DNA of 64,000 nt, taken from positions 1-64,000 of IMG/VR virus record IMGVR_UViG_3300028559_000029; one strand, 5' to 3'. Made by a program: the position numbers and the translations under genes. The stretch comes from a virus. Below, one piece after another: positions 1 through 64,000 of the stretch; position 1 is the stretch's first letter; each line of letters begins with the position of its first letter. The notes beneath the pieces are model-generated. The model did no database searches. It was not told the DNA's origin and saw nothing but the letters and a program-made list of their open reading frames with translations.

Positions 1-2
1 CG

Positions 3-359
3 TTTATATTAGGTTCTAATATAACAGCATCACAACCAAATTATACATATGTTAATAATTTAAGTTCACAAAATAGTATTAATGCTAGTATTATAAGTTC
101 TACAAGTGGAAATTCAAATCAATGGAATTTTGCTTATTCAAACCAAACAAATTTTCTTCCTTTAAGTGGCGGATCTATGACTGGTTCATTAACAGTAGTA
201 GGAAATATTTCAGCAACACAAAATTATTTTTCTGGAACTAATAAATCAGTATTTACACCACAAACAACTACAGTCGGTGTTAGTGCAATAAGTAATATTG
301 TTGCTGTATCGGTTTTACCAGTAACACCAGATCCTTCAACATTGTATATTGTGATATAA
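3..359 (+). CDS. Tail fibre or tail-associated structural protein, C-terminal end (partial)
   Basis: The reading frame is already open at the left edge and stops at 357-359, so only the last 118 codons are present. It contains the motif LPLSGGSMTGSLTVVGNISA, which follows the LxLSGGxMTGxLxVxGNIxA pattern that recurs in phage tail-fibre and other trimeric receptor-binding proteins, where it precedes a beta-rich shaft segment. The end is rich in Ser, Thr, Val and Ala, as is usual for fibre tips. Its stop codon overlaps the ATG of the next gene (TAATG), so the two are probably translated together as part of the host-recognition module. The specific T4 equivalent cannot be assigned from this fragment. 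Confidence 0.7.
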   Translation, partial: FILGSNITASQPNYTYVNNLSSQNSINASIISSTSGNSNQWNFAYSNQTNFLPLSGGSMTGSLTVVGNISATQNYFSGTNKSVFTPQTTTVGVSAISNIVAVSVLPVTPDPSTLYIVI

Positions 360-1774
360 TGGAACTTATAAGCGCAACAGATTTACAATTTAATTCTAGA
401 CCAGTTATGGAAGCTTGGTTGGGAAATAACTTGATTTGGGGTAGAGGAGTTATTTGGACTGGTTTAGGACTTGATAATAATTGGAGTAATACCAGCAATT
501 GGTATGAAGCAAAAGTACCTCCAACGTTTTCATCAATTCAATTTACAGGAACAACGAGACTGTCTACTTATAATGACTTTTCTATAGATAGACCAGTTAA
601 TGACATAACATTTAATGCTAGTTCTGGATCATTTCAATTGTCAGGAAATAGATTTATTTTAAGCACTGGAGGAATTACAAACAATTCTGTAAATGCACAA
701 ACAATTAATAATGATATTAAATTGAGTTCGGGAGAAACCTATATAAATTGTAATACAGGAGACATAACATTTAATGGTCTTTTATCAGGTTCAGTTTCAA
801 TTGTTAAAACCGGAAACCGCAAAGCAAATATTAGTGCAGCTAGAACTATATCTACTGGCTCTGTGACCATAAGTGCAGGAACATTACAGTTTGACAATCT
901 TACTACAAATGGAGGAGGAGATATTGTTGGTCCAACTCCAACGATATACAATTTAAGCGGTAATGGAGCATCTTTAAATTTAAATACAAACATCTTCGGT
1001 TCCGGAAACAAAATTTCCTTTGCTGGAAAAACCATCAATTTTAGCTCACTTGGAAATCAAACGGTTGCTCTTACTGGAAACATTCTGTGCAATAACTCTA
1101 CGTTTAAAACAAACGGCGGAGCAAAAAATTATATTACTGGGCCTTTAGCATCCGGAACAAATTACTTTAATGCTCAATTTTCTACAATAACATATAATAT
1201 AGCTGATGGGACAGATGAGGTGGATTTAGAAATTAGTGCTTTTATGTATTTTCAAAAACCCATGAAAACAGGAACGGGTAAATTATCAATCGTTGCTCCT
1301 TATGCTACAAATATAGCTGGTCCGTTAACAATTTCAGCTGGGACATTTGATGTAGGTGGAACATGTAATTTTCAAACAAATTTTAGTAATGGGGATAATA
1401 CGATTAACAATAATGGAACACTTTCTTACTCTTCGAGCGTTAATTCAAATTGTTCTAATCATGCAATCAGCGGAACAGGCAATTTAATAAAGAGCGGAAC
1501 ATCGACAGTGACTCTGAGTGCTGATAGATGTTCTTATATAGGCTCTACTTCAATTCTTAACGGAAGTATCGTAACTACGAAAAACACAGCCACAGCAACA
1601 TTTACTCCAACTACTTTAACTATTAATTTCTCAACTCCTCCTAATATTGGCGATACATTTAGATTTTTTTCTGGTTCGACCATACAATCTTATGCCTCTG
1701 TGTCGCTAATAGGAGCACCAGCAAGAACCGCTAGTTACAATTCCTCGATTTCAACCTTAACAATAGATTCATAA
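359..1774 (+). CDS. Tail-region adhesin with autotransporter-type beta-strand repeats
   Basis: A 471-residue protein, probably virion-associated and surface-binding. Residues around 30-50 carry WTGLGLDNNWSNTSNW, a W-G-...-NWS-...-NW pattern familiar from the start of autotransporter-associated beta-strand repeat proteins of bacteria. Further on there are repeats of the type G-x-I/L-x-K-x-G-x-(x)-T/S-V-x-I/L-S-A-G-T-L/F, for example near residues 140-180, 310-330 and 370-390, suggesting a right-handed parallel beta-helix. Composition is dominated by Asn, Ser, Thr and Gly with almost no charge. No signal peptide or membrane anchor is visible, so secretion like a bacterial autotransporter is not expected. 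It follows a tail-fibre gene with a one-base overlap, so a fibre-tip or receptor-binding role is inferred. Confidence 0.6.
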   Translation: MELISATDLQFNSRPVMEAWLGNNLIWGRGVIWTGLGLDNNWSNTSNWYEAKVPPTFSSIQFTGTTRLSTYNDFSIDRPVNDITFNASSGSFQLSGNRFILSTGGITNNSVNAQTINNDIKLSSGETYINCNTGDITFNGLLSGSVSIVKTGNRKANISAARTISTGSVTISAGTLQFDNLTTNGGGDIVGPTPTIYNLSGNGASLNLNTNIFGSGNKISFAGKTINFSSLGNQTVALTGNILCNNSTFKTNGGAKNYITGPLASGTNYFNAQFSTITYNIADGTDEVDLEISAFMYFQKPMKTGTGKLSIVAPYATNIAGPLTISAGTFDVGGTCNFQTNFSNGDNTINNNGTLSYSSSVNSNCSNHAISGTGNLIKSGTSTVTLSADRCSYIGSTSILNGSIVTTKNTATATFTPTTLTINFSTPPNIGDTFRFFSGSTIQSYASVSLIGAPARTASYNSSISTLTIDS

Positions 1775-1776
1775 TT

Positions 1777-2031
1777 ATGCTAATAGAACCAAATGAACAA
1801 GGATGGTCAACAAGTGACCAAGGACCATGGCAATTAATTTTCAATGATGAATATATTATTAAATTATTTGAAGCTGGATTAGGAACTTCCACCCAAGAAA
1901 AACTTTTTGTGGGTACTAAAGAAGATTGCGAAGCAAAAATATTCGAACTCGGATTGCCACTCGCATGCAGTAATTCGCTTGGAGAAAATTTAGAAGAGAA
2001 TTTAATATATTCTCCTATCCTAGAGGAATAG
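1777..2031 (+). CDS. Small acidic protein of the tail-fibre operon, unknown function
   Basis: An 84-residue protein starting two bases after the stop of the beta-repeat adhesin, on the same strand. It begins with an N-terminal MLIEPNEQGWSTSDQGPWQL and contains two Cys and many Glu. No family is recognised. Small genes directly after phage fibre genes often encode fibre chaperones or tip attachments; here that is only an inference from position. It is the last gene of this rightward group and faces the leftward genes that end at 2126. Confidence 0.45.
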   Translation: MLIEPNEQGWSTSDQGPWQLIFNDEYIIKLFEAGLGTSTQEKLFVGTKEDCEAKIFELGLPLACSNSLGENLEENLIYSPILEE

Positions 2032-2125
2032 CTTTTTAAATATTATTAATTGCTCCTAATCTTTCCTGAGCTTTTAATGGGTATTTAAAAGGCAAACAAA
2101 TTATCATATTCAGCAGTGAATATAA

Positions 2126-2944
2126 TTAGCTAGTATATCCAAAACGTTTTTGATAGTTATAATAAGTTTTATCAATCCAATTACAAATATCTTTACCTAA
2201 AATTTCTTTATAATCTGTATTTAAGGGAATCACTTCATTTCGAATAGTGTGTAGATCACTAGTAAGACCATAAACAGAGTCATCTTCTTTAAGAGACTGC
2301 TCAACGTTTTTAAAATTATGTTGAAATGATTCTAATTCAAGATAATTGTAAATTTTATTGAGTTCTTGTCGAGGATTGTTTGTTAAATCTTCTGCTCTGA
2401 TGTATAAAACCTCTTTATTAATGCCTTCTAGAAAACATTGTTCTAAACGCTCTAGTGCAAGTCCCACTGGGGGAGATGCAAACCATGAATCCACTCTTTT
2501 TGCTGTGTTTGTACCAGACATTTCCGCATGATTTTGAATTGTTTGGTGATTTTCTTGGTTTTTACGATAAATCTTTTCCATGGATGAAATAATACTCTTT
2601 AAGTTTCTTATCATGCATATCATTTTAGGTTTATATGGCATAAATGCCTCAAACCATTTATAATGAATAGTACCACCTCTTGTTTTTATGCAAATATTAG
2701 ATTTTTCTGAATATGAACTTGCATATCCTTCTAAACCACCCCAACAAAACCCTCTCCATGCCTTAATAGCTAAATCTTTATCAATAGCCTTAACTTCTGG
2801 AGAATTTGTAAAATTCATTCTAGCTCCATAGAGATATTCAAGAACTGGATCTGTAGGAGTTGCTGTTATTGTTGGATTTTGATTAAGAATGCATTGAAGA
2901 AGCGTTGACATGCTTCTTGGCATTGAAGAATTGAAAAATATCAT
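2126..2944 (-). CDS. Sulfotransferase-family protein
   Basis: A 272-residue protein of the PAPS-dependent sulfotransferase fold. The N-terminus FFNSSMPRSMSTLLQCILN matches the 5'-phosphosulfate-binding loop (strand, then P/S-R-S-x-S-T-L-L). Around residue 108, MICMIRNLKSIISSMEKIYR matches the 3'-phosphate-binding strand and helix (R-N/D-x3-...-S). Family enzymes move sulfate from PAPS to a hydroxyl of a sugar, peptide or small molecule; the acceptor cannot be read here. It lies three bases after the GT9-like glycosyltransferase gene, and this pairing suggests sulfation of a glycan. It is last in a six-gene leftward unit with a late-type promoter, so expression late in infection is inferred. 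Confidence 0.75.
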   Translation of the reverse strand: MIFFNSSMPRSMSTLLQCILNQNPTITATPTDPVLEYLYGARMNFTNSPEVKAIDKDLAIKAWRGFCWGGLEGYASSYSEKSNICIKTRGGTIHYKWFEAFMPYKPKMICMIRNLKSIISSMEKIYRKNQENHQTIQNHAEMSGTNTAKRVDSWFASPPVGLALERLEQCFLEGINKEVLYIRAEDLTNNPRQELNKIYNYLELESFQHNFKNVEQSLKEDDSVYGLTSDLHTIRNEVIPLNTDYKEILGKDICNWIDKTYYNYQKRFGYTS

Positions 2945-2947
2945 GTA

Positions 2948-3877
2948 TTAAAATATAATAGAGTGATTCATATTAAAAAGCAACTCATTTTTTGAACCTA
3001 AAATAGATTCTATAAACATATTTTTGTCAAATAGTTTATTAATATCGTTATATGGACATTCATGCAGTCTGCCACCTGTCCAATCATCAGATTCTAAGTA
3101 CGAATCTATTTTATGACGAAATAATTCTTCTTTATCTACTACAATATTTGTATGAATTTCATGTCCAAATACTTTTGGGGAGTTTGATATCCAACCAACA
3201 GTAGCATTTTTATTTAAAGCTGCTGCTGCATGTTGAGTAAATGAATCTATACATAAAAATTTGTCTGATAATGCAATATAACAGAACAAATTTCTAAAAT
3301 TATCTGTTATTGGAATGGTATTTTGAATATTTTGTTGATTTTCTCTCTTAATATGAAGTATTTTATAAAATTTATCTTTAATAGAATCAACAATTTCTGC
3401 TGTAAATGATATTGGAAGATCTCTAGACCAAGAATATGGTATTTTTTGATTTTCAGCACCTCCCGAAGATTGAATTGTGAGTATTGGACCTTGCTTATTT
3501 AAAATATTTTGAACAAACATCAACTCTCTTTCAGTTAGAAAGAGTTCTGGTTTAATAGAAATACATGTAATATTGAATATATCACACCAAATTTCTGCTA
3601 AATGTTTTTTTCTATATAAAAGATCTCCAGAATGATACGGTTCCATTCTGAATATTTTAGAATTTTTGTTTTTTATGTAATCATCATAGAAATATGGAAT
3701 ATTTCCAAATTTATATACTCTAAAAACATTAGGATTGTGTAAAAATACCTCTGGATATGAGGTTACAACTATTAATTCATGTTCTGGATATGCAGATTTT
3801 ATAGATTTTACTACAGAAGTTGCGATTATAGACTTTCCACAACCTCCATCAATGTGAAAAATTGAATATTGTTTCAT
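2948..3877 (-). CDS. Glycosyltransferase, family 9 (heptosyltransferase)-like, GT-B fold
   Basis: A 309-residue protein resembling ADP-heptose:LPS heptosyltransferases and related GT9 enzymes. The N-terminal half has the typical opening with a Gly-rich loop (HIDGGCGKSIIATSVVKSIK) and then alternating strands and helices such as ELIVVTSYPEVFLHNPNV. The C-terminal half has the nucleotide-sugar region: ILTIQSSGG near residue 132 and a late segment with CIDSFTQHAAAALNKNATVGW, which corresponds to the GT9 'D-(S/T)-x2-x-H-x-A-A-A-L' motif. It sits between an unknown gene and the sulfotransferase gene, three bases apart. Substrate is unknown. The Gly-Lys-Ser in the first loop looks like a P-loop but is not in a Walker A context. 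Confidence 0.65.
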   Translation of the reverse strand: MKQYSIFHIDGGCGKSIIATSVVKSIKSAYPEHELIVVTSYPEVFLHNPNVFRVYKFGNIPYFYDDYIKNKNSKIFRMEPYHSGDLLYRKKHLAEIWCDIFNITCISIKPELFLTERELMFVQNILNKQGPILTIQSSGGAENQKIPYSWSRDLPISFTAEIVDSIKDKFYKILHIKRENQQNIQNTIPITDNFRNLFCYIALSDKFLCIDSFTQHAAAALNKNATVGWISNSPKVFGHEIHTNIVVDKEELFRHKIDSYLESDDWTGGRLHECPYNDINKLFDKNMFIESILGSKNELLFNMNHSIIF

Positions 3878-3880
3878 ATT

Positions 3881-4360
3881 TTAGTTAAAGTACTTTGAAA
3901 AAAACTCCATATCATCACCATTTGGAATTCCTACTTTTATATTTTTATAATATCCTTCGATATTATTAAATAAAGAATTATTATTAATTTCTTTAAAATA
4001 TTTTGTCTTCTTTTTTATTATATTTTTTACAATATTACCAAATTCATTATGATTTATAAAATATTTAGAATATTCATAAGATAGAGAAGTGTCTTTTTTA
4101 TATATTGTAAATATTTTAATATTTAAATCCTTAAAAATTATAATAAAGGTTTCTAAGAGCTTGTCAAGTTCTTTTTCTAGAAAAAATTTAAAATATTTCT
4201 CTTTCTGAGTAATTTTTTTGTCTTTTAGAAGATCCCATTCTTCAAAATCTCTTATAATATTATTAGCAATAATAGGAAGATATTCGTAAATTGGAAATAT
4301 TATAACTCTTTGAGAGATATAATATATTAAAAAATCTTTAATCTTTAATTTTTCGGACAT
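3881..4360 (-). CDS. Unknown protein, Lys/Ile/Phe-rich
   Basis: A 159-residue protein with no recognised domain. It is rich in Lys, Ile, Phe and Tyr and predicted mainly helical. Its start overlaps the end of the zinc-binding gene upstream by 23 bases and it ends three bases before the GT9-like gene, so it is translated as part of the same leftward operon. Its tail (NIKVGIPNGDDMEFFSKYF) loosely resembles the tail of the GIY-YIG protein encoded two genes upstream (NVRIGTPPKDILNNFTKYT), which might be a shared C-terminal module; the rest of the protein lacks GIY-YIG motifs. Confidence 0.55.
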   Translation of the reverse strand: MSEKLKIKDFLIYYISQRVIIFPIYEYLPIIANNIIRDFEEWDLLKDKKITQKEKYFKFFLEKELDKLLETFIIIFKDLNIKIFTIYKKDTSLSYEYSKYFINHNEFGNIVKNIIKKKTKYFKEINNNSLFNNIEGYYKNIKVGIPNGDDMEFFSKYFN

Positions 4361-4898
4361 CTATACTGATTATAGCATCCATTACGACTTTTTCAACAAT
4401 TTCTTGAGGTAATTCCAGAGAAGCTTCGGAAACTGTTTTTGAAAATTCTTCCAATTGTTTTCTGAATTTGTTTTTAAAATCTACCGTTTTTATAAGTTGA
4501 GTCTTATCAAGCTTTCCGTAAGATGGCGATTCCTGTAGACAGAACGCCTCTAATAGAGGTTCTGTTGCAGAAGCAATGATGGAAGCCATTCTTTTGTACA
4601 ATCGATCTAGAGGAGACTTGTATATGTTGTTTTCCGAAAGTAATGAACTAGCCATATTCAAAATATATGTCAAAACAGCTGCCTTTTCAGTTTTAATGGC
4701 AGATCTATTTAAAAATTCCGGACCCTTAACATGAACATTTCCATATGGATTGAACATGCAACCACTTCCAAGTGATTCAGATCCACAATATATACATTTT
4801 TTAGGAGCATCCATATGAACATGGGTATCGGTTGGGGAATACATACAACCCTTTCCATAACTTTCTGAGCCACAATAAATGCAAGATGTTCTATTCAT
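4338..4898 (-). CDS. Protein with duplicated Cys-rich (zinc-binding) motifs
   Basis: A 186-residue protein whose first 55 residues hold two copies of a module C-I-Y-C-G-S-E-S-x-G-x-G-C-M followed by a conserved HVH/VHV segment. Each copy supplies three Cys and one or two His, suitable for a structural zinc. The remaining 130 residues are helical and not recognised. It overlaps the GIY-YIG gene upstream by four bases (ATGA) and the next gene downstream by 23 bases, so it belongs to the tightly coupled late-type operon. A DNA- or protein-binding role would be the usual guess for such modules, but nothing in the sequence settles it. Confidence 0.6.
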   Translation of the reverse strand: MNRTSCIYCGSESYGKGCMYSPTDTHVHMDAPKKCIYCGSESLGSGCMFNPYGNVHVKGPEFLNRSAIKTEKAAVLTYILNMASSLLSENNIYKSPLDRLYKRMASIIASATEPLLEAFCLQESPSYGKLDKTQLIKTVDFKNKFRKQLEEFSKTVSEASLELPQEIVEKVVMDAIISIDVRKIKD

Positions 4899-5329
4899 TT
4901 TGTATATTTAGTAAAATTGTTTAAAATGTCTTTAGGAGGAGTGCCTATTCTCACATTAATTATTCCATTATAGTAATCATCTCGTAATAAAACATTTTCT
5001 TCTATTTGTTTTTTTATCTCCTCATAAGCTAATTCCCACTTAGAACCACATGTTTTTAAAATTTTAAATGAAAATTTTTCTTTTCCATAAATTTTAATAT
5101 CTTCATTTAGATCATTTGAAGAACTGGTGTATGACTTCCAATCTGAAGGTTTAAAATCAATTCGATTTCTTTTTTGTCCTTTTAAAGGTTTTCTTTTAAT
5201 TCTAGAAATACATTGTTTTTTTCCAATATATTTTTTATTTGTGACGTTATTAATAATTAAATATATAAATCCAAATGTTTTTTCTTCCAGATTTACATTT
5301 TCCTCTAAAATCCAATGTCCAGAATCCAT
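4895..5329 (-). CDS. GIY-YIG family endonuclease
   Basis: A 144-residue protein with the GIY-YIG nuclease core near the N-terminus: GFIYLIINNVTNKKYIGKKQ (residues about 20-39) contains the 'IYL' and 'KYIGKK' halves of the signature, followed by a positively charged stretch and an Arg that may be the catalytic one. GIY-YIG enzymes of this size in T4-like phages include free-standing Seg-type homing endonucleases and phage-encoded nucleases of unknown target. No intron or intein is adjacent. The start codon overlaps the stop of the upstream gene by one base, so it is carried inside a functional operon rather than as an isolated insertion. Confidence 0.75.
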   Translation of the reverse strand: MDSGHWILEENVNLEEKTFGFIYLIINNVTNKKYIGKKQCISRIKRKPLKGQKRNRIDFKPSDWKSYTSSSNDLNEDIKIYGKEKFSFKILKTCGSKWELAYEEIKKQIEENVLLRDDYYNGIINVRIGTPPKDILNNFTKYTK

Positions 5330-5592
5330 TACATATCCTTTCTAGAAAGTTTTCTACGAATCAATAATGGTTTTTTATTTTTCTTTTTTGATTTTTTTTT
5401 GTTTTTAGTTTTTAATGGCAAGTAACCTCCAAATATATTACGACCATCACCAGTAGCTATAGAATCTCCACTATTTACATTTGTAGGTGGATTATATGAA
5501 GCTTGTTGCGGAGTTCCAAATGCTCCTCCATCACCTGCACTATTCATATTTTCTAAAATAGTATTAACTAATATTTGAAATTTCTTAAACAT
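5329..5592 (-). CDS. Small basic-tailed protein, first gene of the leftward late operon
   Basis: An 87-residue protein with a Gly/Asn/Ser-rich middle (GDGGAFGTPQQASYNPPTN) and a very basic C-terminus made largely of Lys (residues 62-84). No family is recognised with confidence. The basic tail suggests binding to nucleic acid or to an acidic partner. The ATG lies exactly 12 nt after the start of a TAAATAT late-type element, so this gene opens the 5592-2126 transcription unit and its mRNA is probably leaderless. Confidence 0.6.
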   Translation of the reverse strand: MFKKFQILVNTILENMNSAGDGGAFGTPQQASYNPPTNVNSGDSIATGDGRNIFGGYLPLKTKNKKKSKKKNKKPLLIRRKLSRKDM

Positions 5593-5597
5593 ATGTT

Positions 5598-5617
5598 ATA
5601 TTTAAAAAATACTTATA
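5598..5617 (-). promoter_or_regulatory. Late-type promoter element(s) for the 5592-2126 unit
   Basis: On the minus strand, TAAATAT (5604-5598) starts exactly 12 nt before the ATG at 5592. A second element, TATAAGTAT (5617-5609), lies just upstream. Both resemble the T4 late promoter TATAAATA. The same TAA(A/G)TAT element stands 12 nt before the ATG of five other late genes in this window. The intergenic space is only 28 bp and is shared with the divergent uvsY gene, whose own promoter must overlap it. Confidence 0.55.
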
Positions 5618-5620
5618 AAG

Positions 5621-6013
5621 ATGTTTGAGGAATTTAACAAAGAATTACAAGAAGATACTAAAATAGATCAAATAAATCTTTTAGACAAACAAATGATGCT
5701 ACCTGCAATTCGACATAAGTGGGTTGCTCGTTTGATCGAATATAAAAGAAAATTGAATTCTTTGAATAGAAAGAAAAAAACATTAAAGGACTCTGTGTTG
5801 GATTCTTTAAGAAAAAAGGGAATTCCAACAGGTATTCCCAAAGCAAGCCTTGATAGCAAAATAAATTCTTCAGATGTTGTTTTAAAGATTCAAGAAGATA
5901 TAGAAGAAGTTGAAATCATAATTGAATATTTGGAAAAAGTTGAACTGATATTCAGAAGCATGACCTATGATTTAAAAAATATTGTCGAAATAACAAAGCT
6001 CGAAACAACCTAA
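5621..6013 (+). CDS. uvsY: UvsY-like recombination mediator
   Basis: A 130-residue helical, charged protein close in length to T4 UvsY (137 residues). As in UvsY it begins with a short ELQEDTKID-type motif, then has a basic helix around residues 30-60 (KWVARLIEYKRKLNSLNRKKK), and ends with a helical region containing EYLEKVELIFRSMTYDLKNIVE. UvsY loads the UvsX recombinase onto gp32-covered single-stranded DNA. The stop overlaps the start of the uvsW-like gene (TAATG), matching the uvsY-uvsW neighbourhood of T4. The assignment rests on size, pattern and synteny rather than on a strong motif, since this family is poorly conserved. Confidence 0.75.
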   Translation: MFEEFNKELQEDTKIDQINLLDKQMMLPAIRHKWVARLIEYKRKLNSLNRKKKTLKDSVLDSLRKKGIPTGIPKASLDSKINSSDVVLKIQEDIEEVEIIIEYLEKVELIFRSMTYDLKNIVEITKLETT

Positions 6014-7428
6014 TGATAGAACTTTCTCTAATAAAAAACAGTGGTCAGATAATTGCGGATAATGACGCTTTAAGTCTACTGAGAGAAAATTTTTCCATAG
6101 CAAATCCTGCTTTTAGAAAAAATGTTCCGTATGTTTCTAGTAGACTGTATTCGATAACTCCTAGCGGAAAGTTTGAGGTGGGTTTATTAGGTGAAATTAT
6201 AAAATATCTTGAATATTCTAACTATCAATACGGTGTTTCCAAGGATTTAAAAAAAGAATTTTCATGTGGATTTGAAACTCCAATCATAAAGAAACTTTCT
6301 ATAGACTATCGAGACTATCAGGAGCAATCTATAACAGCAGCAATCAAACAAGGGAGGGGGGTAACAATCATTCCTACCGCTGGAGGAAAGACATTGATAT
6401 GTGCAGGGTTGATTGAGAGTTTTAGAGAGACTACGAATGATCCAGATGCCTTAGTGTTAGTTACTGTACCCTCTATACAGTTGGTAGAACAGACGGCAGA
6501 TGATTTTATTTCCTACGGTTTAACAAAAGTAACCAAATGGTCAGGTAATAACAAACTTGATGTCACTGCAAACATAATTGTTGCAGGTACTCAGTTCTTA
6601 TTAAGCGAAAAAACTAATTTGTCCATATTAGCAGATGTAAAGTTGTTGATAAAAGATGAATGTCATTCACTAAAAAAAGGCAATGAAATCAATAAAATTT
6701 TAAAATTGTTAAAAACCCCTTATAAATTTGGATTTACGGGTACAATGCCTACATGCAAAATAGATCAGTGGAATATTATAGGCAAATTAGGACCAATAAC
6801 CTTTGAACAAAAGACTCAAACGCTTAAAAACCAACAATATATTTCTAATTTTAAAATTGTTATACTAAATGTACAACATACCGCACAACCAAAACAAGCA
6901 ACTTCATTGAATCCTACTGCTTCTTATGAAAATGAATTAGAATTTATCATTAATAGCGAAAGAAGAAATCAAATTATCTGTAAATTAGCAGATAAATTGA
7001 CAAATAACACTCTTATAATGGTTGATAGGCTAGCACATGGAGAAATTTTAGAAAGTATGATGAAAGAAATTTCTAAAGATAAAACCCCTATATATTTTAT
7101 TAGAGGATCTACAGAGATGCAAGATCGTGAAGAGATAAGATCTCTCATGAATGAACGAAATGATATCATTATTATAGCCATTTCAAAAATTTTTAGCACG
7201 GGAATCAATATTCCAAATCTTCACAACATTATTTTTGCTTCAGCAGGAAAGGCAAAGATAAAAATTATGCAATCCATCGGAAGAGCACTGAGATTGCACC
7301 CAACCAAAAAAATGGCAAACATATTTGATATTTCGGATAATACAAAATATGCAAAATTGCATTTAATAGAAAGAAAAAAAATATACAACACAGAAAATTA
7401 TGAATACACGGAAAAAAAAATATCGTAA
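6013..7428 (+). CDS. uvsW: UvsW-like superfamily 2 DNA helicase
   Basis: A 471-residue SF2 helicase. Walker A is GRGVTIIPTAGGKT (about residues 114-127), motif II is DECH (about 215), motif III is FTGTMP (about 240), and the second RecA-like domain has FIRGST and motif VI QSIGRALRLHP (about 420). The N-terminal 80 residues match the small accessory domain of T4 UvsW. UvsW unwinds branched DNA and R-loops and reverses forks, which in T4 moves replication from origin- to recombination-dependent. It is somewhat shorter than the T4 protein. It overlaps the sigma factor gene downstream by 29 bases. Confidence 0.9.
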   Translation: MIELSLIKNSGQIIADNDALSLLRENFSIANPAFRKNVPYVSSRLYSITPSGKFEVGLLGEIIKYLEYSNYQYGVSKDLKKEFSCGFETPIIKKLSIDYRDYQEQSITAAIKQGRGVTIIPTAGGKTLICAGLIESFRETTNDPDALVLVTVPSIQLVEQTADDFISYGLTKVTKWSGNNKLDVTANIIVAGTQFLLSEKTNLSILADVKLLIKDECHSLKKGNEINKILKLLKTPYKFGFTGTMPTCKIDQWNIIGKLGPITFEQKTQTLKNQQYISNFKIVILNVQHTAQPKQATSLNPTASYENELEFIINSERRNQIICKLADKLTNNTLIMVDRLAHGEILESMMKEISKDKTPIYFIRGSTEMQDREEIRSLMNERNDIIIIAISKIFSTGINIPNLHNIIFASAGKAKIKIMQSIGRALRLHPTKKMANIFDISDNTKYAKLHLIERKKIYNTENYEYTEKKIS

Positions 7429-8038
7429 AGCAAAAGCACTAAAAAATGATGATTTCATCGAATACTCGGAAGAAGAAGCTGAGTATTTAGGGTTAGATTT
7501 AAAAAAAGAAAATGATGATTCTGACGAAGATCGATTAGATGATGATGAAATTGTTAGTAAAGATGAAGATGATGAAGAGGTAGAGATCAAAATTGATTAT
7601 GATAAAAAACCTAAGAATAAAAAAAAGGCAGATAAAGAAAAGTTTTATGTAGATCCAAAAAATTTTGATACTAAAATTTTGGAATATTATGAAAGTGGAG
7701 TACTTTCTGATGAATTAGCGGAGATGGTTAGCAAGATCGCTCACAAACTAAGTTATGCTCCTAATTTTATAAATTATTCATACCGAGAAGAGATGGTAGG
7801 AGATGGTGTTATCAGAATGTTTAAAGCATTGATGTCTAAAAAATATAATCATGCAAAAGGAACAAATCCTTTTTCATATTTTACAAGAATTGCATTCAAT
7901 GCATTTAGAAATAGAATTAAAAAGGAAAAACACATACACGAAACACATGAAAAATACAAAAATGAATTTTTAATGTTTTCTGAAGGCTATAATAATCTTG
8001 TAAAAAATAATAAGACAAATAATATCAATAGAGAATGA
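7400..8038 (+). CDS. 55: gp55-like late-transcription sigma factor
   Basis: A 212-residue sigma-70-like protein related to T4 gp55. The conserved core lies at residues 90-185: SYREEMVGDGVIRMFKAL, then NPFSYFTRIAFNAFRNRIKKEK, which correspond to the sigma region 2 segments of gp55. It directs host RNA polymerase to TATAAATA-type late promoters. Odd points are an N-terminal extension of about 75 residues that is first basic and then strongly acidic (residues 35-60), and a C-terminal tail of Asn and Lys that lacks the short hydrophobic-acidic clamp-binding motif of T4 gp55. It starts inside uvsW and its stop overlaps the gene 47 start (ATGA). Confidence 0.85.
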   Translation: MNTRKKKYRKAKALKNDDFIEYSEEEAEYLGLDLKKENDDSDEDRLDDDEIVSKDEDDEEVEIKIDYDKKPKNKKKADKEKFYVDPKNFDTKILEYYESGVLSDELAEMVSKIAHKLSYAPNFINYSYREEMVGDGVIRMFKALMSKKYNHAKGTNPFSYFTRIAFNAFRNRIKKEKHIHETHEKYKNEFLMFSEGYNNLVKNNKTNNINRE

Positions 8039-9084
8039 GTTTAAAAGGTAAAAACATAGGAATATTTTCGGATATTCACATAGGATTAGGTCAAGATAGC
8101 TCGACATGGCACGATATTGTTTTGGATTTTGCTAAATGGGCTACCAAAATTTATTCCGAAGCAGGGATAAATGATATTATTATTACTGGTGATATATTTC
8201 ACAATAGAAGTGAAATAGGCGTTAATACCATTTCGGTTGCTAATGAATTTTTTGAAATTTTAAAGGATTTTAGAATTTTTATTTCAGTTGGAAATCATGA
8301 CAGTTTTTACAAAGACAGATCTGATGTTAATTCAGTCAGTATGCTAAAAGGATGGAAAAATATTACTATTGTTGATAAAAAACCTCTTATTATAGAATAT
8401 AAAAACAAAAAAATTTCTTTAATTCCGTGGGGAACTTCAATTGAAGATATTCCTAAATCTGATATTTGCTTTGGACATTTTGAAATTCAAAGTTTCTATA
8501 TGAATAATTTTAAAACGTGTGATCATGGGTTTGAATCATCAAATATTTTAGAAAAATCTCCATTAGTGTTTTCCGGCCACTTTCACAAGAAGGATGATAG
8601 AAAATACAATAAAGGTAGAATTGTTTATGTAGGAAGTCCATTCCAACAGAACTATGGAGATGCAGGGGATGATAGGGGAATTTATATTTTCAATATAGAA
8701 AACGAAGAATTAAAGTTCGTAGAAAATACGATTTCGCCTAAACATATAAAGATATTTTTAAGTAAATTGCGTGATAAAACGCAGGATGGTGATTATTTAA
8801 AGAATAATGTACCAAATAATATGGTATCTTTGATAATAGATGAGGAAATTCCGAATAATAAAATAGATTTATTAACTGCAAATATACAAAAATTTAACCC
8901 AAAGGCATTTAAACTTGATTATAAATCCGTTGTAGAAGAAAAACTTGAAAATTCTGATATTATAGATTATAATCTATTAGATATGGAAAAAAATATAGAA
9001 GATTTTGTAAACTCAATAGATATTGAGCATAAATCTGATATTATAGACTATCTAAACAATTTATACAAAGAACTAATAGCATGA
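8035..9084 (+). CDS. 47: gp47-like SbcD/Mre11-type recombination nuclease subunit
   Basis: A 349-residue calcineurin-like metallophosphoesterase. The metal-binding motifs are all present in order: DIHIG (about 13), GDIFHNR (about 52), GNHD (about 91), then a GHF and SGHFHK motif near 148 and 181. It fits the nuclease subunit that pairs with the SMC-like gp46 to resect double-strand ends for recombination-dependent replication. In T4 genes 47 and 46 are close neighbours; here gene 46 begins only at 20796, after the glycan cassette. The stop overlaps the start of the first cassette gene (ATGA). Confidence 0.92.
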   Translation: MSLKGKNIGIFSDIHIGLGQDSSTWHDIVLDFAKWATKIYSEAGINDIIITGDIFHNRSEIGVNTISVANEFFEILKDFRIFISVGNHDSFYKDRSDVNSVSMLKGWKNITIVDKKPLIIEYKNKKISLIPWGTSIEDIPKSDICFGHFEIQSFYMNNFKTCDHGFESSNILEKSPLVFSGHFHKKDDRKYNKGRIVYVGSPFQQNYGDAGDDRGIYIFNIENEELKFVENTISPKHIKIFLSKLRDKTQDGDYLKNNVPNNMVSLIIDEEIPNNKIDLLTANIQKFNPKAFKLDYKSVVEEKLENSDIIDYNLLDMEKNIEDFVNSIDIEHKSDIIDYLNNLYKELIA

Positions 9085-9833
9085 ATGATAAAATAGGAAT
9101 AGGAATTATTGATATATATGAACAAGAAGACTTGGATTCTTGTTATTCTTCAATACCAACAGAACTAAAAGAAAACGTTTTTGTTGTTTCATCAACAAAA
9201 AATAAAATGGTAAACGATCAGTATAGAGTATATGGAGAGGTTTCCATGGCAACCCTAAGAAACTGGTTGATTTCTCAGTTTAGAATTAAAAAATACAAAT
9301 ATTTTTTCTTACTTCACTCAAATCAAATAGTAGATGATCCAAACATTTTTGAAAAAACCATAAAATTAGGAGAAACGTTTGGAACTTGGTTTATTCTAGG
9401 CGATGGAAAGCACGGTCTTCCGCTGGAAGATGAGAATAGCGGAGCAACTCTATATGCTTCTCCAGAACTTAATAGTGAATTTATGTTCATGCTTTCCGGT
9501 ATTATCAGTAATAATGGGTATTTCGATGAAAGATTCTACAATACAAAAGATTTGGATGTTTTGGATTACGTAATAAGATTGCGTAAAAAAGGAGTATATC
9601 TTCCTGACAATTATCATCCAACAATTGGAGAAGGATTGAAAAAAAGCTACAATTTCATTAAAAGAATAGGACACAAAGAACTTCCAGATACTCATAGAAG
9701 CGTTGCTTTGTCGTATGCGTATTTTGTTCACAATAACAAGTATATACCCGGTCAAAATGATCCAACTGGAGTTACACAAGAACAGTTATTGCATTCATTA
9801 GAAACCTTACAAAAGAATTATGCAAAAAAATAA
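9081..9833 (+). CDS. Putative GT-A-like glycosyltransferase, first cassette gene
   Basis: A 250-residue protein whose layout resembles the next two genes: an opening strand (KIGIGIIDIYEQEDLDSCYSS), a middle strand followed by KYFFLLHSNQIVDDPNIF where family 2-like enzymes carry the metal-binding DxD, and a later segment with GYFDERFYNTKDLDVLDYVIR. The usual acidic DxD is replaced by HSNQIVDD, so it may bind a nucleotide-sugar in a different way or be catalytically inactive. It overlaps gene 47 by four bases and the next gene by 14, so it is translationally coupled to the recombination genes. Confidence 0.55.
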   Translation: MNDKIGIGIIDIYEQEDLDSCYSSIPTELKENVFVVSSTKNKMVNDQYRVYGEVSMATLRNWLISQFRIKKYKYFFLLHSNQIVDDPNIFEKTIKLGETFGTWFILGDGKHGLPLEDENSGATLYASPELNSEFMFMLSGIISNNGYFDERFYNTKDLDVLDYVIRLRKKGVYLPDNYHPTIGEGLKKSYNFIKRIGHKELPDTHRSVALSYAYFVHNNKYIPGQNDPTGVTQEQLLHSLETLQKNYAKK

Positions 9834-10671
9834 AATAGGTTTAGCGTTAATTACGTGTGATCGTTATAATTTTTTACAAAAAAGTTTAACATCAGTTTTA
9901 AAACATACCAATACATTTGAAAGTAATTTTTTTAAACTCATTGTAATAGATGATACCCCACCTTCTTTACGAGATAATAGCGTTTATGAAGGATTAGGGG
10001 TAGAAGTCATACATACTCAGGGAAAGGAAGGGGTAGGAATAGCCAAAAATTATGGACTTAAAGGTTTAAGTGATGCTGAATGTGAACATATCTTTCTTAT
10101 GGAAGATGATGTTGAGCTTTTAGATCATAAAATTTTTGATTTATACATTAACGCAGCAAAGACAACAGGAATAAAACATTTAAATTTTGGACTCCATGGA
10201 AACCATAATAGAAATTTAAACGGTGATCCCGTTTCTAGAAGAATTATAAATTATCCAGATCAAACTAAAATTATTCTATATCCAAATATATTAGGAGCAT
10301 TTAGTTATTATCATATAGATACCCTGAAAGATGTTGGACTCATCGATGAACAATTTTATAATGCATTGGAACATGTAGATCACACATATCAAATCATCAA
10401 AGCAGGATATCATCCTCATTTTAGATGGTTTGCTGACGTGCAAGATGCGGAAAATTATCTTAAAGATATTGTTCCTGATCATCAAAATAGCAAAATAAGA
10501 TCTCAAGAAGACTTTGCAGAAAATTTCTTAAAAAATCATGAGAGATTTGTTAAGAAAAACAATTTTGCGGTTGTTCAAGGATATGGACCAGTAGAAAACG
10601 AATATACAGAAGAAGAAGTTGTTAAAAATTTACAAGAAATATGGAAAAACCATGCGGAAAAATTGGCGTAG
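9820..10671 (+). CDS. GT-A-fold glycosyltransferase (family 2-like)
   Basis: A 283-residue protein with family 2-like features: an N-terminal strand LALITCDRYNFLQKSLTSVL, an IVIDDTPP segment, a HTQGKEGVGIAKNYGL substrate loop, and the metal-site strand HIFLMEDDVELLD near residue 92. A later GLIDEQFYNALEHVDHTYQI holds candidate catalytic acids. It begins 14 bases inside the previous gene and overlaps the next by 31. It is clearly a paralogue of the N-terminal domain of the following protein (shared NxxEHVDxxYxIIK pattern). Acceptor and donor sugars are unknown. Confidence 0.75.
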   Translation: MQKNKIGLALITCDRYNFLQKSLTSVLKHTNTFESNFFKLIVIDDTPPSLRDNSVYEGLGVEVIHTQGKEGVGIAKNYGLKGLSDAECEHIFLMEDDVELLDHKIFDLYINAAKTTGIKHLNFGLHGNHNRNLNGDPVSRRIINYPDQTKIILYPNILGAFSYYHIDTLKDVGLIDEQFYNALEHVDHTYQIIKAGYHPHFRWFADVQDAENYLKDIVPDHQNSKIRSQEDFAENFLKNHERFVKKNNFAVVQGYGPVENEYTEEEVVKNLQEIWKNHAEKLA

Positions 10672-12116
10672 GGATTATAACTTATAATAGACCTGAGTAT
10701 TATTCTCAAGTATTAAAAAGCATTCCAAGAGACAGGATAGATGCTCTTGTTATTGTTAATGATGGTAAAAATTCATATGTAAATGAATTGGATGGTGATT
10801 ATGTCATAAAACACAATGCTCAATTAGGAGTTTCTGTTTCTAAAAACCATGCCTTGCATTTTTTAATAGAAAAATTTGATTGTGAGTATCTATTTCTGAT
10901 TGAAGATGACATTATCATTAAAGATCCAAATGTATTTGATGAATATATCAAAACTGCAAACTCTACAGGAATACATCATTTGTGTTATGAAAAGGTAGCA
11001 GGTAACGAAAAAACATTAAAATATGTCTTAGAGCAGTGTGATGGAACTAAAGTAGGATTTTATCACAATCCACAGGGGGCATTTATGTATATAAATGCCA
11101 ATCTTATTAAAAAATTAGGATATTTTGATGAATCCTATATAAATGCATTTGAGCATGTGGATTTTGAATATAATTTAATAAAAAAAAACGTTGCTCCACC
11201 TTTTTGGTATTTTCCTGACGTGTTGAACAGCAATGATTATTTAACAGATATAGAAGGAAGCAGCGATAACTCTTCTATAACCAATAAAGAAAATTACAAA
11301 GAAAATGTTGAAAGGTCTGCAAGCCATTTTGTTAAAAAATGGGGACACTTTACCAATCAAATAGAGCCTGTTAGTAAAGATGAATTAGAAAACACTCTTT
11401 CCTTTTTACAATCAAATTATAGCAGGAAAAAAACTATAAATAAAAGCAAAAAACTTTCTGTTATAATACCATATAGAGATAGGAAAAAGGCATTAGACTT
11501 GTTAATACCAAAATTAAAGGGTTACATAGCAAAACAAGTAGAGAATTTTGAATTAATAGTAGCAGAACAAAATGATGATGAACTTTTTAATAAAGGACTT
11601 ATTAATAACATAGCCTTTTTATTAAATCCAAATTCAGATTACTACTGTTTTCATGATGTAGACTTATTGCCAGAGGTTGCTGATTACTCATACCCTGTAA
11701 ATCCTGTTCACATGAGCACTTATTGTAGTCAGTTCAATTATATCGAAGACCCTGCTGCTCTTATGGGTGGTGTGATTGTTTTTAGAAAAGAACATTTCGA
11801 GTTAGTAAATGGGTATCCAATAAATTGTGTGGGTTGGGGGTCTGAAGACAATATATTAGGAGAAAGAGTAAAAAAATCTGAATTAAATGTGTATAGATAT
11901 CCGTTTGGAAGGTTTTATTCTGTTCCACACACTCCCAGAATACAAAATCCTATAGAATGGGAAGCGCATTTAAAAAATGGAAAAATAAGAGAAGATGAAA
12001 TAGCAGGGAAGGTACATTTAAAAGACAATGGATTGTCTAACATAAATTTAAAATACTTTGAAATTTTAATAGAAAATTTTAATGACTATAAACACCTTAA
12101 AGTTAAAAAAACTTGA
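10641..12116 (+). CDS. Two-domain glycosyltransferase: GT2-like plus galactosyltransferase (GT7-like)
   Basis: A 491-residue fusion. Residues 1-265 are GT2-like, with GVGIITYNRPEYYSQVLKSI and the metal motif YLFLIEDDIII. Residues 275-491 resemble the beta-1,4-galactosyltransferase family 7 catalytic domain: LSVIIPYRDR, then YYCFHDVDLLPE (the DVD metal motif), then GGVIVFRKEHFELVNGYP and the signature GWGSEDNILGERV, which matches the family's GWGGEDDD donor/acceptor loop. Such an architecture suggests one protein adding two successive sugars. It overlaps the previous gene by 31 bases; a 40-bp gap follows. Confidence 0.8.
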   Translation: MEKPCGKIGVGIITYNRPEYYSQVLKSIPRDRIDALVIVNDGKNSYVNELDGDYVIKHNAQLGVSVSKNHALHFLIEKFDCEYLFLIEDDIIIKDPNVFDEYIKTANSTGIHHLCYEKVAGNEKTLKYVLEQCDGTKVGFYHNPQGAFMYINANLIKKLGYFDESYINAFEHVDFEYNLIKKNVAPPFWYFPDVLNSNDYLTDIEGSSDNSSITNKENYKENVERSASHFVKKWGHFTNQIEPVSKDELENTLSFLQSNYSRKKTINKSKKLSVIIPYRDRKKALDLLIPKLKGYIAKQVENFELIVAEQNDDELFNKGLINNIAFLLNPNSDYYCFHDVDLLPEVADYSYPVNPVHMSTYCSQFNYIEDPAALMGGVIVFRKEHFELVNGYPINCVGWGSEDNILGERVKKSELNVYRYPFGRFYSVPHTPRIQNPIEWEAHLKNGKIREDEIAGKVHLKDNGLSNINLKYFEILIENFNDYKHLKVKKT

Positions 12117-12156
12117 ATATTTTATAAAATAGTATAAAATATTACTTAATTTGAGT

Positions 12157-12699
12157 ATGAATAAAAGATTATCTATATTAACAGTAACACTAAACCAACG
12201 ATTGCCTGTTTTTCAAAATTTAGCCAGAATACTAAAGGCTCAATCAAACGATTCGGTGGAAATGTTGGCGGTTTGTGATAACGGAGAAAGATCCATAGGA
12301 GCAAAAAGAAACGACTTACTAGAAGCAGCAAAGGGCGATTATGTAGTTTTTGTCGATGATGATGACATGGTTTCTCCTTTTTATGTTTTTGGCATATTAG
12401 AAGCAATAAAATCAAATCCAGATTGTTGCGGAATCGAAGGAATTATAACTCAACATAAAATCGGACCTAAAAAATTTATACATTCTCTAAGATATCAAGA
12501 TTGGTTCGAAGAAAATGATATTTATTATAGATGTCCAAATCATTTAAATCCTATTAAAAGGGAAATAGCACTTGATGTAAGATTTCCAGATGCTTATTAT
12601 GCAGAAGATAAAGCATTTTCATATGGATTACAAGGAAAGTTAAAAACAGAAACTTATATACAAGGTCCAATATATTACTATTACCCATCTAGCACATAA
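12157..12699 (+). CDS. Family 2-like glycosyltransferase (short)
   Basis: A 180-residue GT-A protein. The opening RLSILTVTLNQRLPVFQNL, the SIGAKRNDLLEAAKGDYVVFVDDDDM block near residue 50-75 (nucleotide-binding loop plus DDDD metal site), and a Tyr-rich C-terminus fit glycosyltransferase family 2. I place the start at the ATG at 12157 rather than at the in-frame TTG two codons upstream. The 40-bp gap before it holds TTGAAT-N16-TAAAAT (12113-12140), a possible promoter with a leader of about 10 nt, so the second half of the cassette may be transcribed separately. Confidence 0.75.
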   Translation: MNKRLSILTVTLNQRLPVFQNLARILKAQSNDSVEMLAVCDNGERSIGAKRNDLLEAAKGDYVVFVDDDDMVSPFYVFGILEAIKSNPDCCGIEGIITQHKIGPKKFIHSLRYQDWFEENDIYYRCPNHLNPIKREIALDVRFPDAYYAEDKAFSYGLQGKLKTETYIQGPIYYYYPSST

Positions 12700-12701
12700 T
12701 T

Positions 12702-14024
12702 ATGAAATCAAACTTAAAACTATTAATTAAATTTCCAACCAGAGGAAGACCTGAAAAATTTTTTTCTGTATTGGACAAATATATAGAAATGTCTGAAAAT
12801 ATTTCTAAAACTGCATTTTTAATATCAATGGATAGCGATGATTCTTCTATGAATAACTCTTCTATTATTGATATATTAGAAGGTTATAGAAGTAGAATTA
12901 AATTAGCATATTTTTTTGGTGATAGTAAAACCAAAATTCAAGCTTGTAATGCTGATGTGGATAAAATAACTGGTTGGGATATTATAATGTTAGCATCTGA
13001 TGACATGATTCCGATGGTTAGGGGATATGATCAAATAGTTCGTAATGACATGTATGAAAACTTTAAAAATACTGATGGAGTTCTTTGGTATAATGATGGC
13101 GGACAAAATAATATAAATACATTGTCTATTTTAGGTCGAAAATATTACAATAGATTTGGATTTATATACAATCCTGAATATATAAGCCTTTGGTGTGATA
13201 ATGAATTTACTGATATATCAATTAAACTGGGAAAAGTGTATAGATCACAAGAGGTAATAATAGAGCATCAACACCCTGCATATCAAAAAACTAATTTTGA
13301 TCAATTATATGTAAGAAACGAATCGTATTTCAACATAGATAAAGAAACTTATATTAAAAGAAGTGAACGAAAATTTGATTTGAAAGATGTTTTGGTGTAT
13401 GTAGGAGCACATACGGGAAATAGTTTGCAAAACTATGTAGATAGTTATGATGAAATATATGCATTTGAAGCAAATCCAAATTTTTGCGAGTATTTAAAAC
13501 AAAGATTTAACCCGAATAAAAATGTAAAAATAATAAATGCTGCAATTTGTGAAAAACACAATGAATTTATAGATTTTAATATTTCCAAGAACAATGGTGA
13601 TTCTAGTTCTATTTTAAAAGCAAATAAAGAATCAAATTTATTTGATTTGATAGAAAGTAATCAAACAATAAAGGTTCCTACTATTAATTTAAAAAATTTC
13701 CTAGAGGAAAGAAATATTAAAATGATAAAATCTTATATAAGTGATACACAAGGATATGATTTTATCATTTTAAAAACATTAAAAAATTTGACTGATGATG
13801 GATTGATAGAAGAAATACAATGTGAAGTCGAAAAGAATAATAGCCCAACCATATATGTTAATGAAAACACAGAAAATCAAAACAAAGAGAAAAATTTTGA
13901 TGAATTTTTAAAGGAAAACTACACAAAAGTAGCAACCGGATGGGGAACTCTAGTAGAAAATAAATTTGAAATCGTACCAGAAGATTGGTCTGAATTTGAT
14001 GCTAAATGGAAATTAAAAAATTAA
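12702..14024 (+). CDS. Fusion of a GT-A-like domain and an FkbM-type methyltransferase
   Basis: A 440-residue protein. Residues 1-210 look like a GT-A-like glycosyltransferase: LLIKFPTRGRPEKFFSVL at the start, WDIIMLASDDMIP near residue 90, and NPEYISLWCDNEFTDISI around 165. Residues 225-430 are an FkbM-family SAM-dependent methyltransferase: VLVYVGAHTGNS (SAM loop), IYAFEANPNFCEYLKQRF (acidic residue at strand 2), and later IKSYISDTQGYDFIILKTL. FkbM enzymes O-methylate sugars or polyketides. It starts three bases after the previous stop and overlaps the next gene by 19 bases. A single protein that adds and then methylates a sugar is a reasonable inference. Confidence 0.72.
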   Translation: MKSNLKLLIKFPTRGRPEKFFSVLDKYIEMSENISKTAFLISMDSDDSSMNNSSIIDILEGYRSRIKLAYFFGDSKTKIQACNADVDKITGWDIIMLASDDMIPMVRGYDQIVRNDMYENFKNTDGVLWYNDGGQNNINTLSILGRKYYNRFGFIYNPEYISLWCDNEFTDISIKLGKVYRSQEVIIEHQHPAYQKTNFDQLYVRNESYFNIDKETYIKRSERKFDLKDVLVYVGAHTGNSLQNYVDSYDEIYAFEANPNFCEYLKQRFNPNKNVKIINAAICEKHNEFIDFNISKNNGDSSSILKANKESNLFDLIESNQTIKVPTINLKNFLEERNIKMIKSYISDTQGYDFIILKTLKNLTDDGLIEEIQCEVEKNNSPTIYVNENTENQNKEKNFDEFLKENYTKVATGWGTLVENKFEIVPEDWSEFDAKWKLKN

Positions 14025-14686
14025 TAACTTTTTGTGTATATGGAACCCATCCCATGTACAGTGTTGGTGCATTAAAAAATGCAGAATTGGCATTAAAATT
14101 ATATCCGGATTGGATCTGTAGATTTTATGTCTTTAAAGAATGTTTTCATCTGATACCAGATTTAGAAAAGTTTACAAACACTGAAATTGTATCATGTAAT
14201 AGAAAAGGCAGTCACTATTCTATGATGTATAGATTTTTGCCGTTTGGAGAAAAGGATGTCGAGTATTTCATGTCTAGAGACACTGATTCTAGATTGAGTT
14301 ATAGGGAAAAAGAAGCTGTTGATGAATGGTTGGCATCAAATAAAACATTTCATATAATGAAAGATCATCCCAAATATCATCGCACACCAGATTATCCAAT
14401 ACTAGGTGGTATGTTTGGTGCAAAGGGAAATATCATTGAAAATGCTCAACAAAAAATTATTGATTATGTAAACAATAATAAAGATATGCATGGTATGGAT
14501 CAGTATTTTTTACATTCTATATACCATCAGTTCGCATATAATGATAATATAACACATGACTGTGAGTTTCCATCTCCGAGAAATGTTGAAAGAGATAAAA
14601 TATGGTTTATAGGTCAACCTATTGATGAAAATGAAAATTTTTTTGGACCATCAGAAGATTATATTAAAAAATTAAACGAAAATTAA
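14006..14686 (+). CDS. Putative GT-A-like glycosyltransferase
   Basis: A 226-residue protein. It has an N-terminal LITFCVYGTHPMYSVGALKNAELALKLYP segment, a metal-site-like FMSRDTDSRLSYREKEAVDEWL near residue 90, and a later GMDQYFLHSIYH segment, a layout seen in small GT-A-fold proteins of polysaccharide clusters. The DTD triplet would be the metal ligand. It overlaps the preceding fusion gene by 19 bases and ends three bases before the epimerase gene. No precise family is claimed. Confidence 0.6.
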   Translation: MEIKKLITFCVYGTHPMYSVGALKNAELALKLYPDWICRFYVFKECFHLIPDLEKFTNTEIVSCNRKGSHYSMMYRFLPFGEKDVEYFMSRDTDSRLSYREKEAVDEWLASNKTFHIMKDHPKYHRTPDYPILGGMFGAKGNIIENAQQKIIDYVNNNKDMHGMDQYFLHSIYHQFAYNDNITHDCEFPSPRNVERDKIWFIGQPIDENENFFGPSEDYIKKLNEN

Positions 14687-14688
14687 AA

Positions 14689-15585
14689 ATGAAAAGTTTA
14701 GTTACTGGTGGTAAAGGATTCATAGGAAGTAGACTGGTTAAAAAATTATTAGAAGAAAATGATTCTGTATTTGTCATAGACAATAATAGTTCGAATAATA
14801 ATAATAATTTTATCATTAATGATGCATGTTATTATGATGAGGATCTGAAAAATTTTGATAATATTCTGCCTTTATTTGAAGGAGTGGATAGATGCTTTCA
14901 CTTAGCAGCAGATATATCAATTGATTATTGCAATAAATCACCAAGAGAAAGTGGATTAAACAATTCAAATATAACATTAAACACTTTAGAAGCATGTAGA
15001 TTAAATAATGTTAAAAAATTTATATTTTCTTCTACTTCTGCTGTGTATAAAAATAATTTTGAAAAAAATATTTATAAAGAAGACGATGAAACAAATCCAT
15101 TAAACATGTATTCGGCTTCAAAATTGTACGGAGAAAATCTTTGCAAAATTTATTATAATCTTTATGGAATAGAAACCATTTCACTCAGATATTTTAATGT
15201 TTATGGAGACAACAATTCGATTAGTCCATATTCTTCGGTTTTAGTAAATTTTTTGAACAATAAAAAAGAAAAAAAACCATTACTAATATATGGAGATGGA
15301 TTACAGACTAGAGATTTTGTTAATGTAGATGATGTTGTTGATATTAATATTAAAGCATCTAGAACTTGTTTAAATGAATATGGAGAAGTGTTCAATGTAG
15401 GTACTGGAAAATCCATTTCAATTGAAAAATTAGCATCATTGATATCAAATGATATCAAATTTACAGAACAAAAAAAAGCAGAATTAAAAAATAGTTGTGC
15501 TAATATAGATAAAACCAAAGACCATTTAGATTGGACTGCAAAAATTTTGATACAAGAATGGTTAGAAGGTATATTTAAAGTATGA
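14689..15585 (+). CDS. NAD-dependent sugar epimerase/dehydratase (extended SDR, GalE-like)
   Basis: A 298-residue extended short-chain dehydrogenase. The Rossmann motif is TGGKGFIGSRL (residues 6-16), the serine motif is FSSTSAVY, and the catalytic pair is YSASK (YxxxK, about 142-146). A substrate-side motif LRYFNVYGDNN and GDGLQTRDFVNVDDVV fit UDP-sugar 4-epimerases and dTDP/GDP-sugar modifiers. It would act in the cytoplasm on nucleotide sugars for the neighbouring transferases. Exact substrate is not evident. It overlaps the next gene by four bases. Confidence 0.85.
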   Translation: MKSLVTGGKGFIGSRLVKKLLEENDSVFVIDNNSSNNNNNFIINDACYYDEDLKNFDNILPLFEGVDRCFHLAADISIDYCNKSPRESGLNNSNITLNTLEACRLNNVKKFIFSSTSAVYKNNFEKNIYKEDDETNPLNMYSASKLYGENLCKIYYNLYGIETISLRYFNVYGDNNSISPYSSVLVNFLNNKKEKKPLLIYGDGLQTRDFVNVDDVVDINIKASRTCLNEYGEVFNVGTGKSISIEKLASLISNDIKFTEQKKAELKNSCANIDKTKDHLDWTAKILIQEWLEGIFKV

Positions 15586-16652
15586 ATTTTTTCAACATAG
15601 ATTTACACATATCCATCATAGCTGATATGAAAAAAATATTTACGGATAGTGGACATACCGTATACGATAAATCATTGTCAGAACATACTTGGGTTTTTAA
15701 TAGAAAAAAAGATAGCATTCCCATGCTCGATAATTCTAGATGGATGCATCTTACACCAGAACAATTTTCGAATGAATTTTATAATTTATATAAAGATCAA
15801 ATAGAAAACAAAGTTGATGCTTTTATTGTAACATACCCTCCGATATTTTCATTGCTGTATAAACACTTCAATAAGCCTATTATTATAAATAATCCCATCA
15901 GGTATGAATGGCCTTTTTCATTTAGGAAAAATGATTGGGAATATTTCAATAACTTCTTAAGAGAAGGAGTTGATAATAAAAAAATTTTTCTCGTTGCAAA
16001 TAATATTCATGACAAAAAATACATGGAAGATTTTATCGAAAGAGAGGTAGAACATATTCCTAGTATTTGTGATTATTATGGATCATTATATGAACAAACT
16101 GGTAATACTTTTATATATTATTCTAGAAATAAAATATCAGAAATAACCAACCCTAACATAAAATATAAAGATGATTTATTCAAATCACATACACATAATG
16201 ATTTAGTAAAGCATAGGGGAATAATACACATACCATATCAAATTTCTTATATGTCTATTTTTGAACAATATACATCAAATATACCATTATTTTTTCCTAC
16301 TAAAAAATTTTTAATGGAACTTTATATAGAAAATAAATATAGTGTTCTTAAAGAAGTTTCTTGGAACAATTATTGCGGAGAAGCGAGTAAATCTTTCATA
16401 GAATACAAAGGAAATCACGATCCTAATGATTATAATAACAATGAATCTGTAATGGAATGGTTAAAATATGCAGATTTTTATGACGAGGAATGGATGCCAT
16501 ATATTACATATTTTTCTTCATTTGAAGAATTAAATTCAATTGTAAATACTGTCGATGTTAATAAAATTTCAAATAATATGAAAAATTTTAATGAAACTAG
16601 AAAGTCTTTAATCTATAAAAAGTGGGATATTCTTATAAACAAAATAAAATGA
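15582..16652 (+). CDS. Unknown cassette protein, possibly a GT-B-like glycosyltransferase
   Basis: A 356-residue protein without a clear family signature. It alternates strands and helices across two halves. The second half contains HRGIIHIPYQISYMSIFEQYTSNIPLFFPTKKFLMEL, which has the feel of the donor-binding segment of GT-B enzymes, where a Glu precedes a 'G/N-I-P-hydrophobic' strand. It is also rich in Trp, Tyr and Asn. It overlaps both neighbours by four bases (ATGA), sitting between two sugar-nucleotide SDR enzymes, so a role in the same glycan pathway is inferred. Confidence 0.5.
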   Translation: MNFFNIDLHISIIADMKKIFTDSGHTVYDKSLSEHTWVFNRKKDSIPMLDNSRWMHLTPEQFSNEFYNLYKDQIENKVDAFIVTYPPIFSLLYKHFNKPIIINNPIRYEWPFSFRKNDWEYFNNFLREGVDNKKIFLVANNIHDKKYMEDFIEREVEHIPSICDYYGSLYEQTGNTFIYYSRNKISEITNPNIKYKDDLFKSHTHNDLVKHRGIIHIPYQISYMSIFEQYTSNIPLFFPTKKFLMELYIENKYSVLKEVSWNNYCGEASKSFIEYKGNHDPNDYNNNESVMEWLKYADFYDEEWMPYITYFSSFEELNSIVNTVDVNKISNNMKNFNETRKSLIYKKWDILINKIK

Positions 16653-17674
16653 AAATATTGATAACTGGTGGCTTAGGATTTATAGGAATAAATACCGCAT
16701 TAACTTTAGGAATCGAGCATGAAATATTTATTATTGATAATCTTAGCAGAAAAGGAAATATAGAAAATTATACAAATTTAAAAAATAAAATTAATTTTAT
16801 TTTTTGGAATAAAGATATAAGAAATTATTTTGATTTAGAAGATATTTTTAAAAATAATAAATTTGATGCGGTTATACATTTAGCAGGACAAGTTGCGGTT
16901 ACTACTTCATTTAAAAATCCTAGAGAAGATTTTGAGATAAACTGTTTGGGAACATTTAATATATTAGAATGTATTAGAAAACATTCTATAAATTCTATTT
17001 TATTATATTCTTCTACAAATAAAGTATATGGGGATTTTAAATCAAAAATTAAAGAAAATGATACTAGATATTCATATGCAGATAATACTATTGGCATAAA
17101 TGAAAATCAAGGATTGGATTTTCACTCACCGTATGGTTGCTCCAAGGGGTCTGCTGATCAATATGTCAGAGATTATCATAGAATGTACGGATTAAAAACC
17201 GTTGTCCTTCGACAATCATGCATATATGGCCCTAATCAGTTCGGAATAGAAGATCAGGGATGGGTATCATGGTTTAGCATAGCTTCGTTATTTGATAAAA
17301 ATGTTACAATATATGGAAATGGTAAGCAAGTTAGGGATATTCTTCATGTAAATGATTTGATACAACTATATATAAGCATAATTAACAATATTAACATTTG
17401 TAATGGTAAAATATATAATGTTGGTGGAGGCCCAACAAACACGCTTTCTCTCTTAGAATTGATAGATAATTTAAAAATTAAATTAAACAAACCGATACAA
17501 TACAATATTTCCGATTGGAGACCCGGAGATCAAAAAATTTATATAAGTGATATCAGTAAAATCAAAAACGATATCGATTGGAATCCAAAAATTAATGTAA
17601 ACGAAGGATTGACTCTAATGTTGGATTGGATTGTCGGAAATAAACAAATTTTTAAAAATTTAAATTTAATATGA
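16649..17674 (+). CDS. CDP-paratose/tyvelose 2-epimerase-like SDR enzyme
   Basis: A 341-residue extended SDR. The Rossmann motif is ITGGLGFIGINTA, the serine motif is YSSTNKVYGD, the catalytic pair is YGCSK in HSPYGCSKG, and LRQSCIYGPNQFGIEDQGWV is very like the signature of CDP-paratose 2-epimerase (RfbE/TyvE), which interconverts CDP-paratose and CDP-tyvelose. I chose the ATG at 16649 because it makes the ATGA overlap used by its neighbours and gives the Rossmann strand directly at the N-terminus; a longer frame starting nine codons upstream is less likely. No CDP-glucose dehydratase gene is in the window, so the substrate would have to come from elsewhere. Confidence 0.75.
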   Translation: MKILITGGLGFIGINTALTLGIEHEIFIIDNLSRKGNIENYTNLKNKINFIFWNKDIRNYFDLEDIFKNNKFDAVIHLAGQVAVTTSFKNPREDFEINCLGTFNILECIRKHSINSILLYSSTNKVYGDFKSKIKENDTRYSYADNTIGINENQGLDFHSPYGCSKGSADQYVRDYHRMYGLKTVVLRQSCIYGPNQFGIEDQGWVSWFSIASLFDKNVTIYGNGKQVRDILHVNDLIQLYISIINNINICNGKIYNVGGGPTNTLSLLELIDNLKIKLNKPIQYNISDWRPGDQKIYISDISKIKNDIDWNPKINVNEGLTLMLDWIVGNKQIFKNLNLI

Positions 17675-18543
17675 AAATACTTATGTCAGATATTTTTCTT
17701 GCAGGTCAAGAAAATTGCGATTGGAAAGAAGGGTTTGAATTTCTATATGCTTTTAGAAATTTAGGACATACATGTGATATAGCAGGTAAAAATTGTCAAA
17801 TTCCAGAACAAGAAATTCCTAATATTGCTAATAATTATGATTTAATTATAATTACGGAAAATTATCCAGTTGATTCGAGATGGAATTGGTGGGATTGGAA
17901 ACAAATTAAAACTCCTAAGTTATTCTGGGCGATTGATGCTCATATAATTGATTTCAAACCTTGGTTTGATCATGTTAATATGGATTATGTTGCTTTCAAT
18001 AATCCAGAAGACATAGAAAGCTATAACATGCCAAATTCTTTTTGGCTTCCGTATGCAGCATCGACTGAACATTCTTTCGTCGAGCATACAAAGGAAAAGA
18101 AGCGAGATATTGTTTTCATAGGTGCATTAATGGAAGAAAGAAAGAGGTTGTGCGAAAAATTCAACATTGAATGTGTCAAGGCACTCGGTCCTAATTATGT
18201 AAAAGAAATGCAAATGTCTAAAATATGTTTCAATCATTCTAGAGCATATAATAAAAAAACTAATATCAATGCCAAGTATTTTGAAATATTATCGAGCGGT
18301 TCTTTTATGTTAACAGATTATAATGAAAATTTTCATAAATACGTAAATTATAATGAAGACATAACGAGAATGTTTTATTATTCAGATGAAGATTTAGAGA
18401 AAAAAATAAATTACTATTTAAACAACGAAGAGGAAAGAGAGGAAATAGCACTAAAAGCAAAGAACTATATTAAAGAAAATCATACTTATGAAAATAGAGC
18501 GGAATATATCCTACAAGAAATACAAAGGTTAAATAAACAATGA
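17671..18543 (+). CDS. GT-B glycosyltransferase, CgeB-like
   Basis: A 290-residue protein resembling CgeB-type glycosyltransferases. The N-terminal half reads a target-like KILMSDIFLAGQENCDWKEGFEFLYAFRNLGH and a WWDWKQIKTPKLFWAIDAHIIDF segment. The C-terminal half has IVFIGALMEERKRL, then the donor-site KYFEILSSGSFMLTDYNENF, the 'E-x-x-x-x-G' motif typical of family 1-like GT-B enzymes, and ends with a helix that closes such folds. It overlaps both neighbours by four bases. Confidence 0.72.
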   Translation: MKILMSDIFLAGQENCDWKEGFEFLYAFRNLGHTCDIAGKNCQIPEQEIPNIANNYDLIIITENYPVDSRWNWWDWKQIKTPKLFWAIDAHIIDFKPWFDHVNMDYVAFNNPEDIESYNMPNSFWLPYAASTEHSFVEHTKEKKRDIVFIGALMEERKRLCEKFNIECVKALGPNYVKEMQMSKICFNHSRAYNKKTNINAKYFEILSSGSFMLTDYNENFHKYVNYNEDITRMFYYSDEDLEKKINYYLNNEEEREEIALKAKNYIKENHTYENRAEYILQEIQRLNKQ

Positions 18544-19163
18544 TAACAATTCAAGAACATACTATAGAAGAATCCATCATAAATAAAGAAGGATGGGTCT
18601 TGGACTTGGGGTGTATAAATTTTTCATTTTCCAAAGATATTAAACAATATTGTAATAATATAATATGTGTAGATCCAAATCCCAGTATCGATACAAATAT
18701 AGTACCAGATGGAGTATTTTACGAAAGTGTAGCAATTACTCATGATGAAAAAATATCAGAGCAAACATTTTATATATACAATGACGTACAAGGATATTCT
18801 TTATTAAATCCGCCTAGAGATTGGTGTGTTTTACAAAAAACTATTACGGTTCCAGTAACAACGATTAAAAAAATAATGGAAAAATATGGAATTAAAAAAT
18901 TTGAATTAATAAAATTTGATATTGAAGGAGCAGAATATGAAATATTAAAAAATTTAGACTGGTCAGTGTCTAAGCAATATTCAATAGAATTTCATGATTT
19001 TAGATCCATGAACCCATATTATCCAGATAATGAAAAGTATTATAGAGAACTTTTTGATAGTATTAAAAATGTTAAACACATTAAGCATGAAATAACAGAT
19101 CATGCTGGATTTCCATCTGGCATGGGAAGAAATTATTGGGATAGTCTTATTGTAATGGAATGA
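18540..19163 (+). CDS. FkbM-family methyltransferase
   Basis: A 207-residue SAM-dependent methyltransferase. The SAM loop is WVLDLGCINFSFSKDI (residues about 20-35), the ribose-binding acid is in IICVDPNPS, and FELIKFDIEGAEYEILKNL (about 122-140) is the FkbM hallmark. FkbM proteins usually methylate hydroxyls of sugars in polysaccharides or natural products. It overlaps both neighbours by four bases. It is the second of three FkbM domains in this cassette. Confidence 0.85.
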   Translation: MITIQEHTIEESIINKEGWVLDLGCINFSFSKDIKQYCNNIICVDPNPSIDTNIVPDGVFYESVAITHDEKISEQTFYIYNDVQGYSLLNPPRDWCVLQKTITVPVTTIKKIMEKYGIKKFELIKFDIEGAEYEILKNLDWSVSKQYSIEFHDFRSMNPYYPDNEKYYRELFDSIKNVKHIKHEITDHAGFPSGMGRNYWDSLIVME

Positions 19164-20083
19164 TGCACATGTATTATAATACTCAAATAGAAGACTTGAA
19201 TGATATAAAACTATATCAAGAGGGATTGGAAGCAACTAACAATTCTCTAGAAATAAGCAAAAAAATTTTAAATCCTATCGATGAAAAATATAACATATTT
19301 ATATATTGGATAGGTAATAATGTTACTTACAAACATTCTGTTGTATTAAAATCATTTTTAGCCACTCAAAATTTAAAAAATGCAACTTTAAAAATTTATT
19401 CGGACAAAGATTTATCAAAAAATCCAATTTTTGATAGATATAAACATTTTAAACAAATTGAATTTAACATATTTGATGTAGAAGAAGAAATTAAAGGAAC
19501 TGTTTATGAAAATTTTAAATATGTTCAAGAAATAAAGCAACACAAATTCAATCCTGCATACGAATCTGATTTTTTTAGATTATTAATGTTATATAAATAT
19601 GGAGGGTTTTATATAGATTTTGATATTCTTATATTACGAGATCTTTCTCCGCTTATGAACTATGATTTTTTCTATCAATGGGGAGCATATCCAGATAATA
19701 ATAACTGGATAAATGGTGCGGTGATGCATTTAAAAAAGTATAGCAAAGCAAATAATTACGCATCAAATTTAATATTAAATACTTACGCAATCCCCTACAG
19801 CTTGAACTGGGCATCAGAGCTTTATCTACAGGTAAAACACGTTCATCCGGAGCTTGTAATATTTCCAGCAGCATTTTTTAATAGCGAATGGCAATGCAAT
19901 CACTTAGAAAATGTTACAAAAAATATAACAGAGCATCCTTTTAAAAAAAATTCTCGTAGTAATGATTTATTTGAAGGTGCATTTACGTGGCATTGGCATA
20001 ATCGATGGAATGAAGATATAGAAGAAGGTTCTAAATTTAATATTTTAGATAGCATATTAGAAGAAAAATTCATTAAAATTTAA
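19160..20083 (+). CDS. Glycosyltransferase with DXD sugar-binding domain (GT32/OCH1-like)
   Basis: A 307-residue protein. The motif ESDFFRLLMLYKYGGFYIDFDILILRDL (residues about 134-161) is the classic DXD region of the Gly_transf_sug family (capsular and OCH1-like alpha-mannosyl/glycosyltransferases): SDxxRxxxLYxxGGxYxDxD. The final TWHWHNRWN may hold a further ligand. The opening YNIFIYWIGNNVTYKHSVVLKSF agrees with a GT-A start. It overlaps the FkbM gene upstream and is followed by a 42-bp gap with a late-type promoter. Confidence 0.85.
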   Translation: MMHMYYNTQIEDLNDIKLYQEGLEATNNSLEISKKILNPIDEKYNIFIYWIGNNVTYKHSVVLKSFLATQNLKNATLKIYSDKDLSKNPIFDRYKHFKQIEFNIFDVEEEIKGTVYENFKYVQEIKQHKFNPAYESDFFRLLMLYKYGGFYIDFDILILRDLSPLMNYDFFYQWGAYPDNNNWINGAVMHLKKYSKANNYASNLILNTYAIPYSLNWASELYLQVKHVHPELVIFPAAFFNSEWQCNHLENVTKNITEHPFKKNSRSNDLFEGAFTWHWHNRWNEDIEEGSKFNILDSILEEKFIKI

Positions 20084-20110
20084 AAATATATAAGTGATTT
20101 TTAGTTATGA

Positions 20111-20122
20111 TAAGTATATAAT
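20111..20122 (+). promoter_or_regulatory. Late-type promoter before the last cassette gene
   Basis: TAAGTATA at 20111-20118 overlaps TATAAT at 20117-20122 and lies 15 nt before the ATG at 20126. The element matches the TAA(A/G)TAT motif found before tail genes, so the last FkbM gene may have its own late promoter within the 42-bp gap. Distance to the start is slightly longer than the usual 12. Confidence 0.4.
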
Positions 20123-20125
20123 ATT

Positions 20126-20740
20126 ATGTACAGTCAAAATGATGAAGATAAAATTTTACTAGAATACTACAAAGATAAAAGCGATGGAGTATTGATTGAA
20201 ATAGGTGCATTTGAAAGTAAAAAGTTCTCAAATTCTAGAGCTTTGATTGAAAAGGGATGGATTGCTTATCTGATAGATGCATCACCATTTTGTATTTCAA
20301 AATTATTTGAAGAATATAAAGAAAATTCTAAAATTCATATAATACAAAGTATTGTTACAAAAACAAAAGAATCTGGATTAATATCGTTTTGGGATTCTCC
20401 GTTTTCAGCATTTAGTTCTACTAATAAAGACAATCTTAAAAGATGTCACAAATCACCAGAAGAATTTGATAAAAAAACCAGAGAAATATTCCTTAGTAGC
20501 ATATCTATAAATGAAATATTAGAATTTGTAAAAAAACGCGAAGGTACTGTAGATTTTTTATCTATTGATGTAGAAGGATTTTCTGCTGAATTAGCACTTG
20601 AAGTTGATTTGAATGTAGTAAAACCTAGTTGTATGTGCATCGAACATGACAAAAGTTATGAAAAAATCATAAGAAAATTTTGGAATGATTACGAAAAGAA
20701 GCTTATAAACCTAGAAAATCTCATAATAGTAAAAAAATAA
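20126..20740 (+). CDS. FkbM-family methyltransferase
   Basis: A 204-residue protein with SAM-binding DGVLIEIGAFESKKFSNSRAL at residues 20-40, an acidic residue in WIAYLIDASPFCISKL, and the FkbM motif VDFLSIDVEGFSAELALEVDL near residue 146. It opens with MYSQNDEDKILLEYYKDK, the 'SQ..ED..L..YF' start common in FkbM-like proteins. It is the third FkbM domain of the cassette and is separated from the others by a possible promoter. The methyl acceptor is probably a sugar hydroxyl. Confidence 0.82.
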   Translation: MYSQNDEDKILLEYYKDKSDGVLIEIGAFESKKFSNSRALIEKGWIAYLIDASPFCISKLFEEYKENSKIHIIQSIVTKTKESGLISFWDSPFSAFSSTNKDNLKRCHKSPEEFDKKTREIFLSSISINEILEFVKKREGTVDFLSIDVEGFSAELALEVDLNVVKPSCMCIEHDKSYEKIIRKFWNDYEKKLINLENLIIVKK

Positions 20741-20784
20741 CACTTTTTTAAATATATTGAGTTGAAATATATTTAAAATAATAT

Positions 20785-20797
20785 ACTCTTAAAGAGT
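20785..20797. promoter_or_regulatory. Perfect 13-base palindrome over the gene 46 start
   Basis: ACTCTT-A-AAGAGT is a perfect inverted repeat around one base and includes the first two bases of the proposed GTG start of gene 46. TATACT at 20782-20787 could be a -10. A further AT-only inverted repeat (TTAAATATAT / ATATATTTAA) lies at about 20748-20776. These could be an operator or RNA hairpin for gene 46, but the palindrome is short. Confidence 0.3.
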
Positions 20798-22592
20798 GAA
20801 AAAAATTGTATTTGAGAAAATTTTTATAAAAAATTTTTTATCTATAGGAGAGCAAGAAGTTTGTTTAGAGTTTAAAAATGGAACAAATCTTATAACAGGA
20901 ACAAATTGCGACAATTCTGGTAGGAATGGTGTCGGAAAAAGTTCTATTATAGAATCTATATACTGGGTGTTATTTGGTTCCACGACCAGAGAAATCAAAA
21001 AAGACAAAATAATTCACAATCAATCAAAAAAAGATTGTGAAGTTACGTTGACATTCTCCTTAAAAGAGGGGGAGACTACAAATAATTGTAAAATTATTCG
21101 TTCACTAGAACCTAATAAAGTCTCTCTGTTTAGAGATGATGAAGATGTAACGTTATCTACAATGCCCAAGACCGACGAACGCATTAAAGAGCTTATAGGA
21201 GCAAATGAAGAGGTATTCCAGAATGCAGTGATAATGACTGCAAACAATACGATGCCATTTATGGCTCAGAAAAAAATAGACAAACGAAAATTTGTAGAAG
21301 GTATTTTAAATTTGGGAATTTTCAGTGAAATGTTGTTAAAGGTCAGATCACATTACAATGAATACAAAAAAGAAAATGATATATTAGCATCTTCATTCAA
21401 TACACAGAATAGAAATTTAAATCTATATCAAGATCAAATAGAAAAAAATAAAAAAATAAAAGAAGATAAGATAACAAATTTATTGGAAAAAATTCAATCC
21501 AATACTGAAAAAATTAATATATTTTCAAACAATTCCTCAATAGAAGAGGAAATTAAAGCAAAAAGAGAAGAAATTGAAAATAAAAAGAATTTTTTTATAA
21601 AATTAGAAGATGGTTTGGAAAAAACCGAAACAAAACTACAAGAAAAATTAAAAAAACAGTTAACGAATGATTTTAAGGTTAAAAATTCAAAGGATGAAAT
21701 AAAATCTATAGAAGAAAAAACTGGAATATGCCCAACATGTAAAAGAAAATATGATTTTGATGATTCTTGCGTTGATTTAGACCAATTAAAACAAAATTTA
21801 AAAACTAATTTAACTCTGCAATCAGATACAAATGGAGAAATTTCTACAATAGCAGAAAAAAAAGTCAAAATAAAAACGGCAATTCGAGAAACTAAAAATT
21901 TTATCGACTTAACAGATAAAGATATACAAAAATTGCTGTTGACTTCACAAGAAATAGGCCATTTGCAGACTAGAAATGATGAAATCTTGAGCGAAATAGA
22001 ACAAATTAAGAATACAAAGGATAGCGTATTTGATTTTATAGAAAAAATTGAAAAAGAGATAGTAGAAACTGAAGAAAAATTGCAAAAACTTCAAAAACAA
22101 CTTTTAATTTTAGAAAATGCAAAATTTGTTGTTTCAGAAGAAGGTGTTAAAACCTTTATTGTTAAAAAAATGCTTTCTGTCTTAAATGCACAGTTAAATT
22201 ATTATTTAAAAACATTAGGTGCTCCCTGTACTTGTTATTTTAATGAAATGTTTGAAGAAACAATCTATAATTCAAATTCAAAGGAGTGTTCTTATTTTAA
22301 TTTTAGTGGAGGAGAGCGAAAAAGAATAGATATTGCAATATTATTCATGTTTCAAGATATTTTAAGAATGCAGACTGGTATTTCATTTAATATTAGCATG
22401 TATGACGAATTATTTGACTCTGCGTTAGATGAAAATGGAGTATTAAAAGTTTTTGATGTTTTAAAGGAAAGATCGGAAAAATTTGAAGAAGCTATCTATG
22501 TAATTTCACATAATAAAGCTGCAATAAACACAAATTTTAGTAATATTATTGAATTACAGAAGAAAAATGGAAAAACAACTATAGTTTCTTGA
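20796..22592 (+). CDS. 46: gp46-like SbcC/Rad50-type recombination ATPase
   Basis: A 598-residue SMC-like protein. Walker A is GRNGVGKSS (residues about 42-50), a long coiled coil covers about 190-460 with a zinc hook CPTC in its centre (about 311), the signature motif is NFSGGERKRIDIA (about 502-514), and Walker B is SMYDELFDSAL (about 530). With gp47 it resects DNA ends for recombination-dependent replication. The start is GTG at 20796, giving MKKIVFEKIFIKNFLSI; no in-frame ATG lies close. It is separated from gene 47 by the 11.7-kb cassette. Confidence 0.92.
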   Translation: MKKIVFEKIFIKNFLSIGEQEVCLEFKNGTNLITGTNCDNSGRNGVGKSSIIESIYWVLFGSTTREIKKDKIIHNQSKKDCEVTLTFSLKEGETTNNCKIIRSLEPNKVSLFRDDEDVTLSTMPKTDERIKELIGANEEVFQNAVIMTANNTMPFMAQKKIDKRKFVEGILNLGIFSEMLLKVRSHYNEYKKENDILASSFNTQNRNLNLYQDQIEKNKKIKEDKITNLLEKIQSNTEKINIFSNNSSIEEEIKAKREEIENKKNFFIKLEDGLEKTETKLQEKLKKQLTNDFKVKNSKDEIKSIEEKTGICPTCKRKYDFDDSCVDLDQLKQNLKTNLTLQSDTNGEISTIAEKKVKIKTAIRETKNFIDLTDKDIQKLLLTSQEIGHLQTRNDEILSEIEQIKNTKDSVFDFIEKIEKEIVETEEKLQKLQKQLLILENAKFVVSEEGVKTFIVKKMLSVLNAQLNYYLKTLGAPCTCYFNEMFEETIYNSNSKECSYFNFSGGERKRIDIAILFMFQDILRMQTGISFNISMYDELFDSALDENGVLKVFDVLKERSEKFEEAIYVISHNKAAINTNFSNIIELQKKNGKTTIVS

Positions 22593-22627
22593 TTTATATG
22601 TAAATTAATGTTAGTATAGAGTATATT

Positions 22628-23947
22628 ATGATAAAAATAAAAGAATCTGAAACCTTGGATAAGAAAGCAGTAGATAATTCAAACAGTATTGTGTATGAAT
22701 ATTCGTTTGTAAATGGTGGTATACCAAATTTGCCTAATGCTTCTCCGATTGGAATGCCGAAGTATAGCTATGTTGAGTTAAAACCAGTAAAAATACCTGC
22801 TCCTGCTCCCGTTGAAATGCCTGAAGCTGGATTGCCAAGGAGCATAAACTATTATGCAGACTACGGTGGGTGCGGTAATTGGAGAATGATTTGGCCGGAA
22901 TTTTGTTTGAATAGTTACAACAAGGCAATTGTTACTGGATTGACTAGTATGGTGCTAGATCTTAGATTTTATCAAAATGTAAAGTCCATTAGAATGCAAA
23001 GACAGGCTACCCCCGCACAAGCAGCATTTATTGGTGAGTTGAAGAAGGCTCAATCGAATTTTGGTTATAGATTGCTTTATGAAGTCGATGATATCGTCTT
23101 CAGAGATGACATTCCAGACTATAATAGATGTAAAGATGCATTTACCGATCAAACTATTGTAGATAATATTCTTAAAATAATGGGAATGATGGATGAAATT
23201 ACCGTAACATGTCAATACATGAAAGAGTATTATATTAATAAGACTGGTAATAAAAATATTACGGTTATTCCAAACTATGCTCCTAAATTTTGGTTAGATA
23301 GATTTTATCATAAGGAACGTATAGAAAAACTATACGATAAAAACAAAAAGCGTCCTAGAATTTTATATGCAGGTTCTGGAACACACATCGACACTACAAA
23401 TAGGACTGGAATGAAAGATGACTTCCATCATGTTGTTGATGAAATTATCAAAGCTAGAAAGAAATTTAAGTTTGTTTGGAAGGGTTGTTACCCACTTGCG
23501 GTAAAACCATTCATTGATAATGGTGAGATGGAGTTTATTAACTGGTCTGCACTATTGGATCTTCCAAAAGCCTTGTATGATGCGGGATGCAATGCAACTT
23601 TTGCTCCTTTGGTTAATAATGTTTTTAATAAATCAAAAAGCAATATCAAAATGGTGGAATCTGGTGCTTTAGGGCTTCCGGGTACGTATCAAAACCTCTG
23701 TACCTATGAAGAAGCAGAGTTTAAGTTTGATGATGGTAGGGATCTTATCTCTCAACTGGAACATATTACCTCTGATGTTGGTAGATATATGAAATATTCC
23801 GAAAGGGCTAGAGAATTTACCGATAAATTATGGCTGGAAGACCATTTAGACGAGTATCAAGCCTTGTATACAACTCCGTGGGGGTCAAAGGAGCGAAATG
23901 AAATGTCTTCAACTCTTATAAAACTAAATCCTGATCAAAAGGTATAA
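22628..23947 (+). CDS. GT-B glycosyltransferase-like protein
   Basis: A 439-residue protein. After a Pro-rich N-terminal segment (residues 30-70) it has a Gly-rich ADYGGCGNWRMIWPE loop, an EVDDIVF segment and, in the second half, PRILYAGSGTHIDTTNRTGM (start of the GT-B C-terminal domain), FKFVWKGCYP and the donor-site region KSNIKMVESGALGLPGTY with the E-x-x-x-x-G pattern. It lies between gene 46 and DNA polymerase, outside the main cassette. TATAGA stands 13 nt before the ATG, so it may have its own promoter. Base composition is less AT-rich than in the cassette. Confidence 0.7.
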   Translation: MIKIKESETLDKKAVDNSNSIVYEYSFVNGGIPNLPNASPIGMPKYSYVELKPVKIPAPAPVEMPEAGLPRSINYYADYGGCGNWRMIWPEFCLNSYNKAIVTGLTSMVLDLRFYQNVKSIRMQRQATPAQAAFIGELKKAQSNFGYRLLYEVDDIVFRDDIPDYNRCKDAFTDQTIVDNILKIMGMMDEITVTCQYMKEYYINKTGNKNITVIPNYAPKFWLDRFYHKERIEKLYDKNKKRPRILYAGSGTHIDTTNRTGMKDDFHHVVDEIIKARKKFKFVWKGCYPLAVKPFIDNGEMEFINWSALLDLPKALYDAGCNATFAPLVNNVFNKSKSNIKMVESGALGLPGTYQNLCTYEEAEFKFDDGRDLISQLEHITSDVGRYMKYSERAREFTDKLWLEDHLDEYQALYTTPWGSKERNEMSSTLIKLNPDQKV

Positions 23948-23952
23948 AATAC

Positions 23953-23981
23953 TTGCCATGTTTCTAGGAGTATGATATCTT
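23953..23981 (+). promoter_or_regulatory. Putative leaderless promoter of the DNA polymerase gene
   Basis: TTGCCA (23953-23958), a 17-bp spacer and TATCTT (23976-23981) lie so that the -10 begins 12 nt before the ATG at 23988. The transcription start is predicted at or next to the A of the ATG. The -35 to ATG distance (35 nt) is identical to that at the helicase gene, and the spacer contains the shared TTTCTAGG octamer (23961-23968). The -10 is only a 4/6 match; an alternative TATGAT at 23971 would have too short a spacer. Confidence 0.5.
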
Positions 23982-23993
23982 AGAAACATGGCA
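23954..23993 (+). promoter_or_regulatory. 13-bp perfect inverted repeat enclosing the polymerase start codon
   Basis: TGCCATGTTTCTA (23954-23966) pairs perfectly with TAGAAACATGGCA (23981-23993) around a 14-nt loop that contains GGAG. The ATG at 23988 lies in the right arm. If transcription begins upstream, the RNA hairpin would hide the start codon and present a GGAG loop, reminiscent of the T4 gp43 mRNA operator. If transcription begins at the ATG, the repeat would act only as DNA. Confidence 0.6.
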
Positions 23994-26564
23994 TGGCGAA
24001 ATATATATTACGATGGAAGGCAGCAGCTAATTCATTTGTGGACATGGGATGAATTAGGTAATAGAATTAAAATTGAGACTAGTTATGAACCGTATCTTTA
24101 TGTTGAGTCTTCTCAAAGTACAGATGCGGTATCTATTTTTAATACTGCTTTAAAAAAACTTACATTCAAGAATCAGTTTGAGAGAAACAAATACGTAAAT
24201 GAAACTCCTATTAAGAGATTGTTTCATAATATTGGATGCGAGCAAGAGTTTTTATTGAGCACGTATAAGGATGAAATTGATAAACCAGAATTTGGTCAAA
24301 ATCCTCTTAAGATTTATTTCTTTGATATCGAAACCTATTCTACAGGTTCATTTCCTGTTCCTGAAAAGGCAGCAGATCCCATTAATCTAATAACAATTTA
24401 CAATTCTCTAGACAAAACATTCTATACTTGGGGAACAAAGAAATATAATCCAATAGATACGAATGTAAAATACTTTTATTGTGCTAGCGAATCACAATTG
24501 ATTCAAAAATTTCTTTCTTTTTGGGAAAAGGAACCACCAGATATGTTGGTAGGTTGGAATTCTAGCGGATTCGACATTCCATATATCATGAGACGTTTTA
24601 GCGATGTTGTAGGGGACGAGGAAGCGGCTAAAATGTCTCCGGTAAATCAAATTTATTATAGGGAAAATGTGGGAATTGATAAATTCGGAAAACAAATCAA
24701 TCGTTGGTATATACGAGGATTGAGTTGTATCGATTATATGGAAGCATATAAGACGTTTTCTAGAAATGATAGAGAATCCTATTCACTTGGTTATATTGGA
24801 CAATATGAACTAGGAGAAACAAAAGTTAATATTGGAGCAACCAATCTATCTACATTATCTGATACCGATTGGGACAAATTCGTAGATTATAATATTCAAG
24901 ACGTAAGACTTCTTGTGAAATTAGATGAGAAATTAAAATATTTGAACCTTATTAGAAATGTTTCTTATAAGGGATTTATCCAATTTGAGCAGTCGATGGG
25001 GAAAGTGTCTCTTATTACAGGTGCAATAGCTAATCAGGCGGCTAAGGATAACCTGATCATACCAACATTTAAGAATGAAAATATAATTTCAGACTATGTT
25101 GGTGGTTATGTGCATGATCCGGAAAGGGGATTGAGTAAAGCTGTGGTTAGTTATGATGCAAACAGTCTATATCCAAATACGATTGTATCTTTAAATGTCT
25201 CACCGGAAACTAAAATTGGAAGAATCACAAATGTAGAAAATAATAACTATACTTTAAAACTTTCAAATGGAAAAAGTTTTATTCTAGAGGAAGAAAAGTT
25301 TCAAAAACTTTTAAAACGAGAAGAAATATCTATATCGAAGTATAATGTTCTATATACACAAAAATTTAAAGGAGTTGTTCCAAAATTTATTGATAGATTA
25401 TATCAAGAACGTGTAAATGCTAAAAATAAAATGATTTCCTTGTCAAAGGAATCTAAAAAAATAAAAGATCCTGCTGAAATATCTAAAATAGAAGAAAAAA
25501 TCATGGATTTAGATACCATACAAAACGTATATAAATTGATTTTGAACTCTATTTATGGTGTTTTTGGTCAAAAGTATTCTCCGTTGTTTGATATTGATCA
25601 CGCAGCAAGCATTACCTTAACAGGTCAGGCAGTAGTTAAACAAGCATCGGAAATTATTTATGATTATGTAAAAAGTAAAAATATTGAGTGTGAAAAATCT
25701 GCTATTTACAAATACGGAGATACGGATAGTTGTTATTTTTCTATTCAACCTATCTTAGATCATTTTAATGTAGAATTATTAGAGAATAATAAAATCACAG
25801 ATAAATCATATTCTATTATTAATGAAATTGGGGATTATCTAAATAAGGGAATTATTGAATGGGCTAAATCTGAACTGAAATCAACAGATCCTAGATTTAT
25901 TTTTAAACAGGAAGCAATCTGTGATGTTGCAGTCTTCATGGAAAAGAAAAGATACATAATGCATGTATTGGAATCGGAGGGCGTCGTTCCTAAAAAACCT
26001 TTTAAATATGTTGGAGTAGAAGTTATTCGATCATCCTTTTCAGATGCGACAAAAAACTTGATTAAAAATGTAATCGAATCTGCAATTTTATCACAAGACA
26101 AAGAAGCTTCTAATAAAATTTTAAAATCTGCCTATCAACAATTCTGTAATTTTCCAATAACGGATATTGCATTTAGAACCAAAATATCTGATATAGAAAA
26201 ACAGAAAAGAAAGATAACATCTGATGGAAAAATTGGATTAGGCACACCAATTCATGCAAAAGGTGCTATACATTTTAATAATATGTTAAAACATTTTGAT
26301 TTGGAGGGAAGATATGAATCTATTGGTAGTGGAATAAAAATTAAATGGTTTTATCCGTCTAAAAATTCTTTTAATTTTAATGCAATGGCTTTCTTGGATG
26401 AGTTTCCTTCAGAATTTAATCCTATTTTTACTATCAATCATTCAAAAATGTTTGATAAGAGTGTAACTCCTCCTGTAAAACGTCTTTATGATTGTATAGG
26501 TTGGCAGCTTCCACAAATTACTTTAGAAACTCATACAAATTTATTTGATTTATTGGGAGATTAA
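23988..26564 (+). CDS. 43: Family B DNA polymerase (T4 gp43-like)
   Basis: An 858-residue replicative polymerase with proofreading exonuclease. Exo motifs: FFDIETYS (about 112), WNSSGFDIPYIMRR (about 187) and DYNIQDVRLLVKLDE (about 304). Polymerase motif A is SYDANSLYPNTIVSLNVSPET (about 386), motif B KLILNSIYGVFGQK (about 514) and motif C YKYGDTDSCYF (about 575). The C-terminal NLFDLLGD is a sliding-clamp-binding peptide like that of T4 gp43. T4 gp43 is 898 residues, so the length fits. No intein or intron is visible. It is followed 14 bp later by thyX. Confidence 0.97.
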   Translation: MAWRNIYYDGRQQLIHLWTWDELGNRIKIETSYEPYLYVESSQSTDAVSIFNTALKKLTFKNQFERNKYVNETPIKRLFHNIGCEQEFLLSTYKDEIDKPEFGQNPLKIYFFDIETYSTGSFPVPEKAADPINLITIYNSLDKTFYTWGTKKYNPIDTNVKYFYCASESQLIQKFLSFWEKEPPDMLVGWNSSGFDIPYIMRRFSDVVGDEEAAKMSPVNQIYYRENVGIDKFGKQINRWYIRGLSCIDYMEAYKTFSRNDRESYSLGYIGQYELGETKVNIGATNLSTLSDTDWDKFVDYNIQDVRLLVKLDEKLKYLNLIRNVSYKGFIQFEQSMGKVSLITGAIANQAAKDNLIIPTFKNENIISDYVGGYVHDPERGLSKAVVSYDANSLYPNTIVSLNVSPETKIGRITNVENNNYTLKLSNGKSFILEEEKFQKLLKREEISISKYNVLYTQKFKGVVPKFIDRLYQERVNAKNKMISLSKESKKIKDPAEISKIEEKIMDLDTIQNVYKLILNSIYGVFGQKYSPLFDIDHAASITLTGQAVVKQASEIIYDYVKSKNIECEKSAIYKYGDTDSCYFSIQPILDHFNVELLENNKITDKSYSIINEIGDYLNKGIIEWAKSELKSTDPRFIFKQEAICDVAVFMEKKRYIMHVLESEGVVPKKPFKYVGVEVIRSSFSDATKNLIKNVIESAILSQDKEASNKILKSAYQQFCNFPITDIAFRTKISDIEKQKRKITSDGKIGLGTPIHAKGAIHFNNMLKHFDLEGRYESIGSGIKIKWFYPSKNSFNFNAMAFLDEFPSEFNPIFTINHSKMFDKSVTPPVKRLYDCIGWQLPQITLETHTNLFDLLGD

Positions 26565-26572
26565 TTTATAAT
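26545..26572 (+). promoter_or_regulatory. Putative leaderless promoter of thyX
   Basis: TTGATT (26545-26550), a 16-bp spacer and a perfect TATAAT (26567-26572) with the hexamer starting exactly 12 nt before the ATG at 26579. The -35 lies inside the 3' end of the polymerase gene. The transcript would begin at about the A of the ATG. No Shine-Dalgarno sequence is present in the remaining 6 bp. Confidence 0.6.
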
Positions 26573-26578
26573 TTTATC

Positions 26579-28267
26579 ATGGAAGTACAACTAATAAGCA
26601 TAACACAACCGTTAATCGAAGGATTAATATCAGCAGAAGATCTAATCAGCTATATCGCTAGGGTTTCCAATCCTAGCAATCAAATGAATACTGAAACTTC
26701 TCCAAAATTGTTGAAGTATTTAATTAATCATAAACATTGGTCTCCTTTTGAACAAGTTTCTTTGACGTTCCAAATTGTCACCTCAAGAGCAATAGCTGCT
26801 CAGATTCTTCGACATAGAAGTTTCTGTTTTCAAGAATTTTGCATAACAGGAGATTCTTTAGTAACCACTATTTTTCCTAAAAATAAAACTGCTCATTATA
26901 TAACAATAAAAAAACTTTTTGAACGTCAAGATTGGAAATCTTATAAAAACATTTTAGTAAGAACTTTTGATGAAAAGAATAAAACGTTTTGCTATTCTAA
27001 AATAAAAGAAGTGTTTAATACTGGAGAAAAACCAGTTTATGAAATAACATTACATGATGGCAAAAAAATAAAATGTACAAAAGAACACAAATTTTATACC
27101 CCAAATGGGTTTGATACATTAGAAAATGTTGTAGGGTTAGATTCTAAATATCATACAATGTCTAAAATTGGTTATATAGGAGTAAATGGTATTCCAGCCC
27201 ATCAATCATATGAATGGTTAGAATCCGTTAAAATGGAATCTATTAAAAATAAAAAGGGATTACCATACATTGCAGAAAAGGCTGGATGTTCCTATCATAC
27301 AATAAGAAAATGGTTAAAAAAACACGAATTATCATTTTCAAAAAAAGAAGTAGCTAGTTATAGAGAAATATGGAATAAAAACAAATTTGGATATAAAACA
27401 TCTCTTGTTTTATCTGAAAGTCATAAAGAAGCTATAAGAAAAGCCAGAAGCGGACTGAATTCAAATTGGTGGAAGGGAGGATGTGATAGGTCTGATAGGG
27501 CTAAAATAGGTGATTGGTGTCAAACTATACGTTTAAAAAAGTTAAAAGAATTTAATTACTCTTGTTCAAAGTGTTCATCTACTAAAAAATTAGAACTTGA
27601 CCATATTATTCCTGTATGGAAAGATAAAGAATTGGCATACAATTATGAAAATATTCAAGTTTTATGTTCATCCTGTCACGACAAAAAACATTCACTTGAT
27701 GGTGATACAAAAATATGGAGACAAAAACATGAGGGGAATAAATTGACTGTAAAATTCACAAAAATAGAAAAAATCGAATTTTTGGGAAATCAACAAACAT
27801 TTGATTTGGAAGTTGAAAACAAAAATCATAATTATGTAGCAAATAAAATTTTAGTTCACAATTCTCAACGTTATTCTACAATTACCGAACTTGAATCTTT
27901 TAACATAAGAAAACAAGCAGATAAAAATAGACAATCCAGTAGTGATATGTTGGATCTTTCCGAAGAGGACTTGGAAAGGTTGAAATCCCACATCGTAGAG
28001 GGGGTTTCTTTATATGAAAGTTTGTTAGAAAAGGGTGCAGCAAGGGAATGTGCAAGAATGTTACTTCCCCTCTGCACTCAGACAAAACTTTATATGACCG
28101 GAAACCTAAGAGGATTTATTCACTATGTAGAATTAAGGACTCAGGAGAATACACAAGAAGAGCATAGAGAAATCGCAAGTGCTATTAAAGAATGTTTGAT
28201 TCAAAACTTTCCAAATACAAGCGAAGCATTAAATTGGAATCTTTCAGTTGACAAAACCGAAAATTAA
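26579..28267 (+). CDS. thyX: Flavin-dependent thymidylate synthase ThyX interrupted in-frame by an intein
   Basis: A 562-residue precursor made of a 221-residue ThyX and a 341-residue intein. ThyX makes dTMP from dUMP using FAD, NADPH and methylene-tetrahydrofolate. The N-extein (residues 1-87) ends in RHRSFCFQEF and the C-extein (429-562) begins SQRYS, so splicing rebuilds the RHRX7S signature with the conserved Ser as the +1 residue. The C-extein has LPLCTQTKLYMTGNLRGFIHYVELR and QEEHREIASA, as usual in ThyX. The unspliced protein should be inactive. It lies between polymerase and an unknown gene of the replication cluster. Confidence 0.93.
   Translation: MEVQLISITQPLIEGLISAEDLISYIARVSNPSNQMNTETSPKLLKYLINHKHWSPFEQVSLTFQIVTSRAIAAQILRHRSFCFQEFCITGDSLVTTIFPKNKTAHYITIKKLFERQDWKSYKNILVRTFDEKNKTFCYSKIKEVFNTGEKPVYEITLHDGKKIKCTKEHKFYTPNGFDTLENVVGLDSKYHTMSKIGYIGVNGIPAHQSYEWLESVKMESIKNKKGLPYIAEKAGCSYHTIRKWLKKHELSFSKKEVASYREIWNKNKFGYKTSLVLSESHKEAIRKARSGLNSNWWKGGCDRSDRAKIGDWCQTIRLKKLKEFNYSCSKCSSTKKLELDHIIPVWKDKELAYNYENIQVLCSSCHDKKHSLDGDTKIWRQKHEGNKLTVKFTKIEKIEFLGNQQTFDLEVENKNHNYVANKILVHNSQRYSTITELESFNIRKQADKNRQSSSDMLDLSEEDLERLKSHIVEGVSLYESLLEKGAARECARMLLPLCTQTKLYMTGNLRGFIHYVELRTQENTQEEHREIASAIKECLIQNFPNTSEALNWNLSVDKTEN
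26840..27862 (+). mobile_element. Intein with embedded HNH homing endonuclease, inserted in ThyX
   Basis: In-frame element of 341 codons. It begins with Cys (CITGDSLV, splicing block A). Block B is GEKPVYEITLHDGKKIKCTKEHKF with the conserved T-x-x-H. It ends TFDLEVENKNHNYVANKILVHN (blocks F and G) followed by Ser. Inside are a helix-turn-helix-like YIAEKAGCSYHTIRKWLKKH, a NUMOD3-like SHKEAIRKARSGLNSNWW, and an HNH nuclease with CSKC, LELDHIIPVWKD and LCSSCHDKKH. All splicing residues appear intact, so the element is probably active for splicing; the intact HNH motif suggests it may still be mobile. Confidence 0.92.
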
Positions 28268-28275
28268 TATAAAAT
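28248..28275 (+). promoter_or_regulatory. Putative sigma70-like promoter before the 133-residue gene
   Basis: A consensus TTGACA (28248-28253) inside the 3' end of thyX, a 16-bp spacer and TAAAAT (28270-28275). The expected start is about 28282, giving a leader of roughly 4 nt before the ATG at 28286. No Shine-Dalgarno sequence is visible. The AACATGG start context is the same as in uvsX, helicase and polymerase. Confidence 0.5.
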
Positions 28276-28285
28276 ATATAAGAAC

Positions 28286-28687
28286 ATGGAAACACAAAAT
28301 AAATTCATCGCAATTCTAGACACCGTTGGCAGAACTATTATTGGAGAACCTGACAACACACAAAGCACAGCAGAAATTCTAGCCATTAAGAATCCCGTTA
28401 TTCTTCATGTCGAGCAGCAAGATCAAATGGGCAGAATGTCTGTAAAACTATTTCCAATTATTTTCAGAGAGTTCTTGGGAGACAAGACTAGTGATTCTGT
28501 TGCCTTTTATAAAAAGACAAATATCACCGAAACAAATGTTGATGCATTTGATTATCGTTTGAAATCTCAGTATGATCAGATGTTTAATAAGAACAATGTA
28601 TTCACTGCACCGTCATCAACACCATCACAACCTTCATCAGGGGAAAAAAACTCTCCTGCCATTATAAATCTATTTGATGAGGCTTAA
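28286..28687 (+). CDS. Unknown protein of the replication cluster
   Basis: A 133-residue protein. Residues 1-95 appear to be a compact beta-rich domain (FIAILDTVGRTIIGEP, NPVILHVEQQDQMGRMSVKLFPIIFREFL), followed by a Ser/Pro/Thr-rich linker and an acidic C-terminal peptide NLFDEA. The beta part has some likeness to Sm-like folds, but this is only an impression. The ending resembles short hydrophobic-acidic tails that bind the sliding clamp, such as NLFDLLGD of the polymerase here. It has its own promoter and terminator, so it is a single-gene transcript between thyX and uvsX. Confidence 0.6.
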   Translation: METQNKFIAILDTVGRTIIGEPDNTQSTAEILAIKNPVILHVEQQDQMGRMSVKLFPIIFREFLGDKTSDSVAFYKKTNITETNVDAFDYRLKSQYDQMFNKNNVFTAPSSTPSQPSSGEKNSPAIINLFDEA

Positions 28688-28706
28688 CATTTTAGTTTGA
28701 CACACA

Positions 28707-28743
28707 AAAAAACCTAGAAAGTTTTTGACTTTCTAGGTTTTTT
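28707..28743 (+). terminator. Rho-independent terminator after the 133-residue gene
   Basis: A 15-bp perfect stem: 28707-28721 (ending AACCTAGAAAG) with 28729-28743 (starting CTTTCTAGGTT), 7-nt loop, and the right arm ends in a run of six T. It lies 20 bp after the stop at 28687. The uvsX promoter overlaps its loop and right arm. Confidence 0.85.
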
Positions 28744-28752
28744 GTTTATAAT
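28725..28752 (+). promoter_or_regulatory. Strong leaderless promoter of uvsX
   Basis: TTGACT (28725-28730), a 16-bp spacer and a perfect TATAAT (28747-28752) whose first base is exactly 12 nt before the ATG at 28759. The -35 is inside the terminator hairpin. The spacer contains TTTCTAGG (28730-28737). The transcript should start at the AUG; the six bases between -10 and ATG leave no room for a ribosome-binding site. Confidence 0.7.
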
Positions 28753-28758
28753 ACTAAC

Positions 28759-29856
28759 ATGGCTAAAAGAAAAAACGAAACAGACGAAACAGAACTAAGT
28801 GGTGACATCAAAGACGCATTCAAAATTCTTGATGATCTAAATCCAGATGCTCAATTTTTGGATGAAAACACTCTATCCACTGTAAAAGAGTGGGTGGATA
28901 CTGGATGTATGGCATTAAATGCTATTATATCTGGTTCTTTGTATGGTGGAATACCCGTAGGAAGAATAACTGGGTTTGCAGGCCCACAAGCATGTGGAAA
29001 AACTTTGATGGTTAATAAAATAATGGCTAATGCACAGAAAAAGGGAATGCATGTGGTGTATTTTGACACCGAAAATGCTTTGGACAAGGAAACCGCTGAA
29101 TCATTGGGATGTGATTCCTCAAAAATCAAGCATTGTCCGATTGAAATTATTGAAGAATGTAGGAATCAAATCGTAAAATTCTTAAAATCTGTTGTAGATA
29201 ATGGTTTGCAAGGCAAAATTATGTTGGCAATCGATTCTTTGGGAAATTTGATATCTGCTAGAGAAGCAAAGATCATTGACGATGGTAAGGATTCCGCCGA
29301 CATGGGTGCAAGAGCAGTTAGTTTGAAAAGCATGCTGAGAGCAATCACACATGCAGCAGCAAAGGCAAACTGTCCGGTTGTTTTTACTAATCATACCTAT
29401 GACAATCCCGGTGCAATGTACCCAACTCTAGTAAAAAGCCAATCCGGAGGATCTGGGCCGCTTTATATGTCCTCTGTATTAGTTCAAATGTCAACCAAGC
29501 AAGAAAGAGTCGGTAAATCGGATAATAAAAATGCTTCTGACGAGACAACACCACTATCAAAGGATGTTAATGGTCTTACTATGAGAGCACTTACTACTAA
29601 AAATCGATTTGTACCTCCATTTTTGGAAGCAGAGATGTATCTAAATTTTAGAACGGGTATTTCTAAGTACTCTGGACTGTTGGAAATGGCAGAAGGATAT
29701 AACATTGTTCATAAACAAGGACATAGATATGCGTTGGGAGAAGAAATTCTTGGATTTTATAAGGACTTTAAAGATAATGATGCAGTTTGGGCAAGAATTC
29801 TTCCACTTTTGGAAGAAAAATTGAAAACGGAGTTAAGATTCAACCAAGAAGAGTAA
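28759..29856 (+). CDS. uvsX: UvsX-like RecA-family recombinase
   Basis: A 365-residue strand-exchange protein. Walker A is GPQACGKT (residues 75-82), the catalytic Glu is in VVYFDTENALD, Walker B is IMLAIDSLGNL, and the L2 region reads PTLVKSQSGGSGPLYMSS. The C-terminal region has NRFVPPFLEAEMYLNFRTGI as in T4 UvsX. It forms filaments on single-stranded DNA for recombination-dependent replication, together with UvsY and gp32. It is similar in length to T4 UvsX (391). The start codon is supported by the promoter position. Confidence 0.93.
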   Translation: MAKRKNETDETELSGDIKDAFKILDDLNPDAQFLDENTLSTVKEWVDTGCMALNAIISGSLYGGIPVGRITGFAGPQACGKTLMVNKIMANAQKKGMHVVYFDTENALDKETAESLGCDSSKIKHCPIEIIEECRNQIVKFLKSVVDNGLQGKIMLAIDSLGNLISAREAKIIDDGKDSADMGARAVSLKSMLRAITHAAAKANCPVVFTNHTYDNPGAMYPTLVKSQSGGSGPLYMSSVLVQMSTKQERVGKSDNKNASDETTPLSKDVNGLTMRALTTKNRFVPPFLEAEMYLNFRTGISKYSGLLEMAEGYNIVHKQGHRYALGEEILGFYKDFKDNDAVWARILPLLEEKLKTELRFNQEE

Positions 29857-29864
29857 TTTTGTTG

Positions 29865-29893
29865 TTGCCATTTCTAGGAAATAAGCATATGAT
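29865..29893 (+). promoter_or_regulatory. Strong leaderless promoter of the helicase gene
   Basis: TTGCCA (29865-29870), a 17-bp spacer and TATGAT (29888-29893), with the -10 starting exactly 12 nt before the ATG at 29900. TTTCTAGG occurs at 29871-29878. The 39 bases up to ATGG share TTGCCAT, TTTCTAGGA, TATGATA and ACATGG with the polymerase promoter, so the two are probably co-regulated or derived from one another. Confidence 0.65.
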
Positions 29894-29899
29894 ACCAAC

Positions 29900-31285
29900 A
29901 TGGTAAAAAGCTTGCCCTTAAATGTTGAACTTTTTGAGAAAATGGTGATCTATAATGCTCTTATGGATCCCATTTATCTTGAAAGTATTGTAGAACACGC
30001 AAAACCTTCGTATTTCAAAGATAAGGATATAAAAATAATCTTTGAATCATTGTGTCAGTACTACTCTACATATAATAAAGTTCCAAATATAACCGAATTA
30101 AAGGTTCATTTGGTAGAACAAGAAAAAAGAGATGCACTAAAGAATGTTGCCTTGAGTTTTTCCGGTCTTGATAAAAGTTATGATAGAGATGTTTTATTAA
30201 AAAACACTGAAAGGTTCTTAAAAGAAAAGGCAGTATTGAATACTGTGATCAGAACTTCTGTGGATGTTCAATCCGGAGAAATAGACAGTGCTAAAATCTT
30301 GGCAGATTTTGAAAAAGCTTGTGGAATCTCATTAATTGAAAAAATGGGGTTTGATTATCTAGAATCTGTTGATGAGCATTGCAAAGAACTATTAAAAGTA
30401 TCAAAAACAATTCCTAGTGGGTGGAATTGGTTAGATGAAAAGATTGGTGGAGGGTTTTTATCCGAAGGAAGGGCTATATATGTCTTTTATGGTGTTACTA
30501 ACGTAGGAAAATCGATATTTTTGGGAAATATTGCCTCAAATATCTTAAATCAAGATAACACAGTAGTTTTGATCTCTTTGGAAATGTCAGAACAAGTATA
30601 TGCCAAGCGAATGAGTGCAAACCTCACGCAAATAGCGATGGCAGATCTTACCAACAGCATAGAACCGCTTAAAAAAGAGCTTGGTTCTTACAAAACAAAG
30701 CATAAGAACGCAAAACTTATCATAAAAGAGTTCCCGCCACAAACAGTAACACCTAATCAGATAAAAGCATATCTAGATAGATTGGTAAAAAAAGGAATAA
30801 AACCTGATGTTGTGGTTCTTGATTACTTAAATCTCCTAGCACCTCCAGAAAAGGGAAAGAATTCATACGAATCAGTCAAAGCAATTACAGAGCAGGTGCG
30901 AGCAATGTCTTATCACTTTGAATGTCCTATTATAACCGCTACTCAGGCTAATAGAAGCGCATATGGAGAGGCTAATCCTGGTCTTGAAACGATGAGCGAA
31001 TCCATGGGGCTTTCACATACAGCAGATGCACAGTTTGCAATTTGGTCGGAAGAAGGAGACGTGGATCTCGGACAGATTCACCTCGGAATTAATAAAAATA
31101 GGTTTGGACCTGTTCAATGTCATACCGTATTGGAGTTGGACTATCCTACGTTAACACTTAGAGATCCAAGTGATGTATCTAAAATGTTTATACCAAAGAA
31201 AAAAACCATTCCCGGATCCATTCCAGCAATTCAAAGCATAGCAGATACCTTGAATGCAATTGAAAATATTGGCAGTGATGATTGA
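29900..31285 (+). CDS. 41: Replicative DNA helicase (DnaB/gp41-like)
   Basis: A 461-residue DnaB-type helicase. The N-terminal region (1-150) is the helical primase-interaction domain, then PSGWNWLDEKIGGGF leads to Walker A GVTNVGKS (198-205), ISLEMSEQVYAKRM (catalytic Glu), Walker B VVVLDYLNLLAPP, and TATQANRSA with the sensor Gln. It unwinds DNA ahead of the polymerase as a hexamer. T4 gp41 is 475 residues. Its stop overlaps the start of the DHH gene (TTGA). Confidence 0.93.
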   Translation: MVKSLPLNVELFEKMVIYNALMDPIYLESIVEHAKPSYFKDKDIKIIFESLCQYYSTYNKVPNITELKVHLVEQEKRDALKNVALSFSGLDKSYDRDVLLKNTERFLKEKAVLNTVIRTSVDVQSGEIDSAKILADFEKACGISLIEKMGFDYLESVDEHCKELLKVSKTIPSGWNWLDEKIGGGFLSEGRAIYVFYGVTNVGKSIFLGNIASNILNQDNTVVLISLEMSEQVYAKRMSANLTQIAMADLTNSIEPLKKELGSYKTKHKNAKLIIKEFPPQTVTPNQIKAYLDRLVKKGIKPDVVVLDYLNLLAPPEKGKNSYESVKAITEQVRAMSYHFECPIITATQANRSAYGEANPGLETMSESMGLSHTADAQFAIWSEEGDVDLGQIHLGINKNRFGPVQCHTVLELDYPTLTLRDPSDVSKMFIPKKKTIPGSIPAIQSIADTLNAIENIGSDD

Positions 31286-32208
31286 AATTATATGAACGGC
31301 ATATAAATATGTTTCAAATGGCTAATTGTCATCATATTTTCACGCATAACGATTTAGACGGGGCTGTAAGTGTTTTAGTATACATGTGGAGTCAACCTAA
31401 AGAAGATTCCTTTTATTATACACCCATATCTAATCTAGAAATTTCAAAATTAAAAAGAGAAGTATTAAACGCTCACAATCCATCAAAGACATTAATATTT
31501 GATATGGGATTGCGAGAAGAATTTCTACCAGATTTGGATAAATCGCATATAGTTTTTTTCGATCATCATAAATCTTCCGAGAATTTTATAGATAGGTTTA
31601 AAAATGCAAAAATAATTTATAAAGAATATTCATCCAATACTCTTTTGATGTATAAATTATTAAAAGATAAAATAGAAACAACCGATGCTAGAAAATTATT
31701 GGTTGCTTTAACTGATGATTTTGATTCTTATAAATTAAACCTTCAATATTCATATGATTTGAATATATTATTTTGGAGTGAATATCAAAATAGGTTTTCA
31801 GACTTTTTAAATGATTATTACGATGGATTCAAACCATTCACCGAAAAACAAAAAAAAGCAATTGCATTTATAAAAAATGAAGCAGAAAAAGAAGCTTTAA
31901 AAATACAAATGTTTTCCGGTTCTATCCATGTAGAAGGAAAAGAAAAAAAGGTTTGTGCTGCTATGGTAGATAGAATAGTTCCACAAGTCATGGAAGTGTT
32001 GGTAAGAAAAAATAAAGCTGATTTATTCTTTTTTATAAACATGAAAAATGAAAAAGTCTCCATAAGACAGTACAAAGAAAATGATAAAATAGATTGTGGA
32101 GCATTTGCAGAAAAATATTGCAATGGTGGTGGTCATATGAATGCTGCCGCAGGTACTATTACTCCATTATTCATGGAAATTACAAAAAACTTAAGCCCCG
32201 TTATATGA
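31282..32208 (+). CDS. DHH-family phosphoesterase (DHH/DHHA1)
   Basis: A 308-residue protein with the RecJ/NrnA-like motifs: THNDLDGAVS (residues about 21-30), FDMGL, FFDHHKS (the DHH motif, about 93-99), a further DDFDSYKL, and near the C-terminus CNGGGHMNAAAG, the DHHA1 substrate-binding motif. Such enzymes are 5'-exonucleases, nanoRNases or cyclic-dinucleotide phosphodiesterases. Position directly after the helicase favours a role in DNA or short-oligonucleotide turnover. I used the TTG at 31282, which overlaps the helicase stop; an in-frame ATG at 31309 is the alternative. T4 has no obvious equivalent here. Confidence 0.8.
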   Translation: MKLYERHINMFQMANCHHIFTHNDLDGAVSVLVYMWSQPKEDSFYYTPISNLEISKLKREVLNAHNPSKTLIFDMGLREEFLPDLDKSHIVFFDHHKSSENFIDRFKNAKIIYKEYSSNTLLMYKLLKDKIETTDARKLLVALTDDFDSYKLNLQYSYDLNILFWSEYQNRFSDFLNDYYDGFKPFTEKQKKAIAFIKNEAEKEALKIQMFSGSIHVEGKEKKVCAAMVDRIVPQVMEVLVRKNKADLFFFINMKNEKVSIRQYKENDKIDCGAFAEKYCNGGGHMNAAAGTITPLFMEITKNLSPVI

Positions 32209-32504
32209 TTATTACCTCAACACAACAAGTAGAAGACATGATGAACCCATCGAATGCAATGGATTTGTCGGAATTCGAAGATATTACTTTAAAATTTGGA
32301 TCTTTTGTTTGCATAGCGAAAAAAAAGAAATTTAATTTCTTGAACTTCCTAAAATTCGTGATAGAAGATAAGAAGACACAGAACATTTACTTCAAACTTT
32401 TGAATGAAGAAAATTTTCAGATGATAATGAAGGCATACTTGAATAGTACGCCAAATATATACAAAAAAATATTTAGATCAAAACTCAACAAAGAAAAACC
32501 ATAA
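32205..32504 (+). CDS. Small protein in the position of T4 gene 33
   Basis: A 99-residue protein starting at the ATG at 32205, which overlaps the DHH gene stop (ATGA). An in-frame start further upstream would run inside the DHH gene and is rejected. It contains AKKKKFNFLNFLKFVIEDKK and a basic C-terminus. In T4 the order 33-59-32 encodes the late co-activator, the helicase loader and the single-strand binding protein; here a 99- and a 218-residue gene precede gp32. No sequence likeness to gp33 is seen, so this is only a positional candidate. Confidence 0.5.
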   Translation: MIITSTQQVEDMMNPSNAMDLSEFEDITLKFGSFVCIAKKKKFNFLNFLKFVIEDKKTQNIYFKLLNEENFQMIMKAYLNSTPNIYKKIFRSKLNKEKP

Positions 32505-32507
32505 AAA

Positions 32508-33164
32508 TTGAATAATATTACGCAGCAAGAAAAAAATATTTATAATTGCTACTTAAAACATTACAGGAAAGGACTGCCGTTCCAACCTAGAAAAGATTTT
32601 TCAGACATTGATTACACTAATATAGTGCTTCTGCGTAAACTCAATGCGTTTTTCAATAAATTTCCTCATATTACATATGACGATTTTTTAGGAGCACCAA
32701 ATTTCTTACATCCGGACGAAAAATGCCCTCCTCTCAACTTTTTCATAACTAGACCAGCAATTAAATCATATTCGTTGGCTATTAAAAAGCGAGAAGACGA
32801 ATCTCCCGAAAAACAGCTTGACAAAATCAAAGAAAGTTTTCATTATATCGCAATGTTTTGTTTAAAAAACAATCTTTTCTTGGAAGATTACCTTAGCCAT
32901 AAAACCCATAGCATGCCTACATGGATGCAACATTATAGAGAACATCATGTAAATCCATATGCCTTCTTTGAATTGGGAGATTTTAATAAATTTAAAATTA
33001 TGAATGAAGAGGAGCGAATCGTATGGTCTGGAGATTTTTTTGAAAAAATTGATTCGTATCGGACTCGATATTATAACAGCGAAAGGACAAAAATCCTTGT
33101 AAAAGAAGCTGCTAATAAAATAAAAAATTTTCTAAAAAAAGAGTTGCAAACTTCAAGAGTTTGA
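32508..33164 (+). CDS. Unknown protein, positional candidate for helicase loader gp59
   Basis: A 218-residue protein beginning at TTG 32508 (MNNITQQEKNIYNCYLKHYRKG), with no nearby ATG alternative upstream. It is helical, with many aromatic residues and a basic C-terminus (ANKIKNFLKKELQ). T4 gp59, the gp41 helicase loader, is 217 residues and is encoded immediately before gene 32, as this is. Motif-level likeness is not evident by eye, so the assignment rests on size and synteny. It ends 49 bp before gp32. Confidence 0.5.
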   Translation: MNNITQQEKNIYNCYLKHYRKGLPFQPRKDFSDIDYTNIVLLRKLNAFFNKFPHITYDDFLGAPNFLHPDEKCPPLNFFITRPAIKSYSLAIKKREDESPEKQLDKIKESFHYIAMFCLKNNLFLEDYLSHKTHSMPTWMQHYREHHVNPYAFFELGDFNKFKIMNEEERIVWSGDFFEKIDSYRTRYYNSERTKILVKEAANKIKNFLKKELQTSRV

Positions 33165-33213
33165 GCTAATATTTAGAAGCATAGAAACAACAAAATAACA
33201 CAATACAAAATAT
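33144..33213 (+). promoter_or_regulatory. gp32 promoter and unstructured leader
   Basis: TTGCAA (33144-33149), a 17-bp spacer and TAATAT (33167-33172) give a predicted start near 33179 and a leader of about 35 nt. The leader is almost entirely A, C and T with only two G, so it cannot fold. T4 gp32 represses its own translation by binding cooperatively to an unstructured A-rich leader, and this one would suit the same control. No Shine-Dalgarno sequence is seen before the ATG at 33214. Confidence 0.45.
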
Positions 33214-34068
33214 ATGAAATATACAAGTAACCTATTCGAGTCCATTAAAGAGGCTCTTAACAAGAAAACAACATCAGAGAATGCCAACTATAAGGACTTC
33301 CTAAAGTTGGAGGTCGGAAACAGCTATGTAGTTCGTTTGGTTCCTAATCTAAACGCTCCGGAGAGGACGATGTATCACTACTATCATCACATTTGGAAGA
33401 GCATCATTACAACTCAGTTGGTATCCGTTCTCTGTCCGAATACATACGGAGAGACTTGTCCTATTGACGAATATCGTTCTAAGATTTATAACACCAAGAA
33501 TGAAGCGGAAATTGAAAGGATCAAACCTATTCGTAGGAATGAGAATTGGCTTTGTAATGTATTTGTTGTAAAGGATCCAACAAATCCAGAAAATCAAGGT
33601 CAGATGAAAGTTCTTCGCTTCGGTAAACAACTTTATAATGTAATCTCTGCTGCAATTAGTGGTGATGATTCTGATGAATTTGGTTCAAAGGTATTCGATC
33701 TTTCGGAAAACGGATGCAGTCTTCGTATTAAGGTAGAAGGAAATGATGGTGGGTACCCTCAATACACCGCATCTAGGTTTATGTCTCCATCCGCACTTGA
33801 GGGAGTTGATGATATTGAACAGCTATATGCGTCTGCTAAGGATCTTGATACTGTTTTTGAACATAAGACAAGGGAAGAGATTCAGGCTACTTTGAATACT
33901 CATTTCTTGGGTCAGGAAGAAAGTTTTGCTCCTACAAACAAGACAATTGTTGAGGATGTAGAGGAAGATTTTATTCCAGTAACTAAAAGGGCAGATAACG
34001 TCATTGAACGAAACTCGGATGAGTTGTCTAATGATGATAAAATTCAAGACATTCTAAAGGATCTGTAA
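33214..34068 (+). CDS. 32: Single-stranded DNA-binding protein, gp32-like
   Basis: A 284-residue protein (T4 gp32 is 301). It has a short basic N-terminus, an OB-like core with KLEVGNSYVVRLVPN, a metal-site-like region with HHIW and VLCPNTYGETCPIDEYRSK (residues about 58-90), then RRNENWLCNVFVVKDPTNPENQGQ and FDLSENGCSLRIKVEG, which match the conserved gp32 core. The C-terminus is acidic (DDKIQDILKDL), the part that contacts other replication proteins. Codon use is richer in G/C than most neighbours, as expected for an abundant protein. Confidence 0.92.
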   Translation: MKYTSNLFESIKEALNKKTTSENANYKDFLKLEVGNSYVVRLVPNLNAPERTMYHYYHHIWKSIITTQLVSVLCPNTYGETCPIDEYRSKIYNTKNEAEIERIKPIRRNENWLCNVFVVKDPTNPENQGQMKVLRFGKQLYNVISAAISGDDSDEFGSKVFDLSENGCSLRIKVEGNDGGYPQYTASRFMSPSALEGVDDIEQLYASAKDLDTVFEHKTREEIQATLNTHFLGQEESFAPTNKTIVEDVEEDFIPVTKRADNVIERNSDELSNDDKIQDILKDL

Positions 34069-34069
34069 T

Positions 34070-34567
34070 ATGCAAAATCGAGAAGAAGTTATTGAAGCTG
34101 CAATGCTCGCACGTATGGTTGGTTCACACCTTATCGGTGTGGACCAACTGACCACAGAGCGTTCTAATAATCCAGCAAATAAAATTAACATGGAGAACTT
34201 TGTTGCTCCATTGTTAGGCAAACAAACACATTCACAGACCTTTATTGATCCGAGATCGGCTTCTCCTGAAATGGTAAAGGCATACGAAGGCTTGAATGAA
34301 TTGGCACTGAGATCTGTTCCAGATCCTATCATGAGTCACCCACAACCAAATACAGCACCATTAATGCCGCAAGTAGCTAATTTAGCGATTCACACACCGG
34401 AACCCATTAAAAATATGCAACACCAACCATCAGATTCGTTGAATACTTTTGATGGATATTCTTGGCGTAAAGAAGATATCGGTTCTATTAAAAATTCATT
34501 GAAAAATATTGACAAAACTTTGGCGAAGATGTTTACTCTTTTAAAAGAAAAAGAAACTAATGTCTAA
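34070..34567 (+). CDS. Unknown protein between gp32 and the sliding clamp
   Basis: A 165-residue protein beginning one base after the gp32 stop and overlapping the clamp gene by eight bases. The N-terminal 100 residues are mixed helical, the middle is Pro/Gln/His-rich and looks disordered, and the last 35 residues form a helix (SIKNSLKNIDKTLAKMFTLLKEKE). No family is recognised. The tight spacing indicates translation with gp32 and gp45. Confidence 0.5.
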   Translation: MQNREEVIEAAMLARMVGSHLIGVDQLTTERSNNPANKINMENFVAPLLGKQTHSQTFIDPRSASPEMVKAYEGLNELALRSVPDPIMSHPQPNTAPLMPQVANLAIHTPEPIKNMQHQPSDSLNTFDGYSWRKEDIGSIKNSLKNIDKTLAKMFTLLKEKETNV

Positions 34568-35309
34568 ATTAATACCAATCCCAAAATCATTTTTAGAACG
34601 ACTATTAAAACCTGTAAATAGATTAACAGAAAGTTGTATTTTAAAAACCGATAATCAAGGTTTATATACTATATGTTCTTCACCGGACAGTACTGTTATC
34701 TTATATGCTAGAGTAAAGCTTCCTAATGATGTTGAGAATCCTGTTAGGTTGAATTTAATAAACGTAAAAAAACTTTTGTGTGGATTGGATTGTTTAGGAA
34801 GTGATGGAGAATTTTCGATAGAATATACAGAAAATAACATAAAATGTTCTAATACTCTGGATGGGGAAAATACTCATTTTAAATATCACTTGGTAGATGA
34901 TAGTGTCATTCGAGAATGTCCTGTCAATATCAATAAGATTTCTAAATTGAATTTTGATACAGAGTTTTTAGTATCTAGCAATAAAATAAAACAGATAATG
35001 GCTGGATATGCATTTGCTTCTGATACAACAAAAATATACTTTTATAGCAAAGATGATGGTGTATATGCAGAGATTAATGATAAAACATTATCAAATGTGG
35101 ATAACATAACATTAAAAGTTTCTAATACTTTTAGTGGAGTAGAAATTACAGAAGCAGTTCCTATAAATACTGAAGTTTTTAAAAATCTTGCAACTTGCAG
35201 AACTGACGTTAAAATAAAAATTAACAATGAATACAAAGTATTTGTCTTTCAAAATAAGGATGATAACGATGTAGAATTAAAATATATCGTATCAGCCCTT
35301 GTAAAGTAA
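34560..35309 (+). CDS. 45: Sliding clamp, gp45-like
   Basis: A 249-residue protein (T4 gp45 is 228). The overall pattern fits the gp45 clamp family: an N-terminal helix IPIPKSFLERLLKPVNRL, alternating strands such as STVILYARVKLP and KCSNTLDGENTHFKYHL, a central linker, and the C-terminal strand LKYIVSALVK, typical of the last strand of clamps. It is a trimeric ring that holds the polymerase on DNA and activates late transcription through gp55/gp33. Unlike T4, clamp-loader genes 44 and 62 do not follow. Confidence 0.8.
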   Translation: MSKLIPIPKSFLERLLKPVNRLTESCILKTDNQGLYTICSSPDSTVILYARVKLPNDVENPVRLNLINVKKLLCGLDCLGSDGEFSIEYTENNIKCSNTLDGENTHFKYHLVDDSVIRECPVNINKISKLNFDTEFLVSSNKIKQIMAGYAFASDTTKIYFYSKDDGVYAEINDKTLSNVDNITLKVSNTFSGVEITEAVPINTEVFKNLATCRTDVKIKINNEYKVFVFQNKDDNDVELKYIVSALVK

Positions 35310-35337
35310 TAACTAAAAAATAAATAATATTAATCTT

Positions 35338-35661
35338 ATGTCAAAAAACAGAGTAACAATATGCAGCTACTTCATTAAACGTCTTCGTGACAGTGGATAT
35401 GTAGTAGATAAACTATTCAATGATTATGCAGATTCCGATCCACGTAGTTGGACGGCAATTGTAGATCCTACGGTGGCTTCTATATTAGTAACTTGCTATA
35501 ATAATCACAATGATTTAGGTGAAGAATATTTTGAAATGCATGATGGGGGGCAATTCATTCCAGAGCGATTTAAAATTAAAACAAGTTCTATCGAGGTTAT
35601 TGTTGAATATCTTGTAAAATTTAATATCAACAACAAAGCCTCGACATATGCAGGAGCGTAA
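35338..35661 (+). CDS. Unknown protein after the sliding clamp
   Basis: A 107-residue protein. It opens MSKNRVTICSYFIKRLRDSGYVVDKLFNDYADSDPRSWTAIVDP and contains EYFEMHDGGQFIPERFKI. No domain is recognised. The gap before it includes TAAATAAT, which might be a late-type element (17 nt before the ATG). It overlaps the next gene by 14 bases. T4 has the clamp-loader genes at this place; this protein is too short for either and lacks ATPase motifs. Confidence 0.5.
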   Translation: MSKNRVTICSYFIKRLRDSGYVVDKLFNDYADSDPRSWTAIVDPTVASILVTCYNNHNDLGEEYFEMHDGGQFIPERFKIKTSSIEVIVEYLVKFNINNKASTYAGA

Positions 35662-36052
35662 AAAACCTTCAAGGAAAAAAAAAGAAACAATAACACCATC
35701 ATTATCCTCTACACCAAATGTAGAGGATAATGAATCTTGCATTAAGAATGTAAGAGATGTAGTTTTTTCTTCTATGAATGACATAGAGCTTCAAAAGGCT
35801 CTAGACAATTTTCTTAAGAAAAATATTAAAGATAAAAATTTAATAGTAAGAGATTTGAGCATTCTTCGCAACGTTATAACAGAGTATCTCGATGCTTATA
35901 TATTGTTTGGATATAATTTAGAAGGAGAGAGGGTAATTGTTCAACAGTTTAAAACCCCAAAGGACCGAGATGCTATAATGGACTTCTTAAAAACTATATT
36001 TTTAAGACAACAGCATGAAAATTTTTTGGATGATGAGGGATACGAGGATTAA
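35648..36052 (+). CDS. Unknown protein with basic N-terminus and acidic C-terminus
   Basis: A 134-residue protein with a Lys/Arg-rich start (ERKKPSRKKKE), a helical middle (NDIELQKALDNFLKKNIKDK, LRNVITEYLDAYILFGYNLEGE) and an acidic tail ENFLDDEGYED. The tail's hydrophobic-acidic pattern is reminiscent of clamp- or polymerase-binding peptides, so it could be another candidate for a gp33-type factor, but this is speculation. It overlaps the preceding gene by 14 bases. Confidence 0.5.
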   Translation: MQERKKPSRKKKETITPSLSSTPNVEDNESCIKNVRDVVFSSMNDIELQKALDNFLKKNIKDKNLIVRDLSILRNVITEYLDAYILFGYNLEGERVIVQQFKTPKDRDAIMDFLKTIFLRQQHENFLDDEGYED

Positions 36053-36058
36053 TATATT

Positions 36059-36817
36059 ATGTCTAATAGCTTTGTAAATTTAAATTTATTTCCGAGTGCA
36101 ACCGCAACAAGCGGGTATAGAACTTGGCTTAATGAAATTGTTAAAACCGCAGGAATAGAAGATTTTGATCCTGTTTTAAAACCAATTAAAACACCCAATG
36201 GATATGTTAATGAAGATGGAACTCCCTATAAAGAATTTGATTATCTGCAAACTATTCCAGACTTTTCATTATTGAGCGGAGTTGGAGATTATAGATATTC
36301 TTTGGGTCATATGGTTTCTTCTGCATTAGAAACCTTTCTTCCTAGAATTTTATTATATACAGAAGTAGCACAGGCAGGTGGATGTCAGGTTATAGAAAAT
36401 TATGTTTGTGATGCCGATGGCGTTCCTATTAAACAATTAGAAACTACATGTCCGGTGGGTACAACATTGGACATAATAAATCCACAGGAAGTTTTAGACT
36501 TTGTATTTACAAAATATAATACGAAAAAAACAGAAGACATTCAAGCTTTTTATAATTATATAAACGATAATTACATTAAGAATGGATTTATAGTTGAAAT
36601 TTGTCAAATTGATAAATTTCCATATTTTATTTTTTTAAGATTACGAAAAGAAAATGAAACAAAATATATAAAATATCATTACGATGATAGAACCGATGTA
36701 TCTATTTTGTTCAAAACTCCTATTATATACATAGCACAAAAAGATGCAACAGATTCTGATATATTAGAAGCATTGCAAGCAGAAATTCCCTTATATAATA
36801 CTCGCCTAACAATTTAA
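36059..36817 (+). CDS. Unknown, possibly structural protein
   Basis: A 252-residue protein on the plus strand whose 3' end overlaps the spike gene on the opposite strand by 12 bases. It has a stretch YLQTIPDFSLLSGVGDYRYSLGHMVSSALETFLPRILLYTEV, four Cys spread over residues 108-130, and a beta-rich C-terminal half (FIVEICQIDKFPYFIFLRLR). No family is recognised. It is the last gene of the long plus-strand replication unit. Confidence 0.45.
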   Translation: MSNSFVNLNLFPSATATSGYRTWLNEIVKTAGIEDFDPVLKPIKTPNGYVNEDGTPYKEFDYLQTIPDFSLLSGVGDYRYSLGHMVSSALETFLPRILLYTEVAQAGGCQVIENYVCDADGVPIKQLETTCPVGTTLDIINPQEVLDFVFTKYNTKKTEDIQAFYNYINDNYIKNGFIVEICQIDKFPYFIFLRLRKENETKYIKYHYDDRTDVSILFKTPIIYIAQKDATDSDILEALQAEIPLYNTRLTI

Positions 36818-38803
36818 TGCAGATGCTGGTAATGTATTTGCAGGGATTGTATAATTTCCCGTTATAGGTGTTGTTGTAGTGCCTTCGTAGACTACACTAA
36901 ATTGTGGTGGGGGAATTAGATTTCCACCAGAATCTCTTTTAATGTTGTATGGAATGTAATTTAATCCACTAAAAGGATCTAAAGCATTTAATCCATATTT
37001 TTCGTTTCTATTTTTGGTGTATAATCCACCACCACCGCAACCACCGGATTTCGACTTAGGACCCGGTGCTGAGCTATCTCCGTGTACTGGACTCGGAGTT
37101 GGAATAGAACTTCCTCCCATTCTTTCTTGCCCCCATGCCTTTCTGTCATTCCAAAAACTTGCTTTTGGAACTGTTGTGCTATGAGTATGATCTTCTCCAA
37201 CTCTTGTATGGTTGTGTTTAAAATTCCAAACAGACATATAAAACAGCCCAACGCCTATTCCGGTTTGCTCTAATTCTATGGTCATTGCCATCATTATAGT
37301 ATCATAAATTTCACAAATTAAAGAATATATTCCAGCTATTGTCATTATATAACCAGTCATTACATATCTAAATATAATATCTTTTACTAAATTTCCAATT
37401 GAAAGTGTAACGGCACTTCCAACCCAATTTGGACCTTCTATTTTAAATTTAGAAGGAGAACTAACCGTGCTTTCTGTTCTCATACTAGGAACAATTAAAT
37501 ATGGACATGATAAAGCACCATCCATTGTTACATGTCCTTTGAATGAGGCATCACCTCTGACGTTAAACGAGCCATTAATCATGGTATGCTGAGATTGCAC
37601 AACAAATCCACTATCGCCACTCATATCGTTAGCATCCATGTATATATTTTTGCCTTTAATTGTAGTGACATTAGCAGAACCAAAAACAGCTTCTCCTTCA
37701 TTGGCATTTAAAACCATGTCACCAGCCATTACATTAAATCTTCCAGAGGTTTGGATATCAACACCGGGAGATCCTGCATTAATTGTAAAATTATTTGCAA
37801 CATCAAACATCACACTGCCATGGGTTCTTTGTGGAGGGCAAAATACAACTTTTTCGCAACTTCCCTTACTTCCCATGGCTAAAACGTGACCATTGCCATT
37901 TTTCCCCGGCATGAAATACAATCCAAATACATTATGTCCTTTTTTCTTATAAGCAGGAACTGTATTTTTCTTTAATCCCGATTTAAAAACAACATCAGTT
38001 TTATATGGAACAATTTCTGCACCACCAGAACCTAATTGTTTTGAATATTTTGAAATATTCTCTGAATTATCTTTTATTGCCTGTGCAGTTGCCTTATCAG
38101 CAGCCTTGGTTGCTGCTACAGGCGATTCTATTTGTCCTCCTTTACATGCAGGACTTCCACAACCACTTGGTCCGGTAAGTGCTATGTTTTTTTTAGGAGT
38201 TAATATAGGAGATATTAATGTTTTTGCTAAAAACTCAAGTACATCTAAAGGAAAGCAAAAATACGGTATTACATATTTTCTAATACACGCAAATAAATTT
38301 TGAACTAAAGAACTATGGTTATCAACTAAGTGAGTAACATTGCAAATAGGACATGCAACCATTGCTCCTTTTTTATCCATTGCAGCTAGTCTTGCTTCTT
38401 GTATTTTAGCAGTTGCTTCTTGAAGTTTTGTTGCAGCTTCGACTTCAGAATCCCCCTGTTTTCCTTTTATATTTTTTACATCACCTTTTGCATAAGATGT
38501 AGTAGAACCAGAGACAACTTCTTGTTTATTTCCTTTAATACTAAGATTAAAATGTTTATTAGAACCTAATGTTAAATTCTCCGCAGCATTTATTAAAATA
38601 TGACCACCAGAAGATATTCTTATTTTGGACTGAGCCTTTTCGTTATTTGATAATTCTATATAAGAATCATCTCTAACAACATTTGATTTTTTTTTATCGA
38701 AAGACCTATAAACCGCAAAAATCAATCCACCAATTTTTGTAAAAATTGAATGATCTTCTTTTTCATAATTTTTGTCTAAGACAGGATTTGGTATCTTTGC
38801 CAT
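36806..38803 (-). CDS. Baseplate central spike protein (gp5 C-terminal/VgrG-like beta-helix)
   Basis: A 665-residue protein. It carries short beta-repeats typical of phage needle and VgrG beta-prisms: KIRISSGGHILINAAENLTLGSNKHF near residue 60, and FDVANNFTINAG, VDIQTSGRFNVMAG, MVLNANEGEAVFGSANVTTIKGKNIYMDA around 335-400. Between them are Cys pairs (ACPICNVTH) and a hydrophobic segment near residue 185 (YVIPYFCFPLDVLEFLAKTL); further hydrophobic helices lie near 470-520. The C-terminus is Gly/Pro/Ser-rich. It follows the gp5-like hub gene, suggesting that hub and spike, one protein in T4, are separate here. A late-type element lies 19 nt upstream. Confidence 0.65.
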   Translation of the reverse strand: MAKIPNPVLDKNYEKEDHSIFTKIGGLIFAVYRSFDKKKSNVVRDDSYIELSNNEKAQSKIRISSGGHILINAAENLTLGSNKHFNLSIKGNKQEVVSGSTTSYAKGDVKNIKGKQGDSEVEAATKLQEATAKIQEARLAAMDKKGAMVACPICNVTHLVDNHSSLVQNLFACIRKYVIPYFCFPLDVLEFLAKTLISPILTPKKNIALTGPSGCGSPACKGGQIESPVAATKAADKATAQAIKDNSENISKYSKQLGSGGAEIVPYKTDVVFKSGLKKNTVPAYKKKGHNVFGLYFMPGKNGNGHVLAMGSKGSCEKVVFCPPQRTHGSVMFDVANNFTINAGSPGVDIQTSGRFNVMAGDMVLNANEGEAVFGSANVTTIKGKNIYMDANDMSGDSGFVVQSQHTMINGSFNVRGDASFKGHVTMDGALSCPYLIVPSMRTESTVSSPSKFKIEGPNWVGSAVTLSIGNLVKDIIFRYVMTGYIMTIAGIYSLICEIYDTIMMAMTIELEQTGIGVGLFYMSVWNFKHNHTRVGEDHTHSTTVPKASFWNDRKAWGQERMGGSSIPTPSPVHGDSSAPGPKSKSGGCGGGGLYTKNRNEKYGLNALDPFSGLNYIPYNIKRDSGGNLIPPPQFSVVYEGTTTTPITGNYTIPANTLPASALNC

Positions 38804-38815
38804 ATTTTTATAAAC

Positions 38816-38822
38816 ATATTTA
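38816..38822 (-). promoter_or_regulatory. Late-type promoter element of the spike gene
   Basis: TAAATAT on the minus strand begins 19 nt before the ATG at 38803, overlapping the 25-bp gap and the end of the upstream hub gene. A second TATAAAAA stretch lies between it and the ATG. Distance is longer than the usual 12, so support is weaker. Confidence 0.35.
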
Positions 38823-38827
38823 GTTGT

Positions 38828-39949
38828 TTATGTTGAACCTTCAATAGCAGATGCAAAATAAACAGGTCTTTGTATATCTCCACCATAAAAGAAAACCCAA
38901 ACCTTGGCACTTTCATTCGGAACCGAAACTGTTCCATTAGGAGAACCGGAAGCGGAAGAATATGTATTATTGTTTCTTGCAGCTTGTCCGTTTTTAGGAT
39001 CATTTTGAGAATCTATAATGTTTGCATTTGAAGAATCTACGGATGGAATATTGTTTATGCCTAAATTATCAACATCTGCTCCAAAATAAGCCTTAACTCT
39101 TTTTTTATCTGCTTCTTCTATGTTATAAATTTCACCACCACTTCTTGCAGTTTCTATTCCCAATCCTATACCAAGAGGAACTAATTTATTAACAACATCG
39201 TATTCTTGATCATTTCCTGTAGCATAATTTGAATAATTTGAACCTTGTAAAACAGTACCATAAATTGTATTATCATATTTATTATTAAGAGTTTCGTTCG
39301 GAGAATATGACATTTTTTGTTGTGTTCTAGACCCATAATACGCTTTAATAGAATCTATTCCATCTGCATTTCTTAGTGCTATTCTATTCATAACACTCTC
39401 AGCAAACATTATCTGTGCCTGTTCGCCCTGCGATCCAACTTCCGCTTCTAATACAGAATAAAACCAAGCCTTTTTAGCAGGATCTTCCAATTCTTTAACA
39501 AATCTTTGTCTTAATTCTTTAATTTTAGGATCTATGGTAGGAGAATTTTGAAATGTTGTTTTATTACCTTCAATATTTGATGTTAATAATGCAGTTGAAT
39601 TGGGATTTACCATAGATACTCCTCCCATTGCATCAAAACCTGCAAATGTTGGAGTTCCGGTATTATTCACCTCAACCTTTCCGGTAGAAGAATTAGAAGT
39701 TACTGATGTTGCACCTCCAAATATCGGAGCCGCATATTCTGCCCATGGAAGAGTTTGTTTTAATCTATCTAAAACACCATATTTTTGTAAATCTACAGTA
39801 GTTCTAAATGTTACATCTTTTAATTTATTATTCCAATCCGCAAATAAAGTATTTGTTAAATATGGAATAAAAACTTGAACTCTTTTTCTTCCTTCTGGAT
39901 CATTATTACTAATGACCATTCCTAAATGATTTCCAAAAACAGGTTCCAT
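38828..39949 (-). CDS. gp5-like baseplate hub protein with an inserted cell-wall-hydrolase-like domain
   Basis: A 373-residue protein. Residues 1-85 match the OB-fold start of T4 gp5: GMVISNNDPEGRKRVQVFIPYL and PWAEYAAPIFGG. The last 26 residues (AKVWVFFYGGDIQRPVYFASAI) look like the closing OB strands. In between, residues about 145-300 read like a SleB-type hydrolase or transglycosylase: FYSVLEAEVGSQGEQAQIMFAESVMNRIA, with a likely catalytic Glu, followed by a MSYSPNETLNNKY segment. T4 gp5 has a lysozyme after the OB fold; here an apparently unrelated enzyme is nested inside it. It would cut peptidoglycan during entry. Confidence 0.65.
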   Translation of the reverse strand: MEPVFGNHLGMVISNNDPEGRKRVQVFIPYLTNTLFADWNNKLKDVTFRTTVDLQKYGVLDRLKQTLPWAEYAAPIFGGATSVTSNSSTGKVEVNNTGTPTFAGFDAMGGVSMVNPNSTALLTSNIEGNKTTFQNSPTIDPKIKELRQRFVKELEDPAKKAWFYSVLEAEVGSQGEQAQIMFAESVMNRIALRNADGIDSIKAYYGSRTQQKMSYSPNETLNNKYDNTIYGTVLQGSNYSNYATGNDQEYDVVNKLVPLGIGLGIETARSGGEIYNIEEADKKRVKAYFGADVDNLGINNIPSVDSSNANIIDSQNDPKNGQAARNNNTYSSASGSPNGTVSVPNESAKVWVFFYGGDIQRPVYFASAIEGST

Positions 39950-39950
39950 A

Positions 39951-41330
39951 TTATTCTACTGGAGGAGGTGGAGTAAAACTTTCTATTGTTGTACCAATCC
40001 ATCCGAATGGTTGTAAATTTATATTCAATGGAGGCAAGTTTCCTGATATATTTGCTATAGAATATGAATATAAATTAGGACTTCCGATATTAACACCTGT
40101 ATTAGAACTTTTATACCACTTACTTCTATTACCAACAGTACCCGCAGAAGATAAAACATCCTCTAGAGGTCCGAGAGAAGATCCAAGTCCATAGCGTTTA
40201 ACTATTGTATTTGCAATAGCAAGTGCTTCATTATTAGCAATAGTACCAAATCCTATGTTTTGATAAAGTTTTCCTAAAAAAGTTTGAGGCAAATTTTCAA
40301 TATTTCGTATAAATTCATAAACTTTTTGAGTTTCTTTAGGAAATAGAGAAGCCAATCCTCCTAATGGATCATATGCAAAGTTAACTCCAAATGAAGCATA
40401 GTTAACTACGGTTTGAATTGCATTTAATGTTTGAAATAAGTTATCAGAACCATTAAATAACTGAGCAAAAAATCCAACATCATCCAAAATTGTTTGTGCA
40501 GCATCGAGTATTAAACATATTAAATCCAGTGGGATTATTTGTTCAATAACACTTGTAATATATTGCTGAACCATTCTAGATATATTGTTTAACCATGTAT
40601 ATACTTGTTGCACTAGAAGAACCATTCCCTGATATATTTCAACCAATCCTTGATATAACGAAGTTACAGCACCAGTTATGAACCACATAGCCTGATTTAA
40701 ACCACCAAACGTATCAGAAGGAAGAGAAAGATAGGAGCGAGTTCTTATGACATTGCAAAAGTTTTCAATATCATCCACCATACCCGGATGTATTTTGTTT
40801 AAAAGATCAGTAGCCAAACAAGGAGTGTTAATACCCGGTCCAGTCATTATGTTTACCGCATTATTAGCAGAATATCGAGTAAAAGACCCATCAGAACCTA
40901 TATCTTGAAGTTGTTCTTTCTTACCCGCAGGAGTATTTTTTAAATTTTCCTCAAATCCATTGTCTTTTATATAACAAGTAACAAACCATTTATAAAGATC
41001 AGGAGTTATTGATACTGGATCTGATCCAGTAAACGTAAATTGTGCTCCTAAAGCATCATATCCCTTTATTAAAATAAAAAGAAGAGCGGCATAAAGGTTT
41101 TCATTGGGTAAACAGCTGTGTTTTATCTTATATAAAACACCATCAGAACCAAATATAAGACCTGTTTGAAGTTCTAATGAAGCTATAGTGACTCCTTCAG
41201 TAGCATCATCCAACAAATTAACTATCGAATTCTTTGCAGAAGAAAGTGTATTTGTTATTGTAGAAGAAAAATTCAATATAGATTGTGCTACTGGATTTAT
41301 TTTTTCTGAATTTGTTGTTGCATCTGCCAT
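39951..41330 (-). CDS. Baseplate-region structural protein, unknown
   Basis: A 459-residue protein that starts the hub/spike unit and ends one base before the gp5-like gene. It has several hydrophobic or amphipathic helices (residues about 210-275, SLYQGLVEIYQGMVLLVQQVYTWL and ITSVIEQIIPLDLICLILDAAQTIL) and a Pro-rich end (FTPPPPVE). No family is recognised. Position before hub and spike suggests a hub-associated or injected protein. A 24-bp divergent gap separates it from the kinase gene. Confidence 0.55.
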   Translation of the reverse strand: MADATTNSEKINPVAQSILNFSSTITNTLSSAKNSIVNLLDDATEGVTIASLELQTGLIFGSDGVLYKIKHSCLPNENLYAALLFILIKGYDALGAQFTFTGSDPVSITPDLYKWFVTCYIKDNGFEENLKNTPAGKKEQLQDIGSDGSFTRYSANNAVNIMTGPGINTPCLATDLLNKIHPGMVDDIENFCNVIRTRSYLSLPSDTFGGLNQAMWFITGAVTSLYQGLVEIYQGMVLLVQQVYTWLNNISRMVQQYITSVIEQIIPLDLICLILDAAQTILDDVGFFAQLFNGSDNLFQTLNAIQTVVNYASFGVNFAYDPLGGLASLFPKETQKVYEFIRNIENLPQTFLGKLYQNIGFGTIANNEALAIANTIVKRYGLGSSLGPLEDVLSSAGTVGNRSKWYKSSNTGVNIGSPNLYSYSIANISGNLPPLNINLQPFGWIGTTIESFTPPPPVE

Positions 41331-41354
41331 AATAAAATGTTACTATAATAACTT

Positions 41355-41972
41355 ATGTCAAAAACCATAATTTACCCGCCAATTGGAATATCTGGTGCCG
41401 CATTATCTGGAAAAGATACTCTATGCTCATATCTTATTTACAATTTTGCTCTTTTATACAATACAAAAGCCAAAAGATGTTCAATTGCAGGTGATATTAT
41501 AAGAAAAGATCTACAAGAAATGATTTTTAGTAAGATAGATGCTGATATAGACATAAATGATCCCTTACAAAAGGAAAGTGTTCGTCCTCTGATGGTTGAA
41601 TATGGTAGATATATGAGAAATCAGACAAACGGTAGGTATTTTATTGAAATTTTGAACAAAAGTAAACAATTTGGCAAGAATTTTATCCCAATTATACCAG
41701 ATATTCGCTATAATGAGTATGAAAAGGACGAATTGTATTGGTTGAAAGAAGAAAAAAAAGGAATTTTAATATTTTTAGAACGAGATGACATTCCTCCTGC
41801 CAATAAATTTGAAAAAAATAATAATATTTCTCTAAAAAAGGCAGCTGATATGGTTATAGAAATACAAAATTTTTATAAAGCAGAGGATTATGCTGATTTT
41901 ATACAAGATTATGTTGATAAAATTATTACCACTTACCAACAGGGCATTTCTCAGCCCTTAGATAGGTCTTAA
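41355..41972 (+). CDS. Deoxynucleoside monophosphate kinase-like (gp1-like)
   Basis: A 205-residue P-loop kinase with GISGAALSGKDTLCSYL at residues 11-27 (Walker A of the AAxxxGKDT type seen in T4 gp1), a DLQEMIFSKID segment, RPLMVEYGRYMRNQTNGRYF and PIIPDIRYNEYEKDELYWL, which fit nucleotide-kinase lids. It would phosphorylate dNMPs for DNA synthesis. TATAAT stands 11 nt before the ATG, so the transcript may be nearly leaderless. The 3' end overlaps the convergent zinc-motif gene by 47 bases. Confidence 0.72.
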   Translation: MSKTIIYPPIGISGAALSGKDTLCSYLIYNFALLYNTKAKRCSIAGDIIRKDLQEMIFSKIDADIDINDPLQKESVRPLMVEYGRYMRNQTNGRYFIEILNKSKQFGKNFIPIIPDIRYNEYEKDELYWLKEEKKGILIFLERDDIPPANKFEKNNNISLKKAADMVIEIQNFYKAEDYADFIQDYVDKIITTYQQGISQPLDRS

Positions 41973-42237
41973 CAGCCATATTACATCCGCATTTTCCGCA
42001 TCTTTCAGAGCCAGAATCAAAAAATTCACACCCTCTGCATATGGATAAACGTGACTTTGCTTGTTCAGAATCAGTTTTTAATGCGTTTCCTGCCATTACA
42101 CTTGCTGCATTATTTACTATGCTTCTTCCTAAGTTAACTGCCATCTTAGTTGCTGATGGCATTTGCGGCTTATTTGATGATTGTAGCTGCTGTATTCTAT
42201 TGCTTTGTAGACTTCTTAGTAATGAATTTTTGTCCAT
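41926..42237 (-). CDS. Small protein with C-terminal Cys-rich zinc motif
   Basis: A 103-residue protein. Residues 1-65 are Ser/Asn/Ala-rich. The C-terminus CRGCEFFDSGSERCGKCGC, then CPVGKW, holds six Cys in a C-x2-C...C-x2-C-x-C...C pattern, typical of small zinc-binding domains in phage proteins. I chose the ATG at 42237 over an in-frame TTG at 42255 because GATAAATAC, a late-type element, begins 11-12 nt before it. It follows the hub gene with one base between. Confidence 0.6.
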   Translation of the reverse strand: MDKNSLLRSLQSNRIQQLQSSNKPQMPSATKMAVNLGRSIVNNAASVMAGNALKTDSEQAKSRLSICRGCEFFDSGSERCGKCGCNMAVKTYLRAEKCPVGKW

Positions 42238-42238
42238 A

Positions 42239-43936
42239 TTAGTATTTATCGTCAAGTTCTTCCCACCATTTACTGAAAATATCTATTTTAGTGCAGATTA
42301 CATCTGTTGTGTATGATTCTTTATCAAAATAATGTACAATTTTGGTTATTAACCATTGTCCTAAAAATTTATCGTCAAATGGATTTTTATCTGCCGTGGA
42401 AGAATCACGATCAACGAATAAAAACTTACCCGGAGTCCTAATCGTAAGCCCCGTTGCTTTAAAGTAAAGTGCTTGATTTAACATTAAAAAATCTTTTAAC
42501 ATTGAAATCATACTCATATCCGTAGGGAAAAATGTTCTTTGGATAAAACAATTAGATGTCATCAATCCACTACTTTTGGTTTTGTTAAAATTAAACAATA
42601 ATTGTGCTTCATTGTTCTTGTTTTGTTGACTAAAGCTATGCAATCCTTCCTTTGCGATATTTTTCATATTTTCCAACACATCTTTAGCAGTATTATTTGT
42701 ATAAAATACATTAAATTGATTTTGAGAAAAATTATAATTATGAACTGGTTTATTTGTAAGGTTCAAATCATCAATAGGAACCATAGAAACAAATTTATAA
42801 TTATTTATCATTGAAGCTATTCCAGATTGAAAATTTCTTATCACAGAATCTTCATTTTGATTATACGGTGCTCTTGCAAAGTAAGGACTAGAATTCGTGA
42901 TTTCTTGATTGTCATTTATAACAATTCTTTCTACTTGATTATTATTAGCTTCTTGAATAATTTTTTTTAAAGAAATTAATTTAAATCTTTTACCACCTAC
43001 TCTATCGTATCTATCCAAGTCTAAAAATGCTGGAGAATTGTCTTCTGATTTAAATAAACTATAAACATAATTTAAATCTTCTAATGCATTTCTATTGGCG
43101 GGAGAGGTATATAATACAGATCCTTCATAGTTGGGTTCTCCAGAAGAACATCCCGAATCCCAATTATCAAGATCAAAAATGTTTATAGATTGATCGGGAT
43201 CGTCTATAAATTTTCCTCCTTTGGAACTACCCACTTTAATACCATTTGAGCTAATTCCATCAGAACTATTGGATGCTGCTGTTTGTATTATAGATTTTAT
43301 AGCATCACTCACTGGCATACTTCTTTCTGTATCCTTTGCTAGTATATTCCCTTTATTAGGACCATACAATGCAGTAGACCATTCTATGTTTCGTTCCAAT
43401 AATATTTGATATCTTTCATCCCAAAAATAAAATTTTCTTGTTTTTTTAGTAGCAGAATTAGTTTTTATATCTTCAATGTCATAAACAACAAAATTATAAG
43501 CCATTTCCCACTGTTCTGGGGGTAATTGTGAATTTGAAGAAGAATTGTTTGCTGTTGTTATTGGATATATCTTAATGTTTATTTTATTTCTTCCATCTGT
43601 TCTAAATAAAAACGGAGCATCTATTTTTTCTTGATTTTTTGCAGGAATAGAGCCTCTTTCTATCATTTCATAATCAGTAGACAATGTTATCCAACCTTTT
43701 GTATTCCAATCATCCAAATTTTCTTCTATTGCAAGACCATCAACAAAGAAAAATGGAACTGCAAATGGTTTAAAATTTTTTATTTGATTATACATCCAAA
43801 GTTCAATATAAAATAATTGACCTCCAATTTGATGTACAAATCTATTGTCCAAGTTGGATCCACCAGCAGTATCGTTAGAATTTAATGCTGGATTGCTTAC
43901 TTCTGCATTTGTAGATGGAACTTGAGTTACTGGCAT
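42239..43936 (-). CDS. Baseplate hub protein (gp27-like candidate)
   Basis: A 565-residue protein. The N-terminal half is beta-rich (FYIELWMYNQIKNFKPFAVPFFFVDGLAIEENLDDW, then KINIKIYPI). The C-terminal domain has LYFKATGLTIRTPGKFLFVDRD and FLGQWLITKIVHYFDKESYTTDVICTKIDIF, which is the closing pattern of gp27/gpD-like tail-hub domains (a tube-like beta-barrel). Position between the terminase-linked tube-like gene and the zinc-motif gene suits a hub role. Identity to a specific T4 protein is not certain. Confidence 0.55.
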   Translation of the reverse strand: MPVTQVPSTNAEVSNPALNSNDTAGGSNLDNRFVHQIGGQLFYIELWMYNQIKNFKPFAVPFFFVDGLAIEENLDDWNTKGWITLSTDYEMIERGSIPAKNQEKIDAPFLFRTDGRNKINIKIYPITTANNSSSNSQLPPEQWEMAYNFVVYDIEDIKTNSATKKTRKFYFWDERYQILLERNIEWSTALYGPNKGNILAKDTERSMPVSDAIKSIIQTAASNSSDGISSNGIKVGSSKGGKFIDDPDQSINIFDLDNWDSGCSSGEPNYEGSVLYTSPANRNALEDLNYVYSLFKSEDNSPAFLDLDRYDRVGGKRFKLISLKKIIQEANNNQVERIVINDNQEITNSSPYFARAPYNQNEDSVIRNFQSGIASMINNYKFVSMVPIDDLNLTNKPVHNYNFSQNQFNVFYTNNTAKDVLENMKNIAKEGLHSFSQQNKNNEAQLLFNFNKTKSSGLMTSNCFIQRTFFPTDMSMISMLKDFLMLNQALYFKATGLTIRTPGKFLFVDRDSSTADKNPFDDKFLGQWLITKIVHYFDKESYTTDVICTKIDIFSKWWEELDDKY

Positions 43937-43939
43937 AAA

Positions 43940-44539
43940 TTAACAATTAGAACTATTAATATCCTTTAATAAAGAAATATTTAATTGATTAAAAACGAAG
44001 GTTGCAGTACAAATAATTTCATTTGCAGTTTGAAAAGAATATTCAATAGGACTTAAACTAGTTATAAATGCTTGTGTATATTTAAATTCTATTATTTTAT
44101 TGTTAAATTCATCTAAACCAAATAAACTAAACGTAGTTGTAAAATCTGACATGGGATTTGTTAATCGAATATCGTCAATTTCCATTATTATTGGTTCTGT
44201 TAAAGTAGTGGAACTATTTTCACTATTATTAAATAGATTTAACCATTTCCAAAGTATCCAATAGTTCTGATATCCATTATCAATTAAAAATTTCAAAGTT
44301 AGAGAATCATATGAAGGACGAGATATGCTAGATGCATTATAAACCTGTCCTCCGAAAGGAACTTTAATTTCATTAACCTTTATACTTGGCACCGGAGATC
44401 CAAATGTAGTAAATTGAACCTGATCTGCATTGTAATTTGATTCTATTACAAGATCTTGTTTTCTTTTTAATGCTATTGGCAAATCCATAACAAGTTTGAA
44501 TTTGTCATTCCTAGATCTATTTAAAATTGATTGATTCAT
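43940..44539 (-). CDS. Tail-tube-fold baseplate protein
   Basis: A 199-residue protein. The pattern GSPVPSIKVNEIKVPFGGQVYNAS followed by SYDSLTLKFLIDNGYQNYWILWKWLNLF is that of the tail-tube fold (gp19 family), where a strand with 'xTLxFxVDxxYxNYxxLWxW' is typical. TFSLFGLDEFNNKIIEFKYTQAFITSLSPIEYSF continues the barrel. It may be a tube-like adaptor in the baseplate. It begins one base after the terminase stop and ends three bases before the hub gene. Confidence 0.5.
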   Translation of the reverse strand: MNQSILNRSRNDKFKLVMDLPIALKRKQDLVIESNYNADQVQFTTFGSPVPSIKVNEIKVPFGGQVYNASSISRPSYDSLTLKFLIDNGYQNYWILWKWLNLFNNSENSSTTLTEPIIMEIDDIRLTNPMSDFTTTFSLFGLDEFNNKIIEFKYTQAFITSLSPIEYSFQTANEIICTATFVFNQLNISLLKDINSSNC

Positions 44540-44540
44540 A

Positions 44541-46397
44541 TTAAAAAACTATAGTCGGATGATAGGTGTCCATAGAAGACTTATCCATTTCATCAGCCTT
44601 TAAAGGCAACATACGATCTGGACCATCACTTTCCAATAACCATGTAGTAAGAGCCGCCCTATCATCTGAATATAAATCAAATCCAGAGGCTGTATCCATG
44701 TCACCAACATATGAAAATGGAGTATTTACGAAAGGTTTTCTAACAATTGTTTGTCCTCCTCCTATTAATAAAGGACTATTTTTAATAATCTCCTTATTAT
44801 CTGAAATTGGAAAAATTTTCATCGGCCTACCTTGATCGTCTATGTCTAAAATATTAAAATATTTTCCAACCAATGAAGGATCAAGAATAAATAATGCCCA
44901 AATAAGTCCAAACACTCTATCATCTAAATATTTATCAGATTTTTTTGAATATGTAAAATTTGGAAGTCTAATGAAATTGTCTATTTCTAATAATGTTTCA
45001 ATATCATTTAATTTCACTGCCTTTAAACTATTAACCCAATATCTAAAATTTGTTATTCCTTTATATCTGGTATTTGTATGATTGTGTATACCAAATCTAT
45101 TAGCATTGTTATAATGCTTACTAAATCCCTCAAAATGATAGGAAACAACATTTTCATAGTTGTGAGTTTGGCACAAAACATCTAAAATTTGTTGACCATT
45201 GTTATTATTTTCAACAAGAATCGGAGGTCTTCCCCAATCCTGTAAAATTCCCATCAAACGAGTTCCAAAATGAAATGGATTTATATTATTTGAAGAAAAA
45301 AGAGCTACTTGTTGAATATCCTGTAAATTTGATACGTCTAATATCTGTGCAACTGAATTTGATCTTCCAATTCCTTCTCCAACGTCAACTCCTATGACAT
45401 AGAAACTTTCCGGATTGGGCAATTTAAATACTTGATAGGCTCCATCTTCCAAAGATAATATAGGTTCTGAACAACTAGCCTTTAATTCGGCTAGATATTC
45501 TTCATCGATAACGCCCTTTCCAGGTTCGTGGAATTTATTGGCATATTCTTGATCAAAATCATCTTTAGATCCCATGAGAGCCAGTGTTTTTCTTTTCCAC
45601 TCTTCATCTCGATCTGGAACATCCCACCAATTAACAATTTCTAAGTGCCATTCACTGTTTTCTTCTTGTGCGCTTTTATAAAGTTCATAAAATTTATTAT
45701 CAGTTCCATTTGGAGTACTAATAACAACAATTTGCGACCTTTTCATCGATGAAATAATTGGAATAGCAGACTTCCACAATTCTTTCATCAAATCATTAGG
45801 ACAATGAGCCATCTCATCAATAATCAAAAGATTACTTGTAGTTCCGCGAGGTCCAGATGATGATGTTGTACTAACAGTTATTGCTGAATCGTTTCCAAGA
45901 TTAAAACCATCTTTTCTCCAAGATTTTATAGGAGGTTTTAAGTATATAGGAAGTTGTTCATATGCCATTTTAATTCTAGCAAATATTTCCTTAGCAGTTG
46001 CTTCTTTATTTGCTACAATTGTTATTCGCTTATCAGATTGAAAACATACTAACCATAATGCATAAATAGTTATTGTTGTAGTTTTTCCGCTTTGTCTTGA
46101 GCTAAGAATAACATTAAATCTATTTGATTTAAATGCCTTCAGTAGAGTTTTTTGATACTTATAAAGTTCTATTTTCCTTTTACCATCTTCGGTTATTATG
46201 TAAAAATGACTTTCTGCAAAATGCAAAATACTTTTGACGCAAAGCCTAAGCTCTGCTTTCATGTCATCCGTCCATTTAAACAATGCATCCTTACGAAGGA
46301 TGTTTTCGTTTCCTTGATAGAACTTTCCGTCTACAAGAATATCATCTATATCTAAATCATCTAATGAATTTTCTTCTACTTTCTTTTTTCTGGGCAT
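44541..46397 (-). CDS. 17: Large terminase subunit (gp17-like)
   Basis: A 618-residue packaging ATPase-nuclease (T4 gp17 is 610). Walker A is SRQSGKTT (residues 100-107), Walker B NLLIIDE (189-195), the coupling motif is VVISTPNGTDN (near 225), and the nuclease domain starts with FYVIGVDVGEGIGRSNSVAQILD (about 330), where the first catalytic Asp lies, with a further Asp near DDRVFGLIWAL. It cuts concatemeric DNA and pumps it into proheads. TATAAGTAT begins 14 nt before the ATG, so transcription is late and leaderless. Confidence 0.97.
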   Translation of the reverse strand: MPRKKKVEENSLDDLDIDDILVDGKFYQGNENILRKDALFKWTDDMKAELRLCVKSILHFAESHFYIITEDGKRKIELYKYQKTLLKAFKSNRFNVILSSRQSGKTTTITIYALWLVCFQSDKRITIVANKEATAKEIFARIKMAYEQLPIYLKPPIKSWRKDGFNLGNDSAITVSTTSSSGPRGTTSNLLIIDEMAHCPNDLMKELWKSAIPIISSMKRSQIVVISTPNGTDNKFYELYKSAQEENSEWHLEIVNWWDVPDRDEEWKRKTLALMGSKDDFDQEYANKFHEPGKGVIDEEYLAELKASCSEPILSLEDGAYQVFKLPNPESFYVIGVDVGEGIGRSNSVAQILDVSNLQDIQQVALFSSNNINPFHFGTRLMGILQDWGRPPILVENNNNGQQILDVLCQTHNYENVVSYHFEGFSKHYNNANRFGIHNHTNTRYKGITNFRYWVNSLKAVKLNDIETLLEIDNFIRLPNFTYSKKSDKYLDDRVFGLIWALFILDPSLVGKYFNILDIDDQGRPMKIFPISDNKEIIKNSPLLIGGGQTIVRKPFVNTPFSYVGDMDTASGFDLYSDDRAALTTWLLESDGPDRMLPLKADEMDKSSMDTYHPTIVF

Positions 46398-46402
46398 TAG
46401 GA

Positions 46403-46411
46403 ATACTTATA
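46403..46411 (-). promoter_or_regulatory. Late promoter of the terminase unit
   Basis: TATAAGTAT on the minus strand; the TAAGTAT core starts exactly 12 nt before the ATG at 46397. This is the best match here to the T4 late consensus TATAAATA. With T4-like geometry the transcript starts at the AUG. It should serve the terminase, tube-like, hub and zinc-motif genes. Confidence 0.65.
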
Positions 46412-46427
46412 AAAATATATAAAAATG

Positions 46428-46784
46428 CTATCTATTGATTTGACTATTCAATTCTGAAATAATAGAAGAAACATACTTTGCTTTTAATATTTTCAATTCC
46501 GTTCCATTTTCTGGCATTTTTACTGGATTTTGAATTTGATTATAAGAACATACCAACCACCACAAATCCATAGTATTATAATATTTATGTGATATTAAAT
46601 GCCATGTATCATTATATGTAGTATAATAAGAATCTTCTACGTCTGAATTATTTGCTGGAAATAAATTAATAGCTCTTAATAAATTATAAAATTTAAAATC
46701 ATTATTATCGTTATAGATATTAAAAAAATTTTCATATCTATACATTGAAATATTTGATAAATCTGTAAAGGAATTATGTTTCAT
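46428..46784 (-). CDS. 53: Baseplate wedge protein gp53-like (LysM-like)
   Basis: A 118-residue protein. The C-terminal 65 residues contain a LysM-like segment, TYNDTWHLISHKYYNTMDLWWLVCSYNQIQNP, then a Gly and LKILKAKYVSSIISELN. This matches the gp53-type baseplate wedge proteins, which carry a LysM-like fold (DTW..IS.KYY....LWWL...N.I..P). It is downstream of the tube-cap gene. T4 gp53 is 196 residues, so this is a short form. Confidence 0.65.
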   Translation of the reverse strand: MKHNSFTDLSNISMYRYENFFNIYNDNNDFKFYNLLRAINLFPANNSDVEDSYYTTYNDTWHLISHKYYNTMDLWWLVCSYNQIQNPVKMPENGTELKILKAKYVSSIISELNSQINR

Positions 46785-46793
46785 GAGTTTTTA

Positions 46794-47789
46794 TTATTTT
46801 TTGCTAAAAGGGTTTAGATAATTAGTAGCATCAGCAGCAATATTTCCAACCTCCTTAACTACATTACTTGCGGCATTAACAGTCGCAGTAGCTGCTTCTG
46901 GGGTTGTTAATGCTAAACTTTTAATAACACTAATTCTTTGATTAGGATTTGCTGCTCCTCTATATATATTAGTACTTTCTGGAATTAATGAAGTTAATGT
47001 TATAGTAACTTTATATGCTTCGGGAATTAATGAACTAGATCCATTTCCTATATCTATTTCTCTAGTTGCTCCTATACTTTTTATCGAATAATTACTAACA
47101 TAAGCAGCTGGCATAAAAACTCCTCCTCCTCCTTCACTTTCTACTGTATATATTTTAGGAGGAATGTGAGTTAAATATGTAGTTCTTATTTTTAAATTTT
47201 GAAGAGCAAATAATTGTACAAACCAAAAATTATCTATTGTTTTTTTTATGTCTACTGTATTATATAAAGGAAATGAAATGCTAACGGATTTATTATTAGA
47301 AGATTCAAATGTTTGCGGAGTCTCATAACTAAATCCACTAGTAATAAAACTTGCAATAGAATCACTTTTTCCTATAGCGGTTTTAATAAGACCTCCAAAT
47401 ACTGGCATTTTTTCAAGGTCTAATGGTTTCCAAGTGTTTACTATGTCTCCATTCAAGGAATCTCCGGGTTTTATTAAATAAGGAAGTCTATAGTTAAATC
47501 CGGTTGCAATTCCTTCGTATAGCATACCATATGGATCGTCTTGTTTTTTTAAATCTGCTATATTTTTAAATAAATTTAGAATATTTTGCGTCCATTTTCC
47601 GTATGGTAATGTATATTCTTTTAAAGAAATTGCAGGAACCTCGGATATGGCATTTACTGTCATATTATTTTTCCATTGAAAATCCTTTATAATATCTATT
47701 GTTCCTTCCACTGGCGAGACGAGCGGCCATGAGAATTTAATGCCATTAAATTGTATAGGCTGATCAGTTATTTTAAAAAATCTGTTCAT
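46794..47789 (-). CDS. 48: Baseplate tail-tube cap (gp48-like)
   Basis: A 331-residue protein near the size of T4 gp48 (364). The middle has FSYETPQTFESSNNKSVSISFPLYNTVDIKKTIDNFWFVQLFALQNL and the end has KVTITLTSLIPESTNIYRGAANP, both tube-fold-like. It would sit at the junction of baseplate and tail tube. It lies between the tape measure and the gp53-like gene. The C-terminal 40 residues are Ala/Val/Asn-rich and probably flexible. The distinction from gp54-type proteins relies on gene order. Confidence 0.55.
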   Translation of the reverse strand: MNRFFKITDQPIQFNGIKFSWPLVSPVEGTIDIIKDFQWKNNMTVNAISEVPAISLKEYTLPYGKWTQNILNLFKNIADLKKQDDPYGMLYEGIATGFNYRLPYLIKPGDSLNGDIVNTWKPLDLEKMPVFGGLIKTAIGKSDSIASFITSGFSYETPQTFESSNNKSVSISFPLYNTVDIKKTIDNFWFVQLFALQNLKIRTTYLTHIPPKIYTVESEGGGGVFMPAAYVSNYSIKSIGATREIDIGNGSSSLIPEAYKVTITLTSLIPESTNIYRGAANPNQRISVIKSLALTTPEAATATVNAASNVVKEVGNIAADATNYLNPFSKK

Positions 47790-47795
47790 ATTTTT

Positions 47796-50093
47796 TTAAT
47801 TCCTAAAAGTGTTCGAGTAATTTCTTGCATTATATTTTTGTCTATATTCACGCACTTCATCTCTTTCTCCAGAAACACTTCCCTTAGAATTGCCACCAGT
47901 TATAACAGTTGAACTTCCTTGATTATCAGATCCGTTTGATATTGCTCTTCTTAGTTCTTCTATGCTTTCGGGAGAAAGACTGGTTGTTTTTGGAGTTGGT
48001 GCTGGAATTGGCAGTGCTTCTCTCAAATCTATATTAGGAGGAGGAGTAACAGGTGTTGGAGTTCCTATGGGAATCCATTTTTTGGGTGTTTCTACCCCAG
48101 TTGGACGATTAGAATCCACTTCAACACCATCTACTGTGTAAAATTGATCGTTTTCTCCACCCATTTCATTATTTTTACTATCATCCGCCATTGTAGATGC
48201 AGATCCATTTGAATCCACTTCAACACCATCTACTGCGTAAAATTGATCGTTTTCTCCACCCATTTCATTATTTTTACTAGCATCCGCCATTGTAGATGCA
48301 GATCCATTTTTGTTAAAATTTTGATTGGTTAAAGCTTGTTCCGATGCTTGTTGTTTTGATTCTTGATCTTGTTCGTCTAAAGAATCTAAATACATACTAA
48401 GAGGAATTTGTATAAATGCCATTTCCGGACCTAATAGATATAAAAGATTGCTAGAAGCAGAAGCCAATCGTAACCACATTCCTTTATAATCCCCGTCCAT
48501 TCCTCTTTTAATAGCCATTCCCAATTCATAAAGACCACCAAATAATGGAATTCTTTTTAAAAACGTTCCCAAAGCACCTCTTCCGAATAATGCTCCTATT
48601 TTAGTAAGATTTCCTAGTTTAGATGCTACGGCACTGCTTGCAGAACCAATACCTCTTAAGATCGTTCCCATTATGCTAGAAGATTGTGCAACCGCTTTAA
48701 TAGCATTTGTTCCTCTTGTGGCAAGAGCAGCAACAGAACCTGCAAGAGCAGCACTTCTTGTAACTAATCCCTTGGGTAAAATATTTAAAATAGCAGAACC
48801 AGCAGATGATGCAACTTTAGAAACTCCCGAACCAATTGCAGCCCATCTAGGTGCTACTTTTTTTGTTATTTGGCTACCAACTGCTACCGCACGTTTACCT
48901 GCACGTTTTTTCATTAAAAAAGCACCCAACGAACCAACACCTAATCCACCATATAAAAACAGGTTTTTATAAAAATCCATTCCTCCCGGTTTATCAACTC
49001 CCATTGCGGAAGAAGCAACGTCAATAGCATCACTGGCAACTTTGGTACCAGTTAATTTATCTATATATTTTCCAATAGATTCTCCGAAAAATCCCAAAGC
49101 CAATCCTGCACCGCCTATTGCCAATGAAAAGCTTGAAAGAGGAAGTATTAGCTTACGAAGTATAAACCTAGCAAACGTGCCAACAATCGCTAGCAATCCT
49201 ACGGTTATTCCTAAACCCGCAAGTCCTGCCAATGCCATTCCTCCTCCACCAGAACCGCTTGGTTTATCAGAAATTTCTTTGAGTTTTTTATCGCTTTGAT
49301 TTAAAGTTTCATCAATAGCTTGTAAAATTTTTTGTTGGTCTTTAGCATTTATTTTTAAAGAATTAAAAATTTCTGAAAGAGATTTTGGATCTAAAGTAAC
49401 TTTAAGATTTCCATATGGATCTTTTTTATACAATTCTTTGCTAAATGGATCTATTTGTTGTTTTTTTTCGATAGATTTTTTATAAAAATCCATCATAACA
49501 TCCAGAGATAATCCAGTTTTTTCAGCGATTGTAAATAGCTTTGATTGATCTATAGTAAGCTTATCAGATTGATTGCTTATTAATTGATCAAATCTTTCTA
49601 ATATTTTTTCTAATGCTGAATTAGAGGAATTATTATCAGATACTTCATCTGATTTATTTATATTTTCTTGTCTTTGTACAAGATTATTTTGAATATTTTC
49701 CGGAAATCCTAACGGATTTGTTATTTTTCTTATAGTTTCTTCATTGATTTTATCTAAACTATTTTTTATTTCATTCGAAACTTCTAAACTTTTAGATAAA
49801 ATTTCTTTTCTTATAACATCTAGGGGAGTAGTATCAAGATTTTCAGACGAAATTCCTAATAATTTGCTTATTAATTCTTTATAATTTATTTTTTTTGCTT
49901 CATCTGCAAGTGATTCTTTTGCCTTATATGCAATATTTGCAGCTTCGGCGTGTGTATTTTGGAATGAATCTTGAATATTTTTTGATGTTGAGGATGCTCC
50001 TAATAAAAGCTCTAAAAATATTTTAGAGTCTATAGACCCAGCAACAGAAATTCCTTGATTTTTTAGAAAATTTTCTAACTCTTCCATGCTCAT
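47796..50093 (-). CDS. Tail tape-measure-like protein
   Basis: A 765-residue protein. The N-terminal 280 residues are charged and helical (coiled-coil type). Residues about 285-345 form long hydrophobic helices (GGGGMALAGLAGLGITVGLL, FSLAIGGAGLALGFF), and others follow near 410-540; such segments are usual in tape-measure proteins, which fix tail length and enter the host membrane. The last 180 residues include two identical-type 33-residue repeats (GSASTMADxSKNNEMGGEND...) and Pro-rich linkers. TAAGTAT starts exactly 12 nt before the ATG at 50093. T4 gp29 would be the functional counterpart, though sequence likeness is not evident. Confidence 0.65.
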   Translation of the reverse strand: MSMEELENFLKNQGISVAGSIDSKIFLELLLGASSTSKNIQDSFQNTHAEAANIAYKAKESLADEAKKINYKELISKLLGISSENLDTTPLDVIRKEILSKSLEVSNEIKNSLDKINEETIRKITNPLGFPENIQNNLVQRQENINKSDEVSDNNSSNSALEKILERFDQLISNQSDKLTIDQSKLFTIAEKTGLSLDVMMDFYKKSIEKKQQIDPFSKELYKKDPYGNLKVTLDPKSLSEIFNSLKINAKDQQKILQAIDETLNQSDKKLKEISDKPSGSGGGGMALAGLAGLGITVGLLAIVGTFARFILRKLILPLSSFSLAIGGAGLALGFFGESIGKYIDKLTGTKVASDAIDVASSAMGVDKPGGMDFYKNLFLYGGLGVGSLGAFLMKKRAGKRAVAVGSQITKKVAPRWAAIGSGVSKVASSAGSAILNILPKGLVTRSAALAGSVAALATRGTNAIKAVAQSSSIMGTILRGIGSASSAVASKLGNLTKIGALFGRGALGTFLKRIPLFGGLYELGMAIKRGMDGDYKGMWLRLASASSNLLYLLGPEMAFIQIPLSMYLDSLDEQDQESKQQASEQALTNQNFNKNGSASTMADASKNNEMGGENDQFYAVDGVEVDSNGSASTMADDSKNNEMGGENDQFYTVDGVEVDSNRPTGVETPKKWIPIGTPTPVTPPPNIDLREALPIPAPTPKTTSLSPESIEELRRAISNGSDNQGSSTVITGGNSKGSVSGERDEVREYRQKYNARNYSNTFRN
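48112..48309. repeat. Two 99-bp tandem repeats inside the tape-measure gene
   Basis: Units at 48112-48210 and 48211-48309 differ at only a few positions and encode 33-residue repeats on the minus strand. The in-frame length lets copies be gained or lost without a frameshift. Confidence 0.9.
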
Positions 50094-50098
50094 ATAGA

Positions 50099-50105
50099 AT
50101 ACTTA
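50099..50105 (-). promoter_or_regulatory. Late promoter of the tape-measure unit
   Basis: TAAGTAT on the minus strand begins exactly 12 nt before the ATG at 50093. This selects the first ATG (MSMEEL) over the second, two codons later. Confidence 0.6.
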
Positions 50106-50127
50106 ATCTAAAATGAGCATTTCTATT

Positions 50128-50973
50128 TCAACTACCAACAAATAACATACTATCAACTTCGATAATCTTGGAAACCTCTTCGTATTTTACGGTAGATAAA
50201 TTGTTAATTTCACCTCTCCATTTAACAACTTTTTCTAAAATATTTTGAACCAATGCGGCAGGAAGTTTTTCAACAAATTGAATTTTTTGTGGAATATGCA
50301 TACTTTGATAATCAAAATCAGTTCCATTTAACTTTACATGTCTTATATATTTTGAAGTTTCGCCTAAAAATGCCCCTGTTATTATGTTTTTAATTTCTTC
50401 AACTTCATTGGATTTTTTTTCTTTTCCGTAGATATAAGAATCAAATTTATATTCTTCGCTAAATGTTGGAATATCTATCAATACTTCCAATTCTACAGAA
50501 TTTTTAGAAAAATTTATAATTTCAGCCTGTGGATGTGTATATTCTTTGAAATTATTTAATACATCTGAGATATTCACATCACTTTCTATTTTCGGTTCTT
50601 CTTGAAATAATACTTTTATCTTATCAGATATTTGATATCGCATAGAAAATGCTATAGAATGTTTGTCAATTGTTGTAAATTTTTCTACAATTTCTTTATC
50701 TTCTGAGCAATTAGAACATACTATCTCATAAAAATATTTTGAAAATGTAGATTTCAAAACCGTTGAGTCTATAGCAGATTCTATTAAAGTTTTTTGCTGT
50801 TTTGCTGTAATTTCTTGTATTTTAACGCTTCTTTTTAATGATGGAATCCAAACATCACTGGAAAAAGATTCTTTTGATATATTATTTAAAATGTTTAAAG
50901 CTTCATTGAAATTTATTTGCGTTGTGGTTTGTTCTGACATAAAACTAATTACTTCATCACTCTCCAAATTCAT
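50128..50973 (-). CDS. Baseplate hub assembly protein, gp26-like (T4_baseplate family)
   Basis: A 281-residue protein. Near the start is WIPSLKRSVKIQEITAKQQKTLIESAID, which resembles the entry of the gp26-type T4 baseplate family, followed by a Cys-containing segment (YEIVCSNCSEDKEIV) and IAFSMRYQIS. The end has MHIPQKIQFVEKLPAALVQNILEKV. In T4, gp26 is a hub component or catalyst. The ATG at 50973 overlaps the upstream gene by 17 bases; an internal ATG at 50940 (MSEQTTTQ) is a good alternative start. A similar-sized partner gene lies directly upstream. Confidence 0.5.
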   Translation of the reverse strand: MNLESDEVISFMSEQTTTQINFNEALNILNNISKESFSSDVWIPSLKRSVKIQEITAKQQKTLIESAIDSTVLKSTFSKYFYEIVCSNCSEDKEIVEKFTTIDKHSIAFSMRYQISDKIKVLFQEEPKIESDVNISDVLNNFKEYTHPQAEIINFSKNSVELEVLIDIPTFSEEYKFDSYIYGKEKKSNEVEEIKNIITGAFLGETSKYIRHVKLNGTDFDYQSMHIPQKIQFVEKLPAALVQNILEKVVKWRGEINNLSTVKYEEVSKIIEVDSMLFVGS

Positions 50974-51913
50974 CCATTAAATCTTCTAAATTAGATGAAT
51001 TTTCGTTATTATTTGAAGATTCGCTCTCCGATTCTTTTCTGTTTTTAATTTCTTCTTCAATAAAAGAACAAAAAACTCTTCTGTCTGAAATTGAAATATT
51101 GTCTACATATAAAGGATTTATGTTTTTAGATGCTAATGCATAATATTCTTGATATATATTTTTTAAAGGTTCTGTAAAAAATAATCTTATGATATGTTGA
51201 TATGATTTATTGTATAGATTGAATTTAAAATAATCCATTTTTTTAAGTCCAAAAAGATTTTTCTGTGCAATATTTTCAATACTATTAAATATAAAGGTTT
51301 GTATTTTTGTTTTTACTGAAATCGGCAAACTTTCGTATATTTCTAATTTTTGTTCATGATTAAATTCTTTTAAATCTATTTTATATTCTTTTGTTGAAAT
51401 TGTTTTAATATATTCTTGTATAGTAGATAATATATGTATGTATATATTTTTTTCTTCATTTAAAAACAAATTTTCAGATTTTACAGAAGGCCAGTCCAGT
51501 GTTATAGTAAAATCCTTAACTTCCAAAATAGAATTTTTCATACAATCGTTTGCCGCATCGAACAAAAGTTTCATAAAAATATTTAAATCTATAGAAATTT
51601 TTGAGTTTTTAGTAAACTCGTCTTCTGAATTTTTAAATACTAATTCGATTATACTTCCTATGCTTAAAATTCTAAGTTTTGTTATGAATAAAATATATTC
51701 TATTATGTTTAATTCATAAAAATCTTTTTTATTTTCTATACAATTTGAGACAATATCTTTTATTACTTTTGCATATTCAAGATATGTGTCTTCGTTTTCT
51801 GGTAGAAGAATATTAGCCTTAGACAGTATTAACTGTTCCTTAGAAGATATATCTCTATAAAAAATTCGAGTCCCTGAAAAGGGCATCTCAACTGAATATA
51901 AAAAATATTCCAT
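50957..51913 (-). CDS. Baseplate assembly-region protein, unknown
   Basis: A 318-residue acidic protein ending in a Glu/Ser/Asn-rich tail (NLEDLMDEFGE). It opens MEYFLYSVEMPFSGTRIFYRDISSKEQLILSKANI and contains YELNIIEYILFITKLRILSIGSIIEL. It resembles in character the gp26-like neighbour and may be its partner (gp51-type or hub assembly), but no motif proves this. It begins eight bases after the gp54-like gene. Confidence 0.45.
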   Translation of the reverse strand: MEYFLYSVEMPFSGTRIFYRDISSKEQLILSKANILLPENEDTYLEYAKVIKDIVSNCIENKKDFYELNIIEYILFITKLRILSIGSIIELVFKNSEDEFTKNSKISIDLNIFMKLLFDAANDCMKNSILEVKDFTITLDWPSVKSENLFLNEEKNIYIHILSTIQEYIKTISTKEYKIDLKEFNHEQKLEIYESLPISVKTKIQTFIFNSIENIAQKNLFGLKKMDYFKFNLYNKSYQHIIRLFFTEPLKNIYQEYYALASKNINPLYVDNISISDRRVFCSFIEEEIKNRKESESESSNNNENSSNLEDLMDEFGE

Positions 51914-51921
51914 TATATATT

Positions 51922-52875
51922 TTACTTAATAGTTTTTCTAACTAACATGCTATTTTTATAACCCGGATCATAAGTAAATTTAGGAGCAGCAGGAACAACC
52001 GAAAACCCTCTTGTAGTTACAATTCCATTATTATCTTTAGTGACAGCAGTACCCGTTTCAAAAATAGGAGAACCATCAGCACCGTAAAGAGTATTTGTAT
52101 ATTTAAATCCTCCAAGTTCTCGGTTAGAACTGATATCTACCTGAGATTTTTCGGTTATATTTTCTCCACTAGCCATATTATTATAATCCTCCGCAGCAAT
52201 ACTATAAGAATCATATACAAAATCAACACTTATAGTTTGTAAAGAAGGAGAATTATAACCATCGGAATAACCTCCTACGCTTACAGGTGCTATATTATAG
52301 AATCTTATTAGTTTTCTTTTAAGCGGTTTGGTATATGCTCCTGCTTTTCCCATAAAAATTACATCTAATTTATTGGCTTTTACGTTATATTGAGGATCTC
52401 TTCTGGTTACAAATCCAAAATGTCCAACCAAAATCATCCAAGGACGAATAACAAAATCAACAAAAGAAGCATTGGTTTCATTAAAAGTTATAGTCAATTT
52501 TCCAAATGGTTTTCTGCTACTCATAGTAACCGGAGCTTGAAATCCCGCATATTCTAAACCCGCATTAGAAGCATTTATACTATCGCTTGGAATTGATATT
52601 TCAGAAGCAAAAACACATGCTAAAAATTCATGACCCTGTTGATATTCATCAGATATTAAAGATTTAACAACAGAATCTTGTATGCCCCAAGAATCTTCAA
52701 AGCTAGAGCCGCTTTCGTATCTCCTAACATTATCGATAAAAGATTTTTTTAAAGCAAGTATGTCTTTAAATGGTATGGTTAAAAACCACTGACTCCCAAC
52801 CGCTATAGAACTAGGCCATTTACTTATTATATCTAAATAATAAGGTATTGGACCGTTTAAATTTTCAAAAGCCAT
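51922..52875 (-). CDS. 54: Baseplate tail-tube initiator (gp54-like)
   Basis: A 317-residue protein, almost exactly the size of T4 gp54 (320). It has tube-fold features: SSRKPFGKLTITFNETNASFVDFVIRPWMILVGHFGFVTR near residue 120, followed by KLDVIFMGKAGAYTKPLKRKLIRFYNIAPVSVGGYS, which parallels the last strands of gp19. It would nucleate polymerisation of the tail tube on the baseplate. CATAAGTAT is 12 nt (core) before the ATG, so it is a late gene. It lies next to the tube gene. Confidence 0.65.
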   Translation of the reverse strand: MAFENLNGPIPYYLDIISKWPSSIAVGSQWFLTIPFKDILALKKSFIDNVRRYESGSSFEDSWGIQDSVVKSLISDEYQQGHEFLACVFASEISIPSDSINASNAGLEYAGFQAPVTMSSRKPFGKLTITFNETNASFVDFVIRPWMILVGHFGFVTRRDPQYNVKANKLDVIFMGKAGAYTKPLKRKLIRFYNIAPVSVGGYSDGYNSPSLQTISVDFVYDSYSIAAEDYNNMASGENITEKSQVDISSNRELGGFKYTNTLYGADGSPIFETGTAVTKDNNGIVTTRGFSVVPAAPKFTYDPGYKNSMLVRKTIK

Positions 52876-52880
52876 ATCAA

Positions 52881-52889
52881 ATACTTATG
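52881..52889 (-). promoter_or_regulatory. Late promoter of the gp54-like gene
   Basis: CATAAGTAT on the minus strand in the 36-bp gap; the TAAGTAT core starts exactly 12 nt before the ATG at 52875. No Shine-Dalgarno sequence follows. Confidence 0.6.
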
Positions 52890-52911
52890 TATGATATGTT
52901 ATTATCAACAT

Positions 52912-53478
52912 TTATCTAGTAAGAAGCGGAGATGATTCTGGCTGAACCCAGTATTGATATGCAATTGTTGCCTGTGTAGTAACAATGTCGCCACCAGTGG
53001 TTACGTCAAGATTATAATCACCAATGTTTACACAATAAGCACCGATTAAATTATAAACTCTTATAACCTGACCACCCTTGCCCATAAGTGCAAGACCAAT
53101 ATTTCCTAAATCTTTTACTTCATAAGCACCAGTGCTTGTTGCATCATCAAATGTTCCGCGAGTCCAGAGTTCAAGCTTAGAACGAATGGATACGTCTTGC
53201 GGCATTCTAAAGGTTACATTCCAAGAATCACTTGAAGGATAGCTGGCGGTTCCGGGAACATTGAAGGAAAGTCCCATAAAAGGGACCGCAATGGTTTTAA
53301 TCGCACGTTTAGGAAGACTTGTTGTAGTAATATATACTAAGTCTTGCTGATCAAAAACAATGTTTGTTGCTCCAGATGATATATAAAGAACTCGGAAAAG
53401 ATTTGTTCTTGCGAAATCTTTGTTGATAGCATTCTGAAAGAAGCTATTGATATCTTGGTTTTGAAATAGGTTTGCCAT
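52912..53478 (-). CDS. 19: Tail tube protein (gp19-like)
   Basis: A 188-residue protein (T4 gp19 is 163). It has KDFARTNLFRVLYI, then TTTSLPKRAIKTIAVPFMGLSFNVPGT, WNVTFRMPQDVSIRSKLELWTRG and VIRVYNLIGAYCVNIGDYNLD, all typical of the gp19 tail-tube family. Hexamers stack to form the inner tube around the DNA path. Directly downstream of the sheath gene, as in T4. Codon use is richer in G and C than neighbouring hypothetical genes, as expected for a major virion protein. Confidence 0.93.
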   Translation of the reverse strand: MANLFQNQDINSFFQNAINKDFARTNLFRVLYISSGATNIVFDQQDLVYITTTSLPKRAIKTIAVPFMGLSFNVPGTASYPSSDSWNVTFRMPQDVSIRSKLELWTRGTFDDATSTGAYEVKDLGNIGLALMGKGGQVIRVYNLIGAYCVNIGDYNLDVTTGGDIVTTQATIAYQYWVQPESSPLLTR

Positions 53479-53483
53479 ATAAT

Positions 53484-53492
53484 ATATTTATC
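53484..53492 (-). promoter_or_regulatory. Late promoter of the tail-tube gene
   Basis: GATAAATAT on the minus strand in the 21-bp gap after the sheath gene; the TAAATAT core starts exactly 12 nt before the ATG at 53478. Confidence 0.6.
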
Positions 53493-53499
53493 TTTTAAA

Positions 53500-55896
53500 T
53501 CATCTAATAAGCTCGTTAAAATCAACACCTGTTCTGGTTGCAATGAAATCAGCTAAAATAAATTCAGCAGTTCTGACTGGTTGAATGTATATAGAAAGTC
53601 TGAGTTCATTGTTATCAATTACATCAGGAGTATTGTTACGTTCATCGCAAACGATTCTATAGTCATATAAACCATCATTGTTTTTAGCTTGATTGAATAT
53701 AGGAGCTAAACCATTAACCAAACGAGATCTGGTTGTGAATGTGTTAGGCTCGAATACATAGAATTTTAATAAACTTTCTGTCGTTTTTTCGAGTGATAAG
53801 AAGAGTCTTCTTACATTGATTCGATCAAATGCGGAAGGTTTAGTAAACAATGTTTTCTGACCAAATATTACAAATCCATCACCGGGAAAGAATGCAATTG
53901 GATTGACATTTATTCTCGCAAGTAAATCACGTTGTTTTTGTGTAGGATTGATTCCAACATCAGTAAGATTTGTTAAAACACCACGATTGAATCCAGCAGG
54001 AGCAGACCAAGGATATGCTATTTGTGAAGATGTTGCAAACACTGCGGCAACATAACCAGAAGAAGGAATCCAAACTTGCTTGTTAGAAGCGGTATCATTT
54101 GTTTTAATCCAGTTTCCATAAACCGCTGCATAGCTTGAAACGCTTCCAGCATAGAGGTTTTTTAATGGCCAATAGGTATCACTAGAAAAGACATAATTAG
54201 CATTTCTAGATACTTTTGAATCCGCTCCTTGAATGAAGATATATTTAAGAGGATCAGCAATGAAAACATGATCCTTTCTTGTATTATCAGCAAATGCTAC
54301 AAATTGATTTGCAATGTCTTTATAATCCGCACATATTCCTGCAACCGGATTATTTGTTTGATCTTTAAGTATTGTTGTATCAACAAAATAAGTATCATCA
54401 TAGATATACGGAGCATTCACAGTAGAAGTTCCATACAAAGCAGTTTTTCTTGCTTTAGCACCTGTCCAGATGGTTCCTAATCCAGCTTCAGCAGTTACGT
54501 CCAAATCAATATCAAGATTATCGATATTATTTAAAATTCTTTGAAGTTTTGCTGGAACATTTCCAACATCACCCGCAACCGAATTTGTATCTGAAATATA
54601 AACGCCCTGTGAGAAAAGACTTTTAGTTTCATTAGCAGTTCTTACAGTTTTGGCTGGTAAACCATCATCATTAACCCAATCTCCAGTATTTGAAATATAA
54701 GGATTTATTACAACCTTAATCTTATTTGATGCTCTGTTTGCTATATTTTCCAAGAAGAAAGTATCAGCAGGACCAGCATTTCTATCATTTTGTGTACGTT
54801 TGCTATACAATGAACCAGTATAGCCCTCTGATACAATTGCGTCAATAACAACCGTGTCCTGTGCATAAATAGAGGTACGAAGCTTAAACACCATAAGAGT
54901 TAAGCAATCATTATAATAGCTAGTTCCAAAATCAATTCCTATTGGAAACTGTTCAACTGTTTGAGAAATACTATTTCCTGCGGATGAAAATGATTGAGTC
55001 AGAGTAAAGTTTAATCTTGAGCTTGGAACTGTTACAAATGTTTGATAATTTCCATTAACAATTGTATTACTTGCTTTTACGCTTGTTATACAAGTAAAAT
55101 CAGTTGCAGGGTTGCTATTGGAATTATCAGAAATAGCAATGTAATACCCCTCATAGAGATTATTGACAGAGGTTTTTACAGAATCGATGACAACAATACC
55201 GCCATAATTTTGAAGATCTTTAAAACTTTTGATATTGACAGCACTATAAGAATTTCCCCAAGCAACATTATTTTCAACGATATCCAAATATTGTTGATCA
55301 GAGAGCAAAATAGATTTAGGAGACAATACATCATATGATGTAGAATCCGTATATGAAAGATTGGTGGTTGTTGCGGTATATCCGCTAATAACGTCTATGA
55401 TTGTATTTTCATAAACAGCCTCTACTGATGTGAGACTGAGATAAGTAGTATGTGAAATTTCGGTATCATATCCCAAATATACAGGATATGAATTAGTTCC
55501 ATCAGAACTCAATGCAATATTTCCACTAACTGTACTTAATGCAGCTATTTTAGTTGTAGTTTTTCCTTGAAGAGGATATACTAAAGCAGTGTATTGATTG
55601 GAAAATCCTGCTCCTGCACCAGATCCGTATGGCATTCTTGTTACCAAAAGATTAGTAGGAGATTGTGTTAAAAGTTGACGAGCAGAATGATAAAGATATC
55701 TTTCAGCTGCATTTGTTGGACTTCCGAACACTTCTTCATATTCAGAAAGACTTCCAACATTGATAATCTCATCAGTTGGTCCTTGGCTGGCAAACCCTGT
55801 GATAAAGGTATTTGTTGCTCCAGTTGGTCTTGCAATAAGGCTAATATCTACTTCGTTAATTTGTACACCGGGAGATGCTATGGTTCTTGTTGACAT
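53500..55896 (-). CDS. 18: Tail sheath protein (gp18-like)
   Basis: A 798-residue contractile sheath protein (T4 gp18 is 659). The N-terminus RTIASPGVQINEVDISLIARPTGATNTFITGFASQGPTDE is the classical sheath start. The C-terminal domain has SAFDRINVRRLFLSLEKTTESLLKFYVFEPN, FKxARLVN-like TRSRLVNGLAPIFNQAK, and YDYRIVCDERNNTPDVIDNNELRLSIYIQPVRTAEFI, the conserved sheath core that locks subunits together. The extra length lies in the middle, in surface domains. Upstream is a TAAATA late-type element. Confidence 0.97.
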   Translation of the reverse strand: MSTRTIASPGVQINEVDISLIARPTGATNTFITGFASQGPTDEIINVGSLSEYEEVFGSPTNAAERYLYHSARQLLTQSPTNLLVTRMPYGSGAGAGFSNQYTALVYPLQGKTTTKIAALSTVSGNIALSSDGTNSYPVYLGYDTEISHTTYLSLTSVEAVYENTIIDVISGYTATTTNLSYTDSTSYDVLSPKSILLSDQQYLDIVENNVAWGNSYSAVNIKSFKDLQNYGGIVVIDSVKTSVNNLYEGYYIAISDNSNSNPATDFTCITSVKASNTIVNGNYQTFVTVPSSRLNFTLTQSFSSAGNSISQTVEQFPIGIDFGTSYYNDCLTLMVFKLRTSIYAQDTVVIDAIVSEGYTGSLYSKRTQNDRNAGPADTFFLENIANRASNKIKVVINPYISNTGDWVNDDGLPAKTVRTANETKSLFSQGVYISDTNSVAGDVGNVPAKLQRILNNIDNLDIDLDVTAEAGLGTIWTGAKARKTALYGTSTVNAPYIYDDTYFVDTTILKDQTNNPVAGICADYKDIANQFVAFADNTRKDHVFIADPLKYIFIQGADSKVSRNANYVFSSDTYWPLKNLYAGSVSSYAAVYGNWIKTNDTASNKQVWIPSSGYVAAVFATSSQIAYPWSAPAGFNRGVLTNLTDVGINPTQKQRDLLARINVNPIAFFPGDGFVIFGQKTLFTKPSAFDRINVRRLFLSLEKTTESLLKFYVFEPNTFTTRSRLVNGLAPIFNQAKNNDGLYDYRIVCDERNNTPDVIDNNELRLSIYIQPVRTAEFILADFIATRTGVDFNELIR

Positions 55897-55907
55897 AATT
55901 TATAATA

Positions 55908-55916
55908 CTATTTACC
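55908..55916 (-). promoter_or_regulatory. Late-type promoter element of the sheath gene
   Basis: GGTAAATAG on the minus strand, about 18 nt before the ATG at 55896; a TATAAATT also stands between it and the ATG. The same GGTAAATA form occurs before the prohead-core gene at 60512. Confidence 0.4.
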
Positions 55917-55986
55917 TTTCATTAATATCCATTTAATTATTTTTTTTATTAAGAAATTTTTAACATACAGTATAATTATATATAGA

Positions 55987-56427
55987 ATGAAAAATTTTGA
56001 CAAAATTATAAGTAAAGCCAGTACACAATTATTAGAAGATAATCAAAATCCTGTTATTGACAAAGCAGTAGAAGATATTAGAAATGCTATTACTAGTAGC
56101 GGAAAAGCAAATTCAAATCCAAATGCAAAGGCACTTGCTTCTAAATTATTTGACACACCAGAAGGTACGACAAATGATCCTTTACACAGTGCTTTTGATA
56201 AATTAAAAAATAACCCAGAAAATCCAAATCTATCTGCAAAAGAATTAGAAACTTTTTTATCCGTTGCTGCCAAGTTAAAACCAACCGAAACACCAATTGA
56301 CAAACAAGAAGCAAAACAAGGAGAAAGTCCAAATACATATCAACAATCGGGAACAAAAACATCACAACAAACATCACAGCAACCAAACGGAAAACAATAC
56401 AACCCTTTAAATCAGCCGAGTGCTTAG
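55987..56427 (+). CDS. Unknown Asn/Gln/Lys-rich protein
   Basis: A 146-residue protein. The first 100 residues are helical with Asn-rich loops; the last 45 are Gln/Ser/Thr-rich and probably disordered. TATAAT lies 16 nt before the ATG in an AT-rich 90-bp divergent gap with the sheath gene. No family is recognised. It precedes PhoH by 12 bp. Confidence 0.5.
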   Translation: MKNFDKIISKASTQLLEDNQNPVIDKAVEDIRNAITSSGKANSNPNAKALASKLFDTPEGTTNDPLHSAFDKLKNNPENPNLSAKELETFLSVAAKLKPTETPIDKQEAKQGESPNTYQQSGTKTSQQTSQQPNGKQYNPLNQPSA

Positions 56428-56439
56428 TAATTATTACTG

Positions 56440-57246
56440 ATGCGTAATAAACCTCGATCAAAAGCGAAGCCTTTGGAAAGTAAAATTGAAACATCTTCCG
56501 AAGACACCTCTCCATATGTTTTTCAACGTGATAAAATTAAATTTGACTTAACAGTTAAAGAATTACCGTGGACGAATAGACAAAAGGAAATAATAAAAAC
56601 GTTTTTAGATAAAAAAACAAAAGTATTGTTGCTGAAGGGTCCGGCAGGAACGAGTAAAACTACCTTGGGAATGTATTGCGGTCTTACTCTTTTAAATATG
56701 AGAAGAGTTTCTGATATGGTTTTAGTTAGATCGGCGGTTGAATCATCAGATTCTAAGCTGGGATTTCTACCGGGTGATATTGCGGAGAAATTTAATGTTT
56801 ATTTGACTCCTTTTCATGATAAATTTCAAGAATTATTGAATAAATCCTTGATAGATAAGCTAGAAAAGGATAATAGACTAACAATATGTCCTATAAATTT
56901 TGCAAGAGGACTTCATTTTTCGGCAAAATTTGTATGTGCAGATGAAGTTCAAAACTTTTCTAAACGAGAAATACATACTCTTATGAGCAGAATTGGAGAA
57001 TTTTCAAAAGTTTTTTTATGTGGTGATCCAGAACAAAGTGATTTACCATTTGGAAAATCAGGATTTGATAAAATTTATAATCTCTTCAATAATGAAGAAT
57101 CTAAAGAACATGGAATTTTTTGCATGGAGTTAACCGAAGAAGATATCGTTCGTTCAGAACTTTGTAAATATATAACACACAAATTTAAAGAATTAATTGC
57201 AAATGAACAACCAAAAGACACTTGGAGACCATCGGATGGTAAGTAA
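56440..57246 (+). CDS. phoH: PhoH-family ATPase
   Basis: A 268-residue protein with the PhoH core: WTNRQKEIIKTFLDKKTKVLLLKGPAGTSKTTLGMY (Walker A about residues 67-76), VLVRSAVESSDSKLGFLPGD, FVCADEVQNFSKREIHTLMSRIG (Walker B) and KVFLCGDPEQSDLP. PhoH proteins are common in marine phages; they are helicase- or RNA-processing-related ATPases, and their role in infection is not settled. It is the second gene of a plus-strand unit. Confidence 0.93.
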   Translation: MRNKPRSKAKPLESKIETSSEDTSPYVFQRDKIKFDLTVKELPWTNRQKEIIKTFLDKKTKVLLLKGPAGTSKTTLGMYCGLTLLNMRRVSDMVLVRSAVESSDSKLGFLPGDIAEKFNVYLTPFHDKFQELLNKSLIDKLEKDNRLTICPINFARGLHFSAKFVCADEVQNFSKREIHTLMSRIGEFSKVFLCGDPEQSDLPFGKSGFDKIYNLFNNEESKEHGIFCMELTEEDIVRSELCKYITHKFKELIANEQPKDTWRPSDGK

Positions 57247-57257
57247 GTAAATAAGAC

Positions 57258-57440
57258 ATGAATAATACTACATCATATAATACAGTTACAAACAGGCCGA
57301 TTGCTTGCACTTTTTGCGGAGCAAATGTTAGTGGTCAAGTATCTCCCATACAAAACCAGCAAACAAAAGAAACAGAAAACGTCTGTAGATGGGTTTGTTC
57401 CAGATGTGGAAATTTAGTCAAAGTTGGAAGAGTAAACTAA
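57258..57440 (+). CDS. Small zinc-ribbon protein
   Basis: A 60-residue protein with two CxxC knuckles: CTFCG near residue 17 and CSRCGN near 47, with an extra Cys before the second. It follows PhoH by 11 bp, and a TAAATAA stretch lies just before the ATG. Such small zinc ribbons often bind nucleic acids or RNA polymerase, but nothing here fixes the target. Confidence 0.65.
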   Translation: MNNTTSYNTVTNRPIACTFCGANVSGQVSPIQNQQTKETENVCRWVCSRCGNLVKVGRVN

Positions 57441-57441
57441 A

Positions 57442-57885
57442 ATGAACTTCGAAGAAACACTTGAAGAGTCTTTGGATGGCTTGTGGAATAATCGTCAATA
57501 TGGTGGTACTAATGAATTGCCTAGAAAAGATTATCAACCATACAGCAGTAGTCAAGGATATTCCTTTCCATACCAGAAAGGTTCTCCTCCCGTGTTTCCG
57601 CCAACTGCTCCAGAACCGGAAAAGATTCCATCAATTCCTTGGCCTTTGGATACAGTTACCAGCGATTTAGCAGATAGTTTTGTATATCTTCTTTCTGCAT
57701 ATAGAAAGATGCAACGTTGTGTAAGCGAAAACCCATCAATAAACAAAAGACAAAAATTAGCAATTAAAGTTTTGATGAAATTGACAAAATCTTCATTAAT
57801 AGGAATTAAAAAAGTTGGAAGTAATATATTAAACGTTGCAAATCTAGTAGAGATTGATGCAAAGCAAAATCCTAATATTTTTTAA
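57442..57885 (+). CDS. Unknown Pro-rich protein
   Basis: A 147-residue protein. The N-terminal 75 residues are rich in Pro, Ser, Tyr and Gly (for example KGSPPVFPPTAPEPEKIPSIPWP) and likely flexible. The C-terminal 70 residues are helical and basic (INKRQKLAIKVLMKLTKSSLIGIKK). No family is recognised. It starts one base after the zinc-ribbon gene. Confidence 0.5.
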   Translation: MNFEETLEESLDGLWNNRQYGGTNELPRKDYQPYSSSQGYSFPYQKGSPPVFPPTAPEPEKIPSIPWPLDTVTSDLADSFVYLLSAYRKMQRCVSENPSINKRQKLAIKVLMKLTKSSLIGIKKVGSNILNVANLVEIDAKQNPNIF

Positions 57886-57930
57886 AAATATATCTTTACA
57901 ATTTTTATGATTTGATGTAGTATTCAGATT

Positions 57931-58359
57931 ATGAAAATTAACAAAGAATTAATATTATTTATAAAATCAACACTAACTGTAACACTAACATCTACTCTAA
58001 TAGCACTATCTGCTTGGATGGTGGGACAGAATTATATTGCTGCATTTCTTTTATCTATTAGCATTCAATATATTCTATTTTCTTTTTTTGGGGGATTGTT
58101 TAATAACTATTTTTATCAAATCACAAGACAAAAAGAATTAGATAAGCTTGAGCAACTATCTACCATTCTAGAATGTGCTTATTGTAAAAAGCATAATATA
58201 ATGACTTTTATTCCAGATGAAAATGAAAGAGTAGAATTTGTGTGTGATTCATGTGAAAAAAGAAATTTGGTTAATATCAATTTTACAGTTGCTAGAATTA
58301 CAGAACCAGTTATAAGCAATCAAAGCGCACTCTCGACTCCAACCTTTACAAAAGAATAA
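57931..58359 (+). CDS. Membrane protein with C-terminal zinc-binding motif
   Basis: A 142-residue protein with two adjacent transmembrane segments (residues about 12-31 and 34-56), then a soluble tail with CAYCKKHN and CDSCEKRN, two CxxC pairs that would bind zinc. The zinc domain probably faces the cytoplasm. Function is unknown. The 45-bp gap before it holds a weak TAGTATT element 13 nt from the ATG. Confidence 0.6.
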   Translation: MKINKELILFIKSTLTVTLTSTLIALSAWMVGQNYIAAFLLSISIQYILFSFFGGLFNNYFYQITRQKELDKLEQLSTILECAYCKKHNIMTFIPDENERVEFVCDSCEKRNLVNINFTVARITEPVISNQSALSTPTFTKE

Positions 58360-58361
58360 TC

Positions 58362-58652
58362 ATGAATACTAAAACAAATCCAACTACATGGTGGGAAGAA
58401 ATGCATGGAAAGGCTTCTATGTTATCCAAGTGGATAGCTCTATACGAGGCTGTAAATATTGTTTCGGATAAAGCAGAGGAAAGGGGAGTTTCTCCAGAAA
58501 AGATAGTATATAAGCCAAAAGCAATCAGAGATTATATTACTGCTACCGAGGATATTATTTTAAAGAAAATCCTAATGGAAGATTATAACATAGATGTTTG
58601 TTATTCTGAAGAAAATTCTAATGACCATCTAAATATAAAAATTATTCAATAA
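58362..58652 (+). CDS. Small unknown protein
   Basis: A 96-residue protein with WWEEMHGKASMLSKWIALYEAVNIVSDKAEERG, mainly helical. It starts two bases after the membrane protein and its end overlaps the neck gene on the opposite strand by seven bases. No family is recognised. Confidence 0.5.
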   Translation: MNTKTNPTTWWEEMHGKASMLSKWIALYEAVNIVSDKAEERGVSPEKIVYKPKAIRDYITATEDIILKKILMEDYNIDVCYSEENSNDHLNIKIIQ

Positions 58653-59275
58653 TTTCCATATACAGAAGTATTATCACATGGATTTTCTGTAGCATAATCA
58701 AAGTTATTTAAACTTGCTTCATTGGCTTTATCATTATCATCCAGAGGAATATTTCCCATTCCAGAACCTGGACTATTTGTTTCAAAGCTATAGTCATATC
58801 GCTTACCTTTAAAAAACCAAACATAATGTCCTCCTAGTGGATTTCCTTGAAATTCATCTATTACTTCCGTAAGCTGATAAATTGTTGGTCCTCTTCTAGG
58901 ATAATTTAACCTATCTATACCAAACTCTGATAGCATCATTAAATCACCTGCTCTTGGTTCTGAGGATAAACCATATAGCAATGTAAAATGATATGGGTGG
59001 ATTACTCCGGACATATCACTGTCTGCCAGTATTCCGAATTTTGAAAGTAAAAGAGCATCGTTGTTTAAATTTAATAAAACAATAAGTGGCTTGCCATCGG
59101 TAAAGCCACCATCTGGTTTTTCGCCATATAAGAAATTAAAACTAGAAAGCGGTGCGGTATTGGAATAATAAGAAACTTCTTGTCCATAGATGTTTATTTG
59201 TTCTTTCCACCAATTTGAAAAATTTTGTCTTTCCGTTTGGTTTTTAGTTTTATTTAAATATCTTAAATTTTCCAT
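58646..59275 (-). CDS. Neck protein, gp14-like candidate
   Basis: A 209-residue protein whose pattern follows phage neck proteins of the gp14 type: WWKEQINIYGQEVSYYSN, FLYGE, then LLLSKFGILADSDMSG, EPRAGDLMMLSEFGIDRLNYPRRGPTIYQLTEVID (the 'RP-x-x-GDLI...F-x-I..V..YQLG'-type region). gp14 closes the head-to-tail junction with gp13. T4 gp14 is 256 residues. It starts one base after the 116-residue gene, in a late-type unit. Confidence 0.5.
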   Translation of the reverse strand: MENLRYLNKTKNQTERQNFSNWWKEQINIYGQEVSYYSNTAPLSSFNFLYGEKPDGGFTDGKPLIVLLNLNNDALLLSKFGILADSDMSGVIHPYHFTLLYGLSSEPRAGDLMMLSEFGIDRLNYPRRGPTIYQLTEVIDEFQGNPLGGHYVWFFKGKRYDYSFETNSPGSGMGNIPLDDNDKANEASLNNFDYATENPCDNTSVYGNY

Positions 59276-59276
59276 A

Positions 59277-59627
59277 TTATTTTTTTTGTCTATTTAAATT
59301 AAATTTTTTAGTGTTTGAATCAAAGTTAATCATGATTCCTGTCCTATTTATTGCCTTTGAATAGCTTTTTTCTGGAAGATGTTTTATTCCATATGTTTTT
59401 AAAAGGCGTTGTGCAGCAGCAATTCCAATAGGCCACTTTCCAACCTTATCATATTTTACAATGCTATCTACTATAGGATCATCTTTTCTTCCCGCTGCAC
59501 CATACATTCTTGCAACCTGATTTTGATGTTTTCTGTTTATAGAACGAATTGGATTCTGATGATGTTTTCTAGTATTCGGTGTAAATCTTTCTTTCGAAGC
59601 ATCAAAAAATTTAGAAAAGTTTTCCAT
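59277..59627 (-). CDS. Unknown basic protein
   Basis: A 116-residue basic protein rich in Lys, Arg and Asn (HHQNPIRSINRKHQNQVARMYG). No family is recognised. It is the first gene of a late unit: TAAGTAT starts exactly 12 nt before its ATG, and a terminator lies directly upstream. It is probably a virion or assembly protein by context. Confidence 0.55.
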   Translation of the reverse strand: MENFSKFFDASKERFTPNTRKHHQNPIRSINRKHQNQVARMYGAAGRKDDPIVDSIVKYDKVGKWPIGIAAAQRLLKTYGIKHLPEKSYSKAINRTGIMINFDSNTKKFNLNRQKK

Positions 59628-59632
59628 ATCCT

Positions 59633-59639
59633 ATACTTA
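59633..59639 (-). promoter_or_regulatory. Late promoter of the 59627-58646 unit
   Basis: TAAGTAT on the minus strand begins exactly 12 nt before the ATG at 59627; it is followed by AGGAT, the only part that could act as a short ribosome-binding site. Confidence 0.6.
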
Positions 59640-59650
59640 GTCATAGCAAA

Positions 59651-59681
59651 AAAAAATCCGATACAATGTATCGGATTTTTT
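59651..59681 (-). terminator. Rho-independent (bidirectional-looking) terminator
   Basis: A 14-bp perfect stem, AAAAAATCCGATAC (59651-59664) with GTATCGGATTTTTT (59668-59681), 3-nt loop, flanked by A- and T-runs on both sides. It lies 21 bp after the prohead-core gene stop on the minus strand. Confidence 0.88.
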
Positions 59682-59702
59682 AAATATTATGTTTTTTTTA
59701 TA

Positions 59703-60512
59703 TTACTGATCAAAAAGACCTTTTCCAACCTTAACTCCACCAACATTGTGTTTAGATGGTTTTGTTAATTCTTCTGGATTTGAACGGAAGGGTTCAGGCT
59801 TTCCGTCATATCGAGTTCCTTTAGTAACTTGTGCTTTCTTTTTAGTTACATGAACAGCATTTCTGACTTTTTGATTTGAAGATTTGTTTAATTTATTTTC
59901 TAATCTTTCCTTATTAACAAGCGCATGACCTTCTATTTCAGCCTCAACAGATTCTTCAGAAACTGGATATCCTTCCATATCTTCTTCGTCCATATCCATA
60001 TCTTCTTCATCCATATCCATATCTTCTTCGCCTTCTTCATTTTCTTCTTCGCCAATTAAAGACTCTAAAGCAGCTACAGCACTTTTTAAATGATCGAGAA
60101 CAGCTTCAAGACCTTCTTTTTCAGTTTCTTCGCCTTCTTCTTCTGAAGGTTCGTCGGTGTCTTCCATGTCAAAGTTCATTTCATCCCCAGCTTCATCTTC
60201 AACTTCACCAGAAAAATCTAATGTATCACTATCTTCTTCACCAAATGCTTCTTGAGCTAATATTTTATTATAAAGAAGATCAAATGGATTTTTAGATTCG
60301 CTGCTAACAGATTTAGGAAGTGAATCAGAATCTTGTTCGGAGTGTGGTCCTTTAACTGGTTTTTCAGTTTTTACGGCTTCTGGTCCAGAGTTTTTAACAA
60401 ATTTCTTTGCTTTTTCTGCACCTTCAAGTTCTCCAGTGTTATCAGCTGCAACGCTGGAATTCTTCTTTGTATCTTCGTTTAATACTGAGAGGTATGATTT
60501 CATGAATGACAT
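59703..60512 (-). CDS. Acidic protein, candidate prohead core/scaffold component
   Basis: A 269-residue protein. The centre (residues about 90-195) is extremely rich in Glu and Asp with a repeated MDMDEED motif, flanked by Lys-rich and flexible regions. Small, highly acidic proteins (gp67, gp68 type) fill the T4 prohead core and are later cut by the prohead protease. This composition and the late promoter form GGTAAATAT support such a role, without motif proof. An in-frame ATG three codons downstream is an alternative start. Confidence 0.5.
   Translation of the reverse strand: MSFMKSYLSVLNEDTKKNSSVAADNTGELEGAEKAKKFVKNSGPEAVKTEKPVKGPHSEQDSDSLPKSVSSESKNPFDLLYNKILAQEAFGEEDSDTLDFSGEVEDEAGDEMNFDMEDTDEPSEEEGEETEKEGLEAVLDHLKSAVAALESLIGEEENEEGEEDMDMDEEDMDMDEEDMEGYPVSEESVEAEIEGHALVNKERLENKLNKSSNQKVRNAVHVTKKKAQVTKGTRYDGKPEPFRSNPEELTKPSKHNVGGVKVGKGLFDQ
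59979..60030. repeat. 21-bp tandem repeats coding for MDMDEED
   Basis: About two and a half copies of a 21-bp unit (starts 59979, 60000, 60021) within the acidic gene; on the minus strand they encode Asp/Glu/Met heptapeptides. Confidence 0.85.
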
Positions 60513-60532
60513 ATAGTTGTATTGTTGTAATG

Positions 60533-60541
60533 ATATTTACC
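60533..60541 (-). promoter_or_regulatory. Late-type promoter element of the acidic-protein gene
   Basis: GGTAAATAT on the minus strand with TAAATAT 27 nt before the ATG at 60512. The leader would be about 15 nt longer than at the other late genes and begins AC/T-rich. Confidence 0.45.
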
Positions 60542-60583
60542 TCGAATTATTACATTTCAACAAAAAAAATATTTTTTTTTATT

Positions 60584-61402
60584 TTAATTTTTTGAACTTA
60601 ACATCATTTCTGCTTCGTGTTTAAAATCTATTGGAGAAATTAATTCATAATCATTTTCTCCAGCAACCCAAACAATATAAGAAGAGTGTATTTTAAATGG
60701 AGAATTTCTTTCAAATATCAAACTATACAATGAAAGTTGAAAACTATATTTTGTATGTTCACATTTTGAAATATGTTCAAATGGTTTTAAAAAATTTTCA
60801 CCATATGAATTTTTTCTTTCAATTTTTTTATTAGTTTTATAATCAAAAATAACAAATTCTTTTGTTTTTTTGTTATAAGAAAGATTGTCTATTGTTCCGC
60901 AAATCGTAGATTCTTTATCTCCTATTACAAATTCCGACTTAATAAGAATATGATCTTGTTTCCACCATTCATAAAAATTTCTAAAATTTCTTATAAGAAT
61001 AGCCATTTCATTGTAATATTTTTCAATTTCAGAGTTTTCACAAAAGAATAATTCTCCTTTTGGTGACATAAAATTAACAAATGCTTCTCTATCTATTGGA
61101 ACAATTCTACGTTCTAAGAAATTTTCAACATGTAAATGAAATTCTGAACCCTTGTGACAAGAATAATTTTTATTTTTCTCCCACTTTTCGAGAATAGTTT
61201 TTACAGGAACTTTTTCCTTTTTGGCTACTCTTGCTGCGATTACATCAGTATTAAAAGGTTTTTCATAACTAGAAATAAGACCCGAAACAGAAGTTTTAGC
61301 TTTTTTTCCTGAAATTTCATATGTATGATTTTTTTCAAAAAATTTAATATCTGAAAAGGAATCGTATAATTCTATAATGGTATCTAAATTAGGAGTTTTC
61401 AT
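60584..61402 (-). CDS. PD-(D/E)XK superfamily nuclease (Cas4/RecB-like)
   Basis: A 272-residue protein. Motifs: GSEFHLHVENFL (His motif, about residues 85), SEFVIGDKESTICGTIDNL (Glu and catalytic Asp, near 155-170), EFVIFDYKTNKK (the D/E-x-K, near 178) and YSFQLSLYSLIF (QxxxY, near 222). These fit a RecB/Cas4-type exonuclease. T4 lacks a clear equivalent. Its start overlaps the AAA ATPase stop by four bases (ATGA), so the two are coupled. The rest of the protein shows no zinc-binding cluster of Cys. Confidence 0.82.
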   Translation of the reverse strand: MKTPNLDTIIELYDSFSDIKFFEKNHTYEISGKKAKTSVSGLISSYEKPFNTDVIAARVAKKEKVPVKTILEKWEKNKNYSCHKGSEFHLHVENFLERRIVPIDREAFVNFMSPKGELFFCENSEIEKYYNEMAILIRNFRNFYEWWKQDHILIKSEFVIGDKESTICGTIDNLSYNKKTKEFVIFDYKTNKKIERKNSYGENFLKPFEHISKCEHTKYSFQLSLYSLIFERNSPFKIHSSYIVWVAGENDYELISPIDFKHEAEMMLSSKN

Positions 61403-62685
61403 TGTCCAAATCCAATCATACGATTTAATTTTGTCTTTTTATCTAAGAAATCCACTTTAGTTTGTAGATTATATATATCTGCTAATGAAGTATCGTTTGT
61501 TATTTCGCTTTCTACAAAATCCGCAGGATAGTTAAGACTATTTGCAAGCATCTTTGCATCTGTTGTTGATAATAGTCCAAATTCATAATCTATCTGCAAG
61601 CGTCCTTTGCGTCTAAGAGCTTCATCGATATCATGCTTAGAGCAATTATATGTAACTATAATAGAAGTTTTCATAATGTCGCTCATGATTCCATCTGAAA
61701 GATTCAACAGAGAAGAAACCGCAGAGGAACTTCCACCGTCTTCTCGCTTTAAAATGGCTTTCTCCGCATCTTCTAAGATGATAACTGAATTTGGCTTTCT
61801 AAGAAGTATAGAAAGGCTATTAGGATCTGTAGTAAAGTATTCCAACATATTTGTAGGAACATAAATAAAATCCTTTTCTACTTGAGTAGTTAGATATTTT
61901 ATATATGTTGTCTTTCCCGTACCCGGAGAACCATGAAACATATACAGTCCATTTGTTTTTGTTTTTAGTCGTTCTAAAATAGTTTCATTTATTTCTGAAA
62001 AACCACTTCCATAATTAAGTTCAATGTCTACAGTTCTTGAATTATCTAATTTTATCGGTTCAAAATCATATTCTCCATATTGATTCTTAATGAAAATATG
62101 AATTCTTCCCTTTGTTTTTGTCAATATAAATGGGTCAAAATCTTCTAAAGGAAATTTTTGAACAGTAATTGGAGCACAGAATAGAATAGAAAAAGTTTTA
62201 TTGCTTTCATTATAACCACCTTCCACGTCTTCTGATTCGTCGATAATAATATTACTAGGAGGAGAACTCAAACTACTATTTGACATATACTCGCAATCGT
62301 CCGGTTGGTTTTTCATGGAAAGACGAACATATATATTTTTATAATAAAACCAAAAAGTTCCTCCTCGAATACCTTCATAAAAATCTTTTTTAACAAAATT
62401 GCTCTTTCCGACAGAAGTATACGATAAGAGTTTTCCCTTTTTAAGTAGATGCTTGAGAGAAAGTCCAGTATATTCATCGTCTGAATAGAAAAACCCCGCA
62501 CAATGACCATATTTTTTTTCTATGTATTTTCTTATCGGAAACTCATTATCGTTGATGGTATTATAAAAAGATTCAGTATTTCCTTCAATAAAGATAGACT
62601 GTATTTGGTTTTGTTTTAATGAGAGCATGGTCTTTACCATATGGGAATACGAATAAAAGGCAAGCTTTTTTTTAAAATATTCCAT
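61399..62685 (-). CDS. AAA ATPase (BCS1-like)
   Basis: A 428-residue protein. Residues about 215-360 form an AAA core: Walker A HGSPGTGKTTYIKYL (about 254), Walker B SVIILEDAEKAI (about 302), sensor 1 SIIVTYNCS, and the arginine-finger segment DEALRRKGRLQIDYEFG, as in BCS1-type proteins. The N-terminal 200 residues are beta-rich, unlike mitochondrial BCS1, and not recognised. It precedes the nuclease with four bases of overlap. Its ATG faces the HExxH gene across an 7-bp gap. Confidence 0.78.
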   Translation of the reverse strand: MEYFKKKLAFYSYSHMVKTMLSLKQNQIQSIFIEGNTESFYNTINDNEFPIRKYIEKKYGHCAGFFYSDDEYTGLSLKHLLKKGKLLSYTSVGKSNFVKKDFYEGIRGGTFWFYYKNIYVRLSMKNQPDDCEYMSNSSLSSPPSNIIIDESEDVEGGYNESNKTFSILFCAPITVQKFPLEDFDPFILTKTKGRIHIFIKNQYGEYDFEPIKLDNSRTVDIELNYGSGFSEINETILERLKTKTNGLYMFHGSPGTGKTTYIKYLTTQVEKDFIYVPTNMLEYFTTDPNSLSILLRKPNSVIILEDAEKAILKREDGGSSSAVSSLLNLSDGIMSDIMKTSIIVTYNCSKHDIDEALRRKGRLQIDYEFGLLSTTDAKMLANSLNYPADFVESEITNDTSLADIYNLQTKVDFLDKKTKLNRMIGFGQ

Positions 62686-62692
62686 AATTATT

Positions 62693-63067
62693 ATGTATAT
62701 GAAAAAGCTATCAAAAAAACAAATTTATGAAATTCATGAAAAATGCGTAAATTTGGTAAAAAGAAAACCAGCAGACTTTTTTTCATTTAGGAAAATGAGA
62801 GCATCGGTAGGATTGTGTAATTGGACAGACATCGAATTGGATTATAGGAGAGATTTATTATCAACGGCATATCATGAATGTGTTCATTACTTGTTTCCCG
62901 ATTATTCAGAAAGCATGGTTAAATATACGGAGAGTAGAATAGTAAATGTTTGTGATTCATTAGACTTAGCATATTTTTTAAAAATATTGTCCAACAAGTT
63001 ATATAAATCTGAATTACACAAAAAATTATCTAAGCAAAAAAAAGCTTTGACATCTGGAAAAAAATAG
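62693..63067 (+). CDS. Putative zinc metalloprotease-like protein with HECVH motif
   Basis: A 124-residue protein with AYHECVHYLFPDYSE (residues about 62-76), an HExxH metal site, followed by a Glu in KYTESRIVN that could be the third ligand. This resembles small SprT/ImmA-type metallopeptidases, though the protein is very short. Basic residues dominate both ends. Either the ATG at 62693 or the one at 62699 (MKKLSKKQ) could be used. It lies upstream of nrdB with 35 bp between. Confidence 0.6.
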   Translation: MYMKKLSKKQIYEIHEKCVNLVKRKPADFFSFRKMRASVGLCNWTDIELDYRRDLLSTAYHECVHYLFPDYSESMVKYTESRIVNVCDSLDLAYFLKILSNKLYKSELHKKLSKQKKALTSGKK

Positions 63068-63089
63068 AAGACAATCAGGGAACTTTTAT

Positions 63090-63096
63090 TAAATAT
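63090..63096 (+). promoter_or_regulatory. Late-type element before nrdB
   Basis: TAAATAT on the plus strand, 13 nt before the ATG at 63103. It resembles the late elements, but ribonucleotide reductase is normally an early or middle gene, so this may be coincidence or a composite promoter. Confidence 0.35.
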
Positions 63097-63102
63097 ACAC
63101 AT

Positions 63103-64000
63103 ATGATATTCGAAGAACAAATCTCGCGCAAACCAAATAACTATCCATGGACTGAAAAATTTATTGAATCTATGCACAATGGATTTTGGACAGACAAAGA
63201 ATTTTCATTTAAATCTGATGTTCAACAGTTTAAAGTAAATTTAACCGATCAAGAAAGAGAAATAGTTATACGAACATTATCTGCAATTGGACAGATTGAA
63301 ATTGCAGTAAAATCTTTTTGGGCAAAGCTTGGTGAGAATCTTCCACATCCATCTTTACAAGATTTGGGATATGTTATGGCAAACACGGAAGTCATCCACA
63401 ACAATGCATATGAACGTCTTATTTCTATTCTTGGTTTGGAAGATGTTTTTGAAGAAAATCTAAAACTCGACTGGATTCAAGGCAGAGTCAAATATCTTAA
63501 AAAATATACTCATCGTTATTATAAAGACTCTAAAAAGCAATATGTTTATGCATTAACTCTTTTTACATTATTTGTTGAAAATGTTTCTTTGTTTTCTCAA
63601 TTCTATGTAATCAATTGGTTTGCTCGTTTTAAAAATGTTCTTAAAGATACTGATCAACAGGTAAAATATACTCGCAACGAAGAAAATATTCATGGTATGG
63701 TTGGTGCTCAAATTATCAATACTATTAGAGACGAATATCCAGATCTTTTTGATGATGAATTTGTAAATAAAATTGTAGCGGAAGCTAAAGACGCATATGA
63801 AGCAGAAGCAAAAATTATTGATTGGATGATAAATGGAATCAAAGAAGAGGGTCTTAGTGCTGTTATTCTCAAAGAATTTGTTAAAAATAGAATCAATGAA
63901 TCTCTTAAAATGATTGGATTTCCTGCTGCTTTTGAAATTGACAAAAATCTTATTTCTTCTACAATGTGGTTTCAGGAGGAATTATTGGGCAATAACATGA
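63103..64000 (+). CDS. nrdB: Ribonucleotide reductase small subunit, class I (partial)
   Basis: The frame is open to the right edge: 299 codons, no stop. Metal-ligand motifs of class Ia R2: QIEIAVKSFW (first carboxylate), NTEVIHNNAYERL (E-x-x-H, with the Tyr four residues after His in the position of the radical Tyr), LFVENVSLFS (Glu) and RNEENIHGMVG (E-x-x-H). It makes the radical used to reduce ribonucleotides to dNTPs. The large subunit is expected outside the window. It follows the HExxH gene. Confidence 0.93.
   Translation, partial: MIFEEQISRKPNNYPWTEKFIESMHNGFWTDKEFSFKSDVQQFKVNLTDQEREIVIRTLSAIGQIEIAVKSFWAKLGENLPHPSLQDLGYVMANTEVIHNNAYERLISILGLEDVFEENLKLDWIQGRVKYLKKYTHRYYKDSKKQYVYALTLFTLFVENVSLFSQFYVINWFARFKNVLKDTDQQVKYTRNEENIHGMVGAQIINTIRDEYPDLFDDEFVNKIVAEAKDAYEAEAKIIDWMINGIKEEGLSAVILKEFVKNRINESLKMIGFPAAFEIDKNLISSTMWFQEELLGNNM

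Follow-up and report, generated by a model that had tools for sequence, protein, structure and literature searches.

A passenger-type solenoid protein and its small partner gene behind the tail-fibre gene of an uncultured T4-like phage: a probable exchangeable receptor-binding tip

The DNA considered here, referred to below as the window, comprises positions 1 to 64,000 of a 70,743-base virus record (IMG/VR record IMGVR_UViG_3300028559_000029). Its features are collected in Table 1; other contigs and loci are given by handles of the form L002. The phage is of the T4-like type, as indicated by the T4-type replication genes present in the window. The DNA polymerase shares about 30% identity with those of cyanophages, the GC content of the window is 30.6% and a search of the window for tRNA genes found none. 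A thymidylate synthase ORF of 562 aa at 26579-28267 contains an HNH endonuclease stretch at residues 306-388, an intein-like insertion flanked by two synthase parts (1-87 and about 429-554). The large chain of ribonucleotide reductase, named by eye, is a single ORF of 1316 aa (L002 4082-8032, record positions 64081-68031) with two intein-like insertions, the C..HNC boundaries of which were also placed by eye.

Table 1. Features of the window, with the evidence for each or the part proposed for it.
Feature	Position	Strand	Remarks
Tail-fibre gene, 3' end	3..359	+	5' part cut off by the record start
Whole head gene	359..1774	+	ATG start, 471 aa, open ORF; proposed fibre-tip adhesin
Plug	359..448	+	Head residues 1-30, MELISATDLQFNSRPVMEAWLGNNLIWGRG; start codon shares one base with the fibre stop
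N-domain	449..886	+	Residues 31-176; WTG..NNWS..NW, ..QTINN..; common to bacterial surface proteins
Variable solenoid body	887..1579	+	Residues 177-407; best TIGR02601 stretch 375-405
C-cap	1580..1771	+	Residues 408-471, ..TLTINFSTPPNIGDTFRFFSGSTIQSYASVSLIGAPARTASYNSSISTLTIDS; phage-side
Partner gene	1777..2031	+	84 aa, MLIEPNEQGWS...; begins two bases past the head stop; proposed assembly partner/chaperone
Sulfotransferase	2126-2944	-	PF13469 5.2e-9; context, outside the cassette
Heptosyltransferase-like gene	2948-3877	-	TIGR02201 0.0026, 16.9 bits against a cut-off of 170.2; context, outside the cassette
UvsY			Profile match 5.4e-12
DNA helicase			phrog_16, 5.6e-72
SbcC-like subunit			9.7e-96
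DNA polymerase			4.6e-191

The last 45 residues of the truncated fibre gene (222-356) end in ...IVAVSVLPVTPDPSTLYIVI* and represent a shared fibre tail that we call class 1 (consensus IVAVSxLPxxPxPxTLYIVI), 'class' being a name coined in this analysis. The designation 'tail fibre' is reached via a full-length relative, L066 8322-12311 (1329 aa), for which no match was found in PHROGs. It derives from the counterpart in L010, a 1609-aa gene matching the PHROG 'tail fiber protein' (phrog_17885, 2.2e-34), and from the neighbouring gene in L005 (phrog_9942, 1e-9), further upstream of which there is a portal gene (phrog_213, 7.8e-102). The start codon of the gene that follows, here called the head gene, shares one base with the fibre stop codon in the window, L003, L004, L005 and L010, and the overlap occurs in four of the four class-1 solenoid types; the position next to a fibre gene described in an earlier note on this DNA, made from the letters alone, is therefore borne out. 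The head ORF occurs identically on L003. Both of these assemblies begin by a break inside the fibre gene (window 1 and L003 1), at most 30 bases apart, and the shared break point is probably at a repeat.

The earlier note had read the head gene as an autotransporter-type beta-repeat protein. The opening motif on which that reading was based (W-x-G ... NNWS ... NW) is present at residues 33-48 and the K-x-G ... SAGTL strands are also found in the protein. Against TIGR02601 ('beta strand repeat') the window head scores 22.5 bits, above the curated cut-off of 19.85; against the Pfam PATR family PF12951 it scores 19.6 bits, below the gathering cut-off of 27, so that the expected hit to a repeat family was obtained with the former profile but not with the latter. 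Taken alone, the window protein is thus a degenerate member of PATR, and the repeat can be considered real, but worn in this copy; the pattern [ST]G..[LIV].K.G picks out only two repeat signatures. TIGR02601 matches all 18 members of the head family at E<=0.01, and the PF12951 gathering cut-off is reached by relatives (L005 41.8, L040 69.9, L022 48.2 and L049 90.4 bits). The last of these (L049 3157-6999), a 1280-aa protein with six PATR stretches on a phage contig of 173,760 bases, is the most repeat-rich phage head seen. Serine, threonine, asparagine and glycine make up about half of the window head (glycine 10.4%). As a control for composition, a profile was built from 14 bacterial domains alone, with zero phage sequences; it matches head residues 32-175 at E 2.7e-35 and residues 320-402 at 6e-5, whereas the highest-scoring of 2000 composition-preserving shuffles reached 2.5 bits. 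The heads of the window, L010, L004 and L005 have the 30-residue start, the N-domain and the C-terminus in common and differ in the middle, and their lengths (385-630 aa) vary mostly because of the solenoid body.

In a type V autotransporter the C-terminus is occupied by a barrel; in the window head, this place is taken by the C-cap, and no outer-membrane barrel family was found in the protein at E<=10 in Pfam or NCBIfam. The N-terminus (MELISATDLQFNSRPVMEAWLGNN), as judged by eye, has no hydrophobic run. Since the barrel is absent, the protein is a passenger-like head: it belongs to the TIGR02601 repeat family without being an autotransporter.

A model of the window head from the single sequence was poor (pLDDT 43) and was discarded in favour of an alignment-based model (18 aligned sequences; pLDDT 74.2, pTM 0.73). 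In the latter the head is predicted to be an all-beta solenoid, which agrees with the beta-helix anticipated in the earlier note; confidence is highest at residues 81-160 and 371-471, and lowest in the plug region (pLDDT about 50) and in parts of the middle. Foldseek gave no match for this model in the PDB or BFVD at E<=0.001, the 'Autotransporter adhesin' of Agrobacterium phage Atu_ph07 in BFVD being found at E 1.8. When the comparison was made by VIA-align, confined to Foldseek's own 65 candidates, autotransporter passengers came out best, namely VacA (Z 14.5, rmsd 4.8, 345 residues) and antigen 43 (Z 14.2, rmsd 4.5, 281 residues), with tailspikes below them at Z about 12. The family sequence profile also matches solved passengers (8e7f, 6.1e-9; fusolisin 8axg, 2.2e-8; IcsA 5ke1, 4.5e-4); a gp38 chain, sought by sequence with the same profile, was not found at E<=0.1.

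A first scan of genomes with the window protein as query found no relative. A second scan gave six loci, of which the two best are from Verrucomicrobiota (L012 and L013, Rariglobus lineage), with 43% over about 143 residues. Three phyla were then sampled at similar size, the centre genome being counted in each: matches to the N-domain profile occur in 36 of 115 Verrucomicrobiota genomes, with full-length matches and a best score of 105 bits, as compared with 2/118 in Bacteroidota (best 36 bits, repeats only) and 5/120 in Pseudomonadota (best 41 bits). These relatives support the bacterial origin of the repeat part that the earlier note had supposed. In a tree of 23 N-domain rows (without L049), the phage sequences cluster together among the bacterial ones (94/94, under the starred level), a pattern compatible with one capture from a source resembling Verrucomicrobiota; because the bacterial rows were chosen for their likeness to the phage profile, this grouping stops short of proving a single capture. 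It had also been suggested that the repeat might hint at the lineage of the host. This was rejected: the N-domain is Verrucomicrobiota-rich, yet it is one mobile domain, and solenoid heads of this class are found in phages that differ in fibre and gene context, so that the head can travel. With the window head, L040, L037, L049 and two partner proteins as queries, no member of the family was found in 50,697 GenBank phage records at the sensitivity of these searches. The head of L004 matches one Salmonella contig that carries an autotransporter annotation, and its fibre tail matches Limnohabitans phage DC31 at E 1. A literature search found nothing that joins the autotransporter-associated beta strand repeat with phage, or beta strand repeat with phage tail fiber; for the passenger-associated-transport-repeat with phage it found only work on Brucella, and for Verrucomicrobia with autotransporter and phage tail fiber only work on Shiga-toxin E. 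coli.

Behind each of four heads (window, L010, L004 and L005) there is a small gene of 83-89 aa. A scan with this gene found relatives on 29 viral contigs, on 26 of which a complete or partial solenoid head is directly upstream; of the remainder, L033 stops at this point, and L025 and L050 contain another kind of head together with a remnant. In all 24 loci measured, head and partner are separated by -4, +1 or +2 nt. The gene thus shows the chaperone trait of being a small gene directly behind its client. Comparison with known chaperones gave no match in Pfam or PDB sequences, and PHROGs returned nothing at E<=0.01 (best 0.019, to one of six members, unnamed). The partner profile matched 0/115 Verrucomicrobiota genomes, its positive control being 4/4 phage records, some outside the training rows; similarly, the C-cap profile (A12) matched 0/115 of these genomes and 3/3 phage records, two of them outside the training. 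By contrast, the N-domain profile finds its 36 matches among the same genomes. The N-domain is therefore present in bacteria from which the C-cap and partner are absent, and a bacterial-type body lies between phage-side parts. The earlier note had missed that the plug, the C-cap and the partner gene belong to the phage side, and also that the head is exchanged as a block.

A scan with the class-1 fibre tail found it on 11 viral contigs, and what follows it is variable. There is a solenoid head on four (L003, which is the window's near-copy, L004, L005 and L010), and on two (L050 and L025) a head that we call propeller-like, a name coined here for the motif YSDDGxxW, as BNR scores only 0.064. 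Three near-identical contigs (L062-L064) have a 190-aa head, for which no Pfam match was found, and then a leucine-rich-repeat gene; the other two (L061 and L065) have an 80-aa protein and a leucine-rich-repeat gene. A plug profile made from four solenoid plugs was run against the N-termini of 881 ORFs. Beyond the set on which it was trained (window, L003, L004, L005 and L010), it matched L050 (1.4e-12) and then L025 (0.014); the match to L065 (0.91) is not significant and L061 is absent from the results, both of these being behind a class-1 tail. The matches in L050, L025 and L065 all sit behind the class-1 fibre tail. When L050 and L025 were added to the profile, the 190-aa heads emerged at 1e-7. 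Tails and plugs go together by class: class-1 tail is paired with class-1 plug, a class-2 tail (..QITQAGYNA...TLYIIVG; TLYIII in L037) precedes a class-2 plug in 9/9 loci, and a class-3 tail goes with a class-3 plug in 2/2, although these counts are inflated by relatedness, several contigs being near-duplicates. The class-2 plug profile found no class-1 head among the 881 ORFs at E<=1, and a docking-peptide scan gave nothing beyond the contigs already known. It should be noted that, of the 23 solenoid loci in which the upstream side could be read, 8 lack a recognised fibre tail before the head (L022/L032, L028, L029, L034, L041, L042, L044 and L049). In five of these (L028, L029, L034, L041 and L042), the head and partner are found amid non-structural-looking genes, with another N-terminus (MVKIYGKSQIF..) and no adjoining fibre; the head may therefore enter the virion otherwise, or act differently, in such loci.

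The window and L065, which is part of a phage record of 111,556 bases (G355), form a natural pair in which the exchange of a head can be read base by base. They align at 3-359 (84%), fail to align over the head and partner, and resume at 2038, with 92% identity over 2109-4125 and synteny up to window position 31165. Between colinear flanks, L065 replaces exactly the head-plus-partner block with leucine-rich-repeat genes, that is, an 80-aa protein, a 453-aa leucine-rich-repeat protein (LRR_4 5.6e-28) and a small gene with a weak match to the partner profile (0.011; L061 gives 3e-5 and L062-L064 7e-5). The two polymerases are 69% identical and the phages are not close overall, so that the 92% stretch may itself be a recent transfer. 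L050 and L025 bear the reverse trace of such an exchange. In L050, 38 residues of the partner gene are left behind the propeller-like head (1.8e-16), and L025 3217-3465 is a vestigial ORF, again behind a propeller-like head, in which the start of a solenoid N-domain is fused to the end of a partner; this fusion is a scar of head replacement. The swap of unlike proteins at one spot suggests an exchangeable receptor-binding tip.

The sulfotransferase and heptosyltransferase-like genes of the window (the latter with no match in PDB sequences) are also found as a pair behind the cassette in L044 and L065, and may modify virion or host glycans. A weaker possibility is that they modify the tip, by analogy with the BAHT enzymes, which are reported to modify autotransporter passengers (PMC4358343). 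Glycosylation of the solenoid by the pair was retained as no more than a lead, since the same pair lies behind the leucine-rich-repeat head of L065 and the heptosyltransferase match is far below its cut-off.

We consider it probable that the product of gene 359-1774 is an exchangeable tail-fibre head that binds a receptor and is accompanied by a small assembly partner. That the heads are tail genes is favoured by PHROG 15824 ('tail fiber protein proximal subunit'), which matches 7 of the 18; the location in the virion, the docking, the binding of a receptor and the role of the partner are what we infer from the arrangement described above. The fibre protein would be made and its C-terminal tail (..LPVTPDPSTLYIVI) would form the far end of the fibre. 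The head would be made from the overlapping start codon, its 30-residue plug docking on the fibre end, and the solenoid of bacterial adhesin-type repeats, closed by the C-cap, would project and touch a cell-surface sugar or protein. The 84-aa partner may aid the folding or assembly of the head, or remain as a cap. Head and partner together would be the unit of recombination, such that whole heads of unrelated fold take each other's place in the interval bounded by the conserved fibre tail and the next gene downstream. A more general proposal, to which we would give somewhat less than an even chance, is that the fibres of uncultured phages end in a common socket, with three or more connector classes in which tail and plug are matched, and that this socket receives heads of unrelated fold (passenger solenoids, propellers and leucine-rich repeats) in the form of a head-plus-partner cassette that crosses phage lineages.

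Right-handed beta-helix tailspikes and pectate and inulin lyases are among the structural neighbours of the head (Z about 9-13), and the solenoid could be imagined as a tailspike-like polysaccharide depolymerase that binds and cuts capsule. We regard this as unlikely, given that the relatives by sequence are adhesin and protease passengers, that no lyase or hydrolase family was matched in Pfam, NCBIfam or PHROGs, and that body length and sequence differ between near relatives in a way that a catalytic groove would not easily allow. Slightly less likely still is a shaft or decoration segment with no receptor role, in which the solenoid merely lengthens or shields the fibre. The varying length of the middle, in proteins of 385 to 630 aa, would be in keeping with such a segment, as would the words 'proximal subunit' in the name of PHROG 15824; however, the gene comes after the conserved end of the fibre and is exchanged for leucine-rich-repeat or propeller-like heads, and a recognition surface fits this better.

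The five contigs on which head and partner lie amid non-structural-looking genes, with no fibre beside them, raise the question of whether the protein is part of the virion at all. Passenger repeats are surface proteins in bacteria, and a phage-coded surface or secreted protein on the infected cell might serve, for example, in superinfection exclusion or cell clumping. This reading ranks lower again, as in the window the head and fibre genes share one base, no signal peptide is visible and no barrel family is matched. Finally, the first base of the record falls within the fibre gene and the break in L003 is 30 bases away, as might be seen in an assembly chimera or with bacterial contamination. 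We give this next to no weight: it is refuted by the finding that a solenoid head immediately precedes the partner on 26 of 29 viral contigs, which come from many metagenomes, together with the absence of the C-cap and partner from the 115 Verrucomicrobiota genomes.

In uncultured phages, no genes are harder to annotate than those for receptor-binding parts. The fixed fibre tail, plug and partner mark the position of the head whatever its fold, and hence offer a sequence handle for tail-tip adhesins in metagenomes. The putative tip described here would also be a case in which bacterial surface-adhesin repeats are reused by the predators of bacteria.

Among known systems, the tips of T-even fibres (T2, S16 and PP01) are an obvious comparison. 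There, gp38 is a separate protein whose gene follows immediately upon that of the distal fibre; it occupies the tip and determines specificity, and gp37-gp38 pairs are exchangeable (PMC9603124, PMC12892980), while gp38 of PP01 and S16 is made of poly-glycine II helices (PMC12892980). The window head is likewise coded directly after a fibre gene, with the one-base overlap, but it is predicted to be a bacterial-repeat solenoid, its alternatives are leucine-rich-repeat or propeller-like heads, and no sequence relation to gp38 was found. Fibre-plus-chaperone modules provide a second likeness. In the modules of Alteromonas phages V22 and A5, and in those with Mu Tfa and T4 gp38, the gene for a recognition protein is followed by a small gene, and distant phages have them in common through recombination; gp27 of V22 is of 21.8 kDa with DUF4376 homologues (PMC7289586, PMC10579305). 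The window cassette also consists of a putative recognition protein and a small gene after it, although the partner here is of 84 aa and matches no known family. With the TIGR02601/PATR passengers (VacA, IcsA and fusolisin) and the repeat proteins of Verrucomicrobiota, the head has repeat sequence and solenoid fold in common. Unlike the autotransporter passengers, it is without a barrel and has a plug, a C-cap and a partner; the Verrucomicrobiota proteins differ in that the 115 sampled genomes are without the cap and partner. The cassette resembles known modular tail-tip adhesins in arrangement; no sequence in common with them was detected, and the fold predicted for its head is another than that of gp38 of PP01 and S16.
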